From assembly GCF_001050015.1 (NCBI RefSeq), contig NZ_CVTB01000188.1, positions 5,271 to 69,270 on the forward strand: DNA of 64,000 bases. Reading direction: 5' to 3'. Below, one piece after another: positions 1-64,000 of the stretch (its first letter is position 1; each line of letters starts with the position of its first letter). The notes under the pieces are model-generated. The model worked only from the letters and a program-made list of their open reading frames with translations, did not search any database and had not been told where the DNA came from. A program made the position numbers and the translations under genes. The DNA is from Mycolicibacterium malmesburyense (GTDB taxonomy: Bacteria; Actinomycetota; Actinomycetes; Mycobacteriales; Mycobacteriaceae).

Positions 1-1405
1 CGAGTTCGCGCGTCAGCTGCTGGCTATCGGGCACTTCAGCCTGCGCCGCGTTCCCGAATGTGATGGCGAGAACGACGACAAGGTGGTCGATGACTGGGAG
101 GTCGCGGCTGCCGAGATCGGCGCCGAACTCGGCATCAGCCGCGGACGCGCCTCGTCCATGATGAGCTCGGGCCAGGCCCTGATCAAACGGCTTCCCAAGG
201 TGGCGGAGGTGTTCGCCGCCGGTGAGATCGACTGGCAGGTGGTCAACGTACTGATCCACCGTACCGACCTGATGGTCAGCGAGGACGCCTGCGCACTGAT
301 CGACGCGATCTTCGCCGACCGGGCCGCCGGGTGGAACCACTTGTCGTACAACAAGCTCGTCGAGGTCATCGACTGGCTGGTCCTTCAGATCGACCCGGAC
401 GCGGTGCGCCGAGCCAAATCCCGTGACGACGATCGCCATTTTGACGTCATTCCGGGCCGGTACGGAATGGCCGACATCATCGCCTGCCTACGCGGCGTCG
501 ACGGGGTGGCTTTGACTCAGCGACTCGACGCGCTGGCCGCCACGGTCTGCCGGGAGGATCCGCGAACGCACCGCCAGCGCCGGGCGGACGCGATCGGCGC
601 GATCCTCGCCCACGAGGACGCGATGGCGTGTCTGTGCGAACGACCGGACTGCCCGGCCGCGGGCAGAACGGCGACCACCGTGGTGGTCCATGTGCTCGCC
701 GAGCGGGACAGCGTCGAAGGCACCGGCACGACACCCGGGTATGTGTCCGGACTGGGTCCGGTTCCGGCGGCGACCGTTGCCGAGGTGGCGCGCCACGCCA
801 GGCGGCGCCCCGTCGAGCCTCCCGACGGCGCCGCGCCCGAACCGCAGTACCGTCCCTCGACCGCGCTGGCCGATTTCGTACGCTCCCGCGACCTGACCTG
901 CCGGTGGATGAATTGCGACCGTCCCGCCTGGCGATCCGACATCGACCACGCCGCGCCCTGGCCCTACGGGCCCACCCATCCGTCGAACAACGCGTGCTTC
1001 TGCCGGCTGCATCACCTGATGAAGACGTTCCACTGCGGGCCCGGCGGCTGGATCGTGCACCAACAACCCGACGGCACAGTCATATTCACCAGCCCGACCG
1101 GGCGCATCCACACCACCATTCCGTTCGGAGCGATGCTGTTTCCACAACTCGGTGCTTCCACCGGCACGCTTCACCTGCCCGAGATGCCGGCACCGACACC
1201 GGGACGCGGGATCTGCATGCCCACCCGCCGCCGCTCCCGCCGCCAGAACCGCGAGCGACGCATCCAACGCGAACGCGCCCTCAACGCCGCGATCCGAGCG
1301 GAGAACACCACGCCGGCCACCCCGGATTTCGGAGGCTTCTACCCGCTGGGCACCGGTCCGCCGACCGACCCGAGACTTCTGACGGACGATCCGCCGCCGT
1401 TCTAG
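1..1405 (+). CDS. DUF222 / 13E12-family protein with C-terminal HNH nuclease domain (5' end outside window)
   Basis: The frame is open to the left window edge, so the true start is upstream; the first in-window start codon (GTG at 83) would cut into the conserved DUF222 helix region. The N-terminal part is the helical DUF222 domain of the mycobacterial 13E12 repeat family. An HNH module follows at about residues 265-320 (counted from GTG 83): a Cys pair (CRWMNC), the catalytic DIDHAAPW segment, a central Asn (NNACF) and the closing LHH. These proteins occur in many copies in actinobacterial genomes; nuclease activity is inferred from the motif and the substrate is unknown. The stop lies 11 nt from the convergent glycosyltransferase stop. 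Confidence 0.88.
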   Translation, partial: EFARQLLAIGHFSLRRVPECDGENDDKVVDDWEVAAAEIGAELGISRGRASSMMSSGQALIKRLPKVAEVFAAGEIDWQVVNVLIHRTDLMVSEDACALIDAIFADRAAGWNHLSYNKLVEVIDWLVLQIDPDAVRRAKSRDDDRHFDVIPGRYGMADIIACLRGVDGVALTQRLDALAATVCREDPRTHRQRRADAIGAILAHEDAMACLCERPDCPAAGRTATTVVVHVLAERDSVEGTGTTPGYVSGLGPVPAATVAEVARHARRRPVEPPDGAAPEPQYRPSTALADFVRSRDLTCRWMNCDRPAWRSDIDHAAPWPYGPTHPSNNACFCRLHHLMKTFHCGPGGWIVHQQPDGTVIFTSPTGRIHTTIPFGAMLFPQLGASTGTLHLPEMPAPTPGRGICMPTRRRSRRQNRERRIQRERALNAAIRAENTTPATPDFGGFYPLGTGPPTDPRLLTDDPPPF

Positions 1406-1416
1406 CGGCGCGAAGG

Positions 1417-2577
1417 CTAGACGACGCCGCTGACGTAGCGCCCGGAATGCACGGACTCGAGCACCGTGCGCATCGCGTCCGCGCTCTGCTGCCAGGAGAA
1501 CTCGCCGCAACGGGCGTGTGCTTTGGCTCCGAGCTGCCCGCGCAGCACGCGATCGGACAGCAGCTCACCCAGCCCGTCGACCAGCCCGTCGAAGTCGTCG
1601 ACCAACACACCGGTCACACCGTCGACGATGGAATCGGTCAGCCCGCCGGAGGACCGGTAGCCGATGGTGGGCACGGCATGCTGACCGGCCTCGATGACCG
1701 CCAGCGCCCAGCCCTCCTTGCGCGACGGCAGCACGTGCACCCACGCCTGTTGCAGCACGCGGTGTTTCGTTTCGTCGTCGACGTGGCCATGGAAGGTCAC
1801 AGCGTCGGAGATGCCGAGCAGCGCGGCATGCTCGACGAGGCGCTGCTCCCACCAGCCGCCACCGACGACGTCGAGCGTCAGGCCCGGGATGCGCGGCCGC
1901 AGCGCCGCGACCGCTTCGAGGGCGTCCTCGATCTGCTTGTGCGGCACCAACCTTGACAGCACGACGACCCGGGGCGACGCCGCCCGCTGCGCCGACAGCG
2001 TGCAGGCGGGTGCGTCGTCGAGACCGTTGCGCACCACCGCGATCTGACCGGGACGCACCCCCAGCGCCGCGAGATCGCGCGCCGACGGCAGCGACACCGT
2101 GACGTACTGATTTCGCCGATGCGTCCTCGGCGAAAGCCTCGACTCGACGAACCACCCGAGCCGGCCCTTCACGGGCCCCGCCACCGGCCATTGCTCGCGG
2201 TGGCAATGGTGCACGAGAACGGCGACGCGGCGCCCGTAGGCGAGGCGCGCCATGAACGGAATGCCGTTCTGGGTGTCGATCACGACGTCGGGCCGCGCAC
2301 GCCGCAGCGGCCCGAGCCCGATGCGGGCCAGCACCATCGCCAGGCCCGCCCAGATGTAGACGGTGTGCCGTCCGCCGCCGCGGCTGACGCGGACCCCGTC
2401 GACGATCTCGCGGCGCGGCGCCCCCGGGTAGCGCGCGGTGCGCAGCGTGACCTCGATGCCCGATGCGGCCAGTTGTGCGCCAATGCGCTGCAGGTAGGCC
2501 TCGCTGCCGCCACCTTGGGGGTGGCCGGTGTCGCGCCAGCACAGCAGCAACACCGATCGGAGCGGACGGGAAGACAT
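1417..2577 (-). CDS. GT4-type (GT-B fold) glycosyltransferase, Rv0225-like
   Basis: A 386-residue glycosyltransferase family 4 enzyme. The N-terminal Rossmann half starts VLLLCWRDTGHPQGGGSE, with the Gly-rich sugar-acceptor loop typical of GT4. The C-terminal half has SRLVPHKQIEDALEA and the nucleotide-sugar-binding EX7E-like region (SRKEGWALAVIEAGQ). I chose the ATG at 2577, which starts MSSRPLRSVLL. The longer frame reaches 2634 but runs into the divergent methyltransferase gene. Together with the next two genes it reproduces the order I recall for M. tuberculosis Rv0225-Rv0224c-Rv0223c. Donor and acceptor sugars are not deducible. Rv0225 is usually described as a possible envelope polysaccharide glycosyltransferase. 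Confidence 0.85.
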   Translation of the reverse strand: MSSRPLRSVLLLCWRDTGHPQGGGSEAYLQRIGAQLAASGIEVTLRTARYPGAPRREIVDGVRVSRGGGRHTVYIWAGLAMVLARIGLGPLRRARPDVVIDTQNGIPFMARLAYGRRVAVLVHHCHREQWPVAGPVKGRLGWFVESRLSPRTHRRNQYVTVSLPSARDLAALGVRPGQIAVVRNGLDDAPACTLSAQRAASPRVVVLSRLVPHKQIEDALEAVAALRPRIPGLTLDVVGGGWWEQRLVEHAALLGISDAVTFHGHVDDETKHRVLQQAWVHVLPSRKEGWALAVIEAGQHAVPTIGYRSSGGLTDSIVDGVTGVLVDDFDGLVDGLGELLSDRVLRGQLGAKAHARCGEFSWQQSADAMRTVLESVHSGRYVSGVV

Positions 2578-2623
2578 CGGCAACAGCGTAGTCGGGACGA
2601 CTCGCTGCGTAGGGTTCGGTTCC

Positions 2624-3385
2624 ATGTCAGTCACGGACAGATTCGCCGACCGGGCGACACTGTCACGGTCGCTGCGCCTGCTCGCCGAGTTTCGCTTCGA
2701 ACAGCGCGACCCCGCCAGGTTCTACGGCGCGCTCGGCGAGGACACCGCCGCGATGGTCGCCGACCTGTGGGCCGGCGCTTGCGACTCGCCGTCGGCCGGG
2801 CGCACCGTGCTCGACGTCGGAGGAGGGCCCGGGTACTTCTCGGAAGCATTCTCGGACAGGGGCTTCCACTACATCGGTGTCGAGCCGAACCCCGCCGAGA
2901 TGCACGCCGCTCCCGGGGCGGTGACCGCGACCACCTACGTGCGGGCGTCGGGGCTGGCGTTGCCGTTCGCCGATGACAGCGTCGACATCTGCCTGTCGTC
3001 GAACGTCGCCGAGCACGTGCGGCGGCCGTGGCGGATGGGTGCCGAGATGCTTCGGGTGACCAGGCCGGGCGGGCTGGTGGTGCTGTCGTACACGGTGTGG
3101 CTGGGCCCGTTCGGCGGCCACGAGACCGGGCTGTGGCACTACCTCGGCGGTGCCCGCGCCGCCCGCCGGTACACCCGTCGACACGGTCATCCGCCGAAGA
3201 ACAACTACGGCTCGTCACTGTTCGCGGTGTCGGCGGCCGACGGCCTGCAGTGGGCGGCGAGCACCGGCGCGCTGATCGCCGCATTCCCCCGCTACCACCC
3301 GCGATGGGCGTGGTCGCTGACCCGGGTGCCCGTGCTGCGGGAGTTCCTGGTGAGCAACCTGGTGCTGGTCCTGCGGGCGCCGTGA
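2624..3385 (+). CDS. Class I SAM-dependent methyltransferase, Rv0224c-like
   Basis: A 253-residue methyltransferase (Methyltransf_11 type). Motif I is VLDVGGGPGYFSEAF at about residues 62-76, followed by the acidic residue binding ribose (GVEPNPAEM) and motif II/III (SVDICLSSNVAEHVRRPWRM). The ATG at 2624 gives MSVTDRFADRATL, preferred over an in-frame ATG 96 nt upstream that would overlap the divergent glycosyltransferase. The two genes diverge across a 46-bp gap. The methyl acceptor is unknown; the neighbouring glycosyltransferase suggests a glycolipid or small-molecule substrate. Next downstream is the aldehyde dehydrogenase, with its own KstR-type box in the gap. Confidence 0.85.
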   Translation: MSVTDRFADRATLSRSLRLLAEFRFEQRDPARFYGALGEDTAAMVADLWAGACDSPSAGRTVLDVGGGPGYFSEAFSDRGFHYIGVEPNPAEMHAAPGAVTATTYVRASGLALPFADDSVDICLSSNVAEHVRRPWRMGAEMLRVTRPGGLVVLSYTVWLGPFGGHETGLWHYLGGARAARRYTRRHGHPPKNNYGSSLFAVSAADGLQWAASTGALIAAFPRYHPRWAWSLTRVPVLREFLVSNLVLVLRAP

Positions 3386-3394
3386 GCGGTCGAC

Positions 3395-3408
3395 TGCAAC
3401 AGGTTCTC
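3395..3408 (+). promoter_or_regulatory. KstR-type operator (13 of 14 fit) before the aldehyde dehydrogenase
   Basis: The 14-mer TGCAACAGGTTCTC fits the published KstR consensus TNNAACNNGTTNNA except for the last base (C instead of A). It ends 22 nt before the GTG at 3431, where a TetR-family repressor would block transcription. As I recall, the M. tuberculosis counterpart Rv0223c belongs to the KstR (cholesterol) regulon. Binding itself is inference. Confidence 0.6.
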
Positions 3409-3430
3409 GTTTTGCGCCGGGATAGGTAGT

Positions 3431-4915
3431 GTGACGGTCATGACACAGAGCACCGCGTTCAAAACCGAATGGGACAAGCTGTTCATCGGCGGTAAGTGGG
3501 TCGAGCCGGCGACTTCGGATGTGATCGAGGTGCACTCGCCCGCGACCGGCGAACTGGTGGGCAAGGTGCCGCTGGCGTCGGCCGCCGATGTCGACGCGGC
3601 CTGCGCCGCCGCCCGCAAGGCGTTCGACGAGGGTCCCTGGCCGCACAAGTCGCCGCAGGAGCGTGCCGCGGTGCTGTCGGCGGCGGTGAAGCTGATGGAG
3701 GAGCGCGGCGAGGAGCTGAAGTTCCTGTTGGCCGCCGAGACCGGTCAGCCGCAGACCATCGTCGACATGATGCAGTACGGCGCCGCGATGTCGTCGTTCC
3801 AGTACTACGCGGGCGCGGCCGACAAGTTCGGATGGAAGGAGATCCGCGACGGCATCTACGGCCAGACGCTGGTGCTGCGCGAGCCCGTCGGCGTGGTCGG
3901 CGCCGTCACCGCCTGGAACGTGCCATTCTTCCTGGCCGCCAACAAGCTCGGCCCCGCGCTGCTGGCCGGCTGCACCGTGGTGCTCAAGCCCGCCGCCGAG
4001 ACGCCGCTGTCGGTGTTCGCGATGGCCGAGATGTTCGCCGAGGCCGGGCTGCCCGAGGGTGTGCTGTCGATCGTGCCCGGCGGCCCCGAGACCGGCCGCG
4101 CGCTGACCGCCAACGACCAGATCGACAAGTACACGTTCACCGGCAGCAGCGCAGTGGGCAAGGAGATCGCCAAGATCGCCGCCGAGAAGCTCAAGCCGTG
4201 CACGCTGGAGCTCGGCGGTAAGTCCGCGGCGATCATTCTCGAGGACGCCGACCTGGAGTCCACGCTGCCGATGCTCGGCTTCTCCGGCGTGATGAACAGC
4301 GGGCAGGCGTGCGTCGCGCAGACCCGCATCCTCGCGCCGCGTTCGCGCTACGAGGAGGTCGTCGAGAAGGTCGCGAACTTCGTCGGCGCGATGCCCGTCG
4401 GCCTTCCCGACGATCCGAACGCCGCGATCGGCCCGCTGATTTCGGAGAAGCAGCGCGACCGCGTCGAGTCCTACATCAAGAAGGGCGTCGAGGAGGGGGC
4501 ACGGGTGGTCACCGGCGGCGGCCGTCCCGAGGGCCTCGACAGCGGCTGGTTCGTGCAGCCGACGGTGTTCGCCGACGTCGACAACTCGATGACGATCGCC
4601 CAGGAGGAGATCTTCGGTCCGGTGCTGGCGGTCATCCCCTACGAGACCGAAGAGGACGCGATCCGCATCGCCAACGACTCGGTGTACGGGCTGGCCGGTT
4701 CGGTGTGGACGACCGACAACAAGAAGGCGCTCGAGGTCGCGTCGAAGATCCGCACCGGCACCTACGCGGTCAACATGTACGCGTTCGACCCCGGCGCCCC
4801 GTTCGGCGGCTACAAGAATTCCGGCATCGGCCGCGAAAACGGCCCCGAGGGTATCGAGGCCTACGTCGAGCACAAGAGCGTGCTGCTGCCGTTCGGCTAC
4901 ACCCCCGAGGACTGA
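3431..4915 (+). CDS. NAD(P)-dependent aldehyde dehydrogenase, Rv0223c-like
   Basis: A full-length class 1/2-type aldehyde dehydrogenase of 494 residues from GTG 3431 (491 from ATG 3440; the two starts are not separable here). It oxidises an aldehyde to the acid in the cytosol. Visible motifs: the cofactor-binding block TAWNVPFF...NKLGPALLAGCTVVLKPA, the glycine motif FTGSSAVGKEI, the general base Glu260 in LELGGKSA, and the catalytic Cys294 in NSGQACVAQ. The substrate is not readable from sequence. The KstR-type box upstream, and KstR control of the M. tuberculosis orthologue as I recall it, suggest a role in sterol or propionate-generating catabolism. It converges on the FadE5-type gene with a 19-bp gap. 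Confidence 0.93.
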   Translation: MTVMTQSTAFKTEWDKLFIGGKWVEPATSDVIEVHSPATGELVGKVPLASAADVDAACAAARKAFDEGPWPHKSPQERAAVLSAAVKLMEERGEELKFLLAAETGQPQTIVDMMQYGAAMSSFQYYAGAADKFGWKEIRDGIYGQTLVLREPVGVVGAVTAWNVPFFLAANKLGPALLAGCTVVLKPAAETPLSVFAMAEMFAEAGLPEGVLSIVPGGPETGRALTANDQIDKYTFTGSSAVGKEIAKIAAEKLKPCTLELGGKSAAIILEDADLESTLPMLGFSGVMNSGQACVAQTRILAPRSRYEEVVEKVANFVGAMPVGLPDDPNAAIGPLISEKQRDRVESYIKKGVEEGARVVTGGGRPEGLDSGWFVQPTVFADVDNSMTIAQEEIFGPVLAVIPYETEEDAIRIANDSVYGLAGSVWTTDNKKALEVASKIRTGTYAVNMYAFDPGAPFGGYKNSGIGRENGPEGIEAYVEHKSVLLPFGYTPED

Positions 4916-4934
4916 CGCCGGTTCTTCCGCGGTA

Positions 4935-6770
4935 TCAGAAAGCGGCTTCGGGGACGTCCATGACCTCGAGGCCGATGGTCTCGATGATGCCGCGCTGTGC
5001 TGTCAGCGGCGGCAGCATGTGCTTGGCGAAGAAGTTCGCCGCGGCGACCTTGCCCGTATAGAAGGCGCGGTCGTTGTCGGAGAGGTCGCCGTCGAGTGCG
5101 GCGAGGGCGATCTCGGCCTGGTGCAACAACAACCAGCCGATCACCAGGTCGCCGACGGCGAGCAGGAACGGTACGGACCCCAACCCGATGCGGTACAGCT
5201 CGCGCGGATTCTCCTGCGCCGAAACGAGATATCCCGTCAGCGCCGCGACCATCGACTGCACGTCCTGCAGCGCAGTGGCGAGCCGAGCGCGCGCGTCGGC
5301 GAGTTCCGGACGCGCGGTGTCGCTGCCGACGAACTGCTGGATCTGACCGGCCAGGTGCCCCAGCGCCTGGCCCTGGTCGCGGGCGATCTTGCGGAAGAAG
5401 AGGTCCTGGGCCTGGATAGCGGTCGTGCCCTCGTACAGCGAGTCGATCTTCGAATCGCGGATGTACTGCTCGATCGGATAGTCCTGCAGGAAGCCCGAAC
5501 CGCCGAACGTCTGAAGTGATTCCGTCAGGCACTGGTACGCGCGCTCCGAACCCACGCCCTTGACGATCGGCAACAACAGATCGTTGACGCGCTCGGCCAT
5601 CTCGGCGTCGGCGCCGGACACGAGCTGTGCGACGGGCGGGTCCTGATGCGCCGCCGTGTACAGGTACAGCGCCCGCAGCCCTTCGGCGTAGGACTTCTGC
5701 GTCAACAGCGCCCGGCGCACATCCGGGTGGTGCAGGATCGTCACCCGCGGTGCGGTCTTGTCGGTCATCTGCGTCATGTCCGCGCCCTGGATTCGGGTCT
5801 TGGCGTAATCCAGAGCATTGAGATAACCGGTCGACAACGTCGCAATCGCCTTGGTGCCCACCATCATTCGGGCATACTCGATGACCTTGAACATCTGGGC
5901 GATGCCGTTGTGTGAGTCGTTGACCAGCCAGCCGACGGCGGGCACGCCGTGTTGACCGAACGTCAGCTCACACGTCGCCGACACCTTCAGCCCCATCTTG
6001 TGCTCGACGTTGGTGACCAAAACGCCGTTGCGTTCGCCGATTTCGCCGGTCTCGGGGTCGAAGTGGTACTTGGGCACGATGAACAAGCTCAGGCCCTTGG
6101 TGCCAGGGCCCGCCCCCTCGGGCCGGGCGAGCACCAGGTGCATGATGTTCTCGAACAGGTCACCGGTGTCGCCGTTGGTGATGAAGCGCTTGACGCCGTC
6201 GAGATGCCAGGTGCCATCGGGCTGTTGCACCGCCTTGGTGCGGCCGGCGCCGACGTCGGACCCGGCGTCTGGTTCGGTCAGCACCATCGTCGCGCACCAA
6301 TCGCGCTCGACCATCAGCCCGGCCCAGTGCCGCTGCTGTTCGTTGCCGATGTTGTAGAGGATGTCGGCCATCTTCGAACCGGCCTGGTAGATGAACACCG
6401 CCGGATTGCCGCCGAGCACGAACTCATTGATCGCCCATTCGACCGCGGCGGGCGCCGCAACGCCGCCGATATCCTCCGCCATGCCGACGCGGAACCACTC
6501 ACCCTGATGCCACGCCCGGAAGGACTTCTTGAACGGCTCGGGCAGGGTCACCTCGTGGGTGGCCGGATCGAAAGTGGGCGGATGGCGGTCGGATTCGGCG
6601 AACGACTCGGCGAGCGGACCCTCGGCCTGCCGGGCCGCCTCGTCGAGCATCTGGCGCACCGAATCGCCGTCGAGCTCCCCGAATTCACCGGTCGCCAGCG
6701 CCTTGTCCAGGCCAAGCACCTCGAACAGGTTGAACTCGAGATCCCGCACGTTGCTTCTGTAATGGCCCAT
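4935..6770 (-). CDS. fadE5: Long acyl-CoA dehydrogenase of FadE5 type
   Basis: An FAD-dependent acyl-CoA dehydrogenase of 611 residues, the long AidB/FadE5 architecture with extra N- and C-terminal helical domains rather than the usual ~380 residues. The N-terminus ([20 protein letters not shown]) is the FadE5 signature. The FAD/substrate loop is [16 protein letters not shown], and the catalytic base is in LYEGTTAIQ with Glu at position 447, the position I recall for FadE5. The minus-strand ATG at 6770 is preceded by a GAAAGG-type ribosome site. It diverges from a small ORF and TetR gene across a palindrome-containing gap, so control by that TetR is plausible. It may be a FadE5 paralogue, because M. 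tuberculosis fadE5 lies at another nearby locus. Confidence 0.85.
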
Positions 6771-6864
6771 GACGAGCGCCTTTCGTTCTCGCGTCGAGCC
6801 GTAGCGTAGTCGTCCGACCGCCCCGCGACCTGCAGTTCAGGCGACGCGTGTGGCACCGGCCAAA

Positions 6865-6884
6865 ATTATGGTGGAACCCATAAT
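6865..6884. promoter_or_regulatory. Candidate TetR operator (20-bp palindrome)
   Basis: ATTATGG and CCATAAT form perfect 7-bp arms around a 6-bp spacer, 95 bp upstream of the divergent fadE5-type start. Two related TCATAAC half-sites follow at about 6947 and 7010, before the small ORF and TetR gene. The placement between a divergent TetR gene and its likely target is the usual autoregulated arrangement. Which protein binds is inferred. Confidence 0.5.
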
Positions 6885-7030
6885 CCGGTGGTGCCGCGGC
6901 CACGGCGGTCTACTCCGACACACCGCCGATCACCTGCGCTGACGAGTCATAACGGTGTGATGCGGAATACAATTTTTGGTCTGGCGTGTTGAGCGTTTTA
7001 TGCTCTTCGTCATAACCAGGGAGGCACCCG

Positions 7031-7162
7031 ATGTGGGTCATTGAAGTCAATATCGCCGGCTACCGGTTCACCCACCGGGTGCACGACCGGCGTCGGCCGG
7101 TCTTTCGCCTCAGCCCCCTCGCCTGGCGCCCGGCGCAACTGCGTCGCACGCCGGCAGCCTGA
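7031..7162 (+). CDS. Small ORF (43 residues) preceding the TetR gene
   Basis: An ATG with an excellent ribosome site (AGGGAGG, 6 nt spacing) opens a 43-codon frame beginning MWVIEVNIAGYRFTHRVHD and ending in an Arg/Pro-rich tail, with a TGA 8 nt before the TTG assigned to the TetR gene. I do not recognise the protein. Its ribosome site is much better than that of the TetR gene, so it could be a leader peptide that feeds ribosomes into the regulator, or a real small protein. No membrane segment or signal peptide is visible. It is too short for coding statistics to be reliable. Confidence 0.5.
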   Translation: MWVIEVNIAGYRFTHRVHDRRRPVFRLSPLAWRPAQLRRTPAA

Positions 7163-7170
7163 CCGTTCCC

Positions 7171-7809
7171 TTGGAGGTAGACCTGTCTTCCGCCCCGACC
7201 AACACCGCCACCAAGCGCGGATCGACGCGCACCAAGATGCTGATCGCCGCGGCCGAGGTCATGCGGGAACGCGGCGCGGCCGGTGTCACCATCGACGAGG
7301 TTCTGACCCGCAGCGGCGCGCCACGCGGATCGGTGTACTACCACTTCCCCGACGGCCGCAATCAGATCCTGCGCGAGGCGCTGCGCTACGCGGGTGAGGC
7401 GATCACCAAGGAGATCGACGAGGAGGCCACGAAGGGCGGCATGCACCTGGTCCGCAGCTTCGTGGCGTTCTGGGAACACCTGCTCGTCGAAAGCGAATTC
7501 GCGGCAGGTTGTCCCGTGGTGGCGGCGGCGATCGGATCGGCCGACGACGAGCCCCAGCTGACCACCGTGGCCGGCAGCATCTTCGGCCACTGGCGTGACG
7601 CGCTCACCCGCGCGTTCGTCACAGACGGTTTCGACGAGTCCGACGCCGCCTCCCTCGCCATCACCTGCATTGCGGCAATGGAGGGCGCTGTGGTGCTGTG
7701 TCGCTCGACTCGGTCTGTCGACCCGCTCCGCGACGTGGCTCAACAGGTCGAATTCCTCATCAGATCAAGAGATTTCATTCGGCGGAACGGCGTTCCGGAC
7801 CGGAAGTAG
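7171..7809 (+). CDS. TetR/AcrR-family transcriptional regulator (YxaF/LmrA-like)
   Basis: A 212-residue repressor. The N-terminal helix-turn-helix (TRTKMLIAAAEVMRERG then VTIDEVLTRSGAPRGSVYYHF) is followed by an all-alpha ligand domain with the SEFAAGCPVVAAA segment typical of the LmrA/YxaF subgroup. The start is uncertain. TTG 7171 is used here, but a GGAGG sequence lies inside the first codons (7173-7177), so CTG 7183 or translational coupling from the preceding small ORF is possible. Likely targets are the divergent fadE5-type gene and itself. Its 3' end overlaps the convergent reductase gene by 35 bp. Confidence 0.85.
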   Translation: MEVDLSSAPTNTATKRGSTRTKMLIAAAEVMRERGAAGVTIDEVLTRSGAPRGSVYYHFPDGRNQILREALRYAGEAITKEIDEEATKGGMHLVRSFVAFWEHLLVESEFAAGCPVVAAAIGSADDEPQLTTVAGSIFGHWRDALTRAFVTDGFDESDAASLAITCIAAMEGAVVLCRSTRSVDPLRDVAQQVEFLIRSRDFIRRNGVPDRK

Positions 7810-8326
7810 CCGAGCGCCACCGCGCACAGACGAAGTCTCTGTTGACGGCCGACTCGACGAGGGTCCACTCCGAACGAACCGGCAGCACAGGCGAACCCGC
7901 TCCCAGTGAGCACGGCGCGTAGCTGACGATCATCTCGTCGATCAGGCCCGCCGACACGAACTGCGCCGCGATGTCACCACCGCCGACCACCCATACGTCC
8001 TTGTCCGCCGCGGCGGAGACCAACGTCGGATGGAGTTCGGCGGCCTCACCGGCGAACGTCTGGACGTCATGACGCTGGTCGATGATGTGCGGTCGTCGCG
8101 TCATCACCCACGCGGGCTGGTCGTACATCCAATCGCCGGGATGGTTTCGTACGATCCACTCGTAGGTCGCCGACCCCATGACAACGGCGCCGATCGTCGC
8201 GATGAACTCGTCGTAGTTGAACGGTCCGTTCTGGTCGATGTCCCGGGAGGTCAGCCAGTCCAGGCTGTCGTGATCGTCGACGATGAAACCGTCCAGGCTC
8301 GACGCCGTGTAGTAGACCGTCGCCAA
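7775..8326 (-). CDS. Dihydrofolate reductase / RibD C-terminal-domain family reductase
   Basis: About 183 residues. The protein begins LATVYYTASSLDGFIVD after a TTG placed 1 nt past the stop of the upstream AraC-type gene (TGA-T-TTG), which indicates translational coupling. A longer in-frame ATG at 8371 would lie inside that gene. Features of the RibD_C/DHFR-like fold are VVMGSATYEW, the Gly-rich WVVGGGDIAAQF, and LIDEMIVSYAP in the nucleotide-binding half. This family (YyaP/YwjB-like proteins) is NAD(P)H-binding and its members are poorly characterised. A role in folate or riboflavin synthesis is not implied. Co-transcription with the DinB-fused regulator suggests a stress or detoxification function. 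Confidence 0.8.
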   Translation of the reverse strand: MATVYYTASSLDGFIVDDHDSLDWLTSRDIDQNGPFNYDEFIATIGAVVMGSATYEWIVRNHPGDWMYDQPAWVMTRRPHIIDQRHDVQTFAGEAAELHPTLVSAAADKDVWVVGGGDIAAQFVSAGLIDEMIVSYAPCSLGAGSPVLPVRSEWTLVESAVNRDFVCARWRSATSGPERRSAE

Positions 8327-8327
8327 A

Positions 8328-9251
8328 TCAGTTGCCCCGCATCCATTCCAAGGGATCGCCCCGGCGAACATCGATGCCGTGGCGAGCCAGCATCGTGCGG
8401 GCCAGGCCGCGCCGGTGCGCGGAGTACTCCAACACGTGCGCGACGATGCCGTACAGCTGGAACGACTCCGGCGGATCGCACAGCGCGTCGATGACGATGT
8501 CCCCCATCCGACCGTCGGCGGCGTACTCGGAAACCATTGCCGTCCAGCGCTTTGCGATGTCGTCGTGGTGCTGGGCGAGCTGTTCGGCGGTCACGTTCTC
8601 GGGCGTCGTGGCCGTGCGATCGGGAAAGTCGCGACCGTCGATCGTGGCCAGCCACACCTGCTTGGTCCACACGATCGTTGCGAGTACCGCGCCGACACTG
8701 GGTTCCGGGCCGTCCCAGTCGAGCACCACCTGCCCGGGTGAGACCGGCTCCCGCCATTGGTCATTCGTCAAGGCCGTCGCGCGGTCGATGAGGTACGCGG
8801 TGTCAGCGACATCATGAGCCACCATCAGTCCGGAGATGTCTGGCTCCTTTGCGTCGCCTGCGTTGTCGAGCCACAGCGAGTGCGGCGGATGGAAGTGCAG
8901 CCCGTTCGGAGCGCTGACCCGGAATGCGACGTCGGCGGCCCGCGACGGCGGCACGCCGAACGTGCGCCGGAAGGCGCGTGAGAACACCTCGGTCGACGAC
9001 CATCCTTCGTCGGCCGCCACAGCGGCGACCCGCTCACCGTGTTGCAGTCGCCAGGCGGCACGCTCGAGCATGATGCGGCGACGCATCGCGGCGGGCGACT
9101 CGCCGGTCAGCCGACGGACCTCCCGCGAGAAGTGGAACTCCGAGGCGTGACTGCTGCGGGCCATGCTGTCCACGCCGCTGTTGTCGGCGTCGACGACCGC
9201 GTCGAGCAGTTCGCGCAGGCGGTCGCGGCGTGCTGGCTGGCTCACGATCAC
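8328..9251 (-). CDS. AraC-type HTH regulator fused to a DinB-like domain
   Basis: A 307-residue protein. Residues ~10-105 are an AraC/XylS DNA-binding domain with both helix-turn-helix units (MARSSHASEFHFSREVRRLTG and VAAVAADEGWSSTEVFSRAF). The C-terminal ~170 residues look like the DinB/YfiT four-helix bundle, with a conserved His segment (GIVAHVLEYSAHRRGLA) that would supply metal-binding histidines. DinB-like proteins are often thiol-dependent transferases or hydrolases, so the fusion could be a regulator that senses or processes a thiol adduct; that is inference. It is the first gene of a two-gene operon with the RibD-like reductase. Confidence 0.8.
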   Translation of the reverse strand: MIVSQPARRDRLRELLDAVVDADNSGVDSMARSSHASEFHFSREVRRLTGESPAAMRRRIMLERAAWRLQHGERVAAVAADEGWSSTEVFSRAFRRTFGVPPSRAADVAFRVSAPNGLHFHPPHSLWLDNAGDAKEPDISGLMVAHDVADTAYLIDRATALTNDQWREPVSPGQVVLDWDGPEPSVGAVLATIVWTKQVWLATIDGRDFPDRTATTPENVTAEQLAQHHDDIAKRWTAMVSEYAADGRMGDIVIDALCDPPESFQLYGIVAHVLEYSAHRRGLARTMLARHGIDVRRGDPLEWMRGN

Positions 9252-9300
9252 CGAGTATGGTCGCGCCGCTCGCGGATGGCCATGACGATTCCTGCTGCGT

Positions 9301-10146
9301 TCAACTGTCGAGGACCTCGTGGACCCGCGCCTCGACGTCGCGGTGGTCGCCGAGGTCGGTGAGATCGATTCCGAAGCGGTCGGTCAGTTCGGCGAGGACC
9401 TCGGCGGCGGTGTCGAACCGGACTCGTTCGGTGTCCCCGCCGCTGTGGATGGCCAGGTTGCGTCCACGCAGGTTCCACCGGGCGTCGTCGGTGACCAGCG
9501 CGACCGTCAGCCCGGTGACGAAACCAGACTCGGGAAACGTTGAGACGTACCAACTTCCGACCTGCAGATCGATCTGTGGTCGGGGCCGGGTATCGAACAT
9601 GTACAGCGGCTGCCACCCTCCGCGGATCTCCGCCTCGAGCAGATACCCCCCGTCGTGCTCGCGCAGCCGGTAGGGCTCGTGGCGGGTCGGCTGCACGGGA
9701 CCGGCCTCGAGCCGGATCGGCGACGACAGCGTCTGCCCGCCGAACCCGACGTCGACCAACCACGGTCCGTCCTCGCCGGGTATGCGCACCGACAGCACCT
9801 GATGCGTCTGCGCGGGCAACGCCCCCGATTGGTTCATCCACACCACCCGGCCCGCGAGGCGCTGCACGTCATACCCCAGCGCCTCGAGCACGTACCCCAT
9901 CAGACCGTTGTGCTCGTAGCAGTAGCCACCACGGCGACGGCGCACGAGCTTACGGGCGAGCGCTCCAGCGCTGAGGTCGACGACCGGAATGCCGAGGAGC
10001 GGGTCGAGGTTCTCGAACGGAATCGACCGGTTGTGCGCGGCCACCAGCTCACGCAGTGTGGACAGCGTCGGGTCCGTCGAGCCGGTGTGTCCGATGCGGT
10101 TCAGGTACGCGGCCACGTCCAGCGCGGCCCGCACATCCGTTGCCAT
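9301..10146 (-). CDS. nat: Arylamine N-acetyltransferase
   Basis: NAT transfers the acetyl group of acetyl-CoA to arylamines and hydrazines such as isoniazid through a cysteine intermediate. The 281-residue protein has the full catalytic triad: Cys76 in RRGGYCYEHN, His115 in PAQTHQVLSV and Asp132 in LVDVGFGG. The length is normal. In M. tuberculosis nat lies in the cholesterol-catabolism region; here it sits by itself next to the AraC-DinB operon, as I recall for M. smegmatis. A perfect palindrome lies 14 nt upstream of the ATG, suggesting dedicated control. The ribosome-binding site is weak. Confidence 0.95.
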   Translation of the reverse strand: MATDVRAALDVAAYLNRIGHTGSTDPTLSTLRELVAAHNRSIPFENLDPLLGIPVVDLSAGALARKLVRRRRGGYCYEHNGLMGYVLEALGYDVQRLAGRVVWMNQSGALPAQTHQVLSVRIPGEDGPWLVDVGFGGQTLSSPIRLEAGPVQPTRHEPYRLREHDGGYLLEAEIRGGWQPLYMFDTRPRPQIDLQVGSWYVSTFPESGFVTGLTVALVTDDARWNLRGRNLAIHSGGDTERVRFDTAAEVLAELTDRFGIDLTDLGDHRDVEARVHEVLDS

Positions 10147-10160
10147 GCCTCACATCTTGC

Positions 10161-10182
10161 GACCTCAACGGCCATTGAGGTC
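10161..10182. promoter_or_regulatory. Palindromic operator candidate upstream of nat
   Basis: GACCTCAA and TTGAGGTC form perfect 8-bp arms around CGGCCA, ending 14 nt from the nat start codon on the minus strand. A regulator bound here would overlap the promoter or leader. No hairpin-plus-T-tract is present, so a protein site is more likely than a terminator. The cognate regulator is unknown. Confidence 0.5.
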
Positions 10183-10273
10183 AACGTTTGTGGGCGGCGG
10201 CGCGTCGAATTCTGCGCCAGGGTCGCGATCTCGACCTACCCGCAGCCCTGCTGCAGATATCGGTGAACGAGGG

Positions 10274-10609
10274 TTACGGCTTACCGCGCGCCGGCGTCTG
10301 GTTCGCGACGCCGTGTCGCAGCGGGGTGTTGGCCTGCGCGGCCGTCGACTCCTGCACGGGTGAACCGCCGGCGGCGCCGCTCACCTCGGGCGCATTGTTC
10401 GGGTCGCCGGACGACGGCTCGGCGCCGTGCGTCAGCTCCTTGAGCCGCGCGTGCAGCACCTCGAGCACCGGGATGCGGTTGCCGTGCGCGGTCTCGTGGT
10501 CGAACACCGCACGCAGTTCGGGCTCGTCGAGCGCGCGGATGCGGTGACGCAACTCGGTGAGCGGCAGTTGGTCGTAGTCGGTGATCGGCAGGTCGTCGCT
10601 CTGCGCCAT
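10274..10609 (-). CDS. Conserved hypothetical protein with DLPITDYDQLP N-terminus
   Basis: The 111-residue protein starts at ATG 10609, preceded by GGAGA. The in-frame upstream extension reads through the neighbouring gene and is rejected. The first ~60 residues (DLPITDYDQLPLTELRHRIRALDEPELRAV) form a charged helical region of a type I have seen in small mycobacterial proteins, built on a DYDxLP motif. The C-terminal third is low-complexity, rich in Gly, Ala and Pro. No catalytic motif, signal peptide or membrane segment is seen. It lies 11 nt after the small membrane protein gene, so the two are probably co-expressed. Function unknown. Confidence 0.7.
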   Translation of the reverse strand: MAQSDDLPITDYDQLPLTELRHRIRALDEPELRAVFDHETAHGNRIPVLEVLHARLKELTHGAEPSSGDPNNAPEVSGAAGGSPVQESTAAQANTPLRHGVANQTPARGKP

Positions 10610-10620
10610 GCGCTGTCTCC

Positions 10621-10827
10621 TCAGAGGTGGGGTAGGCCGTCGGTCGGCGAGGGGATCGCTGTTCCCGACCCGTCGGCGCGTCCGCGGTACCGCACGACCA
10701 CCGCGGCGAGGGCGCCGATGGCGACCAGGGCCACTGTCGGCCACATCGCGGCCTGCACCAACCACACTCGTCGCTGCACCTTGAAGATGCGCTTCTGCGC
10801 GCGCCGCGCTCGGGACAACGTTTCCAC
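10621..10827 (-). CDS. Small single-pass membrane protein
   Basis: Sixty-eight residues from GTG 10827. A basic amphipathic N-terminus (SRARRAQKRIFKVQRR) precedes one hydrophobic segment (about residues 22-45, VWLVQAAMWPTVALVAIGAL...), then Arg-rich YRGRADG and a polar tail. The positive charge before the membrane segment predicts the N-terminus inside. It probably forms an operon with the 111-residue gene downstream (11-nt gap), and lies 52 nt downstream of echA1. No family recognised. Confidence 0.65.
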   Translation of the reverse strand: METLSRARRAQKRIFKVQRRVWLVQAAMWPTVALVAIGALAAVVVRYRGRADGSGTAIPSPTDGLPHL

Positions 10828-10879
10828 GCCCTAACGGTTGCCCCGGGCGGCGGCTACAAAACCCGTTGGGGAAATCCCG

Positions 10880-11653
10880 TCAGGTTCCCGTCCACTTCGG
10901 CGCGCGCTTCTCGGCGAACGCGATCGCGCCTTCCTTGGCGTCGTTGGACATGAAGACGGGTCCGAAGATCTCGACCTGCTTCTTCCACATCTCCTGGGAG
11001 TCCCAGTCGCGGGATTCGACGATGATCCGCTTGGTCGCCGCCACCGCGAGCGGGCCGTTGGCGGTGATCTTCTCGGCGAAGGCGATGGCCGCCTCCAGCG
11101 CCTGTCCCGGTTCGGCGAGCACGTTGACCATGCCGAGGTCGTGGGCGCGCTGGGCGGACAGGCTCTCACCGGTGAGGGCCAGCTCCATCGCGAGGCCGTA
11201 CGGGAGCCGCTGCGGCAACCGCAGCAGGCCGCCGCCGCCGGCCACCAGACCGCGCTTGACCTCCGGGATGCCGAACGCCGACTCCTTCGACGCCACGATC
11301 AGATCGGTGGCCAGGGCCAGCTCGCATCCACCCGCGAGGCAGTAGCCCTCCACGGCGGCGATCAGCGGCTTGGCCGGCGGGCGCTCGGTGAAGCCCAGGC
11401 CGCGACCCTCGATGGCCACGTTCTCGCCGCGCGCGAACGCCTTGAGGTCCATGCCCGCGCTGAATGAGCCGCCGGCTCCGGTCAGGATGCCCACCGACAG
11501 TCCGGCGTCGCCGTCGAGTCGGTCCATGGCGTCGGCGAGGCCGCGACTGACGTCGGCGTTCACCGCGTTCTTGGCCTGGGGACGGTTGATGGTGATGATC
11601 AGGATGCGGTCGCGCTGTTCGACAAGTACGACCGGTTCAGTGTTGTCACTCAC
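10880..11653 (-). CDS. echA1: Enoyl-CoA hydratase / crotonase EchA1
   Basis: A 257-residue crotonase-fold enzyme that hydrates trans-2-enoyl-CoA in beta-oxidation. Both acidic residues expected for hydratases are present: one in GGCELALATD and one in FGIPEVKRGLVAGGGG. The oxyanion-hole region is GGSFSAGMDLKAF. The length is normal for the family. By content and position (between the Rv0223c-like and Rv0221-like genes) it corresponds to M. tuberculosis Rv0222. It lies 64 nt downstream of the membrane kinase gene on the same strand. Chain-length preference cannot be read from sequence. Confidence 0.9.
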   Translation of the reverse strand: MSDNTEPVVLVEQRDRILIITINRPQAKNAVNADVSRGLADAMDRLDGDAGLSVGILTGAGGSFSAGMDLKAFARGENVAIEGRGLGFTERPPAKPLIAAVEGYCLAGGCELALATDLIVASKESAFGIPEVKRGLVAGGGGLLRLPQRLPYGLAMELALTGESLSAQRAHDLGMVNVLAEPGQALEAAIAFAEKITANGPLAVAATKRIIVESRDWDSQEMWKKQVEIFGPVFMSNDAKEGAIAFAEKRAPKWTGT

Positions 11654-11717
11654 GCGGATGATCGTAACGGCCCGCTAGGCGCACCATGCGGGCGCAGCGA
11701 CCGCGTGCGTACCGGTG

Positions 11718-12989
11718 TCACGGACCGTTGCCGCGGCCGCGGTTCCCCTCGTTTCCGTTGCCGCGGCCGTCGTTGCCGTTACCCCGGCCCTCCTCGCCTC
11801 TGCCTCCGTTGCCCCGGCCCCGTTCTTCTCTTTTCGGCTCGTCCTTTTTCTCCGCGTTCGGCGCCTCGAAGACCGGTACAGCGGGCGGTGGCGGCGCGGT
11901 TGTCGGCGGCGGTGGCGGGGGCGCCGGCGTGCTCGTGCCGACAGGTCGCGGCGGTTGTGTGCTCGACGACGGGTCCAGTGCCACCGCGAGCCCTGCGACG
12001 ACGACCACGACGAAGCCCGCGGCCGCCAGCAACAGCTTGCGCTCGCGGCTCATCGGTCGCCGCCGCGGCGCCGGAGCGACGAAGTAGTTGGCGGAGGGTG
12101 CGAGCGGTTCGGCGAGGATCTTCGTCGCCGGTCGCGGCGCCGACGCGGGCGCCGGCGCCGGTCCCATCACGAGTGCGGAGGGCGCACCCGACAGCGCGGC
12201 CTGCATGTGTTCCGCGCTGCCGAAGCGCTGGGTGACGTCCCGGGCCATGGCGCGGTCGATCGTCGCGGCCAAGGCCGGGTCGACGTCCGGGCGCATCGCG
12301 CTGATCGGAGGCGGCGGTGCGTCGAGGATGGCGTGCAGCAACGCGGCGGGATTCTCCTGCGGGAACGGCCGGCACCCCGTCAGCGCCTCGTAACCCATCA
12401 CGCCGACCGCATAGAGATCGTCGGCCACCGAGGCGGGAGCACCGGCGACCCGCTCCGGGCTCATGTAGGCCATCGTGCCGACGAGCTGGCCGGTGGCGGT
12501 GAGCGCTGACCCCGCGGTCTTGGCGATGCCGAAGTCGGCGACCTTCATCGCGCCGCTGTTCGGGGCGATCAACACGTTGCCCGGTTTGATGTCGCGATGG
12601 ACGACTCCCGCGGTATGCGCGCAGGCCAGCGCGCCGAGCACGTCACGGAGCATCGAGCGGACGCGCTGCGGCGGCATGGGCCCGAGGTGGATGTCGTCCT
12701 GCAGAGTTCGGCCGGGCAGGCGCTCCATGACGATGAACGGGCAGCCGTCGTGCTCGCCACAGTCGTGCACCGCCACGATGTTGGGGTGGTTCAGGCCCGC
12801 GGCGGCACGGGCCTCGTCCTCGAACCGCCGCCGCATGTCGGCGTCGGCGGTGAACGCCGGATACATCAGCTTGATCGCCACCGGCCTGCTCAATCGCGTG
12901 TCCCAGCCGTCGTGCACCTCGGCCATCCCGCCGCGACCGAGGACACCTCGCAATTCGTAGCGGTCCGCAAGTAGGTCGCGGACGTCCAT
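11718..12989 (-). CDS. Transmembrane Ser/Thr protein kinase (Pkn type)
   Basis: A 423-residue Hanks-type kinase from ATG 12989; an 11-residue longer start is possible. The cytoplasmic kinase domain occupies about residues 11-270: glycine loop LGRGGMAEVHDG, ATP lysine Lys40 in VAIKLMY, catalytic HRDIKPGN, metal-binding DFG and activation-loop GTMAYMSPE. A Pro/Ala-rich juxtamembrane linker leads to one membrane segment (LLLAAAGFVVVVVAGLAVAL). Outside the membrane is a Pro/Thr-rich stretch and a C-terminal tail of RGNG/RGNGN-type repeats with no recognisable sensor fold. I do not recall a kinase at this position in M. tuberculosis. A palindrome lies in its promoter region. Confidence 0.9.
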   Translation of the reverse strand: MDVRDLLADRYELRGVLGRGGMAEVHDGWDTRLSRPVAIKLMYPAFTADADMRRRFEDEARAAAGLNHPNIVAVHDCGEHDGCPFIVMERLPGRTLQDDIHLGPMPPQRVRSMLRDVLGALACAHTAGVVHRDIKPGNVLIAPNSGAMKVADFGIAKTAGSALTATGQLVGTMAYMSPERVAGAPASVADDLYAVGVMGYEALTGCRPFPQENPAALLHAILDAPPPPISAMRPDVDPALAATIDRAMARDVTQRFGSAEHMQAALSGAPSALVMGPAPAPASAPRPATKILAEPLAPSANYFVAPAPRRRPMSRERKLLLAAAGFVVVVVAGLAVALDPSSSTQPPRPVGTSTPAPPPPPPTTAPPPPAVPVFEAPNAEKKDEPKREERGRGNGGRGEEGRGNGNDGRGNGNEGNRGRGNGP

Positions 12990-13016
12990 GCGGATAAGGT
13001 AGCCGGACCCACCTAG

Positions 13017-13039
13017 GGACAAACGCCCGCCGTTTGTCC
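13017..13039. promoter_or_regulatory. 23-bp palindrome in the kinase/acyltransferase divergent promoter
   Basis: GGACAAACG and CGTTTGTCC are perfect 9-bp arms around CCCGC, 28 bp upstream of the kinase start. Its promoter-proximal position between divergent genes argues for a protein-binding site rather than a terminator. No known consensus is assigned. Confidence 0.5.
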
Positions 13040-13062
13040 TGCACAGCGGCGCTCCGCTAAAC

Positions 13063-13076
13063 TAGAACACGTTTCA
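13063..13076 (+). promoter_or_regulatory. KstR-type operator (full consensus match) before the acyltransferase
   Basis: TAGAACACGTTTCA matches every fixed position of the KstR consensus TNNAACNNGTTNNA. It ends 24 nt before the GTG of the acyltransferase gene. This predicts repression by KstR and induction by sterol CoA-thioesters. The effect on the divergent kinase gene is less certain. Binding has not been shown here. Confidence 0.7.
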
Positions 13077-13099
13077 GTTTTCGATCAGAGGGGGGTCCG

Positions 13100-13909
13100 G
13101 TGGCCACCGCCGAGTCCGAGGCGTCGCAGCTCACCAAGTGGGACCCGGGGCTGACCGAGCGCTTCTTCGCCGTCACGCGCCCGTTCCTCAAGCGATATTT
13201 CCGGTCCGAGGTGCGCGGCCTCGAGAACATCCCGGCGGGCGGTGCCCTGGTGGTGTCCAACCACTCCGGGGGCATGCTGCCGATGGACGTGCCGATCCTG
13301 GCCGCCGACTTCTACGAACACCACGGGTACGACCGGCCCATCTACACGCTCAGTCACGACATGCTGATGGTCGGACCGACCGGCGACTTCTTCCGCAAGA
13401 TCGGCTACATCAGCGCCAATCACGAGAACGCCGATCGCGCGCTGCGCTCCGGCGGTCTGGTCGTGGTGTTCCCGGGCGGTGACTACGACGTGTACCGACC
13501 CACGTTCTCGGAGAACGTCATCGACTTCGGCGGGCGGACGGGTTACGTCAAGGCCGCGCTCAACGCCGGTGTGCCGATCGTTCCGACAGTAGGCATCGGG
13601 GGACAAGAAACGCAGATCTTCCTGTCGCGCGGCACCTGGCTGGCCAAGCGCCTCGGGCCGATCGCGCGCCTGGCCCGGGCCAAGATCGTGCCGATCTCCT
13701 TCGGCTTCCCGTTCGGCCTGTCGCTGGTGGTGCCGCCGAACATCCCCTTGCCGTCCAAGATCGTCATGCAGGTGCTGCCGCCGATCGACATCGTGGCCGA
13801 GTTCGGCGAGGACCCCGACGTCGACGAGGTCGACGCCCACGTCCGCCGCGTGATGCAGCGTGCGCTCGATCAGCTCGCCACCGAACGACGCCTGCCGATC
13901 TTGGGTTGA
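13100..13909 (+). CDS. PlsC-type acyltransferase (LPLAT family)
   Basis: A 269-residue glycerolipid acyltransferase-like enzyme. Motif I is the NHX4D-type SNHSGGMLPMD (here NH-X7-D), motif III is VVVFPGGDYDVYRP, and motif IV is GVPIVPTVGIGGQE. No clear membrane span is seen, so it is probably peripheral. The GTG start follows a strong AGAGGGGGG ribosome site. It is predicted to transfer an acyl group from acyl-CoA to a lysophospholipid or other glycerol lipid. The KstR-type box directly upstream is unusual for this family and links it to sterol-responsive control. The alpha/beta hydrolase gene follows 42 nt downstream and may be co-transcribed. Confidence 0.85.
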   Translation: MATAESEASQLTKWDPGLTERFFAVTRPFLKRYFRSEVRGLENIPAGGALVVSNHSGGMLPMDVPILAADFYEHHGYDRPIYTLSHDMLMVGPTGDFFRKIGYISANHENADRALRSGGLVVVFPGGDYDVYRPTFSENVIDFGGRTGYVKAALNAGVPIVPTVGIGGQETQIFLSRGTWLAKRLGPIARLARAKIVPISFGFPFGLSLVVPPNIPLPSKIVMQVLPPIDIVAEFGEDPDVDEVDAHVRRVMQRALDQLATERRLPILG

Positions 13910-13951
13910 GACGGGTTTCGAAGGTTGATCCCGCGGATATGACGGACCTCG

Positions 13952-15232
13952 ATGAGTAAACGCCGTTTCCCGCTGCTGCGCGCAGTGGCCGAACTCGCCA
14001 ACGCCGCCAACGGTGTGCAGCCGCTTGGGCGCGAGGGCTACATCACCCTGCCGGTCTTCGCGTTCGGTTGGCCGACCACCGAGGCCGCGCCGCTGTACCT
14101 GGGCGGTTCGGTGCTCGACGCCGTACGGCGCGGCCTGCGAGGCGACTTCCGCGGCGCGCGGGGCCGGATCGCGTTGACGCTCACGGCGATCGCGTGGGCG
14201 CTGCTCGGCCTGATCATGTACCGCAACGTGACGTCGAAGCGGTACTTCGAGGAGCCGTTGCGCGAGGCACTCGGCGACGACTACGAGCGCGTGGCCTCGT
14301 TGTCGCAGCCCGCGCGTCGTCGCCGCCCCGTCACCGTGGGTATCCCACCGAACGAACTGGTGCGCCGGCGCTACGTCGAGCGGGCCAACACCGTCCAATA
14401 CGGTCCGCACGGCCGCGTCAACCGCGCCGACATCTGGCGGCGGGCGGACCTGCCGCGCGACGGGAAGGCACCCGTGCTTCTGCAGGTCCCCGGCGGGGCG
14501 TGGGCGATCGGCATGCGCAGACCGCAGGCCTATCCCCTCCTGAGCCACATGGCCGAGCGAGGCTGGGTGTGCGTGTCGATCGACTACCGGGTCAGCCCGC
14601 GGAACACCTGGCCGGCGCACATCGTCGACGTGAAACGGGCGCTGGCGTGGATCAAGGAGAACATCGCCGACTACGGCGGGGACCCCGATTTCGTCGCGAT
14701 CACGGGTGGCTCGGCGGGCGGCCACCTGTCCTCGCTGGCCGCGCTCACGCCGGATGATCCGCAGTGGCAGCCGGGATTCGAGGACGCCGATACGTCCGTG
14801 GCGGCCGCGGTACCGATTTACGGCCGGTACGACTGGGTGTCGGCGCGGGGGTCGGGTCGCAAGGAGTTCATCGCCTTCCTGCAGAAGTTCGTCGTCAAGA
14901 AGCGCATCAGCGAACACAAGCAGGTCTTTGTCGACGCGTCGTCTATCAAGCGCGTACGCCCCGACGCCCCACCGTTTTTCGTGCTCCACGGCCAAGACGA
15001 CTCGATCATCCCGGTGCAGGAGGGGCGCGACTTCGTCGAGGCGCTGCGCAAGGTTTCGACATCCACCGTCGCCTACGCCGAGATCCCGCATGCGCAACAC
15101 GCATTCGACTTCTACGGTTCGCCGCGCGCGCATTACACCTCGCAGGCGGTCGAGCGGTTCCTGTCCTGGGTGCACGCCGAGCACCAGACATCGACTGACC
15201 GATCGTCGCACCCAAAAACGGCCCAGGCGTAG
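13952..15232 (+). CDS. Membrane-anchored alpha/beta hydrolase, LipC-like esterase
   Basis: A 426-residue protein related to LipC further along the window. The N-terminal third contains a hydrophobic segment (ALTLTAIAWALLGLIMYRNV, about residues 70-90) that likely anchors it. The hydrolase domain follows: oxyanion PGGAW (instead of HGGG), Ser in TGGSAGGHLSSLA, Asp in FFVLHGQDDSIIP and His in PHAQHAFDF. It probably hydrolyses carboxyl esters or envelope lipids at the membrane; the substrate is unknown. It lies between the KstR-box acyltransferase and a hydrolase-cyclase fusion gene, all on the plus strand. Confidence 0.82.
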   Translation: MSKRRFPLLRAVAELANAANGVQPLGREGYITLPVFAFGWPTTEAAPLYLGGSVLDAVRRGLRGDFRGARGRIALTLTAIAWALLGLIMYRNVTSKRYFEEPLREALGDDYERVASLSQPARRRRPVTVGIPPNELVRRRYVERANTVQYGPHGRVNRADIWRRADLPRDGKAPVLLQVPGGAWAIGMRRPQAYPLLSHMAERGWVCVSIDYRVSPRNTWPAHIVDVKRALAWIKENIADYGGDPDFVAITGGSAGGHLSSLAALTPDDPQWQPGFEDADTSVAAAVPIYGRYDWVSARGSGRKEFIAFLQKFVVKKRISEHKQVFVDASSIKRVRPDAPPFFVLHGQDDSIIPVQEGRDFVEALRKVSTSTVAYAEIPHAQHAFDFYGSPRAHYTSQAVERFLSWVHAEHQTSTDRSSHPKTAQA

Positions 15233-15309
15233 CACAACCGGCCACTCGAGGACCTCCTCGCACGTACGATCAGCCAATGGTGAGGCCACCCGAGGTCGGC
15301 GGATCGTAG

Positions 15310-16770
15310 ATGCCGCCGCAGACCCGCTACGCATCCTGCGACGGGTTGAGTATCGCCTATCAAGTGTTCGGCAAGGGTCCGCACGACTTGGTGGTGGTGC
15401 CGGGCTTCCTCTGGCCCATCGAGCAGCTCTGGGCCCAGCCCGGCTATCACCGACTGATGGGGGCCCTCGCCGACTTCGCCAGGGTGATCGTCTACGACAA
15501 GCGGGGCACCGGCATGTCGGACCCGGTGTCCGCGGCGCCCTCACTGGACGAGCGCATGGAGGACGTCGTCACCGTGATGAGCGCTGCCGGATCGGACCGG
15601 GCGACCATCTTCGGTGTCTCGGAGGGTGGGCCCATCGGAGTGGTGCTTGCCGCGAGCCATCCCGAACGCGTAGAGGGACTGATCACCTATGGCGCGTTCG
15701 TCTGTGGGTTGGATCGTGCCGATGCGCCCGGTGGGGAACGCGCCGCAAGGTCTTGGACGCAGATCATGGCCAATATCAACAACCACTGGGGGGAAGGCAA
15801 GAACGTCGAGTGGCTGTCGCCCAGCATCGACAGCCCAGCGGTGCGCCGAACTGCTGGGGTGGTGGAACGGGTCGCGATGAGCCCCTCGATGGCACGTGCG
15901 AACATGTCCGCGAACTTCGCGATCGACGTACGCCCGATCCTGCCCTCGGTGCGTGTGCCCACGCTGGTCTTACATCGCCGCGGCGATGTACTCCCGATCG
16001 AACAGGGCCGGTTCCTCGCCGCCCATGTTGCCGGCGCGAGGTTCGTCGAATTGGAGGGGCGCGATCATTTTCCGATTGCGGGAGATGTCGACGCGATCGT
16101 CGGGGAGATCGAAGAATTCATCACCGGCACTCGCGCCCCGCACGCAACCGACAGCGTGCTGGCCACCATACTGTTCACCGACATCGTCGGCTCGACCGAG
16201 CGCGCGGCCGCGCTCGGAGACAGTGCGTGGCATGCGGTCCTTCGAGAGCACGATGATATTGTCCGCAAACACCTTTCGGCTTACGACGGGCGAGAGGTGA
16301 AGACCATGGGCGACGGTTTCCTTGCGACGTTCGATCGCCCCGTCCGAGCGGTTCGTTGCGCCACTCGCATCGCCGCCGACGCGGCCGAACTCGGCCTCAG
16401 CGTCCGTGCAGGTCTGCACACAGGTGAGTGCGAGCGACGCGGTCATGATGTGAGCGGACTGGCGGTGCACATCGGAGCGCGGATCGGCGCACTCGCTGAG
16501 GCGGACGAAGTGCTCGTGTCCGGAACCGTCCGCGACCTGCTCCTCGGTTCGGAGATCCAGTTCGTCGACCGTGGCCGGCATACCCTCAAAGGCGTTCCCG
16601 GCGAATGGGATTTGTTCGCCGTCGCTGGCACGGCGCGCAAACCGGTGGACAACTCGACCTCGAGCGCGTCCTTCGGTGATCGTGCCCTGGCGGCCGGTGT
16701 CAAACGCATGCCCGCCGTTGGACGGATGTTCATGCGGATGTCGCTCCGGGGTCGCAAGCCGCCCCCCTGA
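15310..16770 (+). CDS. Alpha/beta hydrolase fused to a class III nucleotidyl cyclase (LipJ/Rv1900c type)
   Basis: A 486-residue fusion. Residues ~1-275 form an alpha/beta hydrolase with nucleophile Ser in FGVSEGGPIGV and a candidate catalytic His in EGRDHFPIAGD. Residues ~285-445 form a class III cyclase domain beginning ATILFTDIVGSTERA (first metal Asp), then REVKTMGDGFLATF (substrate-type Lys and second metal Asp). In the transition-state region the usual Asn is His (LAVHIGARIGAL), while the Arg is kept. The same non-canonical His is what I recall for Rv1900c (LipJ). Activity is therefore likely low or atypical. Converges on the WS/DGAT gene with a 10-bp gap. Confidence 0.88.
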   Translation: MPPQTRYASCDGLSIAYQVFGKGPHDLVVVPGFLWPIEQLWAQPGYHRLMGALADFARVIVYDKRGTGMSDPVSAAPSLDERMEDVVTVMSAAGSDRATIFGVSEGGPIGVVLAASHPERVEGLITYGAFVCGLDRADAPGGERAARSWTQIMANINNHWGEGKNVEWLSPSIDSPAVRRTAGVVERVAMSPSMARANMSANFAIDVRPILPSVRVPTLVLHRRGDVLPIEQGRFLAAHVAGARFVELEGRDHFPIAGDVDAIVGEIEEFITGTRAPHATDSVLATILFTDIVGSTERAAALGDSAWHAVLREHDDIVRKHLSAYDGREVKTMGDGFLATFDRPVRAVRCATRIAADAAELGLSVRAGLHTGECERRGHDVSGLAVHIGARIGALAEADEVLVSGTVRDLLLGSEIQFVDRGRHTLKGVPGEWDLFAVAGTARKPVDNSTSSASFGDRALAAGVKRMPAVGRMFMRMSLRGRKPPP

Positions 16771-16780
16771 CCGGCCGACG

Positions 16781-18199
16781 CTACTGTGCCATAGCGCTCT
16801 CGACCACCGTCAAGGCGCTGGAAAGCCCTGCTGCCCCGCGGATTTCGACGAAGGCGTCGATCATGGCGTCGGTCAGCTCGTGCGGATCGTCGAGCGTGGC
16901 GCCGTCGGACAACACCGAGATGTTGAGCTGGTCGACGTAGCTCCACACCGTGATGTTCAGCCCGCTGCCGGTGGTGAGCGGACCGACGGAGTAGATCTCG
17001 GTGACCAGCGCGCCGCCCACCCGGCCCGGCTGTCGAGGCCCTGGCACGTTCGAGATCGGCAAGTTCAAAATCTTGTTCTGGCCGTCCTTTTCGGCCAGCC
17101 AGTGGAACAGCCGCTCGGCGGGCCGCGGCGGGAAGTAGGCCGACCATCGGCTGACCAACTCCGGCCCCATCAGGTGATGGGTCTCCTTGGCCTCCACCGC
17201 GGCGTCGTGCACCGCACGCACCCGCTCCAGCGGGTCCTCGAGCTGGACGGGGACGGTCATCATGACCCCGGTGAAGTAGTTGCCCGAGATCCGGTCGGGC
17301 GAGAAGTCGAAACTGACTGGGACAGAGGCCAACAGCGGATGATCGGCACGTCCGTCGTACTTCAGGGAGAGCTCGCGCAGCGCGCCAGCCGCGAGCGAGA
17401 GCACCATGTCGTTGATCGTGACGCCCAGATGCTTGGCCGTCTCCTTGACATCGGCGAGCGCCAGGGTGGCGGTGGCGAATTTGCGTTGCGCGTCGACGCG
17501 GTGGTTCATGAACGACGGTGGCGGGGTGAACGGCCGCGTGAGTTCGGGTGAGAGCTTCTTGGCGCTCTTGCGCACCCGTTGGATGCCCTGCGCCGTGTAG
17601 CGCATGACCCCCGGTAGCCGACCGATCTGACGCATGTGGTCGGCGAACGCGGTCCGCACCAACTCCGCCTTGCCGGGAGGCGGATCCGTTGCGTACGAAT
17701 CGCGTTCGGCCTGCGGACCCTGCTGCAGGTCCATGCCGCGGGCCAGAAGGTTCGCCGACGCGACCCCGTCGGCGAGGGCGTGGTGGATCTTGCCCAGCAC
17801 CGCGATACGCCCGTTGGCCAGGCCCTCGATGAAGTACATCTCCCACAGCGGCCTGGTCCGATCCAGCGGGGTGCTGGCTATCTGACCGATCGCTTCGTCG
17901 AGCTGGCGACGCCCGCCGGGGCTCTCCACCCGCCACGGCCGTACGTGGTACTCGAGGTCGACCTCGCAGTTCTCCCGCCACATCGGGTGGTGGAACTTGA
18001 ACGGGATGTCGACCAGCTCGTAGCGGAACGGATCGAGCTTGTAGAGCCGTCCGTGGATGACGCGACGGAACTCGTCGATGCCGAACGGCCGGTCACCCAG
18101 TTCGGAGAGGTCGATGACGGCCAGCTTGAGGGTGTGCATGTGCACCGTCGGCGTTTCGGTGTACAGCAGGATCGCGTCCCAGCCGCTGAGCCTCTTCAC
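16781..18199 (-). CDS. Wax ester synthase / diacylglycerol acyltransferase (WS/DGAT), Rv0221-like
   Basis: A 472-residue member of the bacterial WS/DGAT family, which esterifies acyl-CoA with diacylglycerol or fatty alcohols to make storage lipids. The catalytic HHXXXDG motif is seen as KIHHALADGVASANLL; the C-terminal PLISNVPG-type motif appears as NLPISNVPGPRQPG. The N-terminus MKRLSGWDAILLYTETPTVHMHTLK is typical. The GTG at 18199 has a strong GGAGGGGG ribosome site. It lies 27 nt downstream of lipC on the same strand, an operon I recall as conserved in M. tuberculosis (Rv0220-Rv0221). Confidence 0.92.
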   Translation of the reverse strand: MKRLSGWDAILLYTETPTVHMHTLKLAVIDLSELGDRPFGIDEFRRVIHGRLYKLDPFRYELVDIPFKFHHPMWRENCEVDLEYHVRPWRVESPGGRRQLDEAIGQIASTPLDRTRPLWEMYFIEGLANGRIAVLGKIHHALADGVASANLLARGMDLQQGPQAERDSYATDPPPGKAELVRTAFADHMRQIGRLPGVMRYTAQGIQRVRKSAKKLSPELTRPFTPPPSFMNHRVDAQRKFATATLALADVKETAKHLGVTINDMVLSLAAGALRELSLKYDGRADHPLLASVPVSFDFSPDRISGNYFTGVMMTVPVQLEDPLERVRAVHDAAVEAKETHHLMGPELVSRWSAYFPPRPAERLFHWLAEKDGQNKILNLPISNVPGPRQPGRVGGALVTEIYSVGPLTTGSGLNITVWSYVDQLNISVLSDGATLDDPHELTDAMIDAFVEIRGAAGLSSALTVVESAMAQ

Positions 18200-18226
18200 G
18201 TCGCCACCCCCTCCCTCTGGAGGTGC

Positions 18227-19450
18227 CTATATAACCTCTTTGGCCCCGACCAGTGCCCGATTTCGATGAATCTGGTTGAGGAACAATCCTATTGCCGTGG
18301 CGGCCGATCCGGTTCGGGCGCCGTCGGTCATGTCGAACGCATGGCCGGCGCCGGGCAGTTCGATGTAGCTCACCGCCGACCGCGACACCGCCCGCAGGCG
18401 TTCGACGAATGCGCGGGCCTGCGCCACCGGGATGACGCTGTCGCCGGTGCCGTGCACCACCAGGAACGGTGGCGCGTCGGGATGCACCTGAGCGATCGGC
18501 GACGCCTTGCGATAGACGCCGGGTCGCTCGGCGAGCTTGTGCCCGACGACCACACGCTCGAGGAAATCGACGAAGCGCACCCGTTCGACGGTGGACTTGT
18601 CCTCCCAGTCGTAGCGGCCGTAGATCCCGACCACCGCGTCCACCGAGGTGTCTGAGCCCTCCGGCAGCTCGGCCTGCAACTCCGGATCGTTGGCGGTCAG
18701 GCCCGCGAGCGCCGCCAAGTGGCCGCCGGCCGATGTGCCCGCGAGCGCCACGAAGTCCCGGTCACCACCGAACTTGTCGACATTGGCGCGGGCCCACGCG
18801 ATCGCGGTCTTCACGTCGTGGATGTGCGCGGGCCACCGGTGGTGCGGGGCCACGCGGTAGTCGATGGCCAGGCACACCCAGCCCTTCTCGGCGAGGTGCG
18901 ACATCAGGGCATACCCCTGCAGGATCCGGCTGCCGTGTACCCAGGCGCCACCGGGCGCGAAGATCAGCACCGGGGCGGGCTCGGCGGGCAGCTCCTTGGG
19001 CCGCCACACGTCGAGCAGTTGCGACGGCCTGGGCCCATACCGCACGGAGGTGCGGTACACGCTGCGCCGATGTTCGCGCAGCTTCCACAACGGCGGTACC
19101 GGCTCGGGTGCGGGCCACTCGATCGCGAGATCCTTGGCGTTGACGACGCCGCGTAGCGCGGCCTCGGTGACGGCGTTGGTGCTGTCGCGTTCGGACTGCT
19201 TTAGCTCGGTGTCGCCCGGGCTAAGCCAGGACTTCACCGTCGCGCCCAGGAAATCGGGCAGATGGCGGGCACCCCATACGCTCACCGCGGTCGCAGTGCC
19301 CAACGGCTCTAGATGCTTTCCAATGACGGGCAGCGAAGCCGAGGCGACGCTCATCGCCAGCATGTAGTCGGAGGGGCCGGCGTTCAGCAACCATCGCGCG
19401 CGTGTCCAGAAAGTCGGACCTGGGTATCGGGCATCCGGTCGCACCGTCAT
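18227..19450 (-). CDS. lipC: LipC-type esterase
   Basis: A 407-residue alpha/beta hydrolase corresponding to M. tuberculosis LipC (Rv0220), a surface-associated esterase for short-chain esters. The oxyanion motif is FAPGGAWVHGS, nucleophile Ser in AGTSAGGHLAALAG, Asp in LVVHGTGDSVIP and His in PGAGHAFD. A mildly hydrophobic N-terminal region (about residues 20-70) precedes the catalytic domain, with no clean cleavable signal peptide. It is the first gene of an operon with the WS/DGAT. The 150-bp gap to the divergent fadE contains GACAA-C-TTGTC near 19485. It is paralogous to the gene at 13952. Confidence 0.88.
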   Translation of the reverse strand: MTVRPDARYPGPTFWTRARWLLNAGPSDYMLAMSVASASLPVIGKHLEPLGTATAVSVWGARHLPDFLGATVKSWLSPGDTELKQSERDSTNAVTEAALRGVVNAKDLAIEWPAPEPVPPLWKLREHRRSVYRTSVRYGPRPSQLLDVWRPKELPAEPAPVLIFAPGGAWVHGSRILQGYALMSHLAEKGWVCLAIDYRVAPHHRWPAHIHDVKTAIAWARANVDKFGGDRDFVALAGTSAGGHLAALAGLTANDPELQAELPEGSDTSVDAVVGIYGRYDWEDKSTVERVRFVDFLERVVVGHKLAERPGVYRKASPIAQVHPDAPPFLVVHGTGDSVIPVAQARAFVERLRAVSRSAVSYIELPGAGHAFDMTDGARTGSAATAIGLFLNQIHRNRALVGAKEVI

Positions 19451-19600
19451 TGCGCGACTGTACCGCGGGGCTCGTTAGGTGTTGGACAACTTGTCGAAGT
19501 GTCTACCGAGCACATTTCGGCATCCCCGGCACCTATACCGTGACCTGCGCAGATGGTCTAGCGTGACTTGCCGACCGTCAACTTCGAAGAGGACGTTTCC

Positions 19601-21769
19601 GTGACCAAGTCAGCGCTCGCCATCACCGAAGAACACATCGACCTCGCCGATGCGGCGTTCGGCCAGCTCAACCGGGTGAACAGCCGCGCCGCCGCCCGTT
19701 CGACCCTGGAGGGCGGGCCGTCGCATCCCGCCGAGATCTGGTCGGCCGCGGCGGGCCTGGGCTGGACGGGTCTGGCCATCGCCGAGGAGCACGGCGGATC
19801 CGGGTTCGGGCTCGCGGAGTTGGCCGTGGTGCTCGAGGCCCAGGGCCGCGAGCTGTGCCCGGGCCCGTTCCTGCCCACGGTGGCCGCGGCCGTGGTGATC
19901 GACCGCTGCGCACCCGATTCCCTTCGCGCGGAACTGCTTCCGGGTCTGGCCGACGGCAGCACGGTCGGTGCGCTCGCGGTGTCGGGCAGCGTGGCGATCG
20001 GATCCGACCTCACCATCACCGGCGAGAGTCCCGCGGTGCTCGGCGCACCGGACGCGAACCTGCTCGTCGTGGTCGCCGGCGACGACGCCGTCGTGGTCGA
20101 TCCCGCGACCGACGGCGTCACGATCACCCCGCTCGAGGCGATGGACACCTCCCGCAGCCTCGGCGCGGTCGCACTGAGCGGGGTGACGGTGCCCGAAGAC
20201 CGTGTGCTGCGCGGTGCGGCGCGTAAGGCGCACACGGTGTTTCGCATCCTCGCGTCCGCAGAGGCGGTCGGCGTGAGTTGGGCCACCATGGAGATGGCCG
20301 TCGAATACGCCAAGGTTCGCGAGCAGTTCGGCCGGACGATCGGGACGTTCCAGGCCGTCAAGCACCACGCGGCGAACATGCTCGTCAACGCCGAGGTGAC
20401 CACGGCCGCCACGTGGGACGCCGCCCGCGCCGACGACCTGGACAGCGCGTGGTTCGCCGCCGCGGTCGCCGCCTCGCACGCGATCCGCACGCAGATCTTC
20501 AACGCGCAGAACAACATTCAGTTACACGGCGGCATCGGCTTCACGTGGGAGCACGATGCCCACCTGTATCTGCGACGGGCCCGCACACTCGCGGCGCTGA
20601 TGTCCGAGGCGGGTGATCCGCTGCTGGACGTCGTGGAGGCGCAGCGCAGCGGCCAGGCGCACGGCGCCTCGTTCACGCTGCCGCCCGAGGCGGAGCAGTT
20701 CCGTGAGCAGGCTCGTGAGGCCGTCGCGAAGCTGCGCTCCCTTCCGGCCGAGCAGCAGCGCGACTTCCTGGTCGACTCCGGCTACCTGGTGCCGCACTGG
20801 CCCAAGCCGTGGGGCCGCGGCGCGGAGGTGCTCGAGCAGTTGGTCATCGAAGAGGAGTTCGCCGGCGTCGAACGCCCCGACCTGGGCATCACCGGTTGGG
20901 TCACGCTGACCATCGCCCAGGCGGGCACCGACAACCAGCGCGAGCGCTGGGTCGAACCGGTGCTGCGCGGCGAGGTGATGTGGTGCCAGCTGTTCTCCGA
21001 ACCCGGTGCGGGCTCCGACGCCGCCGCGGTGCGCACATCGGCGAAGAAGGTGGACGGCGGCTGGCGGGTGACCGGCCAGAAGGTGTGGACCAGCCTGGCC
21101 CACCAGTGTCAGTGGGGTCTGGCCACCGTCCGCACCGATCCCGACGCCCCCAAGCACGCAGGCGTGACGATGATGGCCATCGACATGAAAGCGCCCGGCG
21201 TGACCGTGAATCCGCTCCGCGGGCTGACCGGGCACGCACACTTCAACGAGGTGTTCTTCGACGACGTCTTCGTCCCGGACACCGACGTCGTGGGCGACGT
21301 GAACAAGGGCTGGCTGGTGGCCCGCGCGACGCTGGGCAACGAACGCATCTCGATCGGCGGCGGATCCGGCGGCACAACCGGTTTCACCGCGGCCGATCTC
21401 GTCAAGCTGCTCGACAACGCACCGGCCGAGACGAGCGCGACGTATCTTCGGCGGGCCGGCGAGGTGATCGCCGAGACACACACGCTGCGGCTGCTGAACC
21501 TGCGGCGAGTGACCCGGGCGATCGCGGGGTCGGAGCCGGGGCCCGAGGGCAACGTGACCAAACTGCTGGTGGCCGAGTCGGGGCAGCGGTTGACCGAATT
21601 GGCCATGGAGTTGGCGGGGTCGGCGGCCGTCGTGGGGCAGACCCCGACGCTCACGCAGGCCTACCTCGGCAACCGAGCCATGACGATCGCCGGCGGCACG
21701 TCGGAGATCACGCGCAACACGATCGCCGAGCGCATCCTCGGCCTGCCGCGGGACCCACTACTGAAATAG
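19601..21769 (+). CDS. Double-domain acyl-CoA dehydrogenase (FadE6/FadE34 type)
   Basis: A 722-residue protein made of two fused acyl-CoA dehydrogenase units, the architecture of mycobacterial FadE6 and FadE34. The first unit ends in the helix QLHGGIGFTWEHDAHLYLRR. The second begins around residue 360 and has the FAD loop CQLFSEPGAGSDAAAV and the C-terminal MTIAGGTSEITRNTIAERI. The usual YEGT glutamate position reads AGGT, so the catalytic base lies elsewhere, possibly in FTWEHD of the first unit. The GTG at 19601 has a GAAGAGGA ribosome site; a TTG 33 nt upstream is less likely. FadE34-type enzymes act on steroid side chains, but I cannot assign the substrate. Confidence 0.85.
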   Translation: MTKSALAITEEHIDLADAAFGQLNRVNSRAAARSTLEGGPSHPAEIWSAAAGLGWTGLAIAEEHGGSGFGLAELAVVLEAQGRELCPGPFLPTVAAAVVIDRCAPDSLRAELLPGLADGSTVGALAVSGSVAIGSDLTITGESPAVLGAPDANLLVVVAGDDAVVVDPATDGVTITPLEAMDTSRSLGAVALSGVTVPEDRVLRGAARKAHTVFRILASAEAVGVSWATMEMAVEYAKVREQFGRTIGTFQAVKHHAANMLVNAEVTTAATWDAARADDLDSAWFAAAVAASHAIRTQIFNAQNNIQLHGGIGFTWEHDAHLYLRRARTLAALMSEAGDPLLDVVEAQRSGQAHGASFTLPPEAEQFREQAREAVAKLRSLPAEQQRDFLVDSGYLVPHWPKPWGRGAEVLEQLVIEEEFAGVERPDLGITGWVTLTIAQAGTDNQRERWVEPVLRGEVMWCQLFSEPGAGSDAAAVRTSAKKVDGGWRVTGQKVWTSLAHQCQWGLATVRTDPDAPKHAGVTMMAIDMKAPGVTVNPLRGLTGHAHFNEVFFDDVFVPDTDVVGDVNKGWLVARATLGNERISIGGGSGGTTGFTAADLVKLLDNAPAETSATYLRRAGEVIAETHTLRLLNLRRVTRAIAGSEPGPEGNVTKLLVAESGQRLTELAMELAGSAAVVGQTPTLTQAYLGNRAMTIAGGTSEITRNTIAERILGLPRDPLLK

Positions 21770-22204
21770 TCAGGCCAGCAAGGCGATACCGCCGACGATC
21801 AGGCCGATAACCTTCACCAGCTCGAGGGCGACGTAGACATAGTGGACACGCGACCGGCCCGCGGGCTCCTGTCCCGCAGATGTGGCCAGCACGGCGTCTG
21901 AGCGACGGTTCAGTGCGGGCCGCACCGCGATCAGTTGCGCGGCCAGCGTCACGACGACCACACCCACCGCGATGACGGCGACCAGCGACGGCCGAAAGAC
22001 CGCAACCGCGATGACCAAGACCGCGGCCAACGCGACCTCGATGCTGTTGAGCGCGCGGAACACCAACCGCCCGATGCCGAGGCCAACCTGTAGGGAAACC
22101 CCCGGAGCGCGGAACTTCAGCGGGGCCTCGACGAAGGAGATGGCGAGCACCATCCCCAGCCAGACGAAGGTGACGGCGATCGAGATCGCTTGTGCGACAG
22201 ACAT
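21770..22204 (-). CDS. Four-helix integral membrane protein
   Basis: A 144-residue protein from ATG 22204, which overlaps the stop of the upstream HTH gene (TGATG), so translation is coupled. Four hydrophobic segments are visible: AISIAVTFVWLGMVLAISFV, VALAAVLVIAVAVF, LVAVIAVGVVVVTLAAQLIAV, and ALELVKVIGLIVGGIALL. Between spans 3 and 4 is a polar loop. I do not recognise a named family, though the pattern resembles DUF4149-like proteins. It is the last gene of a ferredoxin-HTH-membrane operon and abuts the convergent fadE stop directly. Confidence 0.75.
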   Translation of the reverse strand: MSVAQAISIAVTFVWLGMVLAISFVEAPLKFRAPGVSLQVGLGIGRLVFRALNSIEVALAAVLVIAVAVFRPSLVAVIAVGVVVVTLAAQLIAVRPALNRRSDAVLATSAGQEPAGRSRVHYVYVALELVKVIGLIVGGIALLA

Positions 22205-22845
22205 CAAACTCGCCTCCTCGGCGCCAGATGTGCAACGCAGAGGCCTGGCTCTGCGAACGGGGTCAACTCGTTCACCGTGACCGGGGCGTCCCAGGCCGCG
22301 AGCGCACCCTGCATGAGACCCAGATGCACGGGACAGATGACGTCTCTGCGGTCATCCGCGAGCTCCAGAAACGGGCAGTTGCGTAGGCCGATCTCGGCGC
22401 CGGCCGAACGCTTTTCGGGGGCGAAGCCCATCGCGTCGAGCAGGTCGGTCAACCGGCCGACGGCCCGACCTCGGTCACGGACCAGACCGGCGCCGCCTGC
22501 GGACACCTCGGCCTCGGCCCAGGCGCGACCCGCGGCGACGGCCCCCGCTCGCGGATTGCGCTGGCGGGCGAGGGCGTCGGCGAGGACACCCGCGAGCATC
22601 CGGTAGTCACGGGGGCCGTCGGGGTCCATTCCGGTCGGCGCCTGGAACATCAGCGGCGGCCTGCCCGGCTTGGCGCGACCGGGCTTGACCGTTTCGACGC
22701 GTCCACGCTTGGCCAGCGCTTCGAGATGAAAGCGCGCGGTGTTCGGATGCACCGACAGCCGCTCGGCCACCTCGTTTATGGTCATGGGCCTGCCCGCGGC
22801 ACGCAGCGCGGTCAGGACCTCGTCACGGCGGGCCCTCGTCACCAT
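22204..22845 (-). CDS. Winged-helix regulator with a C-terminal three-cysteine motif (SufR/ArsR-like)
   Basis: A 213-residue regulator. The N-terminus is a winged helix (DEVLTALRAAGRPMTINEVAERLSVHPNTARFHLEAL) of the kind in SufR/ArsR relatives. The C-terminal half carries three cysteines in a SufR-like arrangement: NCPFLEL, VICPVHLG and PGLCVAH. This suggests iron-sulfur cluster or metal binding, which is inference; the Cys count is one short of the four in canonical SufR. It lies between a 3Fe-4S-type ferredoxin gene (10-nt gap) and a membrane protein gene (overlap), and probably regulates this operon through the palindrome at 23079-23102. Confidence 0.8.
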   Translation of the reverse strand: MVTRARRDEVLTALRAAGRPMTINEVAERLSVHPNTARFHLEALAKRGRVETVKPGRAKPGRPPLMFQAPTGMDPDGPRDYRMLAGVLADALARQRNPRAGAVAAGRAWAEAEVSAGGAGLVRDRGRAVGRLTDLLDAMGFAPEKRSAGAEIGLRNCPFLELADDRRDVICPVHLGLMQGALAAWDAPVTVNELTPFAEPGLCVAHLAPRRRV

Positions 22846-22855
22846 CGCCGAACCC

Positions 22856-23047
22856 TCAATCCGCCCGGGACAGTGCCGCGCGCGGACACTCCGCGATCGC
22901 CTTCTCGGCGTCCGCCTCCGATTCGACAGGCACCGGGTCGGCGGTCACCACGGCGTACTCGTCATCGTCGAGTGCGAACACGTCGGGCGCGTACTTCACA
23001 CACAGCGCGTTTCCCTCACATCGATCGCGGTCCACCACGACGCGCAT
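22856..23047 (-). CDS. 3Fe-4S-type ferredoxin
   Basis: A 63-residue single-cluster ferredoxin. The cluster motif is CEGNALC (Cys-X5-Cys, the middle cysteine of a 4Fe-4S motif being absent) with the last Cys in AIAECPRAAL, the pattern of the Streptomyces/mycobacterial ferredoxins that pass electrons to cytochromes P450. No P450 gene is in the window, so the partner is elsewhere or is another oxidoreductase. It is the first gene of the operon with the three-Cys regulator and the membrane protein. The palindrome lies 32 bp upstream. Confidence 0.88.
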   Translation of the reverse strand: MRVVVDRDRCEGNALCVKYAPDVFALDDDEYAVVTADPVPVESEADAEKAIAECPRAALSRAD

Positions 23048-23078
23048 GGCGCCTCCTCACCTCGGAACGACGCGGCCA

Positions 23079-23102
23079 ATTTTATACAGGTTGAATTGTA
23101 TA
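23079..23102. promoter_or_regulatory. Operator-like palindrome between ferredoxin operon and lipase gene
   Basis: TTTATACA and TGTATAAA are perfect 8-bp arms around an 8-bp spacer. It sits between the divergent starts at 23047 and 23152 and is strikingly AT-rich for this genome. It is a good candidate site for the three-Cys winged-helix regulator encoded in the operon. Either or both genes could be controlled. Confidence 0.6.
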
Positions 23103-23151
23103 AACAACGGTCGTCGGCCGGCGCCAGGCCCGATGAAGTAATACTTAGCGG

Positions 23152-24051
23152 ATGCCCACCCCCTTCCATCCGGAACTGCGCCGCGTCGCCCGCCTCACCC
23201 CCAAACAGGTCATCACGCCGGTGACATTGCCGATGGTCCGAATGGTCACGCGGCGAATGTGGCGCCGGGTGCCGCGCGACGTCGACGCCCTGACCCTGCC
23301 CTCGGGTGTCGACGTCTGGTTGTACCGGCCTCCGGGAGCGACGGGAAAGAACCCGGCGCTGCTGTGGATTCACGGCGGGGGTTACGTCATCGGACACCCC
23401 GGGCAGGACGACCGGCTGTGCCGGCGATTCGCACAGCGCCTCGGCATCACGGTCGCTTCGGTCGATTACCGGCTCGCGCCCGAACACCCCTACCCGGCGG
23501 GACTGGACGACTGCTATTCGGCGCTGACCTGGCTGGCGGAGTTGCCGTGGGTGGACGCCGACCGCGTCGCGATCGGAGGCGCCAGCGCGGGAGGCGGGCT
23601 GGCGGCGTCGCTGGCGCAGGCGGCCTTGGACCGCGGTGAGGTGGCGCTGGCCGCGCAGTTGCTGGTCTATCCGATGCTCGACGACCGCACCGTCGACCGG
23701 CATGACCTGGAAAAGCCCGGCATTCGCTTCTGGAACAAGTCGAGCAACAAGTTCGGCTGGTCGGTGTATCTCGGCGACGCCGACCCGGCCGTCGCGGTGC
23801 CTGCCCGGCGCGAGAATCTTGCGGGCCTCCCGCCCGCCTGGGTCGGGGTCGGGACGCTCGACCTGTTCCACGACGAGGACCTCGCCTACGCCGAGCGGCT
23901 CAAGGCCGCGGGAGTCCCGTGCGACGTCGAGGTCGTCGAGGGCGCGTTCCACGGATTCGACGGCGTCGCACCGAAAGCCTTTGTGTCGCAGCAGTTCTTC
24001 GACAGCCAATGCGCGATGCTGCAGCGGAATCTCGCCACCGCCGCGGCCTGA
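23152..24051 (+). CDS. lipW: HSL-family esterase, LipW-like
   Basis: A 299-residue alpha/beta hydrolase of the hormone-sensitive lipase (family IV) group. The oxyanion motif is WIHGGGYVIGH, the nucleophile Ser is in GGASAGGGLAASL, the Asp in VGTLDLFHDED and the His in EGAFHGFDG. The length matches LipW (Rv0217c), which occupies the comparable position in M. tuberculosis between lipC and Rv0216. It probably hydrolyses short- to medium-chain esters in the cytosol; no signal peptide is seen. It is divergent from the ferredoxin operon across the palindrome and ends 1 bp from the convergent amidohydrolase stop. Confidence 0.85.
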   Translation: MPTPFHPELRRVARLTPKQVITPVTLPMVRMVTRRMWRRVPRDVDALTLPSGVDVWLYRPPGATGKNPALLWIHGGGYVIGHPGQDDRLCRRFAQRLGITVASVDYRLAPEHPYPAGLDDCYSALTWLAELPWVDADRVAIGGASAGGGLAASLAQAALDRGEVALAAQLLVYPMLDDRTVDRHDLEKPGIRFWNKSSNKFGWSVYLGDADPAVAVPARRENLAGLPPAWVGVGTLDLFHDEDLAYAERLKAAGVPCDVEVVEGAFHGFDGVAPKAFVSQQFFDSQCAMLQRNLATAAA

Positions 24052-24052
24052 G

Positions 24053-25357
24053 TCAAGCCCGCTCGAACACCACGTCGCCCGCGATCACGGTGGCGCAGAC
24101 CATGTCGGACTCGAGCGTCTCGAGCACGCCGTCCGGCGATGGTTCGAGCACCACCAGATCGCCGGGCTCCTCCGGCGCGATGGCGCGGCGCCGCATCGGA
24201 TCCTCGCCCGTACCGAAGAACATGCCGAGCGCCTCGGCCGCGGAGATGCGTTCGTCCTCGCCCAGCACCGCCCCACGCCCGGTCGTGCGCCGCACCGCTG
24301 CGCGCATCGTCACCCATGGGTCGCCCCCGCCGAACGGCATGTCGGTCGACAGCGCCACGGGCACTCCCGCTCGGAGCAGTGAGGCCACCCGCCACAGTTC
24401 GTGATGTTCGGCGGCGGGTACGTCGTCGAGGTACTGATCGCCGCGTTCGGCGACGAAGTTCGGCTGTGTCACCACCGTGACGCCACTTCCGGCGAGGGCG
24501 GCGATGCTGTCGTCGGGAACCACGGACGCGTGCTCGATGCGGTCGCCCGGATGCGTTCCGGCCGCCCGCAACGCCGACAGCGTGACGACGAGTTGCGCGG
24601 CGGTCACACAGTGCACGGCCACGGGCGCGTCGTCGCCGTGACGTTCGGAGATCCACGCGGTGAGGCCGTCGAGGTCGAGGTCGGTGTCGTGCAGGATTCG
24701 CTTTCCCGGCGCTAGACAGTGCACCCGCTGGCGCACCTCGCCGCGGCGATACGTCTCGAAAAGCCGGACGATGTCGTCGATTTCGAGGTCCGGTGTGGCA
24801 TCGGTGACGCCGGTGACACCGAGACCGCTCAGCCGGTCGCTTATTTCCGACAGCCTGGTGTCGTTGCGCTGCAACGTTTCCGACCAGGAGCGGTCGGCGC
24901 TGCGCAAACGTCCGTCGGCGTGGTCGGCCATTCCGACGCGGGCCAGTCCCGCCGTGTTGAGCGTCCAGAGCACCCCGCTGCGGTGCTGTACGCGGACCGG
25001 TACCGGCGGGGACACCTCGTCGAGCGCGGTTCGGTCGAGCGCACCGGCGACCGCCTCGTGGTAGCCGACGGCCCTGATCCAGCCGTCGGTGCCGACATCC
25101 GCATTCGCGAGCGCCCGGCGCAGCTCCGCCCGGTCACGCACCTCGGCCGGACCGACCCGCACCGAACGCAACGCCGCTGCGGCGGAACGCAGATGGACGT
25201 GGTGGTCGTGCAGGCCCGGTATGACCGTCCGACCGGCCGCGTCGTAGACCTGCTCACCGCGCAGTGGAGTCAACGGCGAGTCGACAGCCGTGATCCGTTC
25301 TCCCGCCCGGATGTCGACGACCGTGCCGTCGAGCAACGTCGCGCGCTGGATCAGCAA
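24053..25357 (-). CDS. Amidohydrolase-superfamily protein (YtcJ-like)
   Basis: A 434-residue TIM-barrel amidohydrolase. The metal-binding motif after the first strand is PGLHDHHVHLRS. Downstream His segments are in VAVHCVTAAQ and DRIEHASVVPDDS, and the distal Asp in LSTDMPFGGGDPW. The flanking N- and C-terminal strands form the beta-sandwich of this superfamily (TLLDGTVVDIRAGERI and TVIAGDVVFERA). The substrate is unknown; YtcJ relatives hydrolyse amides or formamides. Its start overlaps the end of the upstream CoA-transferase gene by 7 nt, so the two act together, perhaps converting an amide or lactam before CoA activation. Confidence 0.85.
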   Translation of the reverse strand: MLIQRATLLDGTVVDIRAGERITAVDSPLTPLRGEQVYDAAGRTVIPGLHDHHVHLRSAAAALRSVRVGPAEVRDRAELRRALANADVGTDGWIRAVGYHEAVAGALDRTALDEVSPPVPVRVQHRSGVLWTLNTAGLARVGMADHADGRLRSADRSWSETLQRNDTRLSEISDRLSGLGVTGVTDATPDLEIDDIVRLFETYRRGEVRQRVHCLAPGKRILHDTDLDLDGLTAWISERHGDDAPVAVHCVTAAQLVVTLSALRAAGTHPGDRIEHASVVPDDSIAALAGSGVTVVTQPNFVAERGDQYLDDVPAAEHHELWRVASLLRAGVPVALSTDMPFGGGDPWVTMRAAVRRTTGRGAVLGEDERISAAEALGMFFGTGEDPMRRRAIAPEEPGDLVVLEPSPDGVLETLESDMVCATVIAGDVVFERA

Positions 25358-26481
25358 GACGCCAACCGTCGCTGCGTGACCAGGTGCTCCACCTGCGCAT
25401 TGTCCGCGCCGAGTGGCGACGCGACCGCCGACCGTTGTGGCACTGCCGCACAGGTCGATTGCTCGTCTCGAGGCAAAGCCGCGTAGGTCGCGGCGACCGC
25501 GGCCATGGACATCTCGATCAACTCCCCTCCCCCGCTGCGCAACGACTGCGCGACGGCCAGGCCCGCCTCCAGGCCGGTCAACGGATCGGCGATCGCGTCC
25601 CCGCAGAACTCCGGCTCGTCGGAATCACCACACACCAGACCGCCCGACACGGCGGCGTCGTCGCCGAAGGCCACCCAGTTGGCGCGGTCGCCGTCGGTGC
25701 CGTGACCGGTGACCCGCAGCCACACCCGGCCGTCTCGCGGCGCCACGTCCGTCGGGGACAGCCCCCGCCGTATCAGGGCTGCCGGCCGCGACGACTCGAT
25801 CACCACGTCGGCGACGGCGAGCAAGTCCCGCATACCGTCCGGATCATCGAAATCCACGCTGTAGGAGAGCTTTCCGCCATTCATCCAGTCGAAGAACGGC
25901 TGCGGCCCATGGCGGGCACCGTCCGGGCGCGCGGCGCTCTCGACCTTGACGACCGTCGCACCGGCCGACGAGAGCAGCCGTCCGCACAGCGGCCCGGCCC
26001 ACATCGCGGACAGATCGGCGACCAAGAGGTCCGCCGGCGCCCGCGTCACCGTGGCCGCGCCGAACGGGTACACCCGCGGGGTTTCGGCGGGGGTTTCACC
26101 GATCGATGCCGCCGGCAGGCCGAGCAGTCGCGCGCGCTCCGTGACATCGGCGCAGTCGGTTTCCGCGATCCATGCCTGCACGGCCGGCCACGGGTCCTCG
26201 TCGACCGCGTCGGCGCCCAGCAGCGCGGGAACGGCGGCGATGTCGTCAGCCCTGGCCAGCGTGAGCGCGCACCAACTGTCCCGGCTGCGCAGCAGGCGCG
26301 TCGCACCGCCCGCCGACACCCGCCCGTTCGGTGTGAGGCCCAGCAACGCGGCGCGCCCGCCGATGATCTCGGCGGCGTCGATTGCGACGCCGGTGAACAC
26401 TTCGAAGGCGTCTGCTACCCGCTGCGCCCGTTCGAGCACGGCGGTGGGGACAGTCAACGGCGTCGACGTCACGAATCCCAT
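25351..26481 (-). CDS. Family III CoA-transferase (CaiB/BaiF)
   Basis: A 376-residue CaiB/BaiF-like protein. The recognisable core starts in the second half: LLVADLSAMWAGPLCGRLLSSAGATVVKVE, then SVDFDDPDGMRDLL and ADVVIESSRPAALIRRG. In family III enzymes the core is normally N-terminal with the catalytic Asp about 170 residues in. Here about 135 residues resembling the family's small domain come first, so the domain order looks permuted and the protein resembles the C-terminal half of two-unit members. Activity therefore needs proof. It overlaps the amidohydrolase start by 7 nt and lies 43 nt downstream of the hot-dog hydratase gene. Confidence 0.75.
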   Translation of the reverse strand: MGFVTSTPLTVPTAVLERAQRVADAFEVFTGVAIDAAEIIGGRAALLGLTPNGRVSAGGATRLLRSRDSWCALTLARADDIAAVPALLGADAVDEDPWPAVQAWIAETDCADVTERARLLGLPAASIGETPAETPRVYPFGAATVTRAPADLLVADLSAMWAGPLCGRLLSSAGATVVKVESAARPDGARHGPQPFFDWMNGGKLSYSVDFDDPDGMRDLLAVADVVIESSRPAALIRRGLSPTDVAPRDGRVWLRVTGHGTDGDRANWVAFGDDAAVSGGLVCGDSDEPEFCGDAIADPLTGLEAGLAVAQSLRSGGGELIEMSMAAVAATYAALPRDEQSTCAAVPQRSAVASPLGADNAQVEHLVTQRRLASC

Positions 26482-26524
26482 TGTGGGCCGCGTGGCGGAG
26501 CGTGAGGCGTCGGGGGGTGGTCGC

Positions 26525-27517
26525 TCAGAACTGCAGCGCGGTGAAGCGCCAGTCGAGCACGTTTCGGGCCTGCTCGTCGACCGCGTACACCAGCGACCGC
26601 AGGGTCAGCACGCCACCGCGGCCGTTCGGCAGCGGCTCCGCCCGCTCGACATGCACCTCGCTGTAGAGGGTGTCGCCTTCGTACACCGGCCCGGTGTGGT
26701 CGCAGGACTGCCAGCCCAGCACGGTCACGAGGTTGGGCAGCAGCCGGGTCACCTGGGCGAGCGCCAGGCCGATGGTGTGCCCGCCGTAAACCAGCCGCCG
26801 GTCGTTGACCCGCCAGTCATGGTGTGTCGCAGCGATGTTCAGCGTCAGTCGGGCCAGCTCGGGGGCGCTGCTGACGACGTCGCCGCTGCTGTGCAGCACC
26901 GTTCCCACGAGTCCCGCGTCGAAGTGCGTCCCCGGCACCTTCGCGCGGTACGCCTCGGCGTCCCAGTCGCCGGTGGGGTCGGGCAACGGCGGCGTCTCGG
27001 CCCCGATCGTCGACAGGTCGTCGGCATGCCCCGTGTCGCCGGCGCCGTCGCTGAGGGGCAGCATCGCGCAACGGTGGAAATCAAGCACCAGGCGGCCGAG
27101 GTCGTCGACCGTCGTCATCCGCAACGCGGCCAACCCGGTGCGCGCCCGGCCCGGCTTGACCGAGTTCTGCTTGAGACCCACCACTTCGGTGCGGGTGAAC
27201 AGGGTGTCGCCGATCACGGGAAATCGGTGGAAAACCAGGCCGCGGTAGAACAGGTTCGCCTTCACCCGCTGGGTGACCAGCGTGGTTTGGCCGATCGCCA
27301 CGTCGCACACCAGCGCCGGATGCGCCAGCGGGACCGGCGCGCCGGTCACCGCCGCGGCCAGTTCGCCGTCGAGCGCGAGGCGCAGCCGGTCACCGACGAT
27401 CGACTGGTGTACGGCGGCAACGCCCGGCGTCAGCGTCATCGAGGGTGCGGTGTCGAAGACCTGCCCGACCTGCAGGTCGTCGAAGTACGGGCCGCTCACG
27501 GGTGCCCACTCTGGCAT
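26525..27517 (-). CDS. Double hot-dog (MaoC-like) hydratase, Rv0216-type
   Basis: A 330-residue protein with two tandem hot-dog/MaoC-like units, corresponding to M. tuberculosis Rv0216, whose structure is a double hot-dog resembling R-specific enoyl-CoA hydratases. The first unit contains YFDDLQVGQVF and the hydratase-like VAAVHQSIVGDRLRL segment. The second has NIAATHHDWRVNDRRLVYGGHTIGLALAQV and VTVLGWQSCDHTGPVYEGDTLYSEV. ATG 27517 (MPEWAPVSGPYFDD) is used; a longer frame to 27685 would overlap the divergent fadE3 gene. It shares a 31-bp divergent promoter gap with fadE3. Confidence 0.88.
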   Translation of the reverse strand: MPEWAPVSGPYFDDLQVGQVFDTAPSMTLTPGVAAVHQSIVGDRLRLALDGELAAAVTGAPVPLAHPALVCDVAIGQTTLVTQRVKANLFYRGLVFHRFPVIGDTLFTRTEVVGLKQNSVKPGRARTGLAALRMTTVDDLGRLVLDFHRCAMLPLSDGAGDTGHADDLSTIGAETPPLPDPTGDWDAEAYRAKVPGTHFDAGLVGTVLHSSGDVVSSAPELARLTLNIAATHHDWRVNDRRLVYGGHTIGLALAQVTRLLPNLVTVLGWQSCDHTGPVYEGDTLYSEVHVERAEPLPNGRGGVLTLRSLVYAVDEQARNVLDWRFTALQF

Positions 27518-27548
27518 TGGGCCGGACAAAGTGTCAATATGGCCGTAC

Positions 27549-28697
27549 ATGAACGAGGAAGAGACGATGCTGGTCGCCACCGTGCGGGCCTTCATCGACC
27601 GCGAGGTCAAGCCGCAGGTGCGCGACGTCGAACACGCCAACGAGTATCCCGAGGCGTGGATCGAGCAGATGAAGCAGATAGGCATCTACGGCCTGGCGAT
27701 TCCGGAGGAGTACGGCGGCTCGCCGGTGTCGATGCCGTGCTACGTCGAGGTGACCCAGGAACTGTCGCGCGGATGGATGAGCCTGGCCGGGGCGATGGGC
27801 GGGCACACCGTCGTCGCCAAACTCCTGGTGCTGTTCGGCACCGAGGAACAGAAGCGCCGCTACCTACCGGCGATGGCCACGGGTGAGATCCGCGCGACGA
27901 TGGCGCTGACCGAACCGGGCGGCGGTTCCGACCTGCAGAACATGTCGACGACGGCGCTGCCGTCCGAGGGCGACGGCCTGACCATCAACGGGTCGAAGAC
28001 CTGGATCTCCAATGCGCGGCGGTCCGGGCTGATCGCGCTGTTGTGCAAGACCGATCCGACCGCCACCCCGCGACACAAGGGCATTTCGGTGGTGCTCGTC
28101 GATCAGGGCATGACGGGATTGTCGGTGTCGCGCGATCTGCCGAAGCTCGGGTACAAGGGCGTCGAATCGTGCGAGTTGATCTTCGAGGACTGCCGTGTTC
28201 CCGCGTCGGCGATTCTCGGGGGCGAGCCGGGCAAGGGCTTCGCCCAGATGATGAAAGGCCTTGAGACGGGCCGCATTCAGGTCGCGTCCCGGGCGCTCGG
28301 TGTGGCGACGGCAGCGTTGGAGGATGCGCTGCGGTACGCCCAGGAGCGCGAGAGCTTCGGTCGGCCGATCTGGAAGCACCAGTCGGTCGGAAACTACCTG
28401 GCCGATATGGCCACCAAGCTGACCGCCGCGCGACAGTTGACGCGGTACGCCGCCGAGCGCTACGACAGCGGCGAGCGCTGCGACATGGAGGCGGGGATGG
28501 CGAAGCTGTTCGCCTCCGAGGTCGCGATGGAGATCGCGCTGAACGCGGTGCGCATCCACGGCGGCTACGGCTACTCGACGGAGTACGACGTCGAACGGTA
28601 CTTCCGCGATGCGCCGTTGATGATCGTCGGCGAGGGCACCAACGAGATCCAGCGCAACGTCATCGCCTCGCAGTTGGTGGCGCGAGGCGGCCTGTAG
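27549..28697 (+). CDS. fadE3: Acyl-CoA dehydrogenase FadE3
   Basis: A 382-residue, standard-length acyl-CoA dehydrogenase carrying out the first oxidation of beta-oxidation with FAD. Seen: substrate/FAD loop MALTEPGGGSDLQNMST, WISNARRSGL, the helix YAQERESFGRPIWKHQSV, and catalytic Glu in VGEGTNEIQRN. ATG 27549 is taken; an in-frame GTG at 27531 is also possible. Location next to the divergent Rv0216-type gene identifies it with M. tuberculosis fadE3 (Rv0215c). The GntR regulator starts 3 nt after its stop and is likely co-transcribed. Confidence 0.9.
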   Translation: MNEEETMLVATVRAFIDREVKPQVRDVEHANEYPEAWIEQMKQIGIYGLAIPEEYGGSPVSMPCYVEVTQELSRGWMSLAGAMGGHTVVAKLLVLFGTEEQKRRYLPAMATGEIRATMALTEPGGGSDLQNMSTTALPSEGDGLTINGSKTWISNARRSGLIALLCKTDPTATPRHKGISVVLVDQGMTGLSVSRDLPKLGYKGVESCELIFEDCRVPASAILGGEPGKGFAQMMKGLETGRIQVASRALGVATAALEDALRYAQERESFGRPIWKHQSVGNYLADMATKLTAARQLTRYAAERYDSGERCDMEAGMAKLFASEVAMEIALNAVRIHGGYGYSTEYDVERYFRDAPLMIVGEGTNEIQRNVIASQLVARGGL

Positions 28698-28700
28698 GCG

Positions 28701-29438
28701 ATGAGGTCCGCGCCGGCTTACCAGACCCTGCGCGACCAGCTGCGCGAGGAGATCGCCGCGGGCCGCTACCGGGACGGGATCCGGCTGCCAACCGAGTCGG
28801 AACTCGTTGCGGCCCATGGGGTGTCTCGGCAGACGGTGCGCCGGGCGTTCCAGGATCTGGTGACCGAGGGTGTGGTGTACCGGGTGCCGGGACGCGGGAC
28901 CTACGCCAGCGGTTCCGAACGCCGATACCTGCGACAGTTCGGTTCGATCGACGACCTGATGAGCCTGTCCGACGGCACCACCATGGAGGTGCTCGACGGC
29001 TTGCGGCGGCGCGTCGACGTCGAAGCGGCCAGCAGGCTCCGGCTCGACGACGACCTCGTTCACACGGTGGTGTTCCGGCGTTCGCACGGCGCCGATCTCG
29101 CGGTGCCGTTCGTGTTGACGACGGTGCACCTGGCGCCGGCGGTGGCCGCGGCGGTGTCGGGCTCGCCGGAGTTGGCGGACGGAGCCGTCGGCGCCCAGAC
29201 GGTGATCGGGCTGCTCGAGCCGCGCCTGAGCGCGCCGATTGTCGAAGCGGCGCAATCGATCACGGTCGCAGCCGCCGATGAGGTGGTCGCCGCGGCCGTT
29301 CGGTGCGAGGTCGGTCATCCGATGCTGCGGGTGGATCGGTTGTACTCCGATGCCGACGGGCGACCTGTCGAGCTGTCGGTCAGCCACTTCCTGCCCGAGC
29401 AGTACACGTACCGGGTGACGCTGCGCCGGTCGGGCTAG
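28701..29438 (+). CDS. GntR-family regulator (HutC subfamily, UTRA domain)
   Basis: A 245-residue regulator. The N-terminal winged helix (YQTLRDQLREEIAAGRYRDGIRLPTESELVAAHGVSRQTVRRAF, residues ~6-50, cited here only by position for the second half) is followed by the GntR signature GVVYRVPGRGTYAS and a UTRA-type effector domain ending VDRLYSDADGRPVELSVSHFLP. Its ATG is 3 nt past the fadE3 stop, so it is probably in an operon with fadE3 and regulates the surrounding acyl-CoA genes in response to a metabolite. The 43-bp palindromic repeat follows its stop. Confidence 0.85.
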   Translation: MRSAPAYQTLRDQLREEIAAGRYRDGIRLPTESELVAAHGVSRQTVRRAFQDLVTEGVVYRVPGRGTYASGSERRYLRQFGSIDDLMSLSDGTTMEVLDGLRRRVDVEAASRLRLDDDLVHTVVFRRSHGADLAVPFVLTTVHLAPAVAAAVSGSPELADGAVGAQTVIGLLEPRLSAPIVEAAQSITVAAADEVVAAAVRCEVGHPMLRVDRLYSDADGRPVELSVSHFLPEQYTYRVTLRRSG

Positions 29439-29451
29439 TCCCGTCTGCGGT

Positions 29452-29494
29452 TTCGGTGCACTACCAGTCGCTCAGCGATCGTTAGTGCACCGAA
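29452..29494. repeat. 43-bp palindromic intergenic element, copy 1 (bidirectional terminator-like)
   Basis: Perfect 12-bp arms TTCGGTGCACTA / TAGTGCACCGAA enclose a 19-nt centre containing TCGC-TCA-GCGA, a second small hairpin. It fills the gap between the convergent GntR and crotonase genes. A second copy lies at 63104-63146 with 39 of 43 identical bases, including an A-T to G-C pair change in the stem. Confidence 0.8.
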
Positions 29495-29495
29495 T

Positions 29496-30380
29496 TCACA
29501 CGATCTCGTCGATGAGGCCCCACCGCAGGGCCGTCGGCGCGTCGATGGTCCGACCGCTCAACACCAGATAGGCCGTGCGCCAACGGCCGATCCGTCGGGT
29601 CACGCTGACCGTTCCACCCGCGCCGGGAATCAAGCCGAGGCTCAGTTCGGGCAGCCCGAATACGGCGTCGCGGCTCGACTCGACGTGACCGCAGAACGCC
29701 GCCATCTCCAGGCCGCTGCCGAGCACGTGACCGTGCACCCGCGCGCGGCAACGCGCGCCGAGGCGCTCGGTGAGCTCGGCCAGTACCAGCGCTGGGCTGT
29801 AGCGGGTCCGAGCGATGTGCGCGCTCGCGGGGTCGGCGAGGGTGCCGAACTCGCCGAGATCCCCACCGCTGCAGAACGATGACCCGTTCCCGGACAGCAC
29901 GACCTCGGTGACCGACGGGTCGACCCTCGCCACCTCCAGCGCCTCCAGCAGGGCACCGCGGGCGTCGGTGGAGAACGCGTTGTGCCGCTGCACCCGGTTG
30001 AACCGCACATACAGGGTGTCGTCGATACGTTCCGCCACAACGGGATCGGGAATCTCGGGAAGTTCAGAGGTTCCCCGCTCTTCGAGCCAGCGGGCGAACT
30101 CCGGTCCCGCCTGCAGGGTGGAGTACGCCAGCGACTCGGTGACGACGCCGGCGAAGGCGGGGGCGGCGGGGTTGACGGCGCGCAGGACGTCGTCGCAGAT
30201 GGCCGCGGCGTGCGGCCAGTGGGCGCACCGCTCCCGCACCTCGTCGAGCGCATCGGATACCGAGCGCACGGTGATGACCCGGCGGTCGTCGGAGTTCTCC
30301 TCCGACAGCGTGAAAGTGGCGTCGTCGGCGGGTGACCCGATCGCGACGACGACGCCCGATGGCAATTCGGCGTAGGTCAC
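29496..30380 (-). CDS. Crotonase-family protein (enoyl-CoA hydratase/isomerase) with N-terminal extension
   Basis: A 294-residue protein. The start is the GTG at 30380, which overlaps the stop of fadD4 (GTGA); longer readings run antisense into fadD4. An N-terminal extension of ~85 residues of unknown fold precedes the crotonase core: RFNRVQRHNAFST, oxyanion-hole SSFCSGGDLGEFG, GSGLEMAAF and FGLPELSLGLIPGAGG. Both candidate acidic residues are kept, so hydratase activity is plausible. It is the second gene of a fadD4 operon and is probably the hydration or isomerisation step for the acyl-CoA that FadD4 makes. Confidence 0.85.
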   Translation of the reverse strand: MTYAELPSGVVVAIGSPADDATFTLSEENSDDRRVITVRSVSDALDEVRERCAHWPHAAAICDDVLRAVNPAAPAFAGVVTESLAYSTLQAGPEFARWLEERGTSELPEIPDPVVAERIDDTLYVRFNRVQRHNAFSTDARGALLEALEVARVDPSVTEVVLSGNGSSFCSGGDLGEFGTLADPASAHIARTRYSPALVLAELTERLGARCRARVHGHVLGSGLEMAAFCGHVESSRDAVFGLPELSLGLIPGAGGTVSVTRRIGRWRTAYLVLSGRTIDAPTALRWGLIDEIV

Positions 30381-31897
30381 GAGTACTTCTTGATCAGCTC
30401 CTGCTTGTACAGCTTGCCGGTGTCGGTGCGCGGCAGCTGCGCCTCGAAGGCGATCGACCGCGGACACTTGTAGTGCGCCAACCGGTCCCGCAGCCAGGCC
30501 ATCAGCTCGTCGGCGAACTCCGGGGTGGCGTCGGCGGGATCCACGGTTTGCACCACACCGTGAACCCGCTGACCCATCTCGTCGTCGGGAACGCCGAACA
30601 CCGCTGCGTCCAACACCTTCGGGTGGGTGACCAACATGTTCTCGGCTTCCTGCGGGTAGATGTTCACGCCGCCGGAGATGATCATGTGGTGCCTGCGATC
30701 GGTCAGGTACAGGTAGCCGTCCTCGTCGACGTAGCCGATGTCGCCCACCGTCGCCCAACCGCGCTCGTTGCGCGCCTTGGCCGTCTTCTCCGGATCGTTG
30801 AGGTACTCGAAGGGGACGCCGCCTTCGAAATAGATTTCACCCGCCTGTCCGGGAGGAAGCTCGTTGCCGTCCCCGTCGCAGATGTGCAGCTGGCCGGCCA
30901 TCGGCTTGCCGACCGAACCGGGATGGGCCAACCAGTCCTCGGCGCTGATGAGTGTCGAGCCGTGCGCCTCCGACGAGGCGTAATACTCGTCGATGATCGG
31001 GCCCCACCAGTCGATCATCTGCTTCTTGATCTCGACGGGGCACGGTGCCGCGGCGTGGATGACCCGCTTGAGGCTGGACACGTCGTACGAACTACGCACC
31101 GCCTCGGGCAGTTTCAGCATGCGGGTGAACATCACCGGGACGAACTGACCGTGCGTCACGCCGTAGCGCTGGATCGCGTCCAGCGCGCCCTCCGGGTCGA
31201 ACTTCTCCAGCACCACCGTCGTGTAGCCCGCCGCCTGGACAGTCATCGACCAGACCGACGGCGCCGTGTGATACAGCGGCGCGGGGCTCAGATAGACCGA
31301 ATCCGGTTCCATCCAGAACGAGACCATCATGGTCATCAGTCCGGGCGCCTCCGCCGGAGAAAGGTGCGGTAGTCCGCGTTTGATTCCCTTGGGCCGCCCG
31401 GTGGTGCCCGACGAGTACTGCAGCAGGTCACCTTCGATCTCGTCGGGGATGGGCGTACCTGGGTGGTGGGCAACGCATTCCGGGTAGCGCTGCCACCCGT
31501 CGAGATCGTCATCCGCGATCAGCAGGAGTTCGGGAAGTCCTCGCGGCAGCTCGCTGCCGAGCCCTTCGAGGGTCTTGCGCAGCGCCGCGGATCCGACAAT
31601 GCCCTTGGCGTTGCTGTTGTCGATGATGTAGGCGGCTTCGGCGGCGGTCAGGTGCGTGTTGATCGGCACGTAGTAGAGGCCGCTGCGGCGCGCGGCCCAC
31701 ATCACGGCGTGGAAGTGCTCGTTGTTCTCCATCAGCATGGCCACCGTGTCGCCCTCGACGAGGCCGGCCCGCCGGAAGTGGTGAGCCAAGCGGTTGGCGC
31801 GCGCCTCGAGCTCGGCGAATGTCACGACCGTGGTGCTGGGATGCATGATGACGGCGGGTTTGTCGGGCGTGGCCTCGGCATGTTCGCGGATCTGCAT
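30377..31897 (-). CDS. fadD4: Fatty-acid-CoA / AMP ligase FadD4
   Basis: A 506-residue ANL-superfamily ligase that activates a carboxylic acid with ATP and CoA. The P-loop motif is YSSGTTGRPKGIKRG; the A5 region is DEYYASSEAHGSTLIS, A7 is TVGDIGYVDEDGYLYLTDR and A8 contains GGVNIYPQEAENM; the C-terminal catalytic Lys is in RTDTGKLYKQEL. The position next to fadE3 and the Rv0216-type gene matches M. tuberculosis fadD4 (Rv0214). It is translationally coupled to the crotonase downstream and has a perfect 14-bp palindrome 25 bp upstream of the ATG. Confidence 0.88.
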   Translation of the reverse strand: MQIREHAEATPDKPAVIMHPSTTVVTFAELEARANRLAHHFRRAGLVEGDTVAMLMENNEHFHAVMWAARRSGLYYVPINTHLTAAEAAYIIDNSNAKGIVGSAALRKTLEGLGSELPRGLPELLLIADDDLDGWQRYPECVAHHPGTPIPDEIEGDLLQYSSGTTGRPKGIKRGLPHLSPAEAPGLMTMMVSFWMEPDSVYLSPAPLYHTAPSVWSMTVQAAGYTTVVLEKFDPEGALDAIQRYGVTHGQFVPVMFTRMLKLPEAVRSSYDVSSLKRVIHAAAPCPVEIKKQMIDWWGPIIDEYYASSEAHGSTLISAEDWLAHPGSVGKPMAGQLHICDGDGNELPPGQAGEIYFEGGVPFEYLNDPEKTAKARNERGWATVGDIGYVDEDGYLYLTDRRHHMIISGGVNIYPQEAENMLVTHPKVLDAAVFGVPDDEMGQRVHGVVQTVDPADATPEFADELMAWLRDRLAHYKCPRSIAFEAQLPRTDTGKLYKQELIKKYS

Positions 31898-31921
31898 GGG
31901 CTGACTCTACGATGTATCGAG

Positions 31922-31935
31922 TTGACACGTGTCAA
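31922..31935. promoter_or_regulatory. Perfect 14-bp palindrome in the fadD4 promoter
   Basis: TTGACACGTGTCAA is perfectly self-complementary and lies 25 bp upstream of the fadD4 ATG, in the 115-bp gap to the divergent cyclase-STAND gene. It is an operator candidate for a TetR- or GntR-type regulator of the fadD4 operon; the GntR protein at 28701 is one candidate. The same TGTCAA half-site appears in the fadE3/Rv0216 gap at 27532-27537. Confidence 0.6.
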
Positions 31936-32012
31936 GTGGTCGATTTCATCCGTTACCGCCGCTGCCGTCCTAGCATGAATCCGCAGCATATTGGGGGTGC
32001 GGCGGTGGCCGG

Positions 32013-34673
32013 ATGAATGGCGGGCGGGAAGCGGCACCCTCAGGGGTGGTCACCTTCCTGTTCACCGACATCGAAGGGTCGACCCGGCGCTGGGAATCCG
32101 ACGCCGAGGCGATGCGCCGCGCGCTGGCTTCGCACGACGAGACCCTGCACCGCGCCGTGGACTCACACGGCGGCCGGCTGTTCAAACACACCGGAGACGG
32201 CGCCTGCGCGGCCTTCTCGTCGCCGCGTGCCGCCGTCGACGCGGCGATCACTGCCCAGCGAGGCCTCGAGTTGCCGGTCCGGATGGGCATCGCGACGGGC
32301 GAAGCCGAATGCCGGGACGGCGACTACTTCGGTGCGGTGCTGAACCGCACCGCACGTTTGATGGCGGCCGGCCATGGCGGGCAGATTCTGCTCGACCGGA
32401 TGACCGCCGATCTCGTCCCAGGGGTCGAGTTCGTCGCGCTCGGACCTAGACGGTTACGTGACATCGCCAAACCCGTCGACATCTTTCAGGTCTCCGCCGA
32501 AGGGCTGCGTTCGGAATTCCCGCCGCTGAGGACCCTCGACACTGGAGGCGGCAACCTCCGGCCACCGACGACCAGCCTCATCGGACGAGAAGCTGAAGTA
32601 GACGAGGTCGCCGCCGCACTGAAGTCCCATCGCCTGGTGACGCTCACCGGCGTCGGCGGTGTCGGCAAGACGCGCCTGGCGGTGGAGGTGGCCACTCGCC
32701 TGCAACCCGAGTTCCCGGACGGGGTCTTCCTCATCGAACTCGGGCCGGTGACCGATCCGGACGCCGTACCCGAAGCGGTCGCCGCGGCCCTCGGCATCGG
32801 ACAACAGCCGGGGCTGAGCGTGGCCGACAGTGTCGCCACCGCCCTGGAGGGCCGCACCCGGCTACTGCTGTTCGACAACTGCGAGCACGTCCTCGACGCG
32901 GCAGCCGACGTCATCGAGCGGATCCTCAACACGTCGGACAACGTCGCGGTCTTGGCCACGAGCCGAGAAGGACTGCGGCTCAACGACGAACAATTGCAGC
33001 CGGTGCCTCCCCTCGACGTTCGATCGAGCGGCCCGACACTGTTCGTCGAGCGGGCCTCCGCCGATTCACCGACGGTCACATTGGAACCGGACGCCGAGAC
33101 CGTCGTCGACATCTGCCGCCGACTCGACGGAATCCCACTCGCCATCGAACTGGCGGCCTCAAGGCTGGTTTCGATGACCGCCGCCGAATTGCGCGATCAC
33201 CTCGCCGACCGGTTCCGGGTGCTGGTCGGCTCCCGGCGTGGGCTCGAACGCCACCAGACCTTGCGCGCGGCAGTGCAATGGTCCTATGACCTGTTGCGCA
33301 ACGACGAGAAGGACCTGCTCACCCAATGCTCGGTTTTCGCAGGCGGATTCGACCTCGAGGGCGCCGTGGCGGTGACGCAGACCGACGACAAGTACACCAC
33401 CCTGAACCTCCTCGAGTCGCTCGTGCGCAAATCTCTGCTGACCGCGGATCAGACGTCTGGGCACACACGCTTCTCGATGCTGGAGACGATCCGTCAGTTC
33501 GCCGAGGAGAGGTTGGTGTCCTCCGACGACGCGGAAGAGGCCCGCGCCAGGCATGCCCGATACTTCGCCGGTCGCAGGCAGGATCTCATCGCCCTGTGGG
33601 ACGGGCCTCGACAACGGGAGGCGCACGACTGGCTGAACACCGAACTGCCGAACCTACGCAGCGCCTTTCGCTGGGCCAGCGACCACGGTGATCTCGACAC
33701 CGCGATCGATATCGTCGTGCTCACGTCCTTCATCGGTTACTGGGCCGAGGTTTTCGAGGCCGTGTCATGGGCGGAGGAGATCCTCGAACCCGCGCACCGG
33801 ATCGACCACCCACAACTGGCGATGCTCTACGTCGCGGCGGCGCAGTGCTCGGTGGCCTACAGAACCGACGACTTCCTCCGCTATTCGCGCGCCGCCCTCG
33901 CCGCGATGGACAGCGGGCGTTATGACCCGGTGCCGGACGCGATGGACGCCACGCTCCATGCCGGCTACATGATGCGCGACCCTCAATGGTGCGCCGCACG
34001 CTGCCGGACACTGCTATCTCGTGACCCCGAAAACCGGCTCTATTCAAGGCAATCCCTGGTGTTCGCTCTCGCGATCTCGGGCCGAGTCGACGAGGCGATC
34101 ACCGAGACCGAGGGCCTGCTCGCCAGCGCAGAGGCCACCGGCAATCCTCATCTTCGCTCCGCCGGACTGCTCGCCTACGGATTCGCCTACCGCGACGTCG
34201 AGCCCGATTTCGCTTACGACGCCCATCGCAAGGGCTTGGCCATCGCACAGGACACCGGCAACCGGCAGATCGCCTCGATACACGCGGTGAGCCTCGGACG
34301 GATCGCCGCGATCCGCGGAAACCCGCTGGAAGCGTGCGGGTTTCTCGCCCTGGCCGTACGCAATTATTTCGACTCGGGCAGCTTCTACATGTTGACCGCG
34401 CCGGTTCTGGTGCTGGCCGCACTGCTCTGCAGGCTCGGCGACCACGAATCCGCCGCCACGATGGCCGGGTTCGCCGCCGAGTCGGATGCCAGCTCGACCT
34501 ACCCGGAGATCCACGACACCGTGGTGATTCTGTGCGAGACACTGGGCCGTGAGCGGTACGAGTCGTTCGCGCGTCAGGGTCGGTCCATGACCAACTCGGC
34601 GATGGCCGCATATGCAATGGAACAAATCGACCGCCTGCGCGCCGACTTGTCGACTTCTGACGGTACGACATGA
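32013..34673 (+). CDS. Class III adenylyl cyclase-STAND ATPase-TPR protein, copy 1
   Basis: An 886-residue signalling protein. Residues ~10-175 form a class III cyclase: first metal Asp in TFLFTDIEGSTRRW, substrate Lys and second metal Asp in LFKHTGDGACAAF, substrate Asp and transition-state Asn/Arg in DGDYFGAVLNRTARL. All key residues for ATP are present. Residues ~195-480 form a STAND/NB-ARC ATPase: Walker A GVGGVGKTRLA, Walker B LLLFDNCEHVLDA, sensor ATSREGLRL, and GIPLAIELAASRL. The rest is helical TPR-like repeats. The C-terminal LuxR HTH of the related Rv1358/Rv2488c group is missing, so output is cAMP, not DNA binding. The stop overlaps copy 2 (ATGA). Confidence 0.88.
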   Translation: MNGGREAAPSGVVTFLFTDIEGSTRRWESDAEAMRRALASHDETLHRAVDSHGGRLFKHTGDGACAAFSSPRAAVDAAITAQRGLELPVRMGIATGEAECRDGDYFGAVLNRTARLMAAGHGGQILLDRMTADLVPGVEFVALGPRRLRDIAKPVDIFQVSAEGLRSEFPPLRTLDTGGGNLRPPTTSLIGREAEVDEVAAALKSHRLVTLTGVGGVGKTRLAVEVATRLQPEFPDGVFLIELGPVTDPDAVPEAVAAALGIGQQPGLSVADSVATALEGRTRLLLFDNCEHVLDAAADVIERILNTSDNVAVLATSREGLRLNDEQLQPVPPLDVRSSGPTLFVERASADSPTVTLEPDAETVVDICRRLDGIPLAIELAASRLVSMTAAELRDHLADRFRVLVGSRRGLERHQTLRAAVQWSYDLLRNDEKDLLTQCSVFAGGFDLEGAVAVTQTDDKYTTLNLLESLVRKSLLTADQTSGHTRFSMLETIRQFAEERLVSSDDAEEARARHARYFAGRRQDLIALWDGPRQREAHDWLNTELPNLRSAFRWASDHGDLDTAIDIVVLTSFIGYWAEVFEAVSWAEEILEPAHRIDHPQLAMLYVAAAQCSVAYRTDDFLRYSRAALAAMDSGRYDPVPDAMDATLHAGYMMRDPQWCAARCRTLLSRDPENRLYSRQSLVFALAISGRVDEAITETEGLLASAEATGNPHLRSAGLLAYGFAYRDVEPDFAYDAHRKGLAIAQDTGNRQIASIHAVSLGRIAAIRGNPLEACGFLALAVRNYFDSGSFYMLTAPVLVLAALLCRLGDHESAATMAGFAAESDASSTYPEIHDTVVILCETLGRERYESFARQGRSMTNSAMAAYAMEQIDRLRADLSTSDGTT

Positions 34674-37315
34674 GTACCCGACCGTCGGGAGTCGTCACAT
34701 TCCTGTTTACCGATATCGAAGAGTCGACGCGGCGGTGGGAAGCGGATTCTGACGCCATGCGAGCGGCACTCGAAGCCCACGACGACACATTGCGGACAAC
34801 GATCAGGACCCACAAGGGCTGGTTGTTCAAGCACACCGGCGACGGCGTGTGTGCGGCTTTCGCGTCACCGCGTCAGGCCGTCAACACCGCGATTGCAGCG
34901 CAACGCCAGCTGAGATTGCCGGTTCGTATGGGTGTCGCCACCGGCGAGGCCGAGCCCCGCGGCGATGACTATTTCGGATCCGTGCTAAATCGCGCTGCAC
35001 GGCTGGTGGCGGCCGGCCACGGGGGTCAGATCTTGCTGGATGGTGCGACTGCGGCCCTGATCAGCGATGTGGAGTTGCTCGACCTAGGACCGCGCCAACT
35101 GCGGGACATTTACAAACCCGTCGCTATCTACCAAGTTTGCGCGCCCGGGCTTCGCGCCGATTTCCCATCGCTGAAGACGCTCGATGCCACGCCCGGCAAC
35201 CTTCAGCGCAATCCGACGACTCTCATCGGACGGGAGACAGAACTCGCTGCCTTGACGACGGCGTTGAAGGAGCATCGGTTACTCACACTGACCGGTGTGG
35301 GCGGCGTCGGCAAGACACGCCTGGCAATGGAGGTTGCCACCCGCTCGGCCGACGACTTCCCCGACGGTGTGTTCATCATCGAGTTGGCCGCCGTGGGAGA
35401 TCCACTCGCGGTGCCAGAGGCCGTCGCAGCGGTCCTCGGCATAACTCCCCAAACCGGGATGAGCGTGACCGAGAGCATCGCCGCCGCCCTTGAGCGCCGG
35501 GAGCGATTGTTGGTGTTCGACAATTGCGAGCATGTGATCGACGCCGCCGGTGATGTAATCGAGGTGATCCTCCGCAGGGCGCGAGCTGTGAAAATCCTCG
35601 CCACGAGTCGGGAAAGTTTGCGGCTCAGCGACGAACACCTGTGGCCCGTTCCCTCCCTTGATATCTGCTCCAGTGCTGCGACACTTTTCGTCGAACGCGC
35701 AAGCGCCGTGTCACCTAACGCGTCGCTAGATGCGGGTGCGGAAGCCATCGCAGAAATCTGCCGCCGCCTCGACGGCATCCCGCTCGCTATCGAGTTGGCT
35801 GCCTCACGCTCGCTGTCCATGACTGTCAACGAGATCCGTGACCACCTTGATGACCGCTTCCGATTCCTTGTGGGTTCACGTCGAGGCCTGGAGCGACACC
35901 AGACACTGCATCATGCGGTGCAGTGGTCCTACGATCTGCTTGGCGCCGAAGAGAAGACGGTTCTGGCCCGATGCTCGGTGTTCGCAGGCGGATTCGACCT
36001 GGCCGCTGCCCAGGCGGTTTCGGACCTCGGAGACACGTACGCAACTCTTGATGTGCTTGACACATTAGTGCGTAAGTCACTGCTTGTTGCCGACCAATCG
36101 GCAGCGCGGACCAGGTTCTCGATGTTGGAGACGATCCGGCAGTTCGCCGAGGAGCAACTTGTCCAGAGTGGCGAGGCTGAACAGGCTCGCACTGCACACG
36201 CACAGTATTTCGCCGGACGTGAAGCAGATGTGCTTGCGTTGTGGGACAGCGCCGATCAACGCGAATCCTACGTTTGGTTCGTCGCCGAACTCGCGAACCT
36301 GCGCGTCGCGTTTCGGTGGGCAAGCGACCATGACGACCTCGACACCGCCGCGTCGATCGCCTTTCTCGCGACATTGCTCGGGACACGCGTCGAACAGTAC
36401 GAGCCGGTCGCCTGGGCCGAAGAACTCATCGAACCCGCTAGGGCTGTGCAACATCGGCGACTGGTTCAGCTCTACAACATGGCGTCACAGTGCTACGCCG
36501 CCGGTCGCGTTGTCGAAGCGGTTTCATACGCCGATTCCGCTCTATCCCTAATCGACAGTGGACTGTACGACGAGATCCCGTACGAGGGCGAAGCGTGGCT
36601 CGGCGGAGTTTATCTCTCGGAGGGTCGCCCCGAGCGTTTTGTCCAGGTGTGCCGCAACATGGTCGCCCGACACCCGGGGAATCACTTCGCCATCGCATGC
36701 TTGACGTTGGCGCTGACGACGGTCGGCGAGAACAACGAAGCGGTTGCTATTTCGGAGAATCTACCCGCAGCCGCCGACGCTGCGCGCAACCCCGAAGTGG
36801 CCAGCTATGCATTGCTCGCGTACGGCATCGCGCAGCGCGACGTGGATCCCGAATCGGCTTACACCGCTCACCGCAAGGGTTCGAAGATCGCGCAGGACAG
36901 CGGCAATCGGCAGCTCGAAACATTCCACGCCGGAAATCTGGCGAGGATTGCGGCCCTCCACGGTGAGCCCCTAGAGGCGCTCGAGTACGCGACGCTGGCG
37001 ATACGCCGCTTTTATAATTCCGGCAGCTTTTCGCTTATGCACAGCGCGTTCGCCATCCTCGCGGGGCTTTTGGACCGGCTGGGAAATTACGAATCTGCTG
37101 CCACTCTCTGTGCCTCTGAGGCTAACGCATTCGCGCGCACGACTTACCCGGAGCTCCAGGCAACGATCGTCCACCTGCGTCGAGTCTTGGGGGACGAGAG
37201 GTATGAATCATTGCGGGCTGCAGGCGAATCCATGAGCGGTGCGAACCTGGCCACATACGCTTTCGAACAGCTCGACATCGCCCGCGCCCAACTGAGGCCG
37301 ACACGTGGCGCGTAG
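34670..37315 (+). CDS. Class III adenylyl cyclase-STAND ATPase-TPR protein, copy 2
   Basis: An 881-residue tandem paralogue of the preceding gene, colinear throughout. Cyclase residues are intact: TFLFTDIEESTRRW, LFKHTGDGVCAAF and DDYFGSVLNRAARL. Walker A is GVGGVGKTRLAMEV and Walker B is LLVFDNCEHVIDA. TPR-like repeats follow, again without a C-terminal HTH. Codon use is visibly richer in A/T at third positions than in copy 1, so the pair may have diverged for a long time or one copy may have been acquired separately. The start codon overlaps the stop of copy 1, so both are made from one message. A strong inverted repeat follows the stop. Confidence 0.88.
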   Translation: MSTRPSGVVTFLFTDIEESTRRWEADSDAMRAALEAHDDTLRTTIRTHKGWLFKHTGDGVCAAFASPRQAVNTAIAAQRQLRLPVRMGVATGEAEPRGDDYFGSVLNRAARLVAAGHGGQILLDGATAALISDVELLDLGPRQLRDIYKPVAIYQVCAPGLRADFPSLKTLDATPGNLQRNPTTLIGRETELAALTTALKEHRLLTLTGVGGVGKTRLAMEVATRSADDFPDGVFIIELAAVGDPLAVPEAVAAVLGITPQTGMSVTESIAAALERRERLLVFDNCEHVIDAAGDVIEVILRRARAVKILATSRESLRLSDEHLWPVPSLDICSSAATLFVERASAVSPNASLDAGAEAIAEICRRLDGIPLAIELAASRSLSMTVNEIRDHLDDRFRFLVGSRRGLERHQTLHHAVQWSYDLLGAEEKTVLARCSVFAGGFDLAAAQAVSDLGDTYATLDVLDTLVRKSLLVADQSAARTRFSMLETIRQFAEEQLVQSGEAEQARTAHAQYFAGREADVLALWDSADQRESYVWFVAELANLRVAFRWASDHDDLDTAASIAFLATLLGTRVEQYEPVAWAEELIEPARAVQHRRLVQLYNMASQCYAAGRVVEAVSYADSALSLIDSGLYDEIPYEGEAWLGGVYLSEGRPERFVQVCRNMVARHPGNHFAIACLTLALTTVGENNEAVAISENLPAAADAARNPEVASYALLAYGIAQRDVDPESAYTAHRKGSKIAQDSGNRQLETFHAGNLARIAALHGEPLEALEYATLAIRRFYNSGSFSLMHSAFAILAGLLDRLGNYESAATLCASEANAFARTTYPELQATIVHLRRVLGDERYESLRAAGESMSGANLATYAFEQLDIARAQLRPTRGA

Positions 37316-37324
37316 ACCCCGAGA

Positions 37325-37367
37325 ACACTTGAGCACGCTCACCGCGCGGTGAGCGTGCTCAAAGTGT
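37325..37367. terminator. Bidirectional intrinsic-terminator-like hairpin
   Basis: The core 37329-37362 is a perfect 34-nt inverted repeat: TTGAGCACGCTCACCG, two bases (CG), then CGGTGAGCGTGCTCAA. It can extend to ACACTT/AAGTGT with one bulged base. It lies between the convergent stops of the second cyclase gene (37315) and pckG (37414). There is no clear T-tract, as is usual in mycobacterial terminators. Confidence 0.75.
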
Positions 37368-37413
37368 CGTTATTGCGCGGCGTGTCGCGTACAGACACGC
37401 AATGCTCGCGGGA

Positions 37414-39237
37414 TTATTCGGCTTCGAGCCGGTGCTTGAGCGCGTCGAACTCGTCCTTGATGCCGGTGGGCAGCTTCTCTCCGACGAACTCGAACCACTC
37501 CTCGATCAGCGGGAGCTCCTGGCGCCACTCGTCGACGTTGACCTCCAGCGCGGCATCCACGTCGCCGGGGTCGACATCGAGACCCGACAGGTCGAGGTCC
37601 TCGGCGGTGGGCACGGTGCCGATCGGCGTGGTGCGCCCGTTGGCACGGCCCTCGATGCGGTCGATGATCCACTTCATCACGCGGCTGTTCTCGCCGAAGC
37701 CCGGCCACAGGAAGCGGCCGTCGTCGCCGCGACGGAACCAGTTGACGAAGAAGATCTTCGGCATCTGCGACTCGTCGGACTGCTTGCCGATGTCGATCCA
37801 GTGCGCGAAGTAGTCGCCGACGTTGTAGCCCAGGAACGGCAGCATCGCCATCGGGTCGCGGCGCACGGTGCCGACCTTGCCCTCGGCGGCCGCGGTCTGC
37901 TCGGAGCCCATCGTGGCGCCGATGAACACGCCGTGCTGCCAGTCGCGGGCCTGCGTCACCAGCGGCACCGTCGTCTTGCGGCGAGCACCGAACAGGATCG
38001 CCGAGATCGGCACGCCCTGCGGGTCATCCCACTCGGGCGCCAGCGTCGGGCACTGCGACATCGGGGTGCAGTAACGCGAGTTCGGATGCGCGGCCTTCTC
38101 CTCGGAGTCCGGCGTCCACTCGCGGCCCTTCCAGTCGATCAGGTGCTGCGGATCGCCTTCGAGGCCCTCCCACCACACGTCGTTGTCGTCGGTCAGCGCG
38201 ACGTTGGTGAAGACGGTGTTGCCGCCCTCGATCGTCTTCATCGCGTTCGGGTTCGACGACCAGTTGGTGCCCGGCGCGACGCCGAAAAAGCCGAACTCGG
38301 GGTTGACGGCGTAGAGGCGGCCGTCCTTGCCGAACCGCATCCAGGCGATGTCGTCGCCGATGGTCTCGGCACGCCAGCCCGGGATGGTGGGCTGCAGCAT
38401 CGCGAGGTTCGTCTTACCGCACGCCGACGGGAACGCCGCGGCGACGAAGTACGCCTTGTTCTCCGGGGAGATCAGCTTGAGGATCAGCATGTGCTCGGCG
38501 AGCCAGCCCTCGTCGTGCGCCATCGCCGAGGCGATACGCAGCGAGTAGCACTTCTTGCCCAGCAGCGCGTTGCCGCCGTAGCCCGAGCCGAAGCTCCAGA
38601 TCTCGCGGGTCTCGGGGAAGTGGGTGATGTACTTCGTGTCGTTGCAGGGCCACGGCACGTCCTTCTGGCCCTGCTCCAGCGGTGCGCCGATCGAGTGCAG
38701 CGCCTTGACGAAGAACCCGTCGGTGCCCATCTTGTCGAGGGCGGCCTTGCCCATGCGGGTCATCGTCCGCATCGACACGACGACGTACTCGGAGTCGGTG
38801 ATCTCGACGCCCAACTTGGGGTCCTCGGCGCCGAGCGGGCCCATGCAGAACGGCACCACGTACATGGTGCGGCCGCGCATACAGCCGCGGTAGAGGTCCG
38901 TCATGGTCCGACGCATCTCGGCCGGATCCATCCAGTTGTTGGTCGGGCCGGCGTCGATCTCCTTCTCGGTGCAGATGAAGGTGCGCGACTCGACGCGGGC
39001 GACGTCGGACGGGTCGGACAGCGCGAGGTACGAGTTCGGCTTCTTCTCGTCGTCCAGACGCTTGAAGGTGCCTGCCGCCACCAGCTGCTCGCACAGCCGG
39101 GCGTTCTCCTCGTCAGAGCCGTCGGTGAAAACCACGCGGTCGGGCTGCGTCAGCTCGGCGACCTCTTGAACCCAAGCGAGCAGACCCTTGTGCTTCGTCG
39201 GGGCGGTGTCCAAACCTGGGATGGTCGCTGCGGTCAT
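37414..39237 (-). CDS. pckG: Phosphoenolpyruvate carboxykinase (GTP)
   Basis: The 607-residue GTP-dependent PEPCK converts oxaloacetate and GTP to phosphoenolpyruvate, CO2 and GDP, the committed gluconeogenic step needed for growth on fatty acids. The kinase P-loop is [16 protein letters not shown] with the hyper-reactive Cys of GTP-type enzymes. Other conserved segments are [17 protein letters not shown] and [19 protein letters not shown]. The ATG at 39237 is preceded by AGGAGA; a longer frame to 39282 is rejected. M. tuberculosis calls the orthologue pckA (Rv0211). It is a single gene with 210 bp of promoter region upstream and a shared hairpin downstream. Confidence 0.97.
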
Positions 39238-39447
39238 GAAAATCTCCTGTGTCTGTTGCTGCCAGGACCCAAGGCTCCGCATGCGCCACCCAGACAGGGA
39301 CGAGCGGCGCTGCGGTTTCCCTATACCGAGGTTATCGCGGGTGGCAAAGCCGCGGTGAATCGGGAGTGTGTCCGATCACTCACAGGAACGATTCAGAAGG
39401 CCGCTTCACAGGGGTTTTGCGCAACGGGTGCCCCGCCTTGACGGCCG

Positions 39448-40953
39448 TCAATCTCCAGGATCGGCTTCGCGGGCCCGTCCGGCGCCGTCATCGTCGCCGC
39501 GGGGCGGGGATGCATGCCCGTACAGATCGGCGCGCACGGCGTCGAGCGCGCGCTGCAGCGAGGGCAGCCTCCGATCCCGCTCGGCGGCGGCCCTGGCCGT
39601 CTCGACCGCGTGCTCGCGCAGTTCGGCGTCGATCCGGGCGATCCGATCCGTCGTCGCGGCGGCCTCACGTTCGTCCACGGCGGCCGACTCGGAGGTCAGC
39701 GCGCCCTCGGCGGCCAGCACCCGCGTCGCGACCCGTTCCTCGAGCGCGGACCTGACCACCCCGACGACGTCGGAGAGCCAGCGGTCGAGCACCGCCCGGT
39801 CCTGAAGGACTCCCCGAAGGCCCACGACCCACACCGTCAACACCAGCCCCACCAGACCGCCGGCCACCAGGCCCGCGACGGTCAACCCCGGCGCCAACCC
39901 CGCGAACAACCGCGTCACCGCGAGCGCCACCCCGAGACCGAAGCCCGCGCCGAGGATCATCGTCAGCTGGGTCTCCAACCGACGCGACTTCAACCGCGGC
40001 GACGCGCTCTGCGGAACCCGTGGCGCATCGGGCGCCGGCGGAGCGGTCAGGCCAAGTTGAGCCGCCACGTCGGCCAGGTGTGCGGTGATGCCGTCATCGA
40101 CCTCCACGACCACTTCGGCGGTCCGCGCACGCACCCGCGCCTCGAAGCCGCCGAGCGCCCTGCGGTTCAGCGCGGACGCGTCCTCGGCGAGTTCGGCCCG
40201 CACCGACGTGCAGCGGTTGCGCGCGAAGTAGCCCAGCTGGACGCGGGCCTGCTGAACCTGGCTGCGCAGCGCGGTGTTGCGTTCGGATTTCGACACCCGG
40301 CGATCCCGCACCACGTCGTCACGGGTCTCGTGCAGCGCCGCCACCCGTGCCCTTCGGTGGGCGCCATCGCCGTCGGCGCGGTACCGACTGATCGCCGCCT
40401 CGAGCCGGTTTTCCCACGCGCGCAAGCGGTTTCGTCGCCGAACCTCGGGGTCGGCCAACCGCTGCCGCAGCACGCCAACGAGTTCGTCGACGCGCGGCTC
40501 GCCGAGGTCTGGCGCCGCGGCCGCGCCCACCCACGGCACACTGGCGTAGCGCGGCGACCGGCCGGCCAGCGCCGCGCGATCGGCGGCCAGCACCTCACGC
40601 CAGTTGCGGTGGGTGTCGATCTTCGACACCACGCCCACCACCAGATCGGTGTTCCGCGAGACCAAATCGACCAACTCACAGTCGGATTCGCTGAGGAAGG
40701 ACACCGCGGAGACCACGAACACGACCGCCGCGGGCGCATCCGCCTGCCCGATCTCGTCCGCCTCGAGGAAGGTGTGCTCGGGCATCCGCTCCCGCAGCGC
40801 CGCCGCCACGCTGGTCGTGCCCGCCAGCCACGGACCGGTCACCAGCACGACGTCGCGGGCGCGCACCGCCGGCGGGGTGAGACCCGGTTCGATGGCCGCG
40901 ACCACCGCGTCGGCCGATGCGAGCTGGTCGGTGTTCGTCACGTCCGCCGTCAC
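39448..40953 (-). CDS. Dynamin-like GTPase-related membrane protein, Rv0210-like
   Basis: A 501-residue protein. The N-terminus resembles a degenerate GTPase domain: VLVTGPWLAGTTSVAAAL (Walker-A-like, lacking the GKS/T Lys), AAVVFVVSAVSFLSESDCELV and VVSKIDTHRNW (like the NKxD base-recognition motif). Long charged helices follow, then a hydrophobic hairpin (about residues 335-385: LTMILGAGFGLGVALAVTRLFAG...), and a coiled-coil-like tail. This layout recalls bacterial dynamin-like proteins such as IniC, but the missing Lys makes GTP hydrolysis doubtful. Its GTG overlaps the stop of the preceding gene (GTGA), so the two are probably partners. It corresponds to Rv0210. Confidence 0.8.
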   Translation of the reverse strand: MTADVTNTDQLASADAVVAAIEPGLTPPAVRARDVVLVTGPWLAGTTSVAAALRERMPEHTFLEADEIGQADAPAAVVFVVSAVSFLSESDCELVDLVSRNTDLVVGVVSKIDTHRNWREVLAADRAALAGRSPRYASVPWVGAAAAPDLGEPRVDELVGVLRQRLADPEVRRRNRLRAWENRLEAAISRYRADGDGAHRRARVAALHETRDDVVRDRRVSKSERNTALRSQVQQARVQLGYFARNRCTSVRAELAEDASALNRRALGGFEARVRARTAEVVVEVDDGITAHLADVAAQLGLTAPPAPDAPRVPQSASPRLKSRRLETQLTMILGAGFGLGVALAVTRLFAGLAPGLTVAGLVAGGLVGLVLTVWVVGLRGVLQDRAVLDRWLSDVVGVVRSALEERVATRVLAAEGALTSESAAVDEREAAATTDRIARIDAELREHAVETARAAAERDRRLPSLQRALDAVRADLYGHASPPRGDDDGAGRAREADPGD

Positions 40954-41918
40954 CGGGACCGCTCCAACAGGCGAAGCGAACCCCGGCTGATGTCCGCGGC
41001 ACAGGCGCGGTGCAGCGCGTTGACCGGACCGTTGGCGTATCGCCGCCAGTGCACGGCCCGGCGCAGATGCGAATCCGCATCGTCGCCCCGGTCGACGCGC
41101 GCACCGGCGGCCTCGACGACATCGACCGCCGCCGCCATCGCCGTGAGGACCGCGTCGTCGCCCACCACGAGCTCGGCCAACCGCGAATCGCCCGATTGCG
41201 TTGCGAGCGCGCGCAACTGGGTCAGCGCAGAGCGCAGCCTGCGGTACCGAAGCGGTGCGCCCGCCGCGTGAATGTGCCCGACGACCCGGTCGAGCTGGCT
41301 GAGCTTGCGCAGGTGGTTCGGCAACGTTTCGAGGCTCGCGCCCCGGTCCAGCGCGAGCACCGCGTGCGCGATACCGAACCGGTCCAGTGCCCCGAGCAAC
41401 CGCTCGCGCACCTCGCGGGGCAGCGGATGCGGCGCGTGCACGAAGGCGTCGGTCGACGACACGTCGGCCGGTGCGGTGAGCAGCGTGCGCAGCGCGTCGC
41501 GCAGGTCACCGGTCAGATCGACATCGGCGAGCAGCGCGACCATCGGCACGGTCGGCAGGCCGGTCAGCGCGCGGCACCGGGCGGCCCGGTGGAAGGCGTG
41601 CGCCATCGGCCCTGCCGCGCCGAAGCCCGAGAGGTCGGCCTTGTTGAGGACGACGACGGTGGGCCGGTCGGAGCGGTCGAGGAACGCCCGGTCCTCGGGT
41701 TTGAGCGCTTCGGCGATGACCAGTACGTCGACCTCGGCGCCGCCGTCGGGCGTCACCTCCACGCCCGCGGAGCCCAGCGCGGCGGTGACCGTCGCGCGGC
41801 CCACGCCGTCCCGACCGTGCACCGCGACCCGTGTCGGCGCGCGGAGTCGCCTGATGATCGACGTCAGCCGCGGATCGCGGCTCTCTTCACAGATGTGCAG
41901 CAGCGCGTCGACGAAAAT
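40950..41918 (-). CDS. P-loop GTPase-like protein, Rv0209-like (start uncertain)
   Basis: About 322 residues. The coding part is clear from HQIFVDALLHICEESRDPRL onward: APTRVAVHGRDGVGRATVTAAL is a Walker-A-like loop (GRDGVGRAT, Lys replaced by Arg), VDVLVIAEALKPEDRAFL a Walker-B-like strand, and VVVLNKADLSGFG a good NKxD motif. No ATG, GTG or TTG lies in frame near the 5' end. The best ribosome site (AGGGGAAGG) is 7 nt from an ATT at 41918, which I mark as the start; it could lie elsewhere. The gene diverges from trmB and is coupled to the dynamin-like gene by a GTGA overlap. Confidence 0.7.
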   Translation of the reverse strand: MFVDALLHICEESRDPRLTSIIRRLRAPTRVAVHGRDGVGRATVTAALGSAGVEVTPDGGAEVDVLVIAEALKPEDRAFLDRSDRPTVVVLNKADLSGFGAAGPMAHAFHRAARCRALTGLPTVPMVALLADVDLTGDLRDALRTLLTAPADVSSTDAFVHAPHPLPREVRERLLGALDRFGIAHAVLALDRGASLETLPNHLRKLSQLDRVVGHIHAAGAPLRYRRLRSALTQLRALATQSGDSRLAELVVGDDAVLTAMAAAVDVVEAAGARVDRGDDADSHLRRAVHWRRYANGPVNALHRACAADISRGSLRLLERSR

Positions 41919-42089
41919 CTGGTGGCCTTCCCCTGTCGTGAGCGGGACGTGCGTCCGCCTCCGACGATCGTGACACCTCGGTGAGCGTCGTGGGAGCGGC
42001 CGTGCTGCGCTTGGGGATAAGCCGCGGATACCAGCCGAAGGCAACTGTTGGGTATCAATCTGTACCACGATGCGGGTACTCGACCCTTG

Positions 42090-42872
42090 ATGAGCGACCA
42101 TGGACAAATGCATGTGTCCGGGCCCGACGTCGCCGAGGGGTCGACTTCGGGACCCGAGGACCTCGACCCGCCGGCCGGCCAGCAGCACCGATACCCCCGC
42201 GTCACCAGCTTCCGGACACGGCGCACCACGCTGTCCGCCGCACAGCAGGCGACGTGGGACCGGCTGTGGCCGGAGATCGGCATGCAGGCCCGCGACGGTG
42301 ACGTGCCCGCTGCGCGGGTCGACACCCAGGCGTGGTTCGGGCGCTCGGCGCCCGTGGTCGTGGAGATCGGATGCGGGGCAGGAACGTCGACGCTGGCGAT
42401 GGCCAAGGCCGAGCCGGAGGTCGACGTCGTCGCGGTCGAGGTGTACCGCCGCGGACTGGCCCAGCTGCTGTCGGCCATCGACCGCGAGGGCGTGACCAAC
42501 ATCCGGCTGGTCCGCGGAGACGGCGTCGACGTGCTGCAGCACATGTTCGGCCCCGACTCGCTGACCGGTGTGCGAGTGTTCTTCCCCGACCCCTGGCCCA
42601 AGGCCCGCCACCACAAGCGCCGGTTGCTGCAGCCGGCCACCGTCGGCCTGATCGCGGACCGGCTGCGGCCCGGCGGCGTCTTCCACGCCGCGACCGACCA
42701 CGCCGGTTACGCCGAGCACATCGCCGAGGTCGGTGACGCCGAGCCGCGGCTGCGCCGGGTGAGCCCGTCGGACACGCTTGCGATCTCCGTCGAACGACCG
42801 GTCACCAAGTACGAGGGCAAGGCGCAGCACGCCGGCAGCGCCGTCGCCGAACTGCTGTGGGAGAGAGCGTGA
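42090..42872 (+). CDS. trmB: tRNA (guanine-N7)-methyltransferase TrmB
   Basis: TrmB makes m7G46 in the variable loop of tRNAs, using SAM. The 260-residue protein has the SAM-binding GCGAGTSTLAMAKAEPEVD motif, then VYRRGLAQLL, and the family signature VRVFFPDPWPKARHHKRRL, followed by HAATDHAGYAEHI. Start ATG 42090 (MSDHGQMHVSGPD) matches the orthologue Rv0208c as I recall it; the longer frame from 42048 has a poor leader. The N-terminal ~50 residues are variable. The NYN-domain gene starts 7 nt after its stop. Confidence 0.93.
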   Translation: MSDHGQMHVSGPDVAEGSTSGPEDLDPPAGQQHRYPRVTSFRTRRTTLSAAQQATWDRLWPEIGMQARDGDVPAARVDTQAWFGRSAPVVVEIGCGAGTSTLAMAKAEPEVDVVAVEVYRRGLAQLLSAIDREGVTNIRLVRGDGVDVLQHMFGPDSLTGVRVFFPDPWPKARHHKRRLLQPATVGLIADRLRPGGVFHAATDHAGYAEHIAEVGDAEPRLRRVSPSDTLAISVERPVTKYEGKAQHAGSAVAELLWERA

Positions 42873-42879
42873 TGAGCGC

Positions 42880-43581
42880 ATGAGCCTCACGGAAGACCTC
42901 GGGCACATAGAAGATGTGGCACCGCCCGAGGCGTCCACGCCGCCGGCCGACGCGACGGCCCGCGTGCTGCTGGTCTGGGACGCGCCGAACCTCGACATGG
43001 GGCTCGGCTCGATCCTCGGTGGCAGGCCGACCGCCGCGCACCGTCCCCGCTTCGACGCGCTCGGGCGCTGGTTGTTGGCGCGCACCGCCGAACTGTCGAC
43101 GGAGTCCCCCGAGGTATCGCTGGAGCCGGAGGCGACCGTCTTCACCAACATCGCCCCTGGTAGCGCCGACGTCGTCCGGCCATGGGTCGAGGCCCTGCGT
43201 AACGTGGGGTTCGCTGTTTTCGCGAAGCCGAAGATCGACGAGGACAGCGACGTCGACATCGACATGCTGAACCACATCGCGCTGCGTCGCGGCGAGGGGC
43301 TGGCGGGCCTGCTGGTGGCGTCGGCCGACGGACAGGCCTTCAAACAGCCGCTGGAGGAGATCGCCCGCGACGGCATCCCCGTCCAGGTGCTCGGATTTCG
43401 CGAACATGCGAGCTGGGCGCTAGCGTCGGATACCTTGGAGTTCGTCGACCTGGAGGACATCCCTGGTGTCTTCCGGGAGCCGCTCCCGCGAATCGGCCTC
43501 GATTCGCTGCCTGAGCAGGGGGCATGGTTGCAGCCGTTCCGGCCGCTGTCCTCGCTATTGACCTCGCGGGTCAACAACTGA
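42880..43581 (+). CDS. NYN-domain (PIN-like) putative ribonuclease, Rv0207c-like
   Basis: A 233-residue protein of the NYN family, a PIN-like RNase fold. Candidate metal-binding acidic residues: VLLVWDAPNLDMGLGS near the N-terminus, DEDSDVDIDMLNHIAL in the middle, and LLVASADGQAFKQPLEEI towards the end. It is expected to be a cytosolic ribonuclease acting on tRNA or other structured RNA. Its place 7 nt after trmB and before mmpL3 is conserved in mycobacteria, which points to a tRNA-related role; that is inference. Longer frame readings from 42778 overlap trmB and are rejected. Confidence 0.88.
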   Translation: MSLTEDLGHIEDVAPPEASTPPADATARVLLVWDAPNLDMGLGSILGGRPTAAHRPRFDALGRWLLARTAELSTESPEVSLEPEATVFTNIAPGSADVVRPWVEALRNVGFAVFAKPKIDEDSDVDIDMLNHIALRRGEGLAGLLVASADGQAFKQPLEEIARDGIPVQVLGFREHASWALASDTLEFVDLEDIPGVFREPLPRIGLDSLPEQGAWLQPFRPLSSLLTSRVNN

Positions 43582-43631
43582 ACCGCTCAGGGGTCGCCAT
43601 CGACTTCGAGAGAATCGAGTAAGGAGCTTAC

Positions 43632-46600
43632 GTGTTCGCCTGGTGGGGTCGAACGGTGTACCGGTATCGATACATCGTCATCGGCGTCATGGTTGCGCTC
43701 TGCCTCGGTGGCGGTGTCTACGGGATCAGCCTTGGCAACCACGTCACCCAGAGCGGCTTCTACGACGAGGGCAGCCAGTCCGTGCACGCCTCCGTGGTCG
43801 CCGACGAGGCCTTCGGCCGCGACCGGACCAGCCATGTCGTGGCGATCCTCACCCCACCCGACGGGGAGAAGGTCGATAACCCGAAGTGGCAGAGTGACGT
43901 CGTCGGCGAGCTCGATGACTTCGTCAAGGACCATCCCGATCAGGTGGTGAGCTGGGTCGGCTGGCTGCGGGCGCCCGACGCCGCGAGCGCGACCGTCCAG
44001 CAGATGAAGACGGCCGACCTGTCGAAGACCTTCGTCAGCATCCCGCTCAAGGGCGACACCGACGACGAGATCCTGAAGAACTACCAGGCCGTCGAACCGG
44101 ACCTACAACAAGTCAACGGCGGCCGCATCGAGCTGGCCGGCCTCAACCCGCTGGCCAGCGAACTGACCGGCAGCATTGGCGAGGACCAGCGCCGCGCGGA
44201 GGTCGCGGCCATTCCGCTGGTCTGTGTGGTGCTGTTCTTCGTGTTCGGCGGTGTGGTCGCCGCGGCCCTTCCCGGTGTTATCGGCGGGCTGACGATCGCC
44301 GGCGCGCTGGGCATCATGCGCCTGTTCGCCGAGTTCATGCCGGTGCACTTCTTCGCCCAGCCGGTGGTGACGCTGATGGGCCTCGGCATCGCGGTGGACT
44401 ACGGCCTGTTCATGGTGAGCCGGTTCCGCGAGGAGATCGCCGAGGGCTACGACACCGAGGCCGCGGTCAGGCGGACCGTGATGACCTCGGGCCGCACGAT
44501 CATGTTCTCCGCGGTGATCCTGGTGGCGTCCTCGGTGCCGCTGCTGCTGTTCCCGCAGGGCTTCTTGAAGTCGATCACGTACGCGATCATCGCCTCGGTC
44601 ATGTTGGCCGCGGTCCTGTCGGTGACGGTGCTGGCCGCGGCCCTGGGAATCCTCGGTCACCGCGTCGACGCGCTCGGCGTGCGCACCCTGCTGCGGTTCA
44701 CCAAGCCCTACCCGGCCCCGTCCCCGGCGGAGACCACCGACCGGATGAACCCGTTGGCGATCGCGTCCATCCCGCTGAGTGTGCTCATCCCGTTCGCCGC
44801 GATCCCCGTCGGCCACATCGCCAGGGCACAGATCCGACGCACGTACGACAAGGGCGCCAACTTCGCCCTGCTGGGATTGGTGCTCGGCTATGTCGGTTCG
44901 TTCGCCTGGATCTTCTACGGGCTGTTCGCGGCGAAGGACACCCTCGGATCGGGCATCTTCTATCTGCTGCTGGCCATCGCCATCTTCGTGGCAGGCACCA
45001 TCCTGGTGCTGTCGGCCGCGGGGTTGAGCCCGCTGGTCCGCAAGCCGACGGTGTGGTGGCTGAACTGGTTGGCGGAGAAGACGCAGAAGACCAAGACGCG
45101 CGCCGAGGTCGAGAAGGGCTTCTGGGGCAAGCTGGTCAACCGGGTGATGAAGCGCCCGATCGCGTTCGCCGCACCGATCGTCATCGTGATGATCCTGTTG
45201 ATCATCCCGCTGGGCCAGTTGTCGCTCGGCGGCATCAGCGAGAAGTACCTACCCCCGGACAATTCCGTGCGCCAGGCGCAGGAGGCGTTCGACAAGTCGT
45301 TCCCCGGTTTCCGCACCGAACCGCTGACGTTGGTGATCGAGAACGACAACGGCGACCCGGTCACCGAGCAGCAGGTAGCGGAGATCCGCAGCAAGGCGAT
45401 GATGATCCCCGGGTTCATCCAGCCCGAGGACGACCCGACGAAGATGTGGCAGCCGCGGCCGTACCAGGAGGGCGGTTCGGAGGATCCGGCGGTCCAGGTC
45501 ATCCAGAACGGCCTGGTGAACCGCAACGACGCGGCCAAGAAGGTCGAGGAGCTTCGGTCGATCGTGCCGCCGCGCGGCCTGTCGATCTCCGTCGGCGGCA
45601 CCCCCGCCCTGGAACAGGACAGTATCCACAGCCTGTTCGACAGGCTGCCGCTGATGGTGACCATCCTGATCGTCACCACCACGATCCTGATGTTCCTGGC
45701 GTTCGGCTCGGTGGTGTTGCCGATCAAGGCCGCGGTGATGAGCGCGCTCACGTTGGGCTCGACGATGGGCGTGCTGACCTGGATGTTCGTCGAGGGGCAC
45801 GGCTCCGGGCTGATGAACTACACCCCGCAGCCGCTGATGGCGCCGATGATCGGCCTGATCATCGCGGTCATCTGGGGTCTGTCGACCGACTACGAGGTGT
45901 TCCTGGTCTCGCGCATGGTCGAGGCCCGCGAACGCGGGCTGTCCACCGCCGAGGCCATCCGCGTCGGCACCGCGACCACCGGCCGGTTGATCACCGGTGC
46001 GGCGCTGGTGCTCGCCGTGGTCGCCGGCGCGTTCGTGTTCTCCGACCTGGTGATGATGAAGTACCTGGCGTTCGGCCTGCTGATCGCGCTGTTGCTCGAC
46101 GCCACCATCGTCCGCATGTTCCTCGTGCCCGCCGTGATGAAGCTGCTCGGCGACGACTGCTGGTGGGCGCCGCGGTGGATGAAGCGGATCCAGGAGCGGA
46201 TGGGCCTCGGCGAGACCGAACTGCCCGACGAACGCAAGCGCCCTGCGGTGCGGGAGGCCCCGGAGGATCCCGAGGCGCTGGTCGGCGCGGGTGCGCCGGT
46301 TCCGCCCCGGCCCCGTCCGCCGCACGACCCGACGCACCCCGCCGTCGCGGGACCGTCGCGCCCCGGCACCACCCGCGCCACACCGCAACGGGTTCCGTCG
46401 GCGACCGGCACGACGCGCATCCCCAGCACGCCACCGCCCGCGGCACCGGCCGACGAGCCGCAGACCACGCGGTTGTCGATGGCGAAGAACGCCGTGCGCA
46501 ACGCGGTGAGCAACGCCGCCGCATCGGCGCGCCAGGCCACCCGTCCTTCGGCGCCACCCCCGCCACCGACGCCGCCCCCGGCGGCCCCGCCGACTCCGCG

Positions 46601-47048
46601 CCCTGGCGCGGGGCGGCCGCCGCGCGAGGAACGCGAGATCGAGTCGTGGCTGGGCGAACTGCGGGGCACGGGCACGCCGCCCGCTCCGCCCGCGCCCACT
46701 CCGCAGCGGCCGTCGGCCGAACCCACCAGGGCTATGCCCACGGGAGCGCCGCCGGAGGGCCAACGGCCGCGTGTTGCGCCTCCGACGCCCGGCAACGAGC
46801 CGACGACAGCGATCCCGACACCGCGGTCACAGCCGCAAGGGCAGCCATCGGGGACCCCGCCCGAAGGCCGGGGAGACCCCGACGCGACGACGGCCATTCC
46901 GACCCCGGGCAGGCAGGCCGGCGGCGGTAAGCAGGGCGACGACGCCGAGGCGGCGACCGAGAAGCTCAATACCGGAGAGGACGCCGAGCGGCAGAATCGC
47001 GGTGGCCTCAGCGCTCAGGACCTGTTGCGGCGCGAGGGCCGGCTGTAG
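43632..47048 (+). CDS. mmpL3: Trehalose monomycolate exporter MmpL3 with inserted membrane domain
   Basis: This RND transporter moves trehalose monomycolate across the inner membrane. It starts at GTG 43632 after AGGAG. The proton-relay pairs are present: Asp256/Tyr257 in LGIAVDYGLFM (TM4) and Asp753/Tyr754 in GLSTDYEVFLV (TM10). Periplasmic domains follow TM1 and TM7. In MmpL3 proteins I know, the second pair lies about 110 residues earlier. The difference is an insert of ~123 residues (355-477) between TM6 and TM7, with DUF4190-like sequence and three hydrophobic segments. A Pro-rich cytoplasmic tail (about 870-1138) ends in the conserved LSAQDLLRREGRL. At 1138 residues it is longer than the M. 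smegmatis and M. tuberculosis proteins as I recall them. Confidence 0.96.
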   Translation: MFAWWGRTVYRYRYIVIGVMVALCLGGGVYGISLGNHVTQSGFYDEGSQSVHASVVADEAFGRDRTSHVVAILTPPDGEKVDNPKWQSDVVGELDDFVKDHPDQVVSWVGWLRAPDAASATVQQMKTADLSKTFVSIPLKGDTDDEILKNYQAVEPDLQQVNGGRIELAGLNPLASELTGSIGEDQRRAEVAAIPLVCVVLFFVFGGVVAAALPGVIGGLTIAGALGIMRLFAEFMPVHFFAQPVVTLMGLGIAVDYGLFMVSRFREEIAEGYDTEAAVRRTVMTSGRTIMFSAVILVASSVPLLLFPQGFLKSITYAIIASVMLAAVLSVTVLAAALGILGHRVDALGVRTLLRFTKPYPAPSPAETTDRMNPLAIASIPLSVLIPFAAIPVGHIARAQIRRTYDKGANFALLGLVLGYVGSFAWIFYGLFAAKDTLGSGIFYLLLAIAIFVAGTILVLSAAGLSPLVRKPTVWWLNWLAEKTQKTKTRAEVEKGFWGKLVNRVMKRPIAFAAPIVIVMILLIIPLGQLSLGGISEKYLPPDNSVRQAQEAFDKSFPGFRTEPLTLVIENDNGDPVTEQQVAEIRSKAMMIPGFIQPEDDPTKMWQPRPYQEGGSEDPAVQVIQNGLVNRNDAAKKVEELRSIVPPRGLSISVGGTPALEQDSIHSLFDRLPLMVTILIVTTTILMFLAFGSVVLPIKAAVMSALTLGSTMGVLTWMFVEGHGSGLMNYTPQPLMAPMIGLIIAVIWGLSTDYEVFLVSRMVEARERGLSTAEAIRVGTATTGRLITGAALVLAVVAGAFVFSDLVMMKYLAFGLLIALLLDATIVRMFLVPAVMKLLGDDCWWAPRWMKRIQERMGLGETELPDERKRPAVREAPEDPEALVGAGAPVPPRPRPPHDPTHPAVAGPSRPGTTRATPQRVPSATGTTRIPSTPPPAAPADEPQTTRLSMAKNAVRNAVSNAAASARQATRPSAPPPPPTPPPAAPPTPRPGAGRPPREEREIESWLGELRGTGTPPAPPAPTPQRPSAEPTRAMPTGAPPEGQRPRVAPPTPGNEPTTAIPTPRSQPQGQPSGTPPEGRGDPDATTAIPTPGRQAGGGKQGDDAEAATEKLNTGEDAERQNRGGLSAQDLLRREGRL
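44694..45062 (+). other. DUF4190-like membrane domain inserted in MmpL3 (residues 355-477)
   Basis: This in-frame segment interrupts MmpL3 between LGVRTLL and NWLAEKTQKTKT, where I recall only about 17 residues in M. tuberculosis MmpL3. It reads NPLAIASIPLSVLIP... GHIARAQIRRT ... GANFALLGLVLGYV, the hallmark pattern of DUF4190 proteins (small actinobacterial membrane proteins of unknown function), and is followed by a third hydrophobic stretch (SGIFYLLLAIAIFVAGTILV). Both junctions are clean, with no stop or frameshift, and base composition is like the host gene. Confidence 0.85.
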
Positions 47049-47057
47049 GGCGAAAGC

Positions 47058-48191
47058 TCAATCCACGTCGTCGGTTTCGGCCTTGACCAACGGGCCGTCG
47101 TCCTCTTCGAGGGCCTCCTTCTCGGCGTCGGGATCCCGAGCCGTCAGCACGCGCACCGCGCTGTTGAGGAACGCGAGCACCGGCACCGCCAGCAGCGCGC
47201 CCACGATTCCCGCGAGCACGCCGCCGCCGGCGATCACCAGCACGATCGCGAGCGGATGGATCGACACCGCACGGCCCATCACCAGCGGCTGCAGCACGTG
47301 GCCCTCCAGCTGCTGCACGGCGATGACCAGTCCGAGGGTGATCAGCGCGTAGATGAAACCCTTGGCGATCAGTGCGACGACCACCGCGAGTGCGCCGGCC
47401 ACCACCGCGCCGACCAGCGGGATGAACGCGCCGAGAAACACCAGCGAGGCCAGCGGCAGCGCGAGCGGAACGCCCATGATCGCCAGGCCGGTGCCGATGC
47501 CGACGGCGTCGACGAGGGCGACCAGGAACGTGGCCCGCACGTACCCGATCAACGAGTGGAAACCGGCGCGTCCCGCCTCGCGCACCCGATCTCGTACATG
47601 CGCCGGGAAGATCTGGGTGACGAACGCGTAGATGTTGCGGCCACCCTGCAGCAGAAAGATCAGCGTGAACAACACCAGCACGGCGCCGGTCACGATCTCG
47701 GTCACCGTGCCCGCGGTCGACAGTGCGCCGGTAGTCACCCTCTCCTGGTTGTTCTGCAGGGCCTCGATCGCAGAGTTGCCCGCGTTGTCGATCTGCTCCC
47801 GGCTCAGGTGCAGAGGCCCGTCGATCAGCCAGTTGCGGATTCCGTCGATGCTGCGGCTGACCTGCTGGGTCAGCTCCGGCGCACCCTCGATGAACTGCGT
47901 GACGACGAACGAGAGGATCCCGCCGACCACGGCGAACCCGCTGAGCAGCATCAGCGCCACCGCACCGGCTCGCGGCGCTCCGCGCCGGTCGAGGAAGTCG
48001 ACCGCGGGCATCAGCAGGGCCGCGAGGATGGTCGCCAGCGCGACGGGTACGACGATGATCTCCAGCCGTTTGAACACCCACAGCGAGGCGACGACAGCGC
48101 CGAGGATGACCAGCAGGCGCCACGACCAGGCGGCCCCTTTGCGTACGAGAGGTGATACGGACTCGTCGTCGAGAGAAGGGCCCCCAGGCAT
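47058..48191 (-). CDS. AI-2E/PerM-family membrane transporter, Rv0205-like
   Basis: A 377-residue polytopic protein of the AI-2E transporter (UPF0118, PerM) family with about eight membrane segments. The family core is visible: [35 protein letters not shown] at the N-terminus, the amphipathic [14 protein letters not shown] region, and the signature [32 protein letters not shown] 48191 ([16 protein letters not shown]) is used; the longer frame to 48641 is antisense to the next gene. The family includes exporters and Na+/H+ antiporters, so the substrate is open. It converges on mmpL3 with a 9-bp gap, the same neighbourhood as Rv0205 and Rv0206c. Confidence 0.88.
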
Positions 48192-48266
48192 CCCGATAGC
48201 GTAACGGCCTGGCACTGGCAGCGACGGATCTCCGGAAACGGCAATACCAGGCACTACCCTTAGCCC

Positions 48267-49331
48267 GTGGCCCACGACGCGCCTGCGAGTGCAGCCCAGA
48301 GCCAGGGGCGCTCGACCCGCGGCAAGTACTGGTGGCTGCGGTGGGCCGTTCTCGCCGTGGCGGCCGTCGTGCTGAGCGTCGAACTCGGGCTGGTGTGGGA
48401 TCAGCTCGCCAAGGCGTGGCATAGCCTTTACACCGCGGAGTGGTGGTGGGTGCTGGCCGCGGTGGGCACGGCGATGGCGTCCATGCATTTCTTCGGCGAC
48501 ATCCAGCGCAAGCTGCTGCGGTCCGCGGAAGTGCCGGTGCGGCAATGGCGTTCGCAGGCCGCGTTCTACGCGGGCAATTCCTTGAGTACGACGCTGCCCG
48601 GCGGGCCCGTGCTGTCGGCGACGTTCATCTACCGCCAGCAACGGCTGTGGGGTGCCACGCCGGTCATCGCCTCGTGGCAGCTGGTGATGTCGGGGGCGCT
48701 ACAGGTGATCAGCCTGGCGCTGCTGGGGCTGGGCAGCGCGTTCTTCCTCGGCGCCAAGCACAACCCGTTCTCGCTGATCTTCACGCTCGCCGGGTTCCTC
48801 ATGCTGATCGTGCTGGCGCAGGCGGTGGCTTCGCGGCCGGATCTGCTGGACGGCATCGGGGTGCGGTTGCTGTCGTGGGTGAACTACGTGCGCGCGAAAC
48901 CCGCCCACAACGGGCTGGCGAAATGGCGCGAGACGCTGGCACAGCTCGAGTCGGTGAAGCTGAGCAGGAGCCAGCTCGGCGTCGCGTTCACCTGGTCGAT
49001 GTTCACGCTGGTCACCGGCGTCGGCACGCTGTTGTTCGCCTGCTTCGCCGCGGGCGGGAAGCCGTCGCTGCTGGGGGTGGTCGTGGCCTACGTCGCCGCC
49101 CGCGCGGTCGGGTCGATTCCGCTGATGCCCGGCGGGCTGCTCGTGGTGGAGGCGGTGCTGGTGCCCGGTCTGGTGTCGAGCGGGATGACGCTGGCCTCGG
49201 CGATCTCCGCGATGCTGATCTACCGGCTGATCAGCTGGATCTTCATCGCGGCGATCGGATGGGTGGTGTTCTTCTTCATGTTCCGCACCGAGACCGACGT
49301 CGACCCCGACGCATGCGACGACCAGCGGTAG
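48267..49331 (+). CDS. Flippase-like integral membrane protein (UPF0104/LPG-synthase TM family), Rv0204c-like
   Basis: A 354-residue protein with about eight membrane spans of the lysylphosphatidylglycerol-synthase transmembrane/UPF0104 family. The signature [20 protein letters not shown] and the later [21 protein letters not shown] repeat are typical. These proteins are thought to flip or handle lipid-linked substrates across the inner membrane. The GTG start is 75 bp from the divergent AI-2E-type gene. It overlaps the lipoprotein gene by 19 nt. The location between mmpL3 and mmpL11 loci (as Rv0204c) fits an envelope lipid role. Confidence 0.85.
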
Positions 49332-50560
49332 CCGTTCTCGGCGCCGTGGCGCTGATCGCCGCCTGTTCACAAACCACCGACCGACCCGGGTCGACATCGA
49401 CGACCACGCCGCCGTCCGAGACGACGACGGCGGCGCAGGGACCGAGGCGCGGTCCCGCACCGTCGGTGGCCACCCCGATCGTCGGTGACGCGATCAGCCA
49501 GCCGGTGCCGGTGCGCGCCACGGACGGCAACATGCATCTGGTGTACGAGATCGGCCTGACCAACACGCTTCCGAATCCGCTGACCCTGAAGTCGATCACC
49601 GTGTTGGACCGCGACGTCGCCCTGCTCGACCTCGAGGACAACCAGCTCGCGCATTGGACCAGGATCATCGGAACCCCAAGCCCCACAACGACGATCGGGC
49701 CCGCACAGACCGCGATCGTGCTGTTCGACGTCGCATTGGAGGACGGCGCGGAGATGCCGACCCGGCTGACGCACGCCGTCTCACTGGCCAATCCCGATCC
49801 GATGGACCCGCTGTTCCCCGCCGACCAGAACGTGGAAATCGCCCCGATCGAGGTGCAGCCACGCGAACCCATCGTGATCCGGCCCCCGCTGACCGGAGCG
49901 GGTTGGGTCGACGCCGGCGGATGTTGCGATACCAGCGCGCACCGCACGGCTCTCAACCCGGTCAACGGCCGCCTGTGGGCCGCGGAACGATTCGCGATCG
50001 ACTACGTCCAACTGGATCCCGACCGACGACTGGTCGCCGGCGACCCGTCGAAACCCGAGAGCTTCGCGTACTACGGTGCCGACATCCACGCCGTCGGCGA
50101 CGGACGGGTGGTCTCGGTGCTCGACGGCCTGCCCGAGCAGGTGCCCGGCCGCAATCCGACCGGACTGCCGCTGAACCAGTACGCCGGCAACCACGTCGTA
50201 CAGGATCTCGGCGACGGGAACTTCGCGCTGTACGCCCACATCAAGACCGGCACGGTCGCGGTCAAACCGGGCGACCGACTGACCGCCGGACAGGTGATCG
50301 GGAACGTCGGCAACACCGGCAACACCAGCGCACCACACCTGCACTTCCAGGTCATGAGCTCACCAGACCCGCTGGGCTCCAACGGTTTACCGTTCGAGTT
50401 CGACGACTTCCGGCTCGACGCCCGACTGGCCGGGGACGACGCGGCCCTCGAAGGCCTTTTCGAGGGTGCTTCCGCGCAGTTTCAGCCCGGCTTCGCAGCC
50501 CGCAGTGAAAAGACCGCCATGCCATTGGAATTGGATGTGATGACGTATGCCGATCGATAG
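49313..50560 (+). CDS. M23-type metallopeptidase-like lipoprotein
   Basis: A 415-residue lipoprotein. The N-terminus [20 protein letters not shown] has a type II signal peptide with lipobox LIAAC. A Ser/Thr/Pro linker and a beta-sandwich-like domain (~40-210) follow. The C-terminal LytM/M23 domain shows zinc-ligand segments AGNHVVQDL (HxxxD) and APHLHFQVM (HxH), plus LYAHI. It should cut peptidoglycan cross-bridges, or activate hydrolases, outside the membrane. The ATG lies inside the upstream gene (19-nt overlap), so the two are translated together. The unusual GGCCDTSAHR segment is unexplained. I recall no such gene between mmpL3 and mmpL11 in M. tuberculosis. Confidence 0.85.
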   Translation: MRRPAVAVLGAVALIAACSQTTDRPGSTSTTTPPSETTTAAQGPRRGPAPSVATPIVGDAISQPVPVRATDGNMHLVYEIGLTNTLPNPLTLKSITVLDRDVALLDLEDNQLAHWTRIIGTPSPTTTIGPAQTAIVLFDVALEDGAEMPTRLTHAVSLANPDPMDPLFPADQNVEIAPIEVQPREPIVIRPPLTGAGWVDAGGCCDTSAHRTALNPVNGRLWAAERFAIDYVQLDPDRRLVAGDPSKPESFAYYGADIHAVGDGRVVSVLDGLPEQVPGRNPTGLPLNQYAGNHVVQDLGDGNFALYAHIKTGTVAVKPGDRLTAGQVIGNVGNTGNTSAPHLHFQVMSSPDPLGSNGLPFEFDDFRLDARLAGDDAALEGLFEGASAQFQPGFAARSEKTAMPLELDVMTYADR

Positions 50561-50924
50561 CCGCGAACTCACCCGTGCCGCGTTGACGGCGGTCGCCACC
50601 GATGTGGTCTGCCTGATCGTGTTCGCCGCGATCGGACGACGCAGTCACGACGAGGGGCTGAACCTCGCCGGTATCGCCGAGACCGCGTGGCCGTTCGTGA
50701 CCGGTGCGCTCGCCGGCTGGGTGCTGTCCCTCGGATGGCGGCGGCCCTACTCGCTGATCCCGACCGGCCTGGCGGTGTGGGTGTGCACCATCGTGGTGGG
50801 AATGCTGTTGCGCAAGCTGACGTCCGCCGGTGTCGCTCCGAGTTTCGTTGTGGTGGCGTCGATCGCGACCGCGGTGCTGTTATTGGGCTGGCGCGTGGGG
50901 ATCGTGATCCTGGCTCGCCGCTGA
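50547..50924 (+). CDS. DUF3054 family membrane protein
   Basis: A 125-residue protein with four membrane segments (AALTAVATDVVCLIVFAAIG; TAWPFVTGALAGWVLSLGW; LIPTGLAVWVCTIVVGMLL; FVVVASIATAVLLLGW). The spacing and the start (DVVCLIVFAAIGRRSH) match DUF3054, a family of unknown function in actinobacteria. It overlaps the M23 lipoprotein gene by 14 nt, so a three-gene operon with the flippase-like gene is likely. Its 3' end overlaps the convergent histidine kinase gene by 45 bp, an unusually long coding overlap on opposite strands. Confidence 0.8.
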   Translation: MPIDSRELTRAALTAVATDVVCLIVFAAIGRRSHDEGLNLAGIAETAWPFVTGALAGWVLSLGWRRPYSLIPTGLAVWVCTIVVGMLLRKLTSAGVAPSFVVVASIATAVLLLGWRVGIVILARR

Positions 50925-52241
50925 CACCGTCAGCGTCGCGCGGAGACCGCCGAGCGGTCCGTCCGAGAGTTCGATGCGGCCGCCGTGCAACGCGGCCTGC
51001 TGTGCCACCAGCGCAAGCCCCAGACCCGATCCTCCCGGCGCGGCGTTGCTGCCGCGGGAGAACCGGCCGAGCACCGTCTCGTGTTCGTCGGCGGGCAGCC
51101 CGCTGCCATTGTCGTCGACGACGATTGTCAACGTGCCGTTCATCCGGTGCGCCGCAAGCACGATACGGCTCGCCCGCCCGTGCGTGATCGCGTTGCGCAC
51201 CAGGTTGTCGACCGCGAGTCGCAGCCCGCCCGGCCAGCCCCAGATGGTGCCGAGGTCGTCGTCGGCGTCGACCTCCACCTCGACGCCGCTGCCGGCGCGG
51301 GCGTTCTCGCGGGCCACCCGGTCCAACATCTCAGCGACGTCGATGGTTTCGCGGTCTTCGGCCCGGGCGAGTTGACCCGACGCCAACTGACCGAGCGCGG
51401 TGATGATGGCCTCGACCCTGCGCTGGGCCCGCGAAAGGTCCTGCACCACCTCGTCGCGCTCGTCGGCGGGCAGGTCGTGGATGCGCAACGTGTCGAGGTC
51501 CGCGCGCATCGCGGTCAGCGGGGTGCGCAGTTCGTGTGCGGCGTTGGCGGCGAAATCCTGCGCCGCCTGCAGGGAATTCGTGGTGGCCCGCTGCGCGGCG
51601 GCCAACCGGTCGAGCATTCCGGCCATCGCCTCCGACAGATCCTCGGCTTCGCGCACGCCGTGCACCTCCGGCATGTCGGTGCTGTCCTTGCCGAGCTTCT
51701 TGGTGTGCTCGGTGAGCCTGCGCAGCGGGCGCACCGCCGGGCCGGCCAGCAGCCAGCCCATTCCGGCCGCGACCAGAACCGTCAGTCCCCCGACGCCGGT
51801 GTAGAGGGGAATCCTGTTCGGACTCAACAAGATACTGTCGGCGCGGATGCCGACCGACATCATCACGCCGCCGTCGTTGTCGAGCGGGATCGTGCGCACC
51901 CGGTATTCGACGCCGTTGACCTCGACGGTCGCGGTGCCGGGCGGCAGCGGCGGCAACTGCAACCCGCGCTGGAACACCACCTGACCCGTCGACCGCGACC
52001 GACCGGTGGTCAACACCCCGCGGCGCGGGTCTGCGTGCGGAGTCCCCAGACTCTGATCGGGGTACACGCTGGCGTCGATGATCGAGTCGAGCCGCCGATC
52101 GAGTTGGGCCGCATCGTTGTTCGCCAACACCACCGACGTGAGGACGAGAAACGCGGCGACGACGGCGGCCGCGGCAGCACCGGCGGCGACCGCGACCCGG
52201 GTGCGCAGCGACGCCGACCGCAGTACCCGCGGAGCCTTCAC
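50880..52241 (-). CDS. Sensor histidine kinase (PrrB-like)
   Basis: A 453-residue membrane sensor. Two membrane segments (AAAAAVVAAFLVLTSVVLA and VGGLTVLVAAGMGWLLAGPA) flank a ~115-residue extracytoplasmic domain. HAMP, then the dimerisation domain with the phospho-acceptor His in NAAHELRTPLTAMRADL, and the ATPase domain with N box LVRNAITHG, G1 VDDNGSGLP and G2 GSGLGLAL. It is related to PrrB of mycobacteria but is a separate locus. It starts 36 nt after the response regulator, so the two form a system. The stimulus is unknown; envelope neighbours suggest wall or heme stress. Confidence 0.9.
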   Translation of the reverse strand: MKAPRVLRSASLRTRVAVAAGAAAAAVVAAFLVLTSVVLANNDAAQLDRRLDSIIDASVYPDQSLGTPHADPRRGVLTTGRSRSTGQVVFQRGLQLPPLPPGTATVEVNGVEYRVRTIPLDNDGGVMMSVGIRADSILLSPNRIPLYTGVGGLTVLVAAGMGWLLAGPAVRPLRRLTEHTKKLGKDSTDMPEVHGVREAEDLSEAMAGMLDRLAAAQRATTNSLQAAQDFAANAAHELRTPLTAMRADLDTLRIHDLPADERDEVVQDLSRAQRRVEAIITALGQLASGQLARAEDRETIDVAEMLDRVARENARAGSGVEVEVDADDDLGTIWGWPGGLRLAVDNLVRNAITHGRASRIVLAAHRMNGTLTIVVDDNGSGLPADEHETVLGRFSRGSNAAPGGSGLGLALVAQQAALHGGRIELSDGPLGGLRATLTVSAASQDHDPHAPAQ

Positions 52242-52277
52242 TCCGCCGTGCCCGATCGTTCGACCCGCAACCTCGCC

Positions 52278-52997
52278 TCAGAGCTCTTCCCGCAGCACGT
52301 ATCCGATGCCGCGGACCGTGTGAATCACCCGCGGCAGGCCGTCGCGTTCGAGTTTGCGTCGCAGGTAGGAGATGAACACGTCGGCGACGTTGGTCTCGAC
52401 GTCGAAGTCGTAACCCCAGACCATTTCGAGCAGGCGCTGGCGGCTCAACACCACGCCGGCGTTGTCGACGAGCACGGCCAGTAGGTCGAATTCGCGCTTC
52501 GTCAGGTCGACCCGTTCCCCGGCGACGAACACCAGTCGGCGCGCGGTGTCGATGGTCAGCGGCCCGACCGTCATGGTGTCCGACGTGTGGTCGGAGTGGC
52601 CGGCCCGGCGCAGCAACGCATGCAGTCGGGCGACCAACTCGCCGAGGTCGAACGGTTTGGTCAGATAGTCGTCGGCGCCCGCTTCCAGCCCGGCGATGCG
52701 GTCGTTGACGGTGTCGCGCGCGGACAGCACGCAGATCGGGATGTCGTTGCCCAGCGCCCGCAGCGCGGTGACGACGGCGACGCCGTCGAGCTCGGGCATC
52801 TGGACGTCGAGAACCAGCGCGTCGTGCGACTCGTTGGACAACAGCCGCAGCGCTTCCTTACCGGTCGCCGCGACCCGAACGTCGAACCCTGAGTGGCGCA
52901 GTCCGCGCGCAACCGAAGTCCTGACGTCCGGGTCGTCGTCGACCATCAGCACGGTGCGGCCCGCACCTTCCTGCTGAGCGGACGGCCCAGGTGCCAA
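52278..52997 (-). CDS. OmpR/PhoB-family response regulator (PrrA-like)
   Basis: A 239-residue response regulator with receiver domain (acidic pocket [12 protein letters not shown], phospho-acceptor Asp in [13 protein letters not shown], Lys in [12 protein letters not shown]) and a winged-helix DNA-binding domain ([19 protein letters not shown], then [23 protein letters not shown]). The start is uncertain: TTG 52997 gives a typical short leader, while GTG 52952 would give 224 residues. Close in sequence to PrrA. It is first in the operon with its kinase and lies 11 nt downstream of the hemophore-like gene, so it may read through from there and could control the neighbouring hemophore and mmpL genes. 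Confidence 0.9.
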
Positions 52998-53008
52998 GCG
53001 AACGGGGC

Positions 53009-53383
53009 CTAGCTGTCGGCGAGGCCGTCGCCGTCGGTGTCGCCGCAGCGGTTCTTGATGTCGACCAGGGGCTGACGAATCCCCGTCAGGTCGGCCTTGA
53101 TCTGGGGGTTGGCGTTCAGGTATTCCTGCACCTTGCCCCGCACCTCGTCGCGCGGCAGGCCCTCCAGGCTGGTGAAGAACCAGTTCACATCCGGATGAGT
53201 GAACAGATAGGCCGACGTCGACGCGGAGACGCCGGACGCCACACCGGCGAGATCGGCCGCGGTGCAGTTCGGCGGCTCGGCTGCCGCAAGCGGCATAGCA
53301 CCGAAGAACATCGCACCGGCAATCGCGCCAGTGCCGACCGCGCCAGCTACCGCACGACGCGCAGAACGGGCCGAGAGAAACAT
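53009..53383 (-). CDS. Secreted hemophore-like heme-binding protein (Rv0203 family), copy 1
   Basis: A 124-residue exported protein. The Sec-type signal peptide ([30 protein letters not shown], residues ~9-38) has Ala-X-Ala at the cleavage point. The mature part is a small helical domain with two Cys (EPPNCTAAD and IKNRCGD) that probably form a disulfide. The heme-ligand motif Tyr-X3-His is seen in [14 protein letters not shown], the spacing of the Tyr59/His63 pair reported for Rv0203. It would pass heme to MmpL11 or MmpL3, as proposed for the M. tuberculosis system. ATG 53383 has an AGGAG ribosome site. Confidence 0.85.
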
Positions 53384-53470
53384 GGGTGAGCTCCTTCATC
53401 GGAAGTGGAGTGGTCGTAACCAGGGCGGTTGCGACGTCTACCAACTGGGACCAACGAAGAAAAGCTAAGC

Positions 53471-53490
53471 AGAATGTCCGCGGACTTTCT
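53471..53490. promoter_or_regulatory. 20-bp near-perfect palindrome upstream of hemophore copy 1
   Basis: AGAA-T-GTCCGCGGAC-T-TTCT: the central GTCCGCGGAC is fully self-complementary and the AGAA/TTCT flanks pair, with one T-T mismatch each side. It is in the 189-bp gap between the two hemophore-like genes, 88 bp upstream of the copy 1 start. It could be an operator or the terminator of copy 2. No T-tract is seen. Confidence 0.45.
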
Positions 53491-53572
53491 TGCCTTGCGG
53501 TCAACGAATCGCGGAAAATGCCGAAATTCGCAGCTGAGGACGCCCTCGGAGGTTGGCTACGCGTCGATTCGG

Positions 53573-54139
53573 TCAGGGCAGACCGGCGATGGCCGACGTG
53601 GACGACGGCGCGCTGCCCTGTGAAACCGGCGACGCCCCATGCTGTTGCGTCGCGGCGCCCGGCCCGGTCGACGCGGGGGTCTTCGGCGTCGGCGCCTGCG
53701 CCGGCAAACTCGCGGCCGGGCCCCCGTTCTGCTGCGCAGCCTGCATCAGACCCATCACCTGGGGCAGGGTGAACGGCAGTTGGCACTTGCCCGACAGGCT
53801 CGTCAGCGGCTGCTGCAGCTGCTGCATGTCCTTGGCGACTCGAGGGTTGGCGTCGAAGTAGTTCTTCAGCGCGCCCAGCGACTGCGGCCCGGCCTGCTGC
53901 TTGGCGATCGTCGTCAACGCCTGGTTCGTCTGGGGATGCTCCTCGAGGTACTCACCCGTGGAGTTGGCCACGTCCCCGATGGTCTTGGCGACCGAACTGG
54001 CGGCGCAGGGGTCCTCGGCGGCGGTGGCCGACGGCAACGACGTCATGGGCGGCATCACCAGCGCGGCCGCCAGGGCACCGCCGGTGGCAGAGGCGGCGAC
54101 GACGCCGACGAGGCCGCGACGCATCAGTCGGGTTCTCAT
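53573..54139 (-). CDS. Secreted hemophore-like heme-binding protein (Rv0203 family), copy 2 with Pro-rich tail
   Basis: A 188-residue exported protein from ATG 54139, preceded by AGGAG; the long upstream frame is rejected. After the signal peptide ([22 protein letters not shown], residues ~7-40) comes the same helical heme-binding domain as copy 1. It has two Cys ([16 protein letters not shown]) and the Tyr-X3-His motif in [14 protein letters not shown]. It adds a C-terminal Pro/Ala/Gln/Ser-rich tail of ~70 residues that copy 1 lacks, possibly anchoring it in the wall. It is divergent from mmpL11 across the 355-bp gap, so heme uptake with MmpL11 is the likely role. Confidence 0.83.
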
Positions 54140-54494
54140 GAACAACTCCTTACGATCTGCGGACGAGTCGACGATCTCGAACGGCCCGCAAATGCTCTCG
54201 CGATGGACGGCAATCAGTCCCCGACGCCGAAAACGGCCGAGGCCATCCTGCCACCCGGTGCGCGACCCCCGCCAATTCTGCGGGCCACGACCCGCCCGAC
54301 CGCACGTCGACGTGCGTCGCCGGTAACGCGGTTCACGTGGTTTGCGAGAAGCAATCAGGCGATCTTGAGACGTTGCTGGCAGATTGCACAGAGCCCTGAG
54401 AGGACATCGAAGGGTCAGGCAGCTTACCGCAGGTTGATGTACGCTTCGGCTACGAAACGCCGGGGAGAAAGCGGGGAATCCAATCCAGCAATTC
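54140..54494. other. Intergenic divergent promoter region, hemophore copy 2 / mmpL11
   Basis: No gene is seen in this 355-bp stretch, and in-frame readings through it are antisense or fragmentary. It must hold both promoters. The clear feature is a perfect 16-bp palindrome at 54301-54316 (listed separately). A purine-rich stretch (GGGGAGAAAGCGGGGA) lies close to the mmpL11 start. I do not recognise a binding site of known type. Confidence 0.6.
54301..54316. promoter_or_regulatory. Perfect 16-bp palindrome CGCACGTCGACGTGCG
   Basis: Fully self-complementary with no spacer, near the middle of the hemophore/mmpL11 divergent gap (161 bp from the hemophore start, 178 bp from mmpL11). A candidate site for a dimeric regulator controlling both sides. 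A 16-bp perfect palindrome is unlikely by chance in a gap this short, though high GC raises the odds. Confidence 0.5.
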
Positions 54495-57401
54495 ATGTTG
54501 CGCTTGAGCAGCAAACTGCGCAGATATCGCTGGGCGGTTTTCGCCGTATGGGTGCTCCTGCTCGTTCCGTCGGTGTGGCTGGCGCTCAATCAATCCAGCC
54601 ATCTCACCGGCGGCGGTTTCGAGGTCGACGGCTCCCAGTCGCTGCGCGTACAACGCGAACTCGAGGAGCACTTCCCCGATCAGGGCGCCTCGCCGCTGGC
54701 ATTGGTCGCCGCACCGCGCGCCGACGCCTCGTATCAGGACATGAACAACGCCGTCGCCCATCTCGAACGCCTGGCCGCCGAGGTACCCAGCGTCAAGATC
54801 GTCCCGAACCCGCAACAGCCGCCGCCGCAACCGGACCGGCCCTACGTCATCACCCTGCAGCTGGACTTCAACAACACCGGCGCGGTGGACGTCGCCAAGC
54901 AGCTGCGCCAGAAGGTCGGTATCGACGGCGAGGATCCCGGCGAGGTCGAGAACGGCAAGGTCAAGCTGTACGTCATCGGGCAGGGTGCGCTCGGCGCGGC
55001 CGCGACCCAGGCCACCAAACACGACATCGCCCAGGCAGAGAAATGGAACCTGCCGATCGTGTTGATCGTCCTGCTCGCGGTGTTCGGGTCGCTGGCGGCA
55101 GCGGCCGTCCCCCTGCTGCTCGGTATCTGCACCGTCGTCGTGACGATGGGACTGGTCTACCTGCTGTCGATGTTCGCGACGATGTCGGTGTTCGTGACGT
55201 CGACGGTGTCGATGTTCGGCATCGCGGTGGCGATCGACTACTCACTGTTCATTCTCATGCGCTTCCGGGAGGAACTGCGCGCCGGCCGGGAGCCCGATCA
55301 GGCCGCCGACGCCGCGATGGCCACATCCGGCCTGGCGGTGGTGCTGTCCGGGCTGACCGTGATCGCCTCGGTGACCGGGATCTACCTCATCCAGACGCCG
55401 GTGCTGGTGTCGATGGCCACCGGCGCCATCCTCGCGGTCGCGATCGCGGTGCTCACGTCCACCACGCTGACGCCGGCCGTGCTGGCGACGTTCGGCCGGA
55501 GGGCGGCGCGGCGGTCGTCGTACCTGCATTGGTCGAGGCGACCGGAAAGCACCCAGTCCCGGTTCTGGACACGGTGGACCGGATGGGTGATGCGGCGGCC
55601 GTGGTTGTCCGCGATGGCCGCGGCGGCGCTGTTGGTCGCGCTGGCGGCGCCCGCGTTCTCGATGATGCTCGGCAACAGCATGCAGCGGCAGTTCGAGCCG
55701 ACCCACGAGATCCGCGGCGGCGTCAACGCCGCGGCCGAAGCGCTGGGCGCCGGCGCGCTCGGTCCGGTTCGGGTCCTGGTGGCGTTCCCGGACGGCAACG
55801 CCGCGTCGGCACCGGGCAAGGAACCGCTGCTCGACACGATCCGCCAGCGGATGGCACAGGGCCCGAACGTGGTGTCGGTCAGCCCCCCGTCGTTCGGCGA
55901 GGACTACCGGCATGCGCTGTTGTCGGCGGTGCTGTCGGTCGATCCCGAGGACATGGGGGCGCGCGACACCGTCGACTGGATGCGTGCGGAGTTGCCGTCG
56001 GTGCCCGGCGCCGAGAACGTGCAGATCGACGTCGGTGGCCCGACCGCGCTGATCAAGGACTTCGACGACCGCGTGTCGGCCACCCAGCCGCTGGTGTTCC
56101 TCTTCGTCGCGTCGATCGCGTTCTTCATGCTGCTGATCGCGATCCGCTCGGTGGTGCTGGCACTCAAGGGTGTCTTGATGACCGTGCTGTCGGTGGCCGC
56201 CGCCTACGGCAGCCTCGTCGCGGTGTTCCAGTGGGGCTGGCTCGAGGATTTGGGCTTCGAGCGGATCTCGTCGCTGGACAGCACGATCCCGCCGCTGGTG
56301 CTGGCGATGACGTTCGGCCTGTCCATGGACTACGAGATCTTCCTGCTGACCCGCATCCGCGAGCGCTTCCTGCTGACCCGCAACACCCGCGACGCGGTGG
56401 CCTACGGCGTGAGCACCAGCGCGCGGACGATCACCAGCGCCGCCCTCATCATGATCGCGGTATTCACCGGGTTCGCGTTCGCGGGCATGCCGTTGGTCGC
56501 CCAGCTGGGTGTGGCCTGCGCGGTGGCGATCGCGGTGGACGCGACGGTGGTCCGGCTGGTCCTGGTGCCCGCGCTGATGGCGATGTTCGACGAGTGGAAC
56601 TGGTGGCTGCCGGCCTGGCTGGCCCGGGTCCTGCCGTCGGTCGACTTCGAGAAGCCGCTGCCCAAGGTGGACACGCCCGACCTGATCATCATCCCCGACG
56701 ACCTCTCGTCGCTGGGACCGACCGGCTCCCAGCTGCGCATCGTCGTCAAGTCGGCCGCTCGGTTGAAAACTCTTGTGCCGCAGTCTGTCACGGTCGCCGA
56801 TCCGCTGGCGTTCAGCGGGTGCGGTGGCCCGGACGCACCGACCACGAAGATGCGCAGCGTCGGCCGACTCAACGCCGGGCATCGCAACGGCGGCGGTACC
56901 GCGCTGGCCACCGCCCCGCCGCCCGTGCATCCGGTCACCATGTGGGGCGGCAGGCTGGCGGTCGCCCTGGACGCGCTCGAGACCGCGTCCGAATGCGAAC
57001 ACGCGGTCATGGAGCGCCTCAGCCCGATGGAGACCACCAATGTCCAGCTGCCGACCGGTGACCGCCTGCAGATCCCGACGGGCGCGGAGACGTTGCGGCT
57101 GAAGGGCTACCTGATCATGTGCCGCAACACCACACGGGACTACGCGGAGTTCGCCGATCTGGTCGATTGCATGGACACGCGTACCGCGGCGGAGGTTCTG
57201 AGCACAATGGACCGGTACTACTCTGGATCGCAGTCAAGGAAGCAATGGGTGGCGACTCAGTTGGTGCGCCGACTGGCCGACCCTCAACCGTCGGACGAGC
57301 ACGACACCCGGATGTCCGGTCCGGAGGCGGAGGCGGAGTGGGCCAAGGTTCGGGAGCGCTGCCTGTCGGTGGCGGTCGCGATGCTGGAGGAGGCGAGGTG
57401 A
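54495..57401 (+). CDS. mmpL11: MmpL11 lipid (and heme-linked) transporter
   Basis: A 968-residue RND-family transporter, close to the M. tuberculosis MmpL11 length as I recall it. It exports mycolate-containing wax esters and long-chain triacylglycerols and is linked to heme uptake. The proton-relay Asp/Tyr pairs are in GIAVAIDYSLFILMRF (TM4) and FGLSMDYEIFLLTRIR (TM10). The first periplasmic domain follows TM1 (about residues 30-190), the second TM7. The C-terminal cytoplasmic domain (about 720-968) is soluble and carries CGGPDAPTTKMRSVG. The Rv0201c-like gene overlaps its stop (GTGA), and the hemophore genes are divergent upstream. Confidence 0.95.
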   Translation: MLRLSSKLRRYRWAVFAVWVLLLVPSVWLALNQSSHLTGGGFEVDGSQSLRVQRELEEHFPDQGASPLALVAAPRADASYQDMNNAVAHLERLAAEVPSVKIVPNPQQPPPQPDRPYVITLQLDFNNTGAVDVAKQLRQKVGIDGEDPGEVENGKVKLYVIGQGALGAAATQATKHDIAQAEKWNLPIVLIVLLAVFGSLAAAAVPLLLGICTVVVTMGLVYLLSMFATMSVFVTSTVSMFGIAVAIDYSLFILMRFREELRAGREPDQAADAAMATSGLAVVLSGLTVIASVTGIYLIQTPVLVSMATGAILAVAIAVLTSTTLTPAVLATFGRRAARRSSYLHWSRRPESTQSRFWTRWTGWVMRRPWLSAMAAAALLVALAAPAFSMMLGNSMQRQFEPTHEIRGGVNAAAEALGAGALGPVRVLVAFPDGNAASAPGKEPLLDTIRQRMAQGPNVVSVSPPSFGEDYRHALLSAVLSVDPEDMGARDTVDWMRAELPSVPGAENVQIDVGGPTALIKDFDDRVSATQPLVFLFVASIAFFMLLIAIRSVVLALKGVLMTVLSVAAAYGSLVAVFQWGWLEDLGFERISSLDSTIPPLVLAMTFGLSMDYEIFLLTRIRERFLLTRNTRDAVAYGVSTSARTITSAALIMIAVFTGFAFAGMPLVAQLGVACAVAIAVDATVVRLVLVPALMAMFDEWNWWLPAWLARVLPSVDFEKPLPKVDTPDLIIIPDDLSSLGPTGSQLRIVVKSAARLKTLVPQSVTVADPLAFSGCGGPDAPTTKMRSVGRLNAGHRNGGGTALATAPPPVHPVTMWGGRLAVALDALETASECEHAVMERLSPMETTNVQLPTGDRLQIPTGAETLRLKGYLIMCRNTTRDYAEFADLVDCMDTRTAAEVLSTMDRYYSGSQSRKQWVATQLVRRLADPQPSDEHDTRMSGPEAEAEWAKVRERCLSVAVAMLEEAR

Positions 57402-57904
57402 CGGTGACTCCCGACATCCGGGATACCCGCCGCCAGGGGGTCTCCGAGGGTGAGGCCGCGAAGCCGGCGGCCGACCAGCGCCCGGTCGAGTTCTGGCCGA
57501 CCGCCGCGATCCGCGCGGCCCTGGAGACCGACGACCTGGCCGTGTGGCAGCGCATCGTCGCCGCCATCAAGCGGGATCCGTTCGGACGCACCGCCCGTCA
57601 GGTCGAGGAGGTCCTCGAGACGGCGCGGCCGTACGGCGTGTCCAAGGCGCTGGCCGAGGTGCTCACCCGGACCCGCGAGCACCTGGAGGCCAACGAGCGC
57701 GAAGAGGTGGCCCGCCACATCCGCGCGTTGCTGGAGCATTCGGGCCTGGGTCGCCAGGAGTTCGCGTCGCGCATCGGCGTGCCCGCCGATGAGTTCGCGG
57801 CCTTCCTCAGCGGTAAGACCAGCCCGTCGGCGGCGTTGATGGTGCGTATGAAGCGGTTGTCCGAGCGGTTCGCCCGGATGCGTTCGTCGCGTCCCCACAA
57901 CTGA
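57398..57904 (+). CDS. Conserved mycobacterial protein with Cro/XRE-like HTH, Rv0201c-like
   Basis: A 168-residue cytosolic protein from GTG 57398, overlapping the mmpL11 stop (GTGA). N-terminal ~30 residues are disordered-like. Helical repeats follow (FWPTAAIRAALETDDLAVWQ, TARQVEEVLETARPYGVS). The C-terminal ~60 residues look like a lambda-repressor fold (SGLGRQEFASRIGVPADEFAAFLSGKTSPSAALMVRMKRL). It could therefore be a DNA-binding regulator for the mmpL11 locus; that is inference. The CoA-binding gene follows after a 24-nt gap. Confidence 0.82.
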   Translation: MTVTPDIRDTRRQGVSEGEAAKPAADQRPVEFWPTAAIRAALETDDLAVWQRIVAAIKRDPFGRTARQVEEVLETARPYGVSKALAEVLTRTREHLEANEREEVARHIRALLEHSGLGRQEFASRIGVPADEFAAFLSGKTSPSAALMVRMKRLSERFARMRSSRPHN

Positions 57905-57928
57905 TCGGCCGCTGGGTATACGTCGGGA

Positions 57929-58324
57929 ATGGACCTCGAACAGATTCTGCGGGAGACCCGCACGGTGGCCATCGTCGGCGCATCGCCGAATCCGGCCCGC
58001 GCCAGCCACGAGATCTGGACCTACCTGAAGGCGACCGGCGCCTACGAGCTGTATCTGGTGAATCCGACCGTCAGCGATATCGAGGGCACACCGGTCTACC
58101 CGTCGCTGGCCGATCTGCCGGTCGTGCCCGACCTCGTCGACGTGTTCCGCCGCCGCGAGCACCTGCCCGCGGTGTTGAAGGACACCATCGCGGTGGGAGC
58201 CAAGGTGCTGTGGCTGCAACTCGGCCTGTGGGACGAGCAGGTCGCCCGCGACGGTGAGGCGGCGGGCCTGACGGTCGTGATGGACCGCTGCATCAAGGTC
58301 GACCATGCCCGCTTGCTCGGCTGA
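57929..58324 (+). CDS. CoA-binding domain protein (YccU type)
   Basis: A 131-residue Rossmann-fold protein of the CoA_binding_2 family. The nucleotide-binding loop is VAIVGASPNPARASHEI, then VNPTVSDIEGTPVYPSLADLP and the conserved LWLQLGLWDEQVARDGEAAGLTVVMDRCIKVDH. It resembles the N-terminal domain of succinyl-CoA ligases but acts as a free small protein. Function in cells is unknown; E. coli YccU and related proteins bind CoA or acyl-CoA. It may be co-transcribed with mmpL11 and the Rv0201c-like gene. Confidence 0.88.
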   Translation: MDLEQILRETRTVAIVGASPNPARASHEIWTYLKATGAYELYLVNPTVSDIEGTPVYPSLADLPVVPDLVDVFRRREHLPAVLKDTIAVGAKVLWLQLGLWDEQVARDGEAAGLTVVMDRCIKVDHARLLG

Positions 58325-58398
58325 CGCCCTGACCGGACCGAGGCCGAGACGCCGCGCTCATCCTGGTACGAAATCGGGCGCGTAACCGTACAAGGGTG

Positions 58399-58417
58399 CG
58401 CGCTGGCGCTCAGCGCG
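58399..58417. terminator. Hairpin at omamB stop codon (terminator candidate)
   Basis: CGCGCTG and CAGCGCG are perfect 7-bp arms around the loop GCGCT. The minus-strand stop of omamB (58412-58410) lies inside it. It is in the short gap between the convergent CoA-binding and omamB genes. It has no T-tract, so it is only a plausible terminator. Confidence 0.4.
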
Positions 58418-59099
58418 AATGGATCGGCGACACGTCGTCCACCAGCCACCGGCCGTCGTTCTTGGACAACGTGATCCGCAGCGCCAGCACCGCGGTGTCC
58501 GACGGCTTGCCCGGGGAACTCTGCGTGGCGTGCAGGATCACCGCGACGCTCGCGGCGTTCGGGCCGATCGCCTCGACGCCCGCCGAGACCGTGCTCGCCT
58601 GCGCGGACACGTTGCGGCTCGTCAGATCCCTTGCCACCGTCGCGAACTCGTTCTTGAACGCCTCGACGCGCTCGGGCGCCATCATGGCCGTCGCCCGGTC
58701 GATCGACGCGGTCGGGCTCTGCGGCGTGAACGTGGCCGACGCTTCGGCCACGCTGCTCGCGATGCCGACGACCTCGGCGCTGTCGTTGCGCAGCGTGCGG
58801 TCCGGGACCGTCCACTTCAGGTAGCCGACGAGGACCGCGGCGGCCAGCGCCGCCGTCGCGACCGCGACCACGGCAAGCCTCAGCCCCGGACCGTCGTCGT
58901 CGGTGCCGACCGTCACCCGGTCGCGGCGGGCCAGCACCACGTTGACCACCACGCCCTGCACGATCAGCAGGCACAGCAGAGAACAGACCGCCGCCCACCA
59001 CACCGGCCAGCCCAGCGCGATGCCGATGTACACCAGCGCCGCGATCGCGGCCAGCGGAGGAGCGACGTCGAACGCGGCGACCCGCCAGACGTTCCTCAT
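58410..59099 (-). CDS. omamB: Orphan Mce-associated membrane protein OmamB (Rv0200-like)
   Basis: A 229-residue Mce-associated membrane-type protein. There are three hydrophobic segments (about 13-32 VAPPLAAIAALVYIGIALG, 36-56 and 74-94), and then a ~130-residue extracytoplasmic domain with the Mam beta-sheet/helix pattern (SSVAEASATFTPQSPTASI, NEFATVARDLTSRN). It corresponds to Rv0200, OmamB, which with OmamA stabilises Mce lipid-import complexes. Start ATG overlaps the omamA stop by 4 nt (ATGA). Terminator-like hairpin at its end. Mam proteins are thought to bridge Mce substrate-binding complexes to the membrane. Confidence 0.88.
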   Translation of the reverse strand: MRNVWRVAAFDVAPPLAAIAALVYIGIALGWPVWWAAVCSLLCLLIVQGVVVNVVLARRDRVTVGTDDDGPGLRLAVVAVATAALAAAVLVGYLKWTVPDRTLRNDSAEVVGIASSVAEASATFTPQSPTASIDRATAMMAPERVEAFKNEFATVARDLTSRNVSAQASTVSAGVEAIGPNAASVAVILHATQSSPGKPSDTAVLALRITLSKNDGRWLVDDVSPIHSR

Positions 59100-59686
59100 C
59101 GGATCGGCTCCAACCGGGAGATCAGCAGCCTGCCGTCCACGTCGGACACGTCGAGACGCAGCGTCCAGCGCACGGTCTTGGGCTTGTCGCCGCCCACGTT
59201 CTCGCTGACCGACGTGGCCACCACCATGACGGTGTCGGTGCGCGACGCGAACTCACTGATCTCGGGCTGCGGCAGTTGCGGTCGCGCGCCGTCGGGCCCC
59301 GGCGGCGGGTGATAGATCGATTCGACCGCGACCGAGTCGATCTGCCCCGTGGTCCGCGACTGCAGGGTCTGCACCAGCTTGCGGTAGGGCTCGACCGCCG
59401 CGTCGAAGTCCGCGTTGAGCTGGCCGACCGTGCCCTCGTGCAGCTTGGCCATGTCGGCCTGCACGGTGTCTTTGTTCATGTTGATCAGCACGCCGGTCCA
59501 GTCGGCCGCGGTCTGCATGACGCGCGAGCGGTAACGCAGTTCGTCGGTGTCGTCGCGATGCTGGGTCCAGATCAACGCGGCCAGCGCCACCGCGACGACC
59601 GCGATCACCCCCAGCACCGTCGACGCAATGCCGAAGCTGGTGAAGACGGGACCGTCGTCGGTGGCGGTGGGCTCGTCCTCGGGCAT
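59096..59686 (-). CDS. omamA: Orphan Mce-associated membrane protein OmamA (Rv0199-like)
   Basis: A 196-residue protein with one N-terminal membrane segment (GIASTVLGVIAVVAVALAALIW, about 17-40) and an extracytoplasmic domain with the Mam pattern: a long helix (MQTAADWTGVLINMNKDTVQADMAKLHEG) and beta-strands ending TVRWTLRLDVSDVDGRLLISRLEPIR. It corresponds to Rv0199, OmamA, which supports Mce4 cholesterol and Mce1 fatty-acid uptake. Its stop overlaps the omamB start. It diverges from the glycosyltransferase gene across 112 bp. The helix cited here spans more than one turn; its key hydrophobic residues are at 54-80. Confidence 0.88.
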   Translation of the reverse strand: MPEDEPTATDDGPVFTSFGIASTVLGVIAVVAVALAALIWTQHRDDTDELRYRSRVMQTAADWTGVLINMNKDTVQADMAKLHEGTVGQLNADFDAAVEPYRKLVQTLQSRTTGQIDSVAVESIYHPPPGPDGARPQLPQPEISEFASRTDTVMVVATSVSENVGGDKPKTVRWTLRLDVSDVDGRLLISRLEPIR

Positions 59687-59798
59687 GCGCGTGAGGGTAC
59701 CGGGCTGGAATCGGGCACCCCTGAGCGGTCAATGTCACACGCTGGAGAGCGGACGAAGAGGGTATGTGACCCTGCGACCGGCGAAGTGAAGGGGATGC

Positions 59799-61112
59799 GT
59801 GGCCAACTACCTCATTGCCGCCAGCCCGATTCCCGGGCACGTGATGCCGATGCTGCACGTCGGCGCCGACCTCAAAGAGCGCGGCCACCGCGTCACCGTG
59901 CTGACGGGCCCCGACCACCGAGACGCGGTGCTCGAACGGGGCCTGTCGGCGATCGACCTTCCGGCCGCGGCCCGGCCCAGGCGGGACGACGGTGGCCTCC
60001 GCGGCGTACCGGCGCTGCTCGACCGCTGGTACCGGGGCCGCTCGGAGATGCGCTCGGTGTTCATCGAACCGTTGGCGGCGCAGTGCTGGGCGCTGCGCAA
60101 GGCGCTGCAGCAGGAGCGGTTCGACGCCGTCCTCTGCGACGTCGCGTTCACCGGTGCGCTGCCGCTGCTGACCGGCCACCGGCCCCGGCCGTGGATCCTG
60201 GTGTGCGGGGTGGGCCCTCTGACGCTGTCGAGCGCCGACGCCCCGCCGTTCGGGACGGCATGGGCGCCGCGCGCGGACCAAAACTACGAACCGATGACGT
60301 GGGTGACGCACCGCGTGCTGTTCGGCGACGTCCGCGCCGACCTCAACGCCGCGCTGGCCGCCGTCGGCGCGCCGCCGTCTCCGGTGTTCCTGACCGACTG
60401 GCCGCTGCTCGCCGACCGGCTCCTGCAGTTCACGGTGCCGTCGCTGGAGTATCCGCGCAGCGACCTGCCCGCGACCGTCGTCTACACCGGTCCCGTCATC
60501 CCGAGGCCCGCCCCGGATCGACAGGGACTGCCGTGGGATCCCGCCCGTGACTCGCGCACCGTCGTCCACGTCAGCCAGGGCACCTGGGACAACGAGGATC
60601 TCGGCGCGCTCGTCGTCCCCACCGTCGAGGCGCTCGCCGGTCGGCAGGATCTGCTGGTGGTCGCGACGACGGGGCGGCCGGGCCGCACGACGATTCCCGG
60701 CCGGGTGCCCGCCAACGCCTGTGTCGCCGACTTCCTCCCCTATGCCGAACTGCTGCCGCACGTCGACGTGATGATCACCAACGGCGGCTACGGCGGGGTG
60801 CATCAGGCCCTGGCACACGGCATGCCGCTCGTCGTCGCCGGCGGTTCGGCCGACAAGCCCGAGGTCGCCGCCCGTGTGGGCTACGCCGGGGTCGGCATCA
60901 ACCTCGGCGCCTCACGACCGGGGTCCGCCGCGATCGGCCGCGCACTCGACGACATTCTCGCCACCGACGCCTACCGCACCGCCGCGCAGCGGGTGAGCCG
61001 GGAGATCCGCGGGACCGACGCCTTCGACCGCATCGCCGAGACGCTCGAGGGCCTGGCGGTGCCGCAGCGACCGGGGAGGCCGGCCGAGCGTTCTGGCACC
61101 CTGGTGGGGTGA
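59799..61112 (+). CDS. GT1-family (macrolide/rhamnosyl-type) glycosyltransferase
   Basis: A 437-residue GT-B glycosyltransferase of family 1 (UGT/MGT type), which joins a nucleotide sugar to a hydrophobic acceptor. The N-terminal acceptor domain starts YLIAASPIPGHVMPMLHVG. The C-terminal donor domain has VVHVSQGTWDNEDL and the donor-binding ITNGGYGGVHQALAHGMPLVV signature (a PSPG-like HxG region). The GTG at 59799 follows GAAGGGGA. I do not recall it between Rv0199 and zmp1 in M. tuberculosis; relatives glycosylate glycopeptidolipids in rapid growers. It overlaps the zmp1 start by 4 nt (GTGA). Confidence 0.87.
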   Translation: MANYLIAASPIPGHVMPMLHVGADLKERGHRVTVLTGPDHRDAVLERGLSAIDLPAAARPRRDDGGLRGVPALLDRWYRGRSEMRSVFIEPLAAQCWALRKALQQERFDAVLCDVAFTGALPLLTGHRPRPWILVCGVGPLTLSSADAPPFGTAWAPRADQNYEPMTWVTHRVLFGDVRADLNAALAAVGAPPSPVFLTDWPLLADRLLQFTVPSLEYPRSDLPATVVYTGPVIPRPAPDRQGLPWDPARDSRTVVHVSQGTWDNEDLGALVVPTVEALAGRQDLLVVATTGRPGRTTIPGRVPANACVADFLPYAELLPHVDVMITNGGYGGVHQALAHGMPLVVAGGSADKPEVAARVGYAGVGINLGASRPGSAAIGRALDDILATDAYRTAAQRVSREIRGTDAFDRIAETLEGLAVPQRPGRPAERSGTLVG

Positions 61113-63100
61113 CGGTAGAAGCAATCAGATCCGGTATCGACCTCAGCTACGTCGACGCCGACGCCCGCCCGCAAGACGACCTCTTCGGCCACGTGAACGG
61201 CCGCTGGCTCACCGAATACGAGATGCCCGGCGACCGAGCCACCGACGGCGCCTTTCGGTCGCTGTACGACCGCGCCGAGGAGCACGTGCGTGATCTGATC
61301 ACCGAAGCCGCTGCGGCGGCGAATGCGGCCCCGGGCACCGACGAACAACGCATCGGCGACCTGTACGCCAGCTTCATGGACGAGCAGGCCGTCGCCGCAC
61401 GGGGCGTGCAGCCGCTGCTCGAGGAGTTGGCGGCCATCGACGCGGCCGACTCCCCCGACGCGCTGGCACGTGTGCTCGGTGCGTTGCAGCGCAGCGGAAT
61501 CGGCGGCGGTACGGGCGTCTACGTCGACACCGACTCCAAGGACTCGACCCGCTACCTGCTGCACATGAGCCAGTCCGGCCTGGGCCTGCCCGACGAGTCG
61601 TACTACCGCGACGAACAGCACGCCGAGATCCTCGCCGCCTACCCACAGCACATCGCGGCAATGTTCGAATTGGTCTACGGCCCGGGCGATCACGGCGATA
61701 CCGCCGCACGCATCGTCGCGTTGGAGACCAAGCTGGCCGCCGCCCACTGGGACGTCGTCAAGCGGCGCGACGCCGACCTCACCTACAACCTGCGCACTTT
61801 CGCCGACCTGCCGAGCGAGGCACCGGGGTTCGACTGGGCCGGCTGGGTTACCGAACTGGGCACCACGCCTCAGAAGGCTTCGGAAGTCGTTGTGCGCCAA
61901 CCGGATTACCTGACCGCATTCGCCGCCGCGTGGTCGGGCGGCGACCTCGAGGACTGGAAGCGTTGGCTGCGGTGGCGCGTCATCCACGCCCGCGCCTTCC
62001 TACTGACCGACGACCTGATCGCCGAGGACTTCGCGTTCTACGGCCGCAGGCTTTCGGGCACCGAGCAGATCCGCGACCGGTGGAAGCGCGCCGTGTCGGT
62101 GGTGGAGAGCCTGCTGGGCGACGCGGTCGGAAAGCTCTACGTACAGCGGCATTTCCCGCCGCACGCCAAGGAGCGGATGGACGAACTCGTCGCCAACATC
62201 CGCGAGGCGTACCGCGTCAGCATCAATTCGCTGGACTGGATGACGCCGCAGACGCGGGAGAAGGCGCTGGCCAAACTCGACAAGTTCACGCCCAAGATCG
62301 GCTATCCGAAGAAGTGGCGCGACTATTCGGGCCTGGTGATCGAGCGCGACGACCTCTACGGCAACTACCGCCGCGGCTACGCGTTCGAGTACGACCGCGA
62401 GCTGGGCAAGCTCGGTGGGCCCGTCGACCGCGACGAGTGGTTCATGACGCCGCAGACGGTCAACGCCTACTACAACCCGGGCATGAACGAGATCGTCTTT
62501 CCCGCCGCGATCCTGCAGCCGCCCTTCTTCGACGCCGACGCCGACGACGCCGCCAACTACGGCGGGATCGGGGCGGTGATCGGCCACGAGATCGGGCACG
62601 GCTTCGACGATCAGGGCGCCAAGTACGACGGTGACGGCAACCTGGTCGACTGGTGGACCGACGCGGACCGCACCGAGTTCGGCGCGCGCACAAAGAAGTT
62701 GATCGAGCAGTACGAAGAGTACGTGCCGCGACAGCTCGAAGGACACCACGGCTCGCCCCATGTCCAAGGCGCCTTCACCGTCGGTGAGAACATCGGTGAC
62801 CTCGGCGGGCTGTCGATCGGCCTGCTGGCCTATCGGCTGTCGCTGAAGGGCGAGCCCGCGCCCGTGATCGACGGGTTGACCGGCGAACAGCGCGTCTTCT
62901 TCGGCTGGGCCCAGGTGTGGCGGACGAAATCCCGTGACGCCGAAGCCATCCGGAGGCTCGCGATCGACCCGCACTCACCGCCGGAGTTCCGGTGCAACGG
63001 CGTCATCCGCAACATGGACGCGTTCTACGAGGCGTTCAACGTCACCGAGAACGACGCGCTGTACCTCGAACCGGAACGCCGGGTGCGCATCTGGAACTAG
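61109..63100 (+). CDS. zmp1: Zinc metalloendopeptidase Zmp1 (M13 family)
   Basis: A 663-residue neprilysin-like endopeptidase, the same length as M. tuberculosis Zmp1 (Rv0198c) as I recall it. Zinc motif: VIGHEIGHGFDDQGAKYDGDG with His493 and His497 as ligands and Glu494 as base. The third ligand Glu is in GENIGDLGGLS (residue 560), and substrate-binding Asn in NAYYNPGMNEIVFPAA. There is no signal peptide, typical for mycobacterial Zmp1. The start is the GTG at 61109, overlapping the glycosyltransferase stop. The pathogen's enzyme is linked to inflammasome blocking; in a rapid grower the role is unclear. The 43-bp palindrome lies between it and the convergent Ldt gene. Confidence 0.95.
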   Translation: MTVEAIRSGIDLSYVDADARPQDDLFGHVNGRWLTEYEMPGDRATDGAFRSLYDRAEEHVRDLITEAAAAANAAPGTDEQRIGDLYASFMDEQAVAARGVQPLLEELAAIDAADSPDALARVLGALQRSGIGGGTGVYVDTDSKDSTRYLLHMSQSGLGLPDESYYRDEQHAEILAAYPQHIAAMFELVYGPGDHGDTAARIVALETKLAAAHWDVVKRRDADLTYNLRTFADLPSEAPGFDWAGWVTELGTTPQKASEVVVRQPDYLTAFAAAWSGGDLEDWKRWLRWRVIHARAFLLTDDLIAEDFAFYGRRLSGTEQIRDRWKRAVSVVESLLGDAVGKLYVQRHFPPHAKERMDELVANIREAYRVSINSLDWMTPQTREKALAKLDKFTPKIGYPKKWRDYSGLVIERDDLYGNYRRGYAFEYDRELGKLGGPVDRDEWFMTPQTVNAYYNPGMNEIVFPAAILQPPFFDADADDAANYGGIGAVIGHEIGHGFDDQGAKYDGDGNLVDWWTDADRTEFGARTKKLIEQYEEYVPRQLEGHHGSPHVQGAFTVGENIGDLGGLSIGLLAYRLSLKGEPAPVIDGLTGEQRVFFGWAQVWRTKSRDAEAIRRLAIDPHSPPEFRCNGVIRNMDAFYEAFNVTENDALYLEPERRVRIWN

Positions 63101-63103
63101 AGA

Positions 63104-63146
63104 TTCGGTGCGCTAACAGTCGCTCAGCGATCGCTAGCGCACCGAA
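63104..63146. repeat. 43-bp palindromic intergenic element, copy 2 (bidirectional terminator-like)
   Basis: Perfect 12-bp arms TTCGGTGCGCTA / TAGCGCACCGAA around the same 19-nt centre as copy 1, with the inner TCGC-TCA-GCGA hairpin. It lies 3 nt past the zmp1 stop and 6 nt before the convergent Ldt stop. Of four differences from copy 1, two are a paired stem change (A-T to G-C at arm position 9); the other two are in an unpaired spot. Confidence 0.8.
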
Positions 63147-63152
63147 ATCGCT

Positions 63153-64000
63153 CTAGAACATCTGCCAGTCGGATGCCCCGTCGGGCTGGTTGTAGATGCC
63201 GCCGTCGGTGTTCTTGATGACCACGGCGTCGCCGGAGCCGAAGTTGTCGAAGAACCACTTCGCGTTGGCCGGGCTGAGGTTGATGCAGCCGTGGCTGACG
63301 TTCTCCTCACCCTGCGAACCGACCGACCACGGCGCGCTGTGCACGAAGATGCCCTGGTTGTCGATGCGCACGGCGTCCTTCACCTTGAGCTTGTAACCCT
63401 CGGCCGAATCGACCGGCACGCCGTAGGTGGAGGAGTCCATCACGATCTCGGGGAACTTCTCCAGCACGTAGTAGGTGCCGTTCTTGGTGTCGTGGCCCGC
63501 CTTGCCCATCGACACCGGGAACGTCTTCTCCAGCTCGCCGTTGCGGTGGACATACATCTGCTTGGCGCTGTCGTCGATGGTCGCGACGAGCTGCTCGGGC
63601 ACCGTGAAGCTCGACTTGGTGCCGGAGGCGTCGATGTTGACGGTCGTGCCCGCGGGCCAGAAGTCCTGCGGACGCCACCGCACCTGGGTGTCGCTGGTCC
63701 AGTAGAACCGGCCGGGCACCGGCGGGTTCGACGAGATGTGGATCGCGCTCTCGGCCATCTGGCGGTTGGCGATCGGCCGCTGGAAGTTGATGTAGATCGG
63801 CTTGGCGGCGCCGACGATCGACCCGTTGGTCGGGTTGAAGGACGGCGGCGCGAACACCGGCGCACCGACATAGGGCGTCGGGTTCTGCCCTGCCGGGGTG
63901 CCCTCGGGGATCGGCTGCTGCTGGGCCAGCGGATCGGGCGGCGCGAAGAACGGGTTCGACGACGGCGGCGGGGGCGGAGCCTCGGCCGCGGGGGCCGGCG
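63153..64000 (-). CDS. L,D-transpeptidase (YkuD domain), Rv0192/LdtMt4 type, 5' end outside window
   Basis: The frame stays open to the right edge, so the N-terminus (signal and start) is missing; an in-frame GTG at 63857 is not the true start. Going from the edge inward: a Pro/Ala-rich linker, an Ig-like domain of about 90 residues ([20 protein letters not shown]...), then the catalytic domain with [20 protein letters not shown] and the signature [13 protein letters not shown] (catalytic Cys and His), preceded by [11 protein letters not shown]. It forms 3-3 cross-links in peptidoglycan outside the membrane. The neighbouring zmp1 and the Pro-rich linker match Rv0192 (LdtMt4). Confidence 0.9.

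What the first reader, a model, noticed from the sequence alone, without database searches (positions are those of the whole stretch)
44694..45062. MmpL3 carries a DUF4190-like membrane domain inserted in its central loop
Seen: residues 355-477 interrupt MmpL3 between TM6 and TM7, pushing the TM10 Asp/Tyr pair to 753/754, about 110 residues later than in the MmpL3 proteins I know (645/646 in M. smegmatis, as I recall). The insert has the DUF4190 hallmark (AIAS..., GHIARAQIRRT, ALLGLVLGYV) plus a third hydrophobic stretch. Host sequence resumes cleanly on both sides. Known: MmpL3 has 12 TMs and is an essential drug target, and the TM6-TM7 loop is cytoplasmic. Three extra spans would invert everything after them, so one segment must be re-entrant, half-buried or soluble. 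The insert might bind a partner, regulate transport or change inhibitor access. I do not know of a report of this arrangement.
Basis: partly seen in the sequence, partly recalled or inferred. Interest (0 to 1): 0.88.

Follow-up and report, generated by a model that had tools for sequence, protein, structure and literature searches.

The report
Extra membrane module inside mycolate transporter
In roughly a fifth of sampled mycobacterial genomes the essential lipid exporter MmpL3 carries an extra membrane domain, kept by selection and patchily spread between species, which could help show how this drug target is assembled or regulated.

Summary
Window 43632-47048 (+) encodes an intact 1138-aa MmpL3 (NCBIfam equivalog, 1687.5 bits, cut-off 1400). 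Between TM6 and TM7 it carries a DUF4190 domain (PF13828, E 3.6e-11, over cut-off) plus a further helix, in place of a ~12-residue linker. It is no private oddity: 33 of 148 sampled genomes of the genus have it. Insert-less orthologues have a loop of near-constant length. The insert is under purifying selection (median dN/dS 0.23; flanks 0.10 and 0.06). It is scattered over an rpoBC tree: 11 changes among 60 chosen genomes, at least 6 forced by well-supported branches. Deletion could not restore the native linker, so allelic exchange by recombination is likeliest. Charge bias over 44 inserts and weak helix predictions favour one re-entrant hairpin plus two transmembrane helices, keeping TM7-TM12 upright. 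Best functional guess: a fused accessory module at the TM6/TM7 face, where a published simulation puts the dimer contact. New variant of a known kind; function untested.

The parts
43632..47048 (+). mmpL3, 1138 aa, GTG start, intact
43632..44699 (+). host part 1, residues 1-356 (TM1, first periplasmic domain, TM2-TM6 and the proximal TM6-TM7 loop)
   Evidence: aligned without gaps to 7k8b_A 1-356; TM numbering recalled
44397..44402 (+). D256/Y257, TM4 proton-relay pair (role recalled), conserved
44700..45059 (+). replaced segment, residues 357-476: DUF4190 module plus extra helix in place of the native linker
44757..44915 (+). DUF4190 (PF13828) match, residues 376-428
44751..44822 (+). hydrophobic stretch 1, residues 374-397; predicted helix-break-helix near invariant P387; proposed re-entrant hairpin
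   Evidence: helices 374-385 and 387-404 (block pLDDT 73-77, 53-58); P387 44 of 44; re-entry inferred
44814..44858 (+). basic loop, residues 395-409, proposed cytoplasmic
   Evidence: 3-5 positive charges in 44 of 44 inserts; G394, H395, R398, G408 44 of 44
44856..44930 (+). hydrophobic stretch 2, residues 409-433, proposed outward transmembrane helix
44934..45026 (+). hydrophobic stretch 3, residues 435-465, proposed inward transmembrane helix; outside the Pfam domain
45060..47045 (+). host part 2, residues 477-1138 (TM7-TM12, second periplasmic domain, cytoplasmic tail)
   Evidence: aligned to 7k8b_A 369-1013; TM numbering recalled
45888..45893 (+). D753/Y754, TM10 relay pair (645/646 of 7k8b_A by offset)

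Best explanation
Shown: MmpL3 of this Mycolicibacterium has a DUF4190 membrane module plus one further helix in place of its short TM6-TM7 linker. The same architecture occurs in about a fifth of sampled genomes of the genus, is under purifying selection, and is scattered on an rpoBC tree. Inferred, fairly likely: the first hydrophobic stretch is a re-entrant hairpin from the cytoplasmic side and the second and third are transmembrane helices, so both ends stay cytoplasmic and TM7-TM12 keep their orientation. Inferred, likely: the segment changes hands by homologous recombination of mmpL3 alleles. Inferred, weaker: it works as a fused accessory subunit packed at the TM6/TM7 face, adjusting dimer or partner contacts of MmpL3 rather than its proton relay or substrate path.
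For: Domain and boundaries. Spread: 33 of 148 genus genomes, 148 of 148 having an MmpL3 N-terminal match; in a set of 131 rows (window plus 130 homologues, chosen partly for the insert) 44 have it with 159-169 aa in the aligned stretch and 87 have exactly 53. Selection: median dN/dS 0.23 in the insert, 0.10 and 0.06 in the flanks over the 55 pairs of 11 related sequences; GC 66.7% and GC3 92.1%, close to the flanks. Topology: loop charges over 44 inserts; helix-break-helix then two long helices in two models. Exchange: insert-bearers as one clade rejected on rpoBC and on the host part of MmpL3; 11 changes on the careful rpoBC tree, 10-12 over bootstraps; native linker motif in 44 of 45 insert-less genome rows and in 0 of the 44 insert-bearing rows. 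Transporter link: a short-type DUF4190 is fused to the C-terminus of an MFS transporter in another genome of the family sample. Site: passages of PMC11352979 put TM6 I340 and the TM6-TM7 loop 344-353 at the simulated dimer interface.
Against: Both structure models are weak (mean pLDDT 54.6 and 63.8, pTM 0.32 and 0.41) and Foldseek found nothing (best E 2), so the hairpin is not shown. The dimer contact rests on a simulation, and the abstract of that paper says that solved structures indicate a monomer. The insert's median dN/dS is 2-4 times that of the flanks. No partner signal: stand-alone DUF4190 genes are as frequent without the insert as with it (in one search, mean 3.8 in 21 insert-less genomes; 3.7 in 12 bearers after taking off the one in MmpL3). 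Insert against host history for one group (G074) was not decisive: the host C part agrees with the insert and the N part does not reject it (p 0.14).
Confidence: 0.5

Rival explanations
1. Tolerated passenger: the cytoplasmic TM6-TM7 loop is a permissive site; the DUF4190 module was captured once and is carried along without a role of its own, being selected only not to disturb folding.
For: Higher dN/dS than the flanks; most genus genomes sampled do without it (115 of 148 have no match at E 1e-20); the relay residues are unchanged; one outlying row (L104) has an even shorter loop, 30 residues, so the site is permissive.
Against: dN/dS well under 1; P387, G394, H395, R398, G408, G415 and Y420 the same in 44 of 44; no row lies between 53 and 159 residues in the aligned stretch, neither of 131 nor of 89, whereas a passenger should decay.
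Confidence: 0.25
2. Ancestral module with repeated loss: the insert was present in an early mycobacterial ancestor and was lost many times, each time by replacement with an insert-less allele.
For: Present in the first branch after the chosen outgroup, G092/G065; many insert groups match species groups.
Against: The insert tree rejects the rpoBC clade's 13 bearers as one clade (p-AU 0.001). It still needs recombination to restore the native linker, so it differs from the main reading only in direction and is partly compatible with it.
Confidence: 0.35
3. Three full transmembrane spans, so that TM7-TM12 are inverted, or dual topology.
For: Three stretches whose 19-residue hydropathy peaks reach 1.8 or more.
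Against: Residues 480-860 are 97% identical in the closest records, and the relay residues and the basic segment after the insert are kept; inversion would break the RND pseudo-symmetry (established knowledge).
Confidence: 0.03
4. Annotation or assembly artefact, intein or mobile element.
For: None found.
Against: Same architecture in 33 of 148 genomes and in 17 protein records; no inverted repeats and only three short direct repeat pairs; no match in viral contigs, plasmids or phages; host-like composition.
Confidence: 0.01

Closest known systems
MmpL3, trehalose monomycolate exporter (NF052608; PDB 7k8b and others, M. smegmatis; 7nvh, M. tuberculosis; organisms recalled)
   Same: Whole host scaffold, relay residues and C-terminal tail
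   Different: Where 7k8b_A has a 12-residue linker this protein has a 120-residue membrane module
DUF4190 (PF13828), in the search hits stand-alone or with DUF1707 (PF08044)
   Same: Curated score met; shared N-LA, GH-A, IR-T, G-A, GL-LG pattern
   Different: Here inside another protein and followed by a third helix that is not part of the Pfam model
DUF4190-cyclophilin membrane proteins of the same genomes (PF13828 + PF00160; domains tested on one, L023)
   Same: Short DUF4190 type, up to 54% identical to an MmpL3 insert over 50 residues (L008 insert against L032; domains)
   Different: DUF4190 is N-terminal, with a peptidyl-prolyl isomerase domain behind it
MFS transporter with C-terminal DUF4190 (L170:586-2610, family sample)
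   Same: DUF4190 fused to a transporter
   Different: Terminal fusion, other transporter superfamily
Small accessory subunits of RND pumps such as AcrZ on AcrB (recalled) and MmpS on other MmpL (passage of PMC10171966)
   Same: Proposed way of working: a small membrane element modulating an RND transporter
   Different: No sequence relation tested or claimed; here covalently inserted

Membership tests
MmpL3 (NF052608 equivalog) | score over curated cut-off | tested here: met
   1687.5 bits against 1400
MmpL3 (NF052608 equivalog) | TM4/TM10 Asp-Tyr relay pairs | tested here: met
   D256, Y257, D753, Y754, 44 of 44 bearers; function of the residues recalled
MmpL3 (NF052608 equivalog) | exports trehalose monomycolate | not testable with these tools
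   no assay
DUF4190 (PF13828) | score over gathering cut-off | tested here: met
   43.1 bits in the protein, 47.9 alone, cut-off 35; profile 2-61 of 62
DUF4190 (PF13828) | membrane fold shared with stand-alone members | tested here: inconclusive
   helix-break-helix plus long helix predicted at block pLDDT 53-84; no match among solved structures by Foldseek; no stand-alone member modelled
Fused accessory subunit of an RND transporter | contacts the transporter and changes its activity or assembly | not testable with these tools
   only its position next to a simulated dimer contact (passages)

The most novel reading that the evidence does not exclude
The central loop of the essential exporter MmpL3 is a swappable cassette: mycobacterial species exchange plain linkers and at least two diverged types of DUF4190 membrane module there by recombination, and the module is a built-in copy of a membrane partner that acts on MmpL3, and perhaps on other transporters, in trans elsewhere. 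This would make DUF4190 a transporter-regulating family and mmpL3 a gene under diversifying selection at one site.
Probability: 0.22. Interest if true: 0.82.

Novelty: new variant of a known kind. Interest (0 to 1): 0.6.

Why it matters
MmpL3 is essential and a heavily studied drug target, and the nine MmpL3 sequences matched in the PDB align in two blocks around this place (residue alignments seen for three), i.e. without the module. A fair share of the genus carries an MmpL3 with extra membrane helices at the cytoplasmic face where dimer contact has been proposed. That gives a natural comparison for how MmpL3 assembles and is regulated, a first functional lead for DUF4190, and a caution against treating the M. 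smegmatis and M. tuberculosis proteins as the only architecture.

Tried and rejected
Viral contigs, plasmids and phages as carriers of the insert: no match. Repeat scars: no inverted repeats, three short direct pairs that I take for chance. Foldseek against the PDB with the insert model: nothing at E 0.001. Host positions associated with the insert: many of the strongest mark one insert-less set of about 20 rows, so I read them as phylogeny, not coupling. Sub-gene mosaic for group G074 (insert like the window's, host beside E740): dropped, because the host C part groups with the window's and the N part does not reject it. Group tests on rpoBC were mixed: bearers as one clade and the 13 bearers of the 19-row clade were rejected (p 5e-114 and 0.00015), but three smaller sets of bearers held together without an insert-less neighbour were not (p 0.67, 0.59, 0.46). 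I therefore give the 11 changes and 6 forced of the careful tree rather than the 12 and 8 of the quick one. Full-length structure model: too poor to place the module. Family-wide sample: 18 of 251 genomes matched; the 7 in MmpL3-sized frames bear handles already in the genus sample, the other 11 are in shorter frames.

Dropped before counts: six duplicate loci (L001-L004, L015, L016); 72 of the 115 insert-less genus genomes were not fetched; 11 of 148 genomes had no rpoB match at E 1e-150 (two of them bearers, G017 and G119) and many insert-less ones were left out by choice before the 60-genome tree. The 60 are 31 bearers and 29 non-bearers picked mostly as near kin, so change counts hold for that sample only. 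The 130 homologues come from a search on the insert and the 120 best rows of 2983 hits to the host part, so 44 of 131 is not a frequency.

Full report
What is there. The + strand ORF at 43632-47048 is an intact MmpL3 of 1138 aa (NCBIfam NF052608 equivalog over its cut-off). Pfam finds MMPL and, at residues 376-428, DUF4190 over its gathering score. Against 7k8b_A (M. smegmatis MmpL3, organism recalled) the protein aligns as 1-356 to 1-356 and 477-1138 to 369-1013. A 12-residue stretch has thus been exchanged for 120 residues, and the positions after it move by 108, which puts the TM10 pair at 753/754.

How widespread. In 148 genomes of the genus drawn by the tool, 33 match a 200-aa query spanning the segment at E 1e-20, while 148 of 148 match the MmpL3 N-terminal part. 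I fetched MmpL3 from all 33 and from 43 of the 115 others; each had the expected state. Among 131 aligned rows (window plus 130 homologues; not a random set) 44 have the segment (159-169 aa between the positions of window residues 340 and 500) and 87 have 53 aa there. A scan of genome contigs gave 18 loci, all with titles naming mycobacteria, Mycobacteriaceae or Actinomycetota. Sixteen carry the insert (among them M. novocastrense, M. lehmannii, M. tusciae, M. neglectum, M. barrassiae, M. deserti and M. xanthum; six of the 16 were checked through their duplicates fetched from whole genomes) and two, L017 and L018, do not. Protein records with DUF4190 add M. gadium, M. gallinarum and M. litorale. 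In 251 genomes of the family, 18 matched the insert; the 7 in MmpL3-sized frames were genomes already in the genus sample.

It is maintained. Over the 55 pairs of 11 sequences (window's group and its neighbour group) median dN/dS is 0.23 in the insert, 0.10 in the N part and 0.06 in the C part. So the module is constrained, though less than the transporter. G+C is 66.7% (flanks 67.0 and 66.0) and third-position G+C 92.1% (91.8 and 95.9). P387, G394, H395, R398, G408, G415 and Y420 are the same in 44 of 44 genome rows. Between the window and more distant bearers the DNA of the insert is 55-76% identical over residues 376-430 while most flanking blocks are 80-97%.

Topology. Both ends of the segment join cytoplasmic parts of MmpL3 (12 helices: passage of PMC10171966; the TM6-TM7 loop near the cytoplasm: passage of PMC11352979). 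There are three hydrophobic stretches, so an even number must span. Over 44 inserts the loop after the first stretch has on average 3.9 positive and 1.3 negative residues; a 20-residue stretch over the loop after the second has 0.9 and 1.5. By the positive-inside rule the first loop is inside. The first stretch is therefore best read as a re-entrant hairpin, with its break near the invariant proline, and the second and third as spans. AlphaFold2 models agree in secondary structure (helices 374-385, 387-404, 409-433, 435-465) but are of low confidence: mean pLDDT 54.6 for residues 1-880 and 63.8 for residues 337-496. No fold match was found.

Origin and movement. All 42 genomes searched with PF13828 (9, 33) have 1-9 matches, including the one in MmpL3 where there is an insert; of the 14 control genomes only Corynebacterium glutamicum rang, below the cut-off. 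Among paralogues fetched from four genomes, the closest to the inserts are DUF4190-cyclophilin proteins and one multi-span DUF4190 protein (cyclophilin domain tested on one). The best stand-alone relative in the protein search reaches E 6e-10. A short-type DUF4190 is fused to an MFS transporter in a genome of the family sample. The third helix and its junction look alike in all inserts read, which argues for one founding fusion. On a careful rpoBC tree of 60 chosen genomes the state needs 11 changes, 6 of them forced by well-supported branches, and 0% of 200 bootstrap trees show one. One clade of bearers is rejected on rpoBC and on the host part of MmpL3 (7 changes). The insert tree rejects the 13 bearers of the rpoBC clade around the window's kin as one clade (p-AU 0.001). 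The native linker motif is present in 44 of 45 insert-less genome rows (the exception, L104, has a loop of 30 residues) and in 86 of 87 insert-less rows of the other set (the exception differs by one letter of the pattern), and in none of that set's 44 inserts. Deletion could not rebuild that linker, so exchange of alleles by homologous recombination is the simplest account. Whether whole genes or short tracts move was not resolved, and three smaller groupings of bearers were not rejected on rpoBC.

Function. The relay residues are unchanged and the module follows the cytoplasmic end of TM6. Passages of PMC11352979 report a simulated M. smegmatis dimer interface that includes TM6 I340 and the TM6-TM7 loop 344-353, directly before the replaced segment. 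PMC10171966 (passages) says that the C-terminal cytoplasmic domain serves localisation, protein contacts and phosphoregulation. I therefore think it most likely that the module is an accessory element at this face, affecting dimer or partner contacts. This is inference; a tolerated passenger is the main rival. Stand-alone DUF4190 genes are not fewer in bearers, so there is no sign that the fusion replaced a separate partner gene.

Prior report. Searches of the held library for DUF4190 with MmpL3 and for DUF4190 alone returned no paper. In four broader searches (6, 10, 10 and 10 rows listed) no listed title concerns such an insert. Two papers were seen in passages, the rest as listings. Most subscription journals are not held, so this is weak evidence of novelty.

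Noticed in passing
L170:586-2610: Sugar_tr/MFS transporter of 674 aa with a C-terminal DUF4190 in a genome from the family sample, carrying a VVGYTQSGEPITG motif much like one in stand-alone DUF4190 proteins P0131 and P0147.
   Followed up: partly
L019, L023, L029, L032: Membrane-bound cyclophilins with an N-terminal Pro/Tyr-rich stretch and DUF4190 in insert-bearing genomes (Pfam run on L023 only, the others by sight); among the nearest in-genome relatives of the MmpL3 insert.
   Followed up: partly
L020, L024, L027, L031: Two DUF4190 genes lie in tandem, matches about 400 bases apart, with Pro-rich N-termini.
   Followed up: no
G037 contig C221, near 13735 (locus L043): A second MmpL3-like gene (69% identical in the N-terminal part, 910-aa frame) lies about 3 kb upstream of the insert-bearing mmpL3; G042 and G149 also show two matches.
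   Followed up: no
MmpL3 host tree against rpoBC trees: Insert-less rows with an ANW-type linker mostly form one clade on the MmpL3 host tree but fall in several places on the rpoBC tree, which suggests transfer of mmpL3 itself among mycobacteria.
   Followed up: partly
L104: An outlying mycobacterial MmpL3 has lost most of the TM6-TM7 linker (30 residues where the other insert-less rows have 53), so the loop tolerates shortening too.
   Followed up: no
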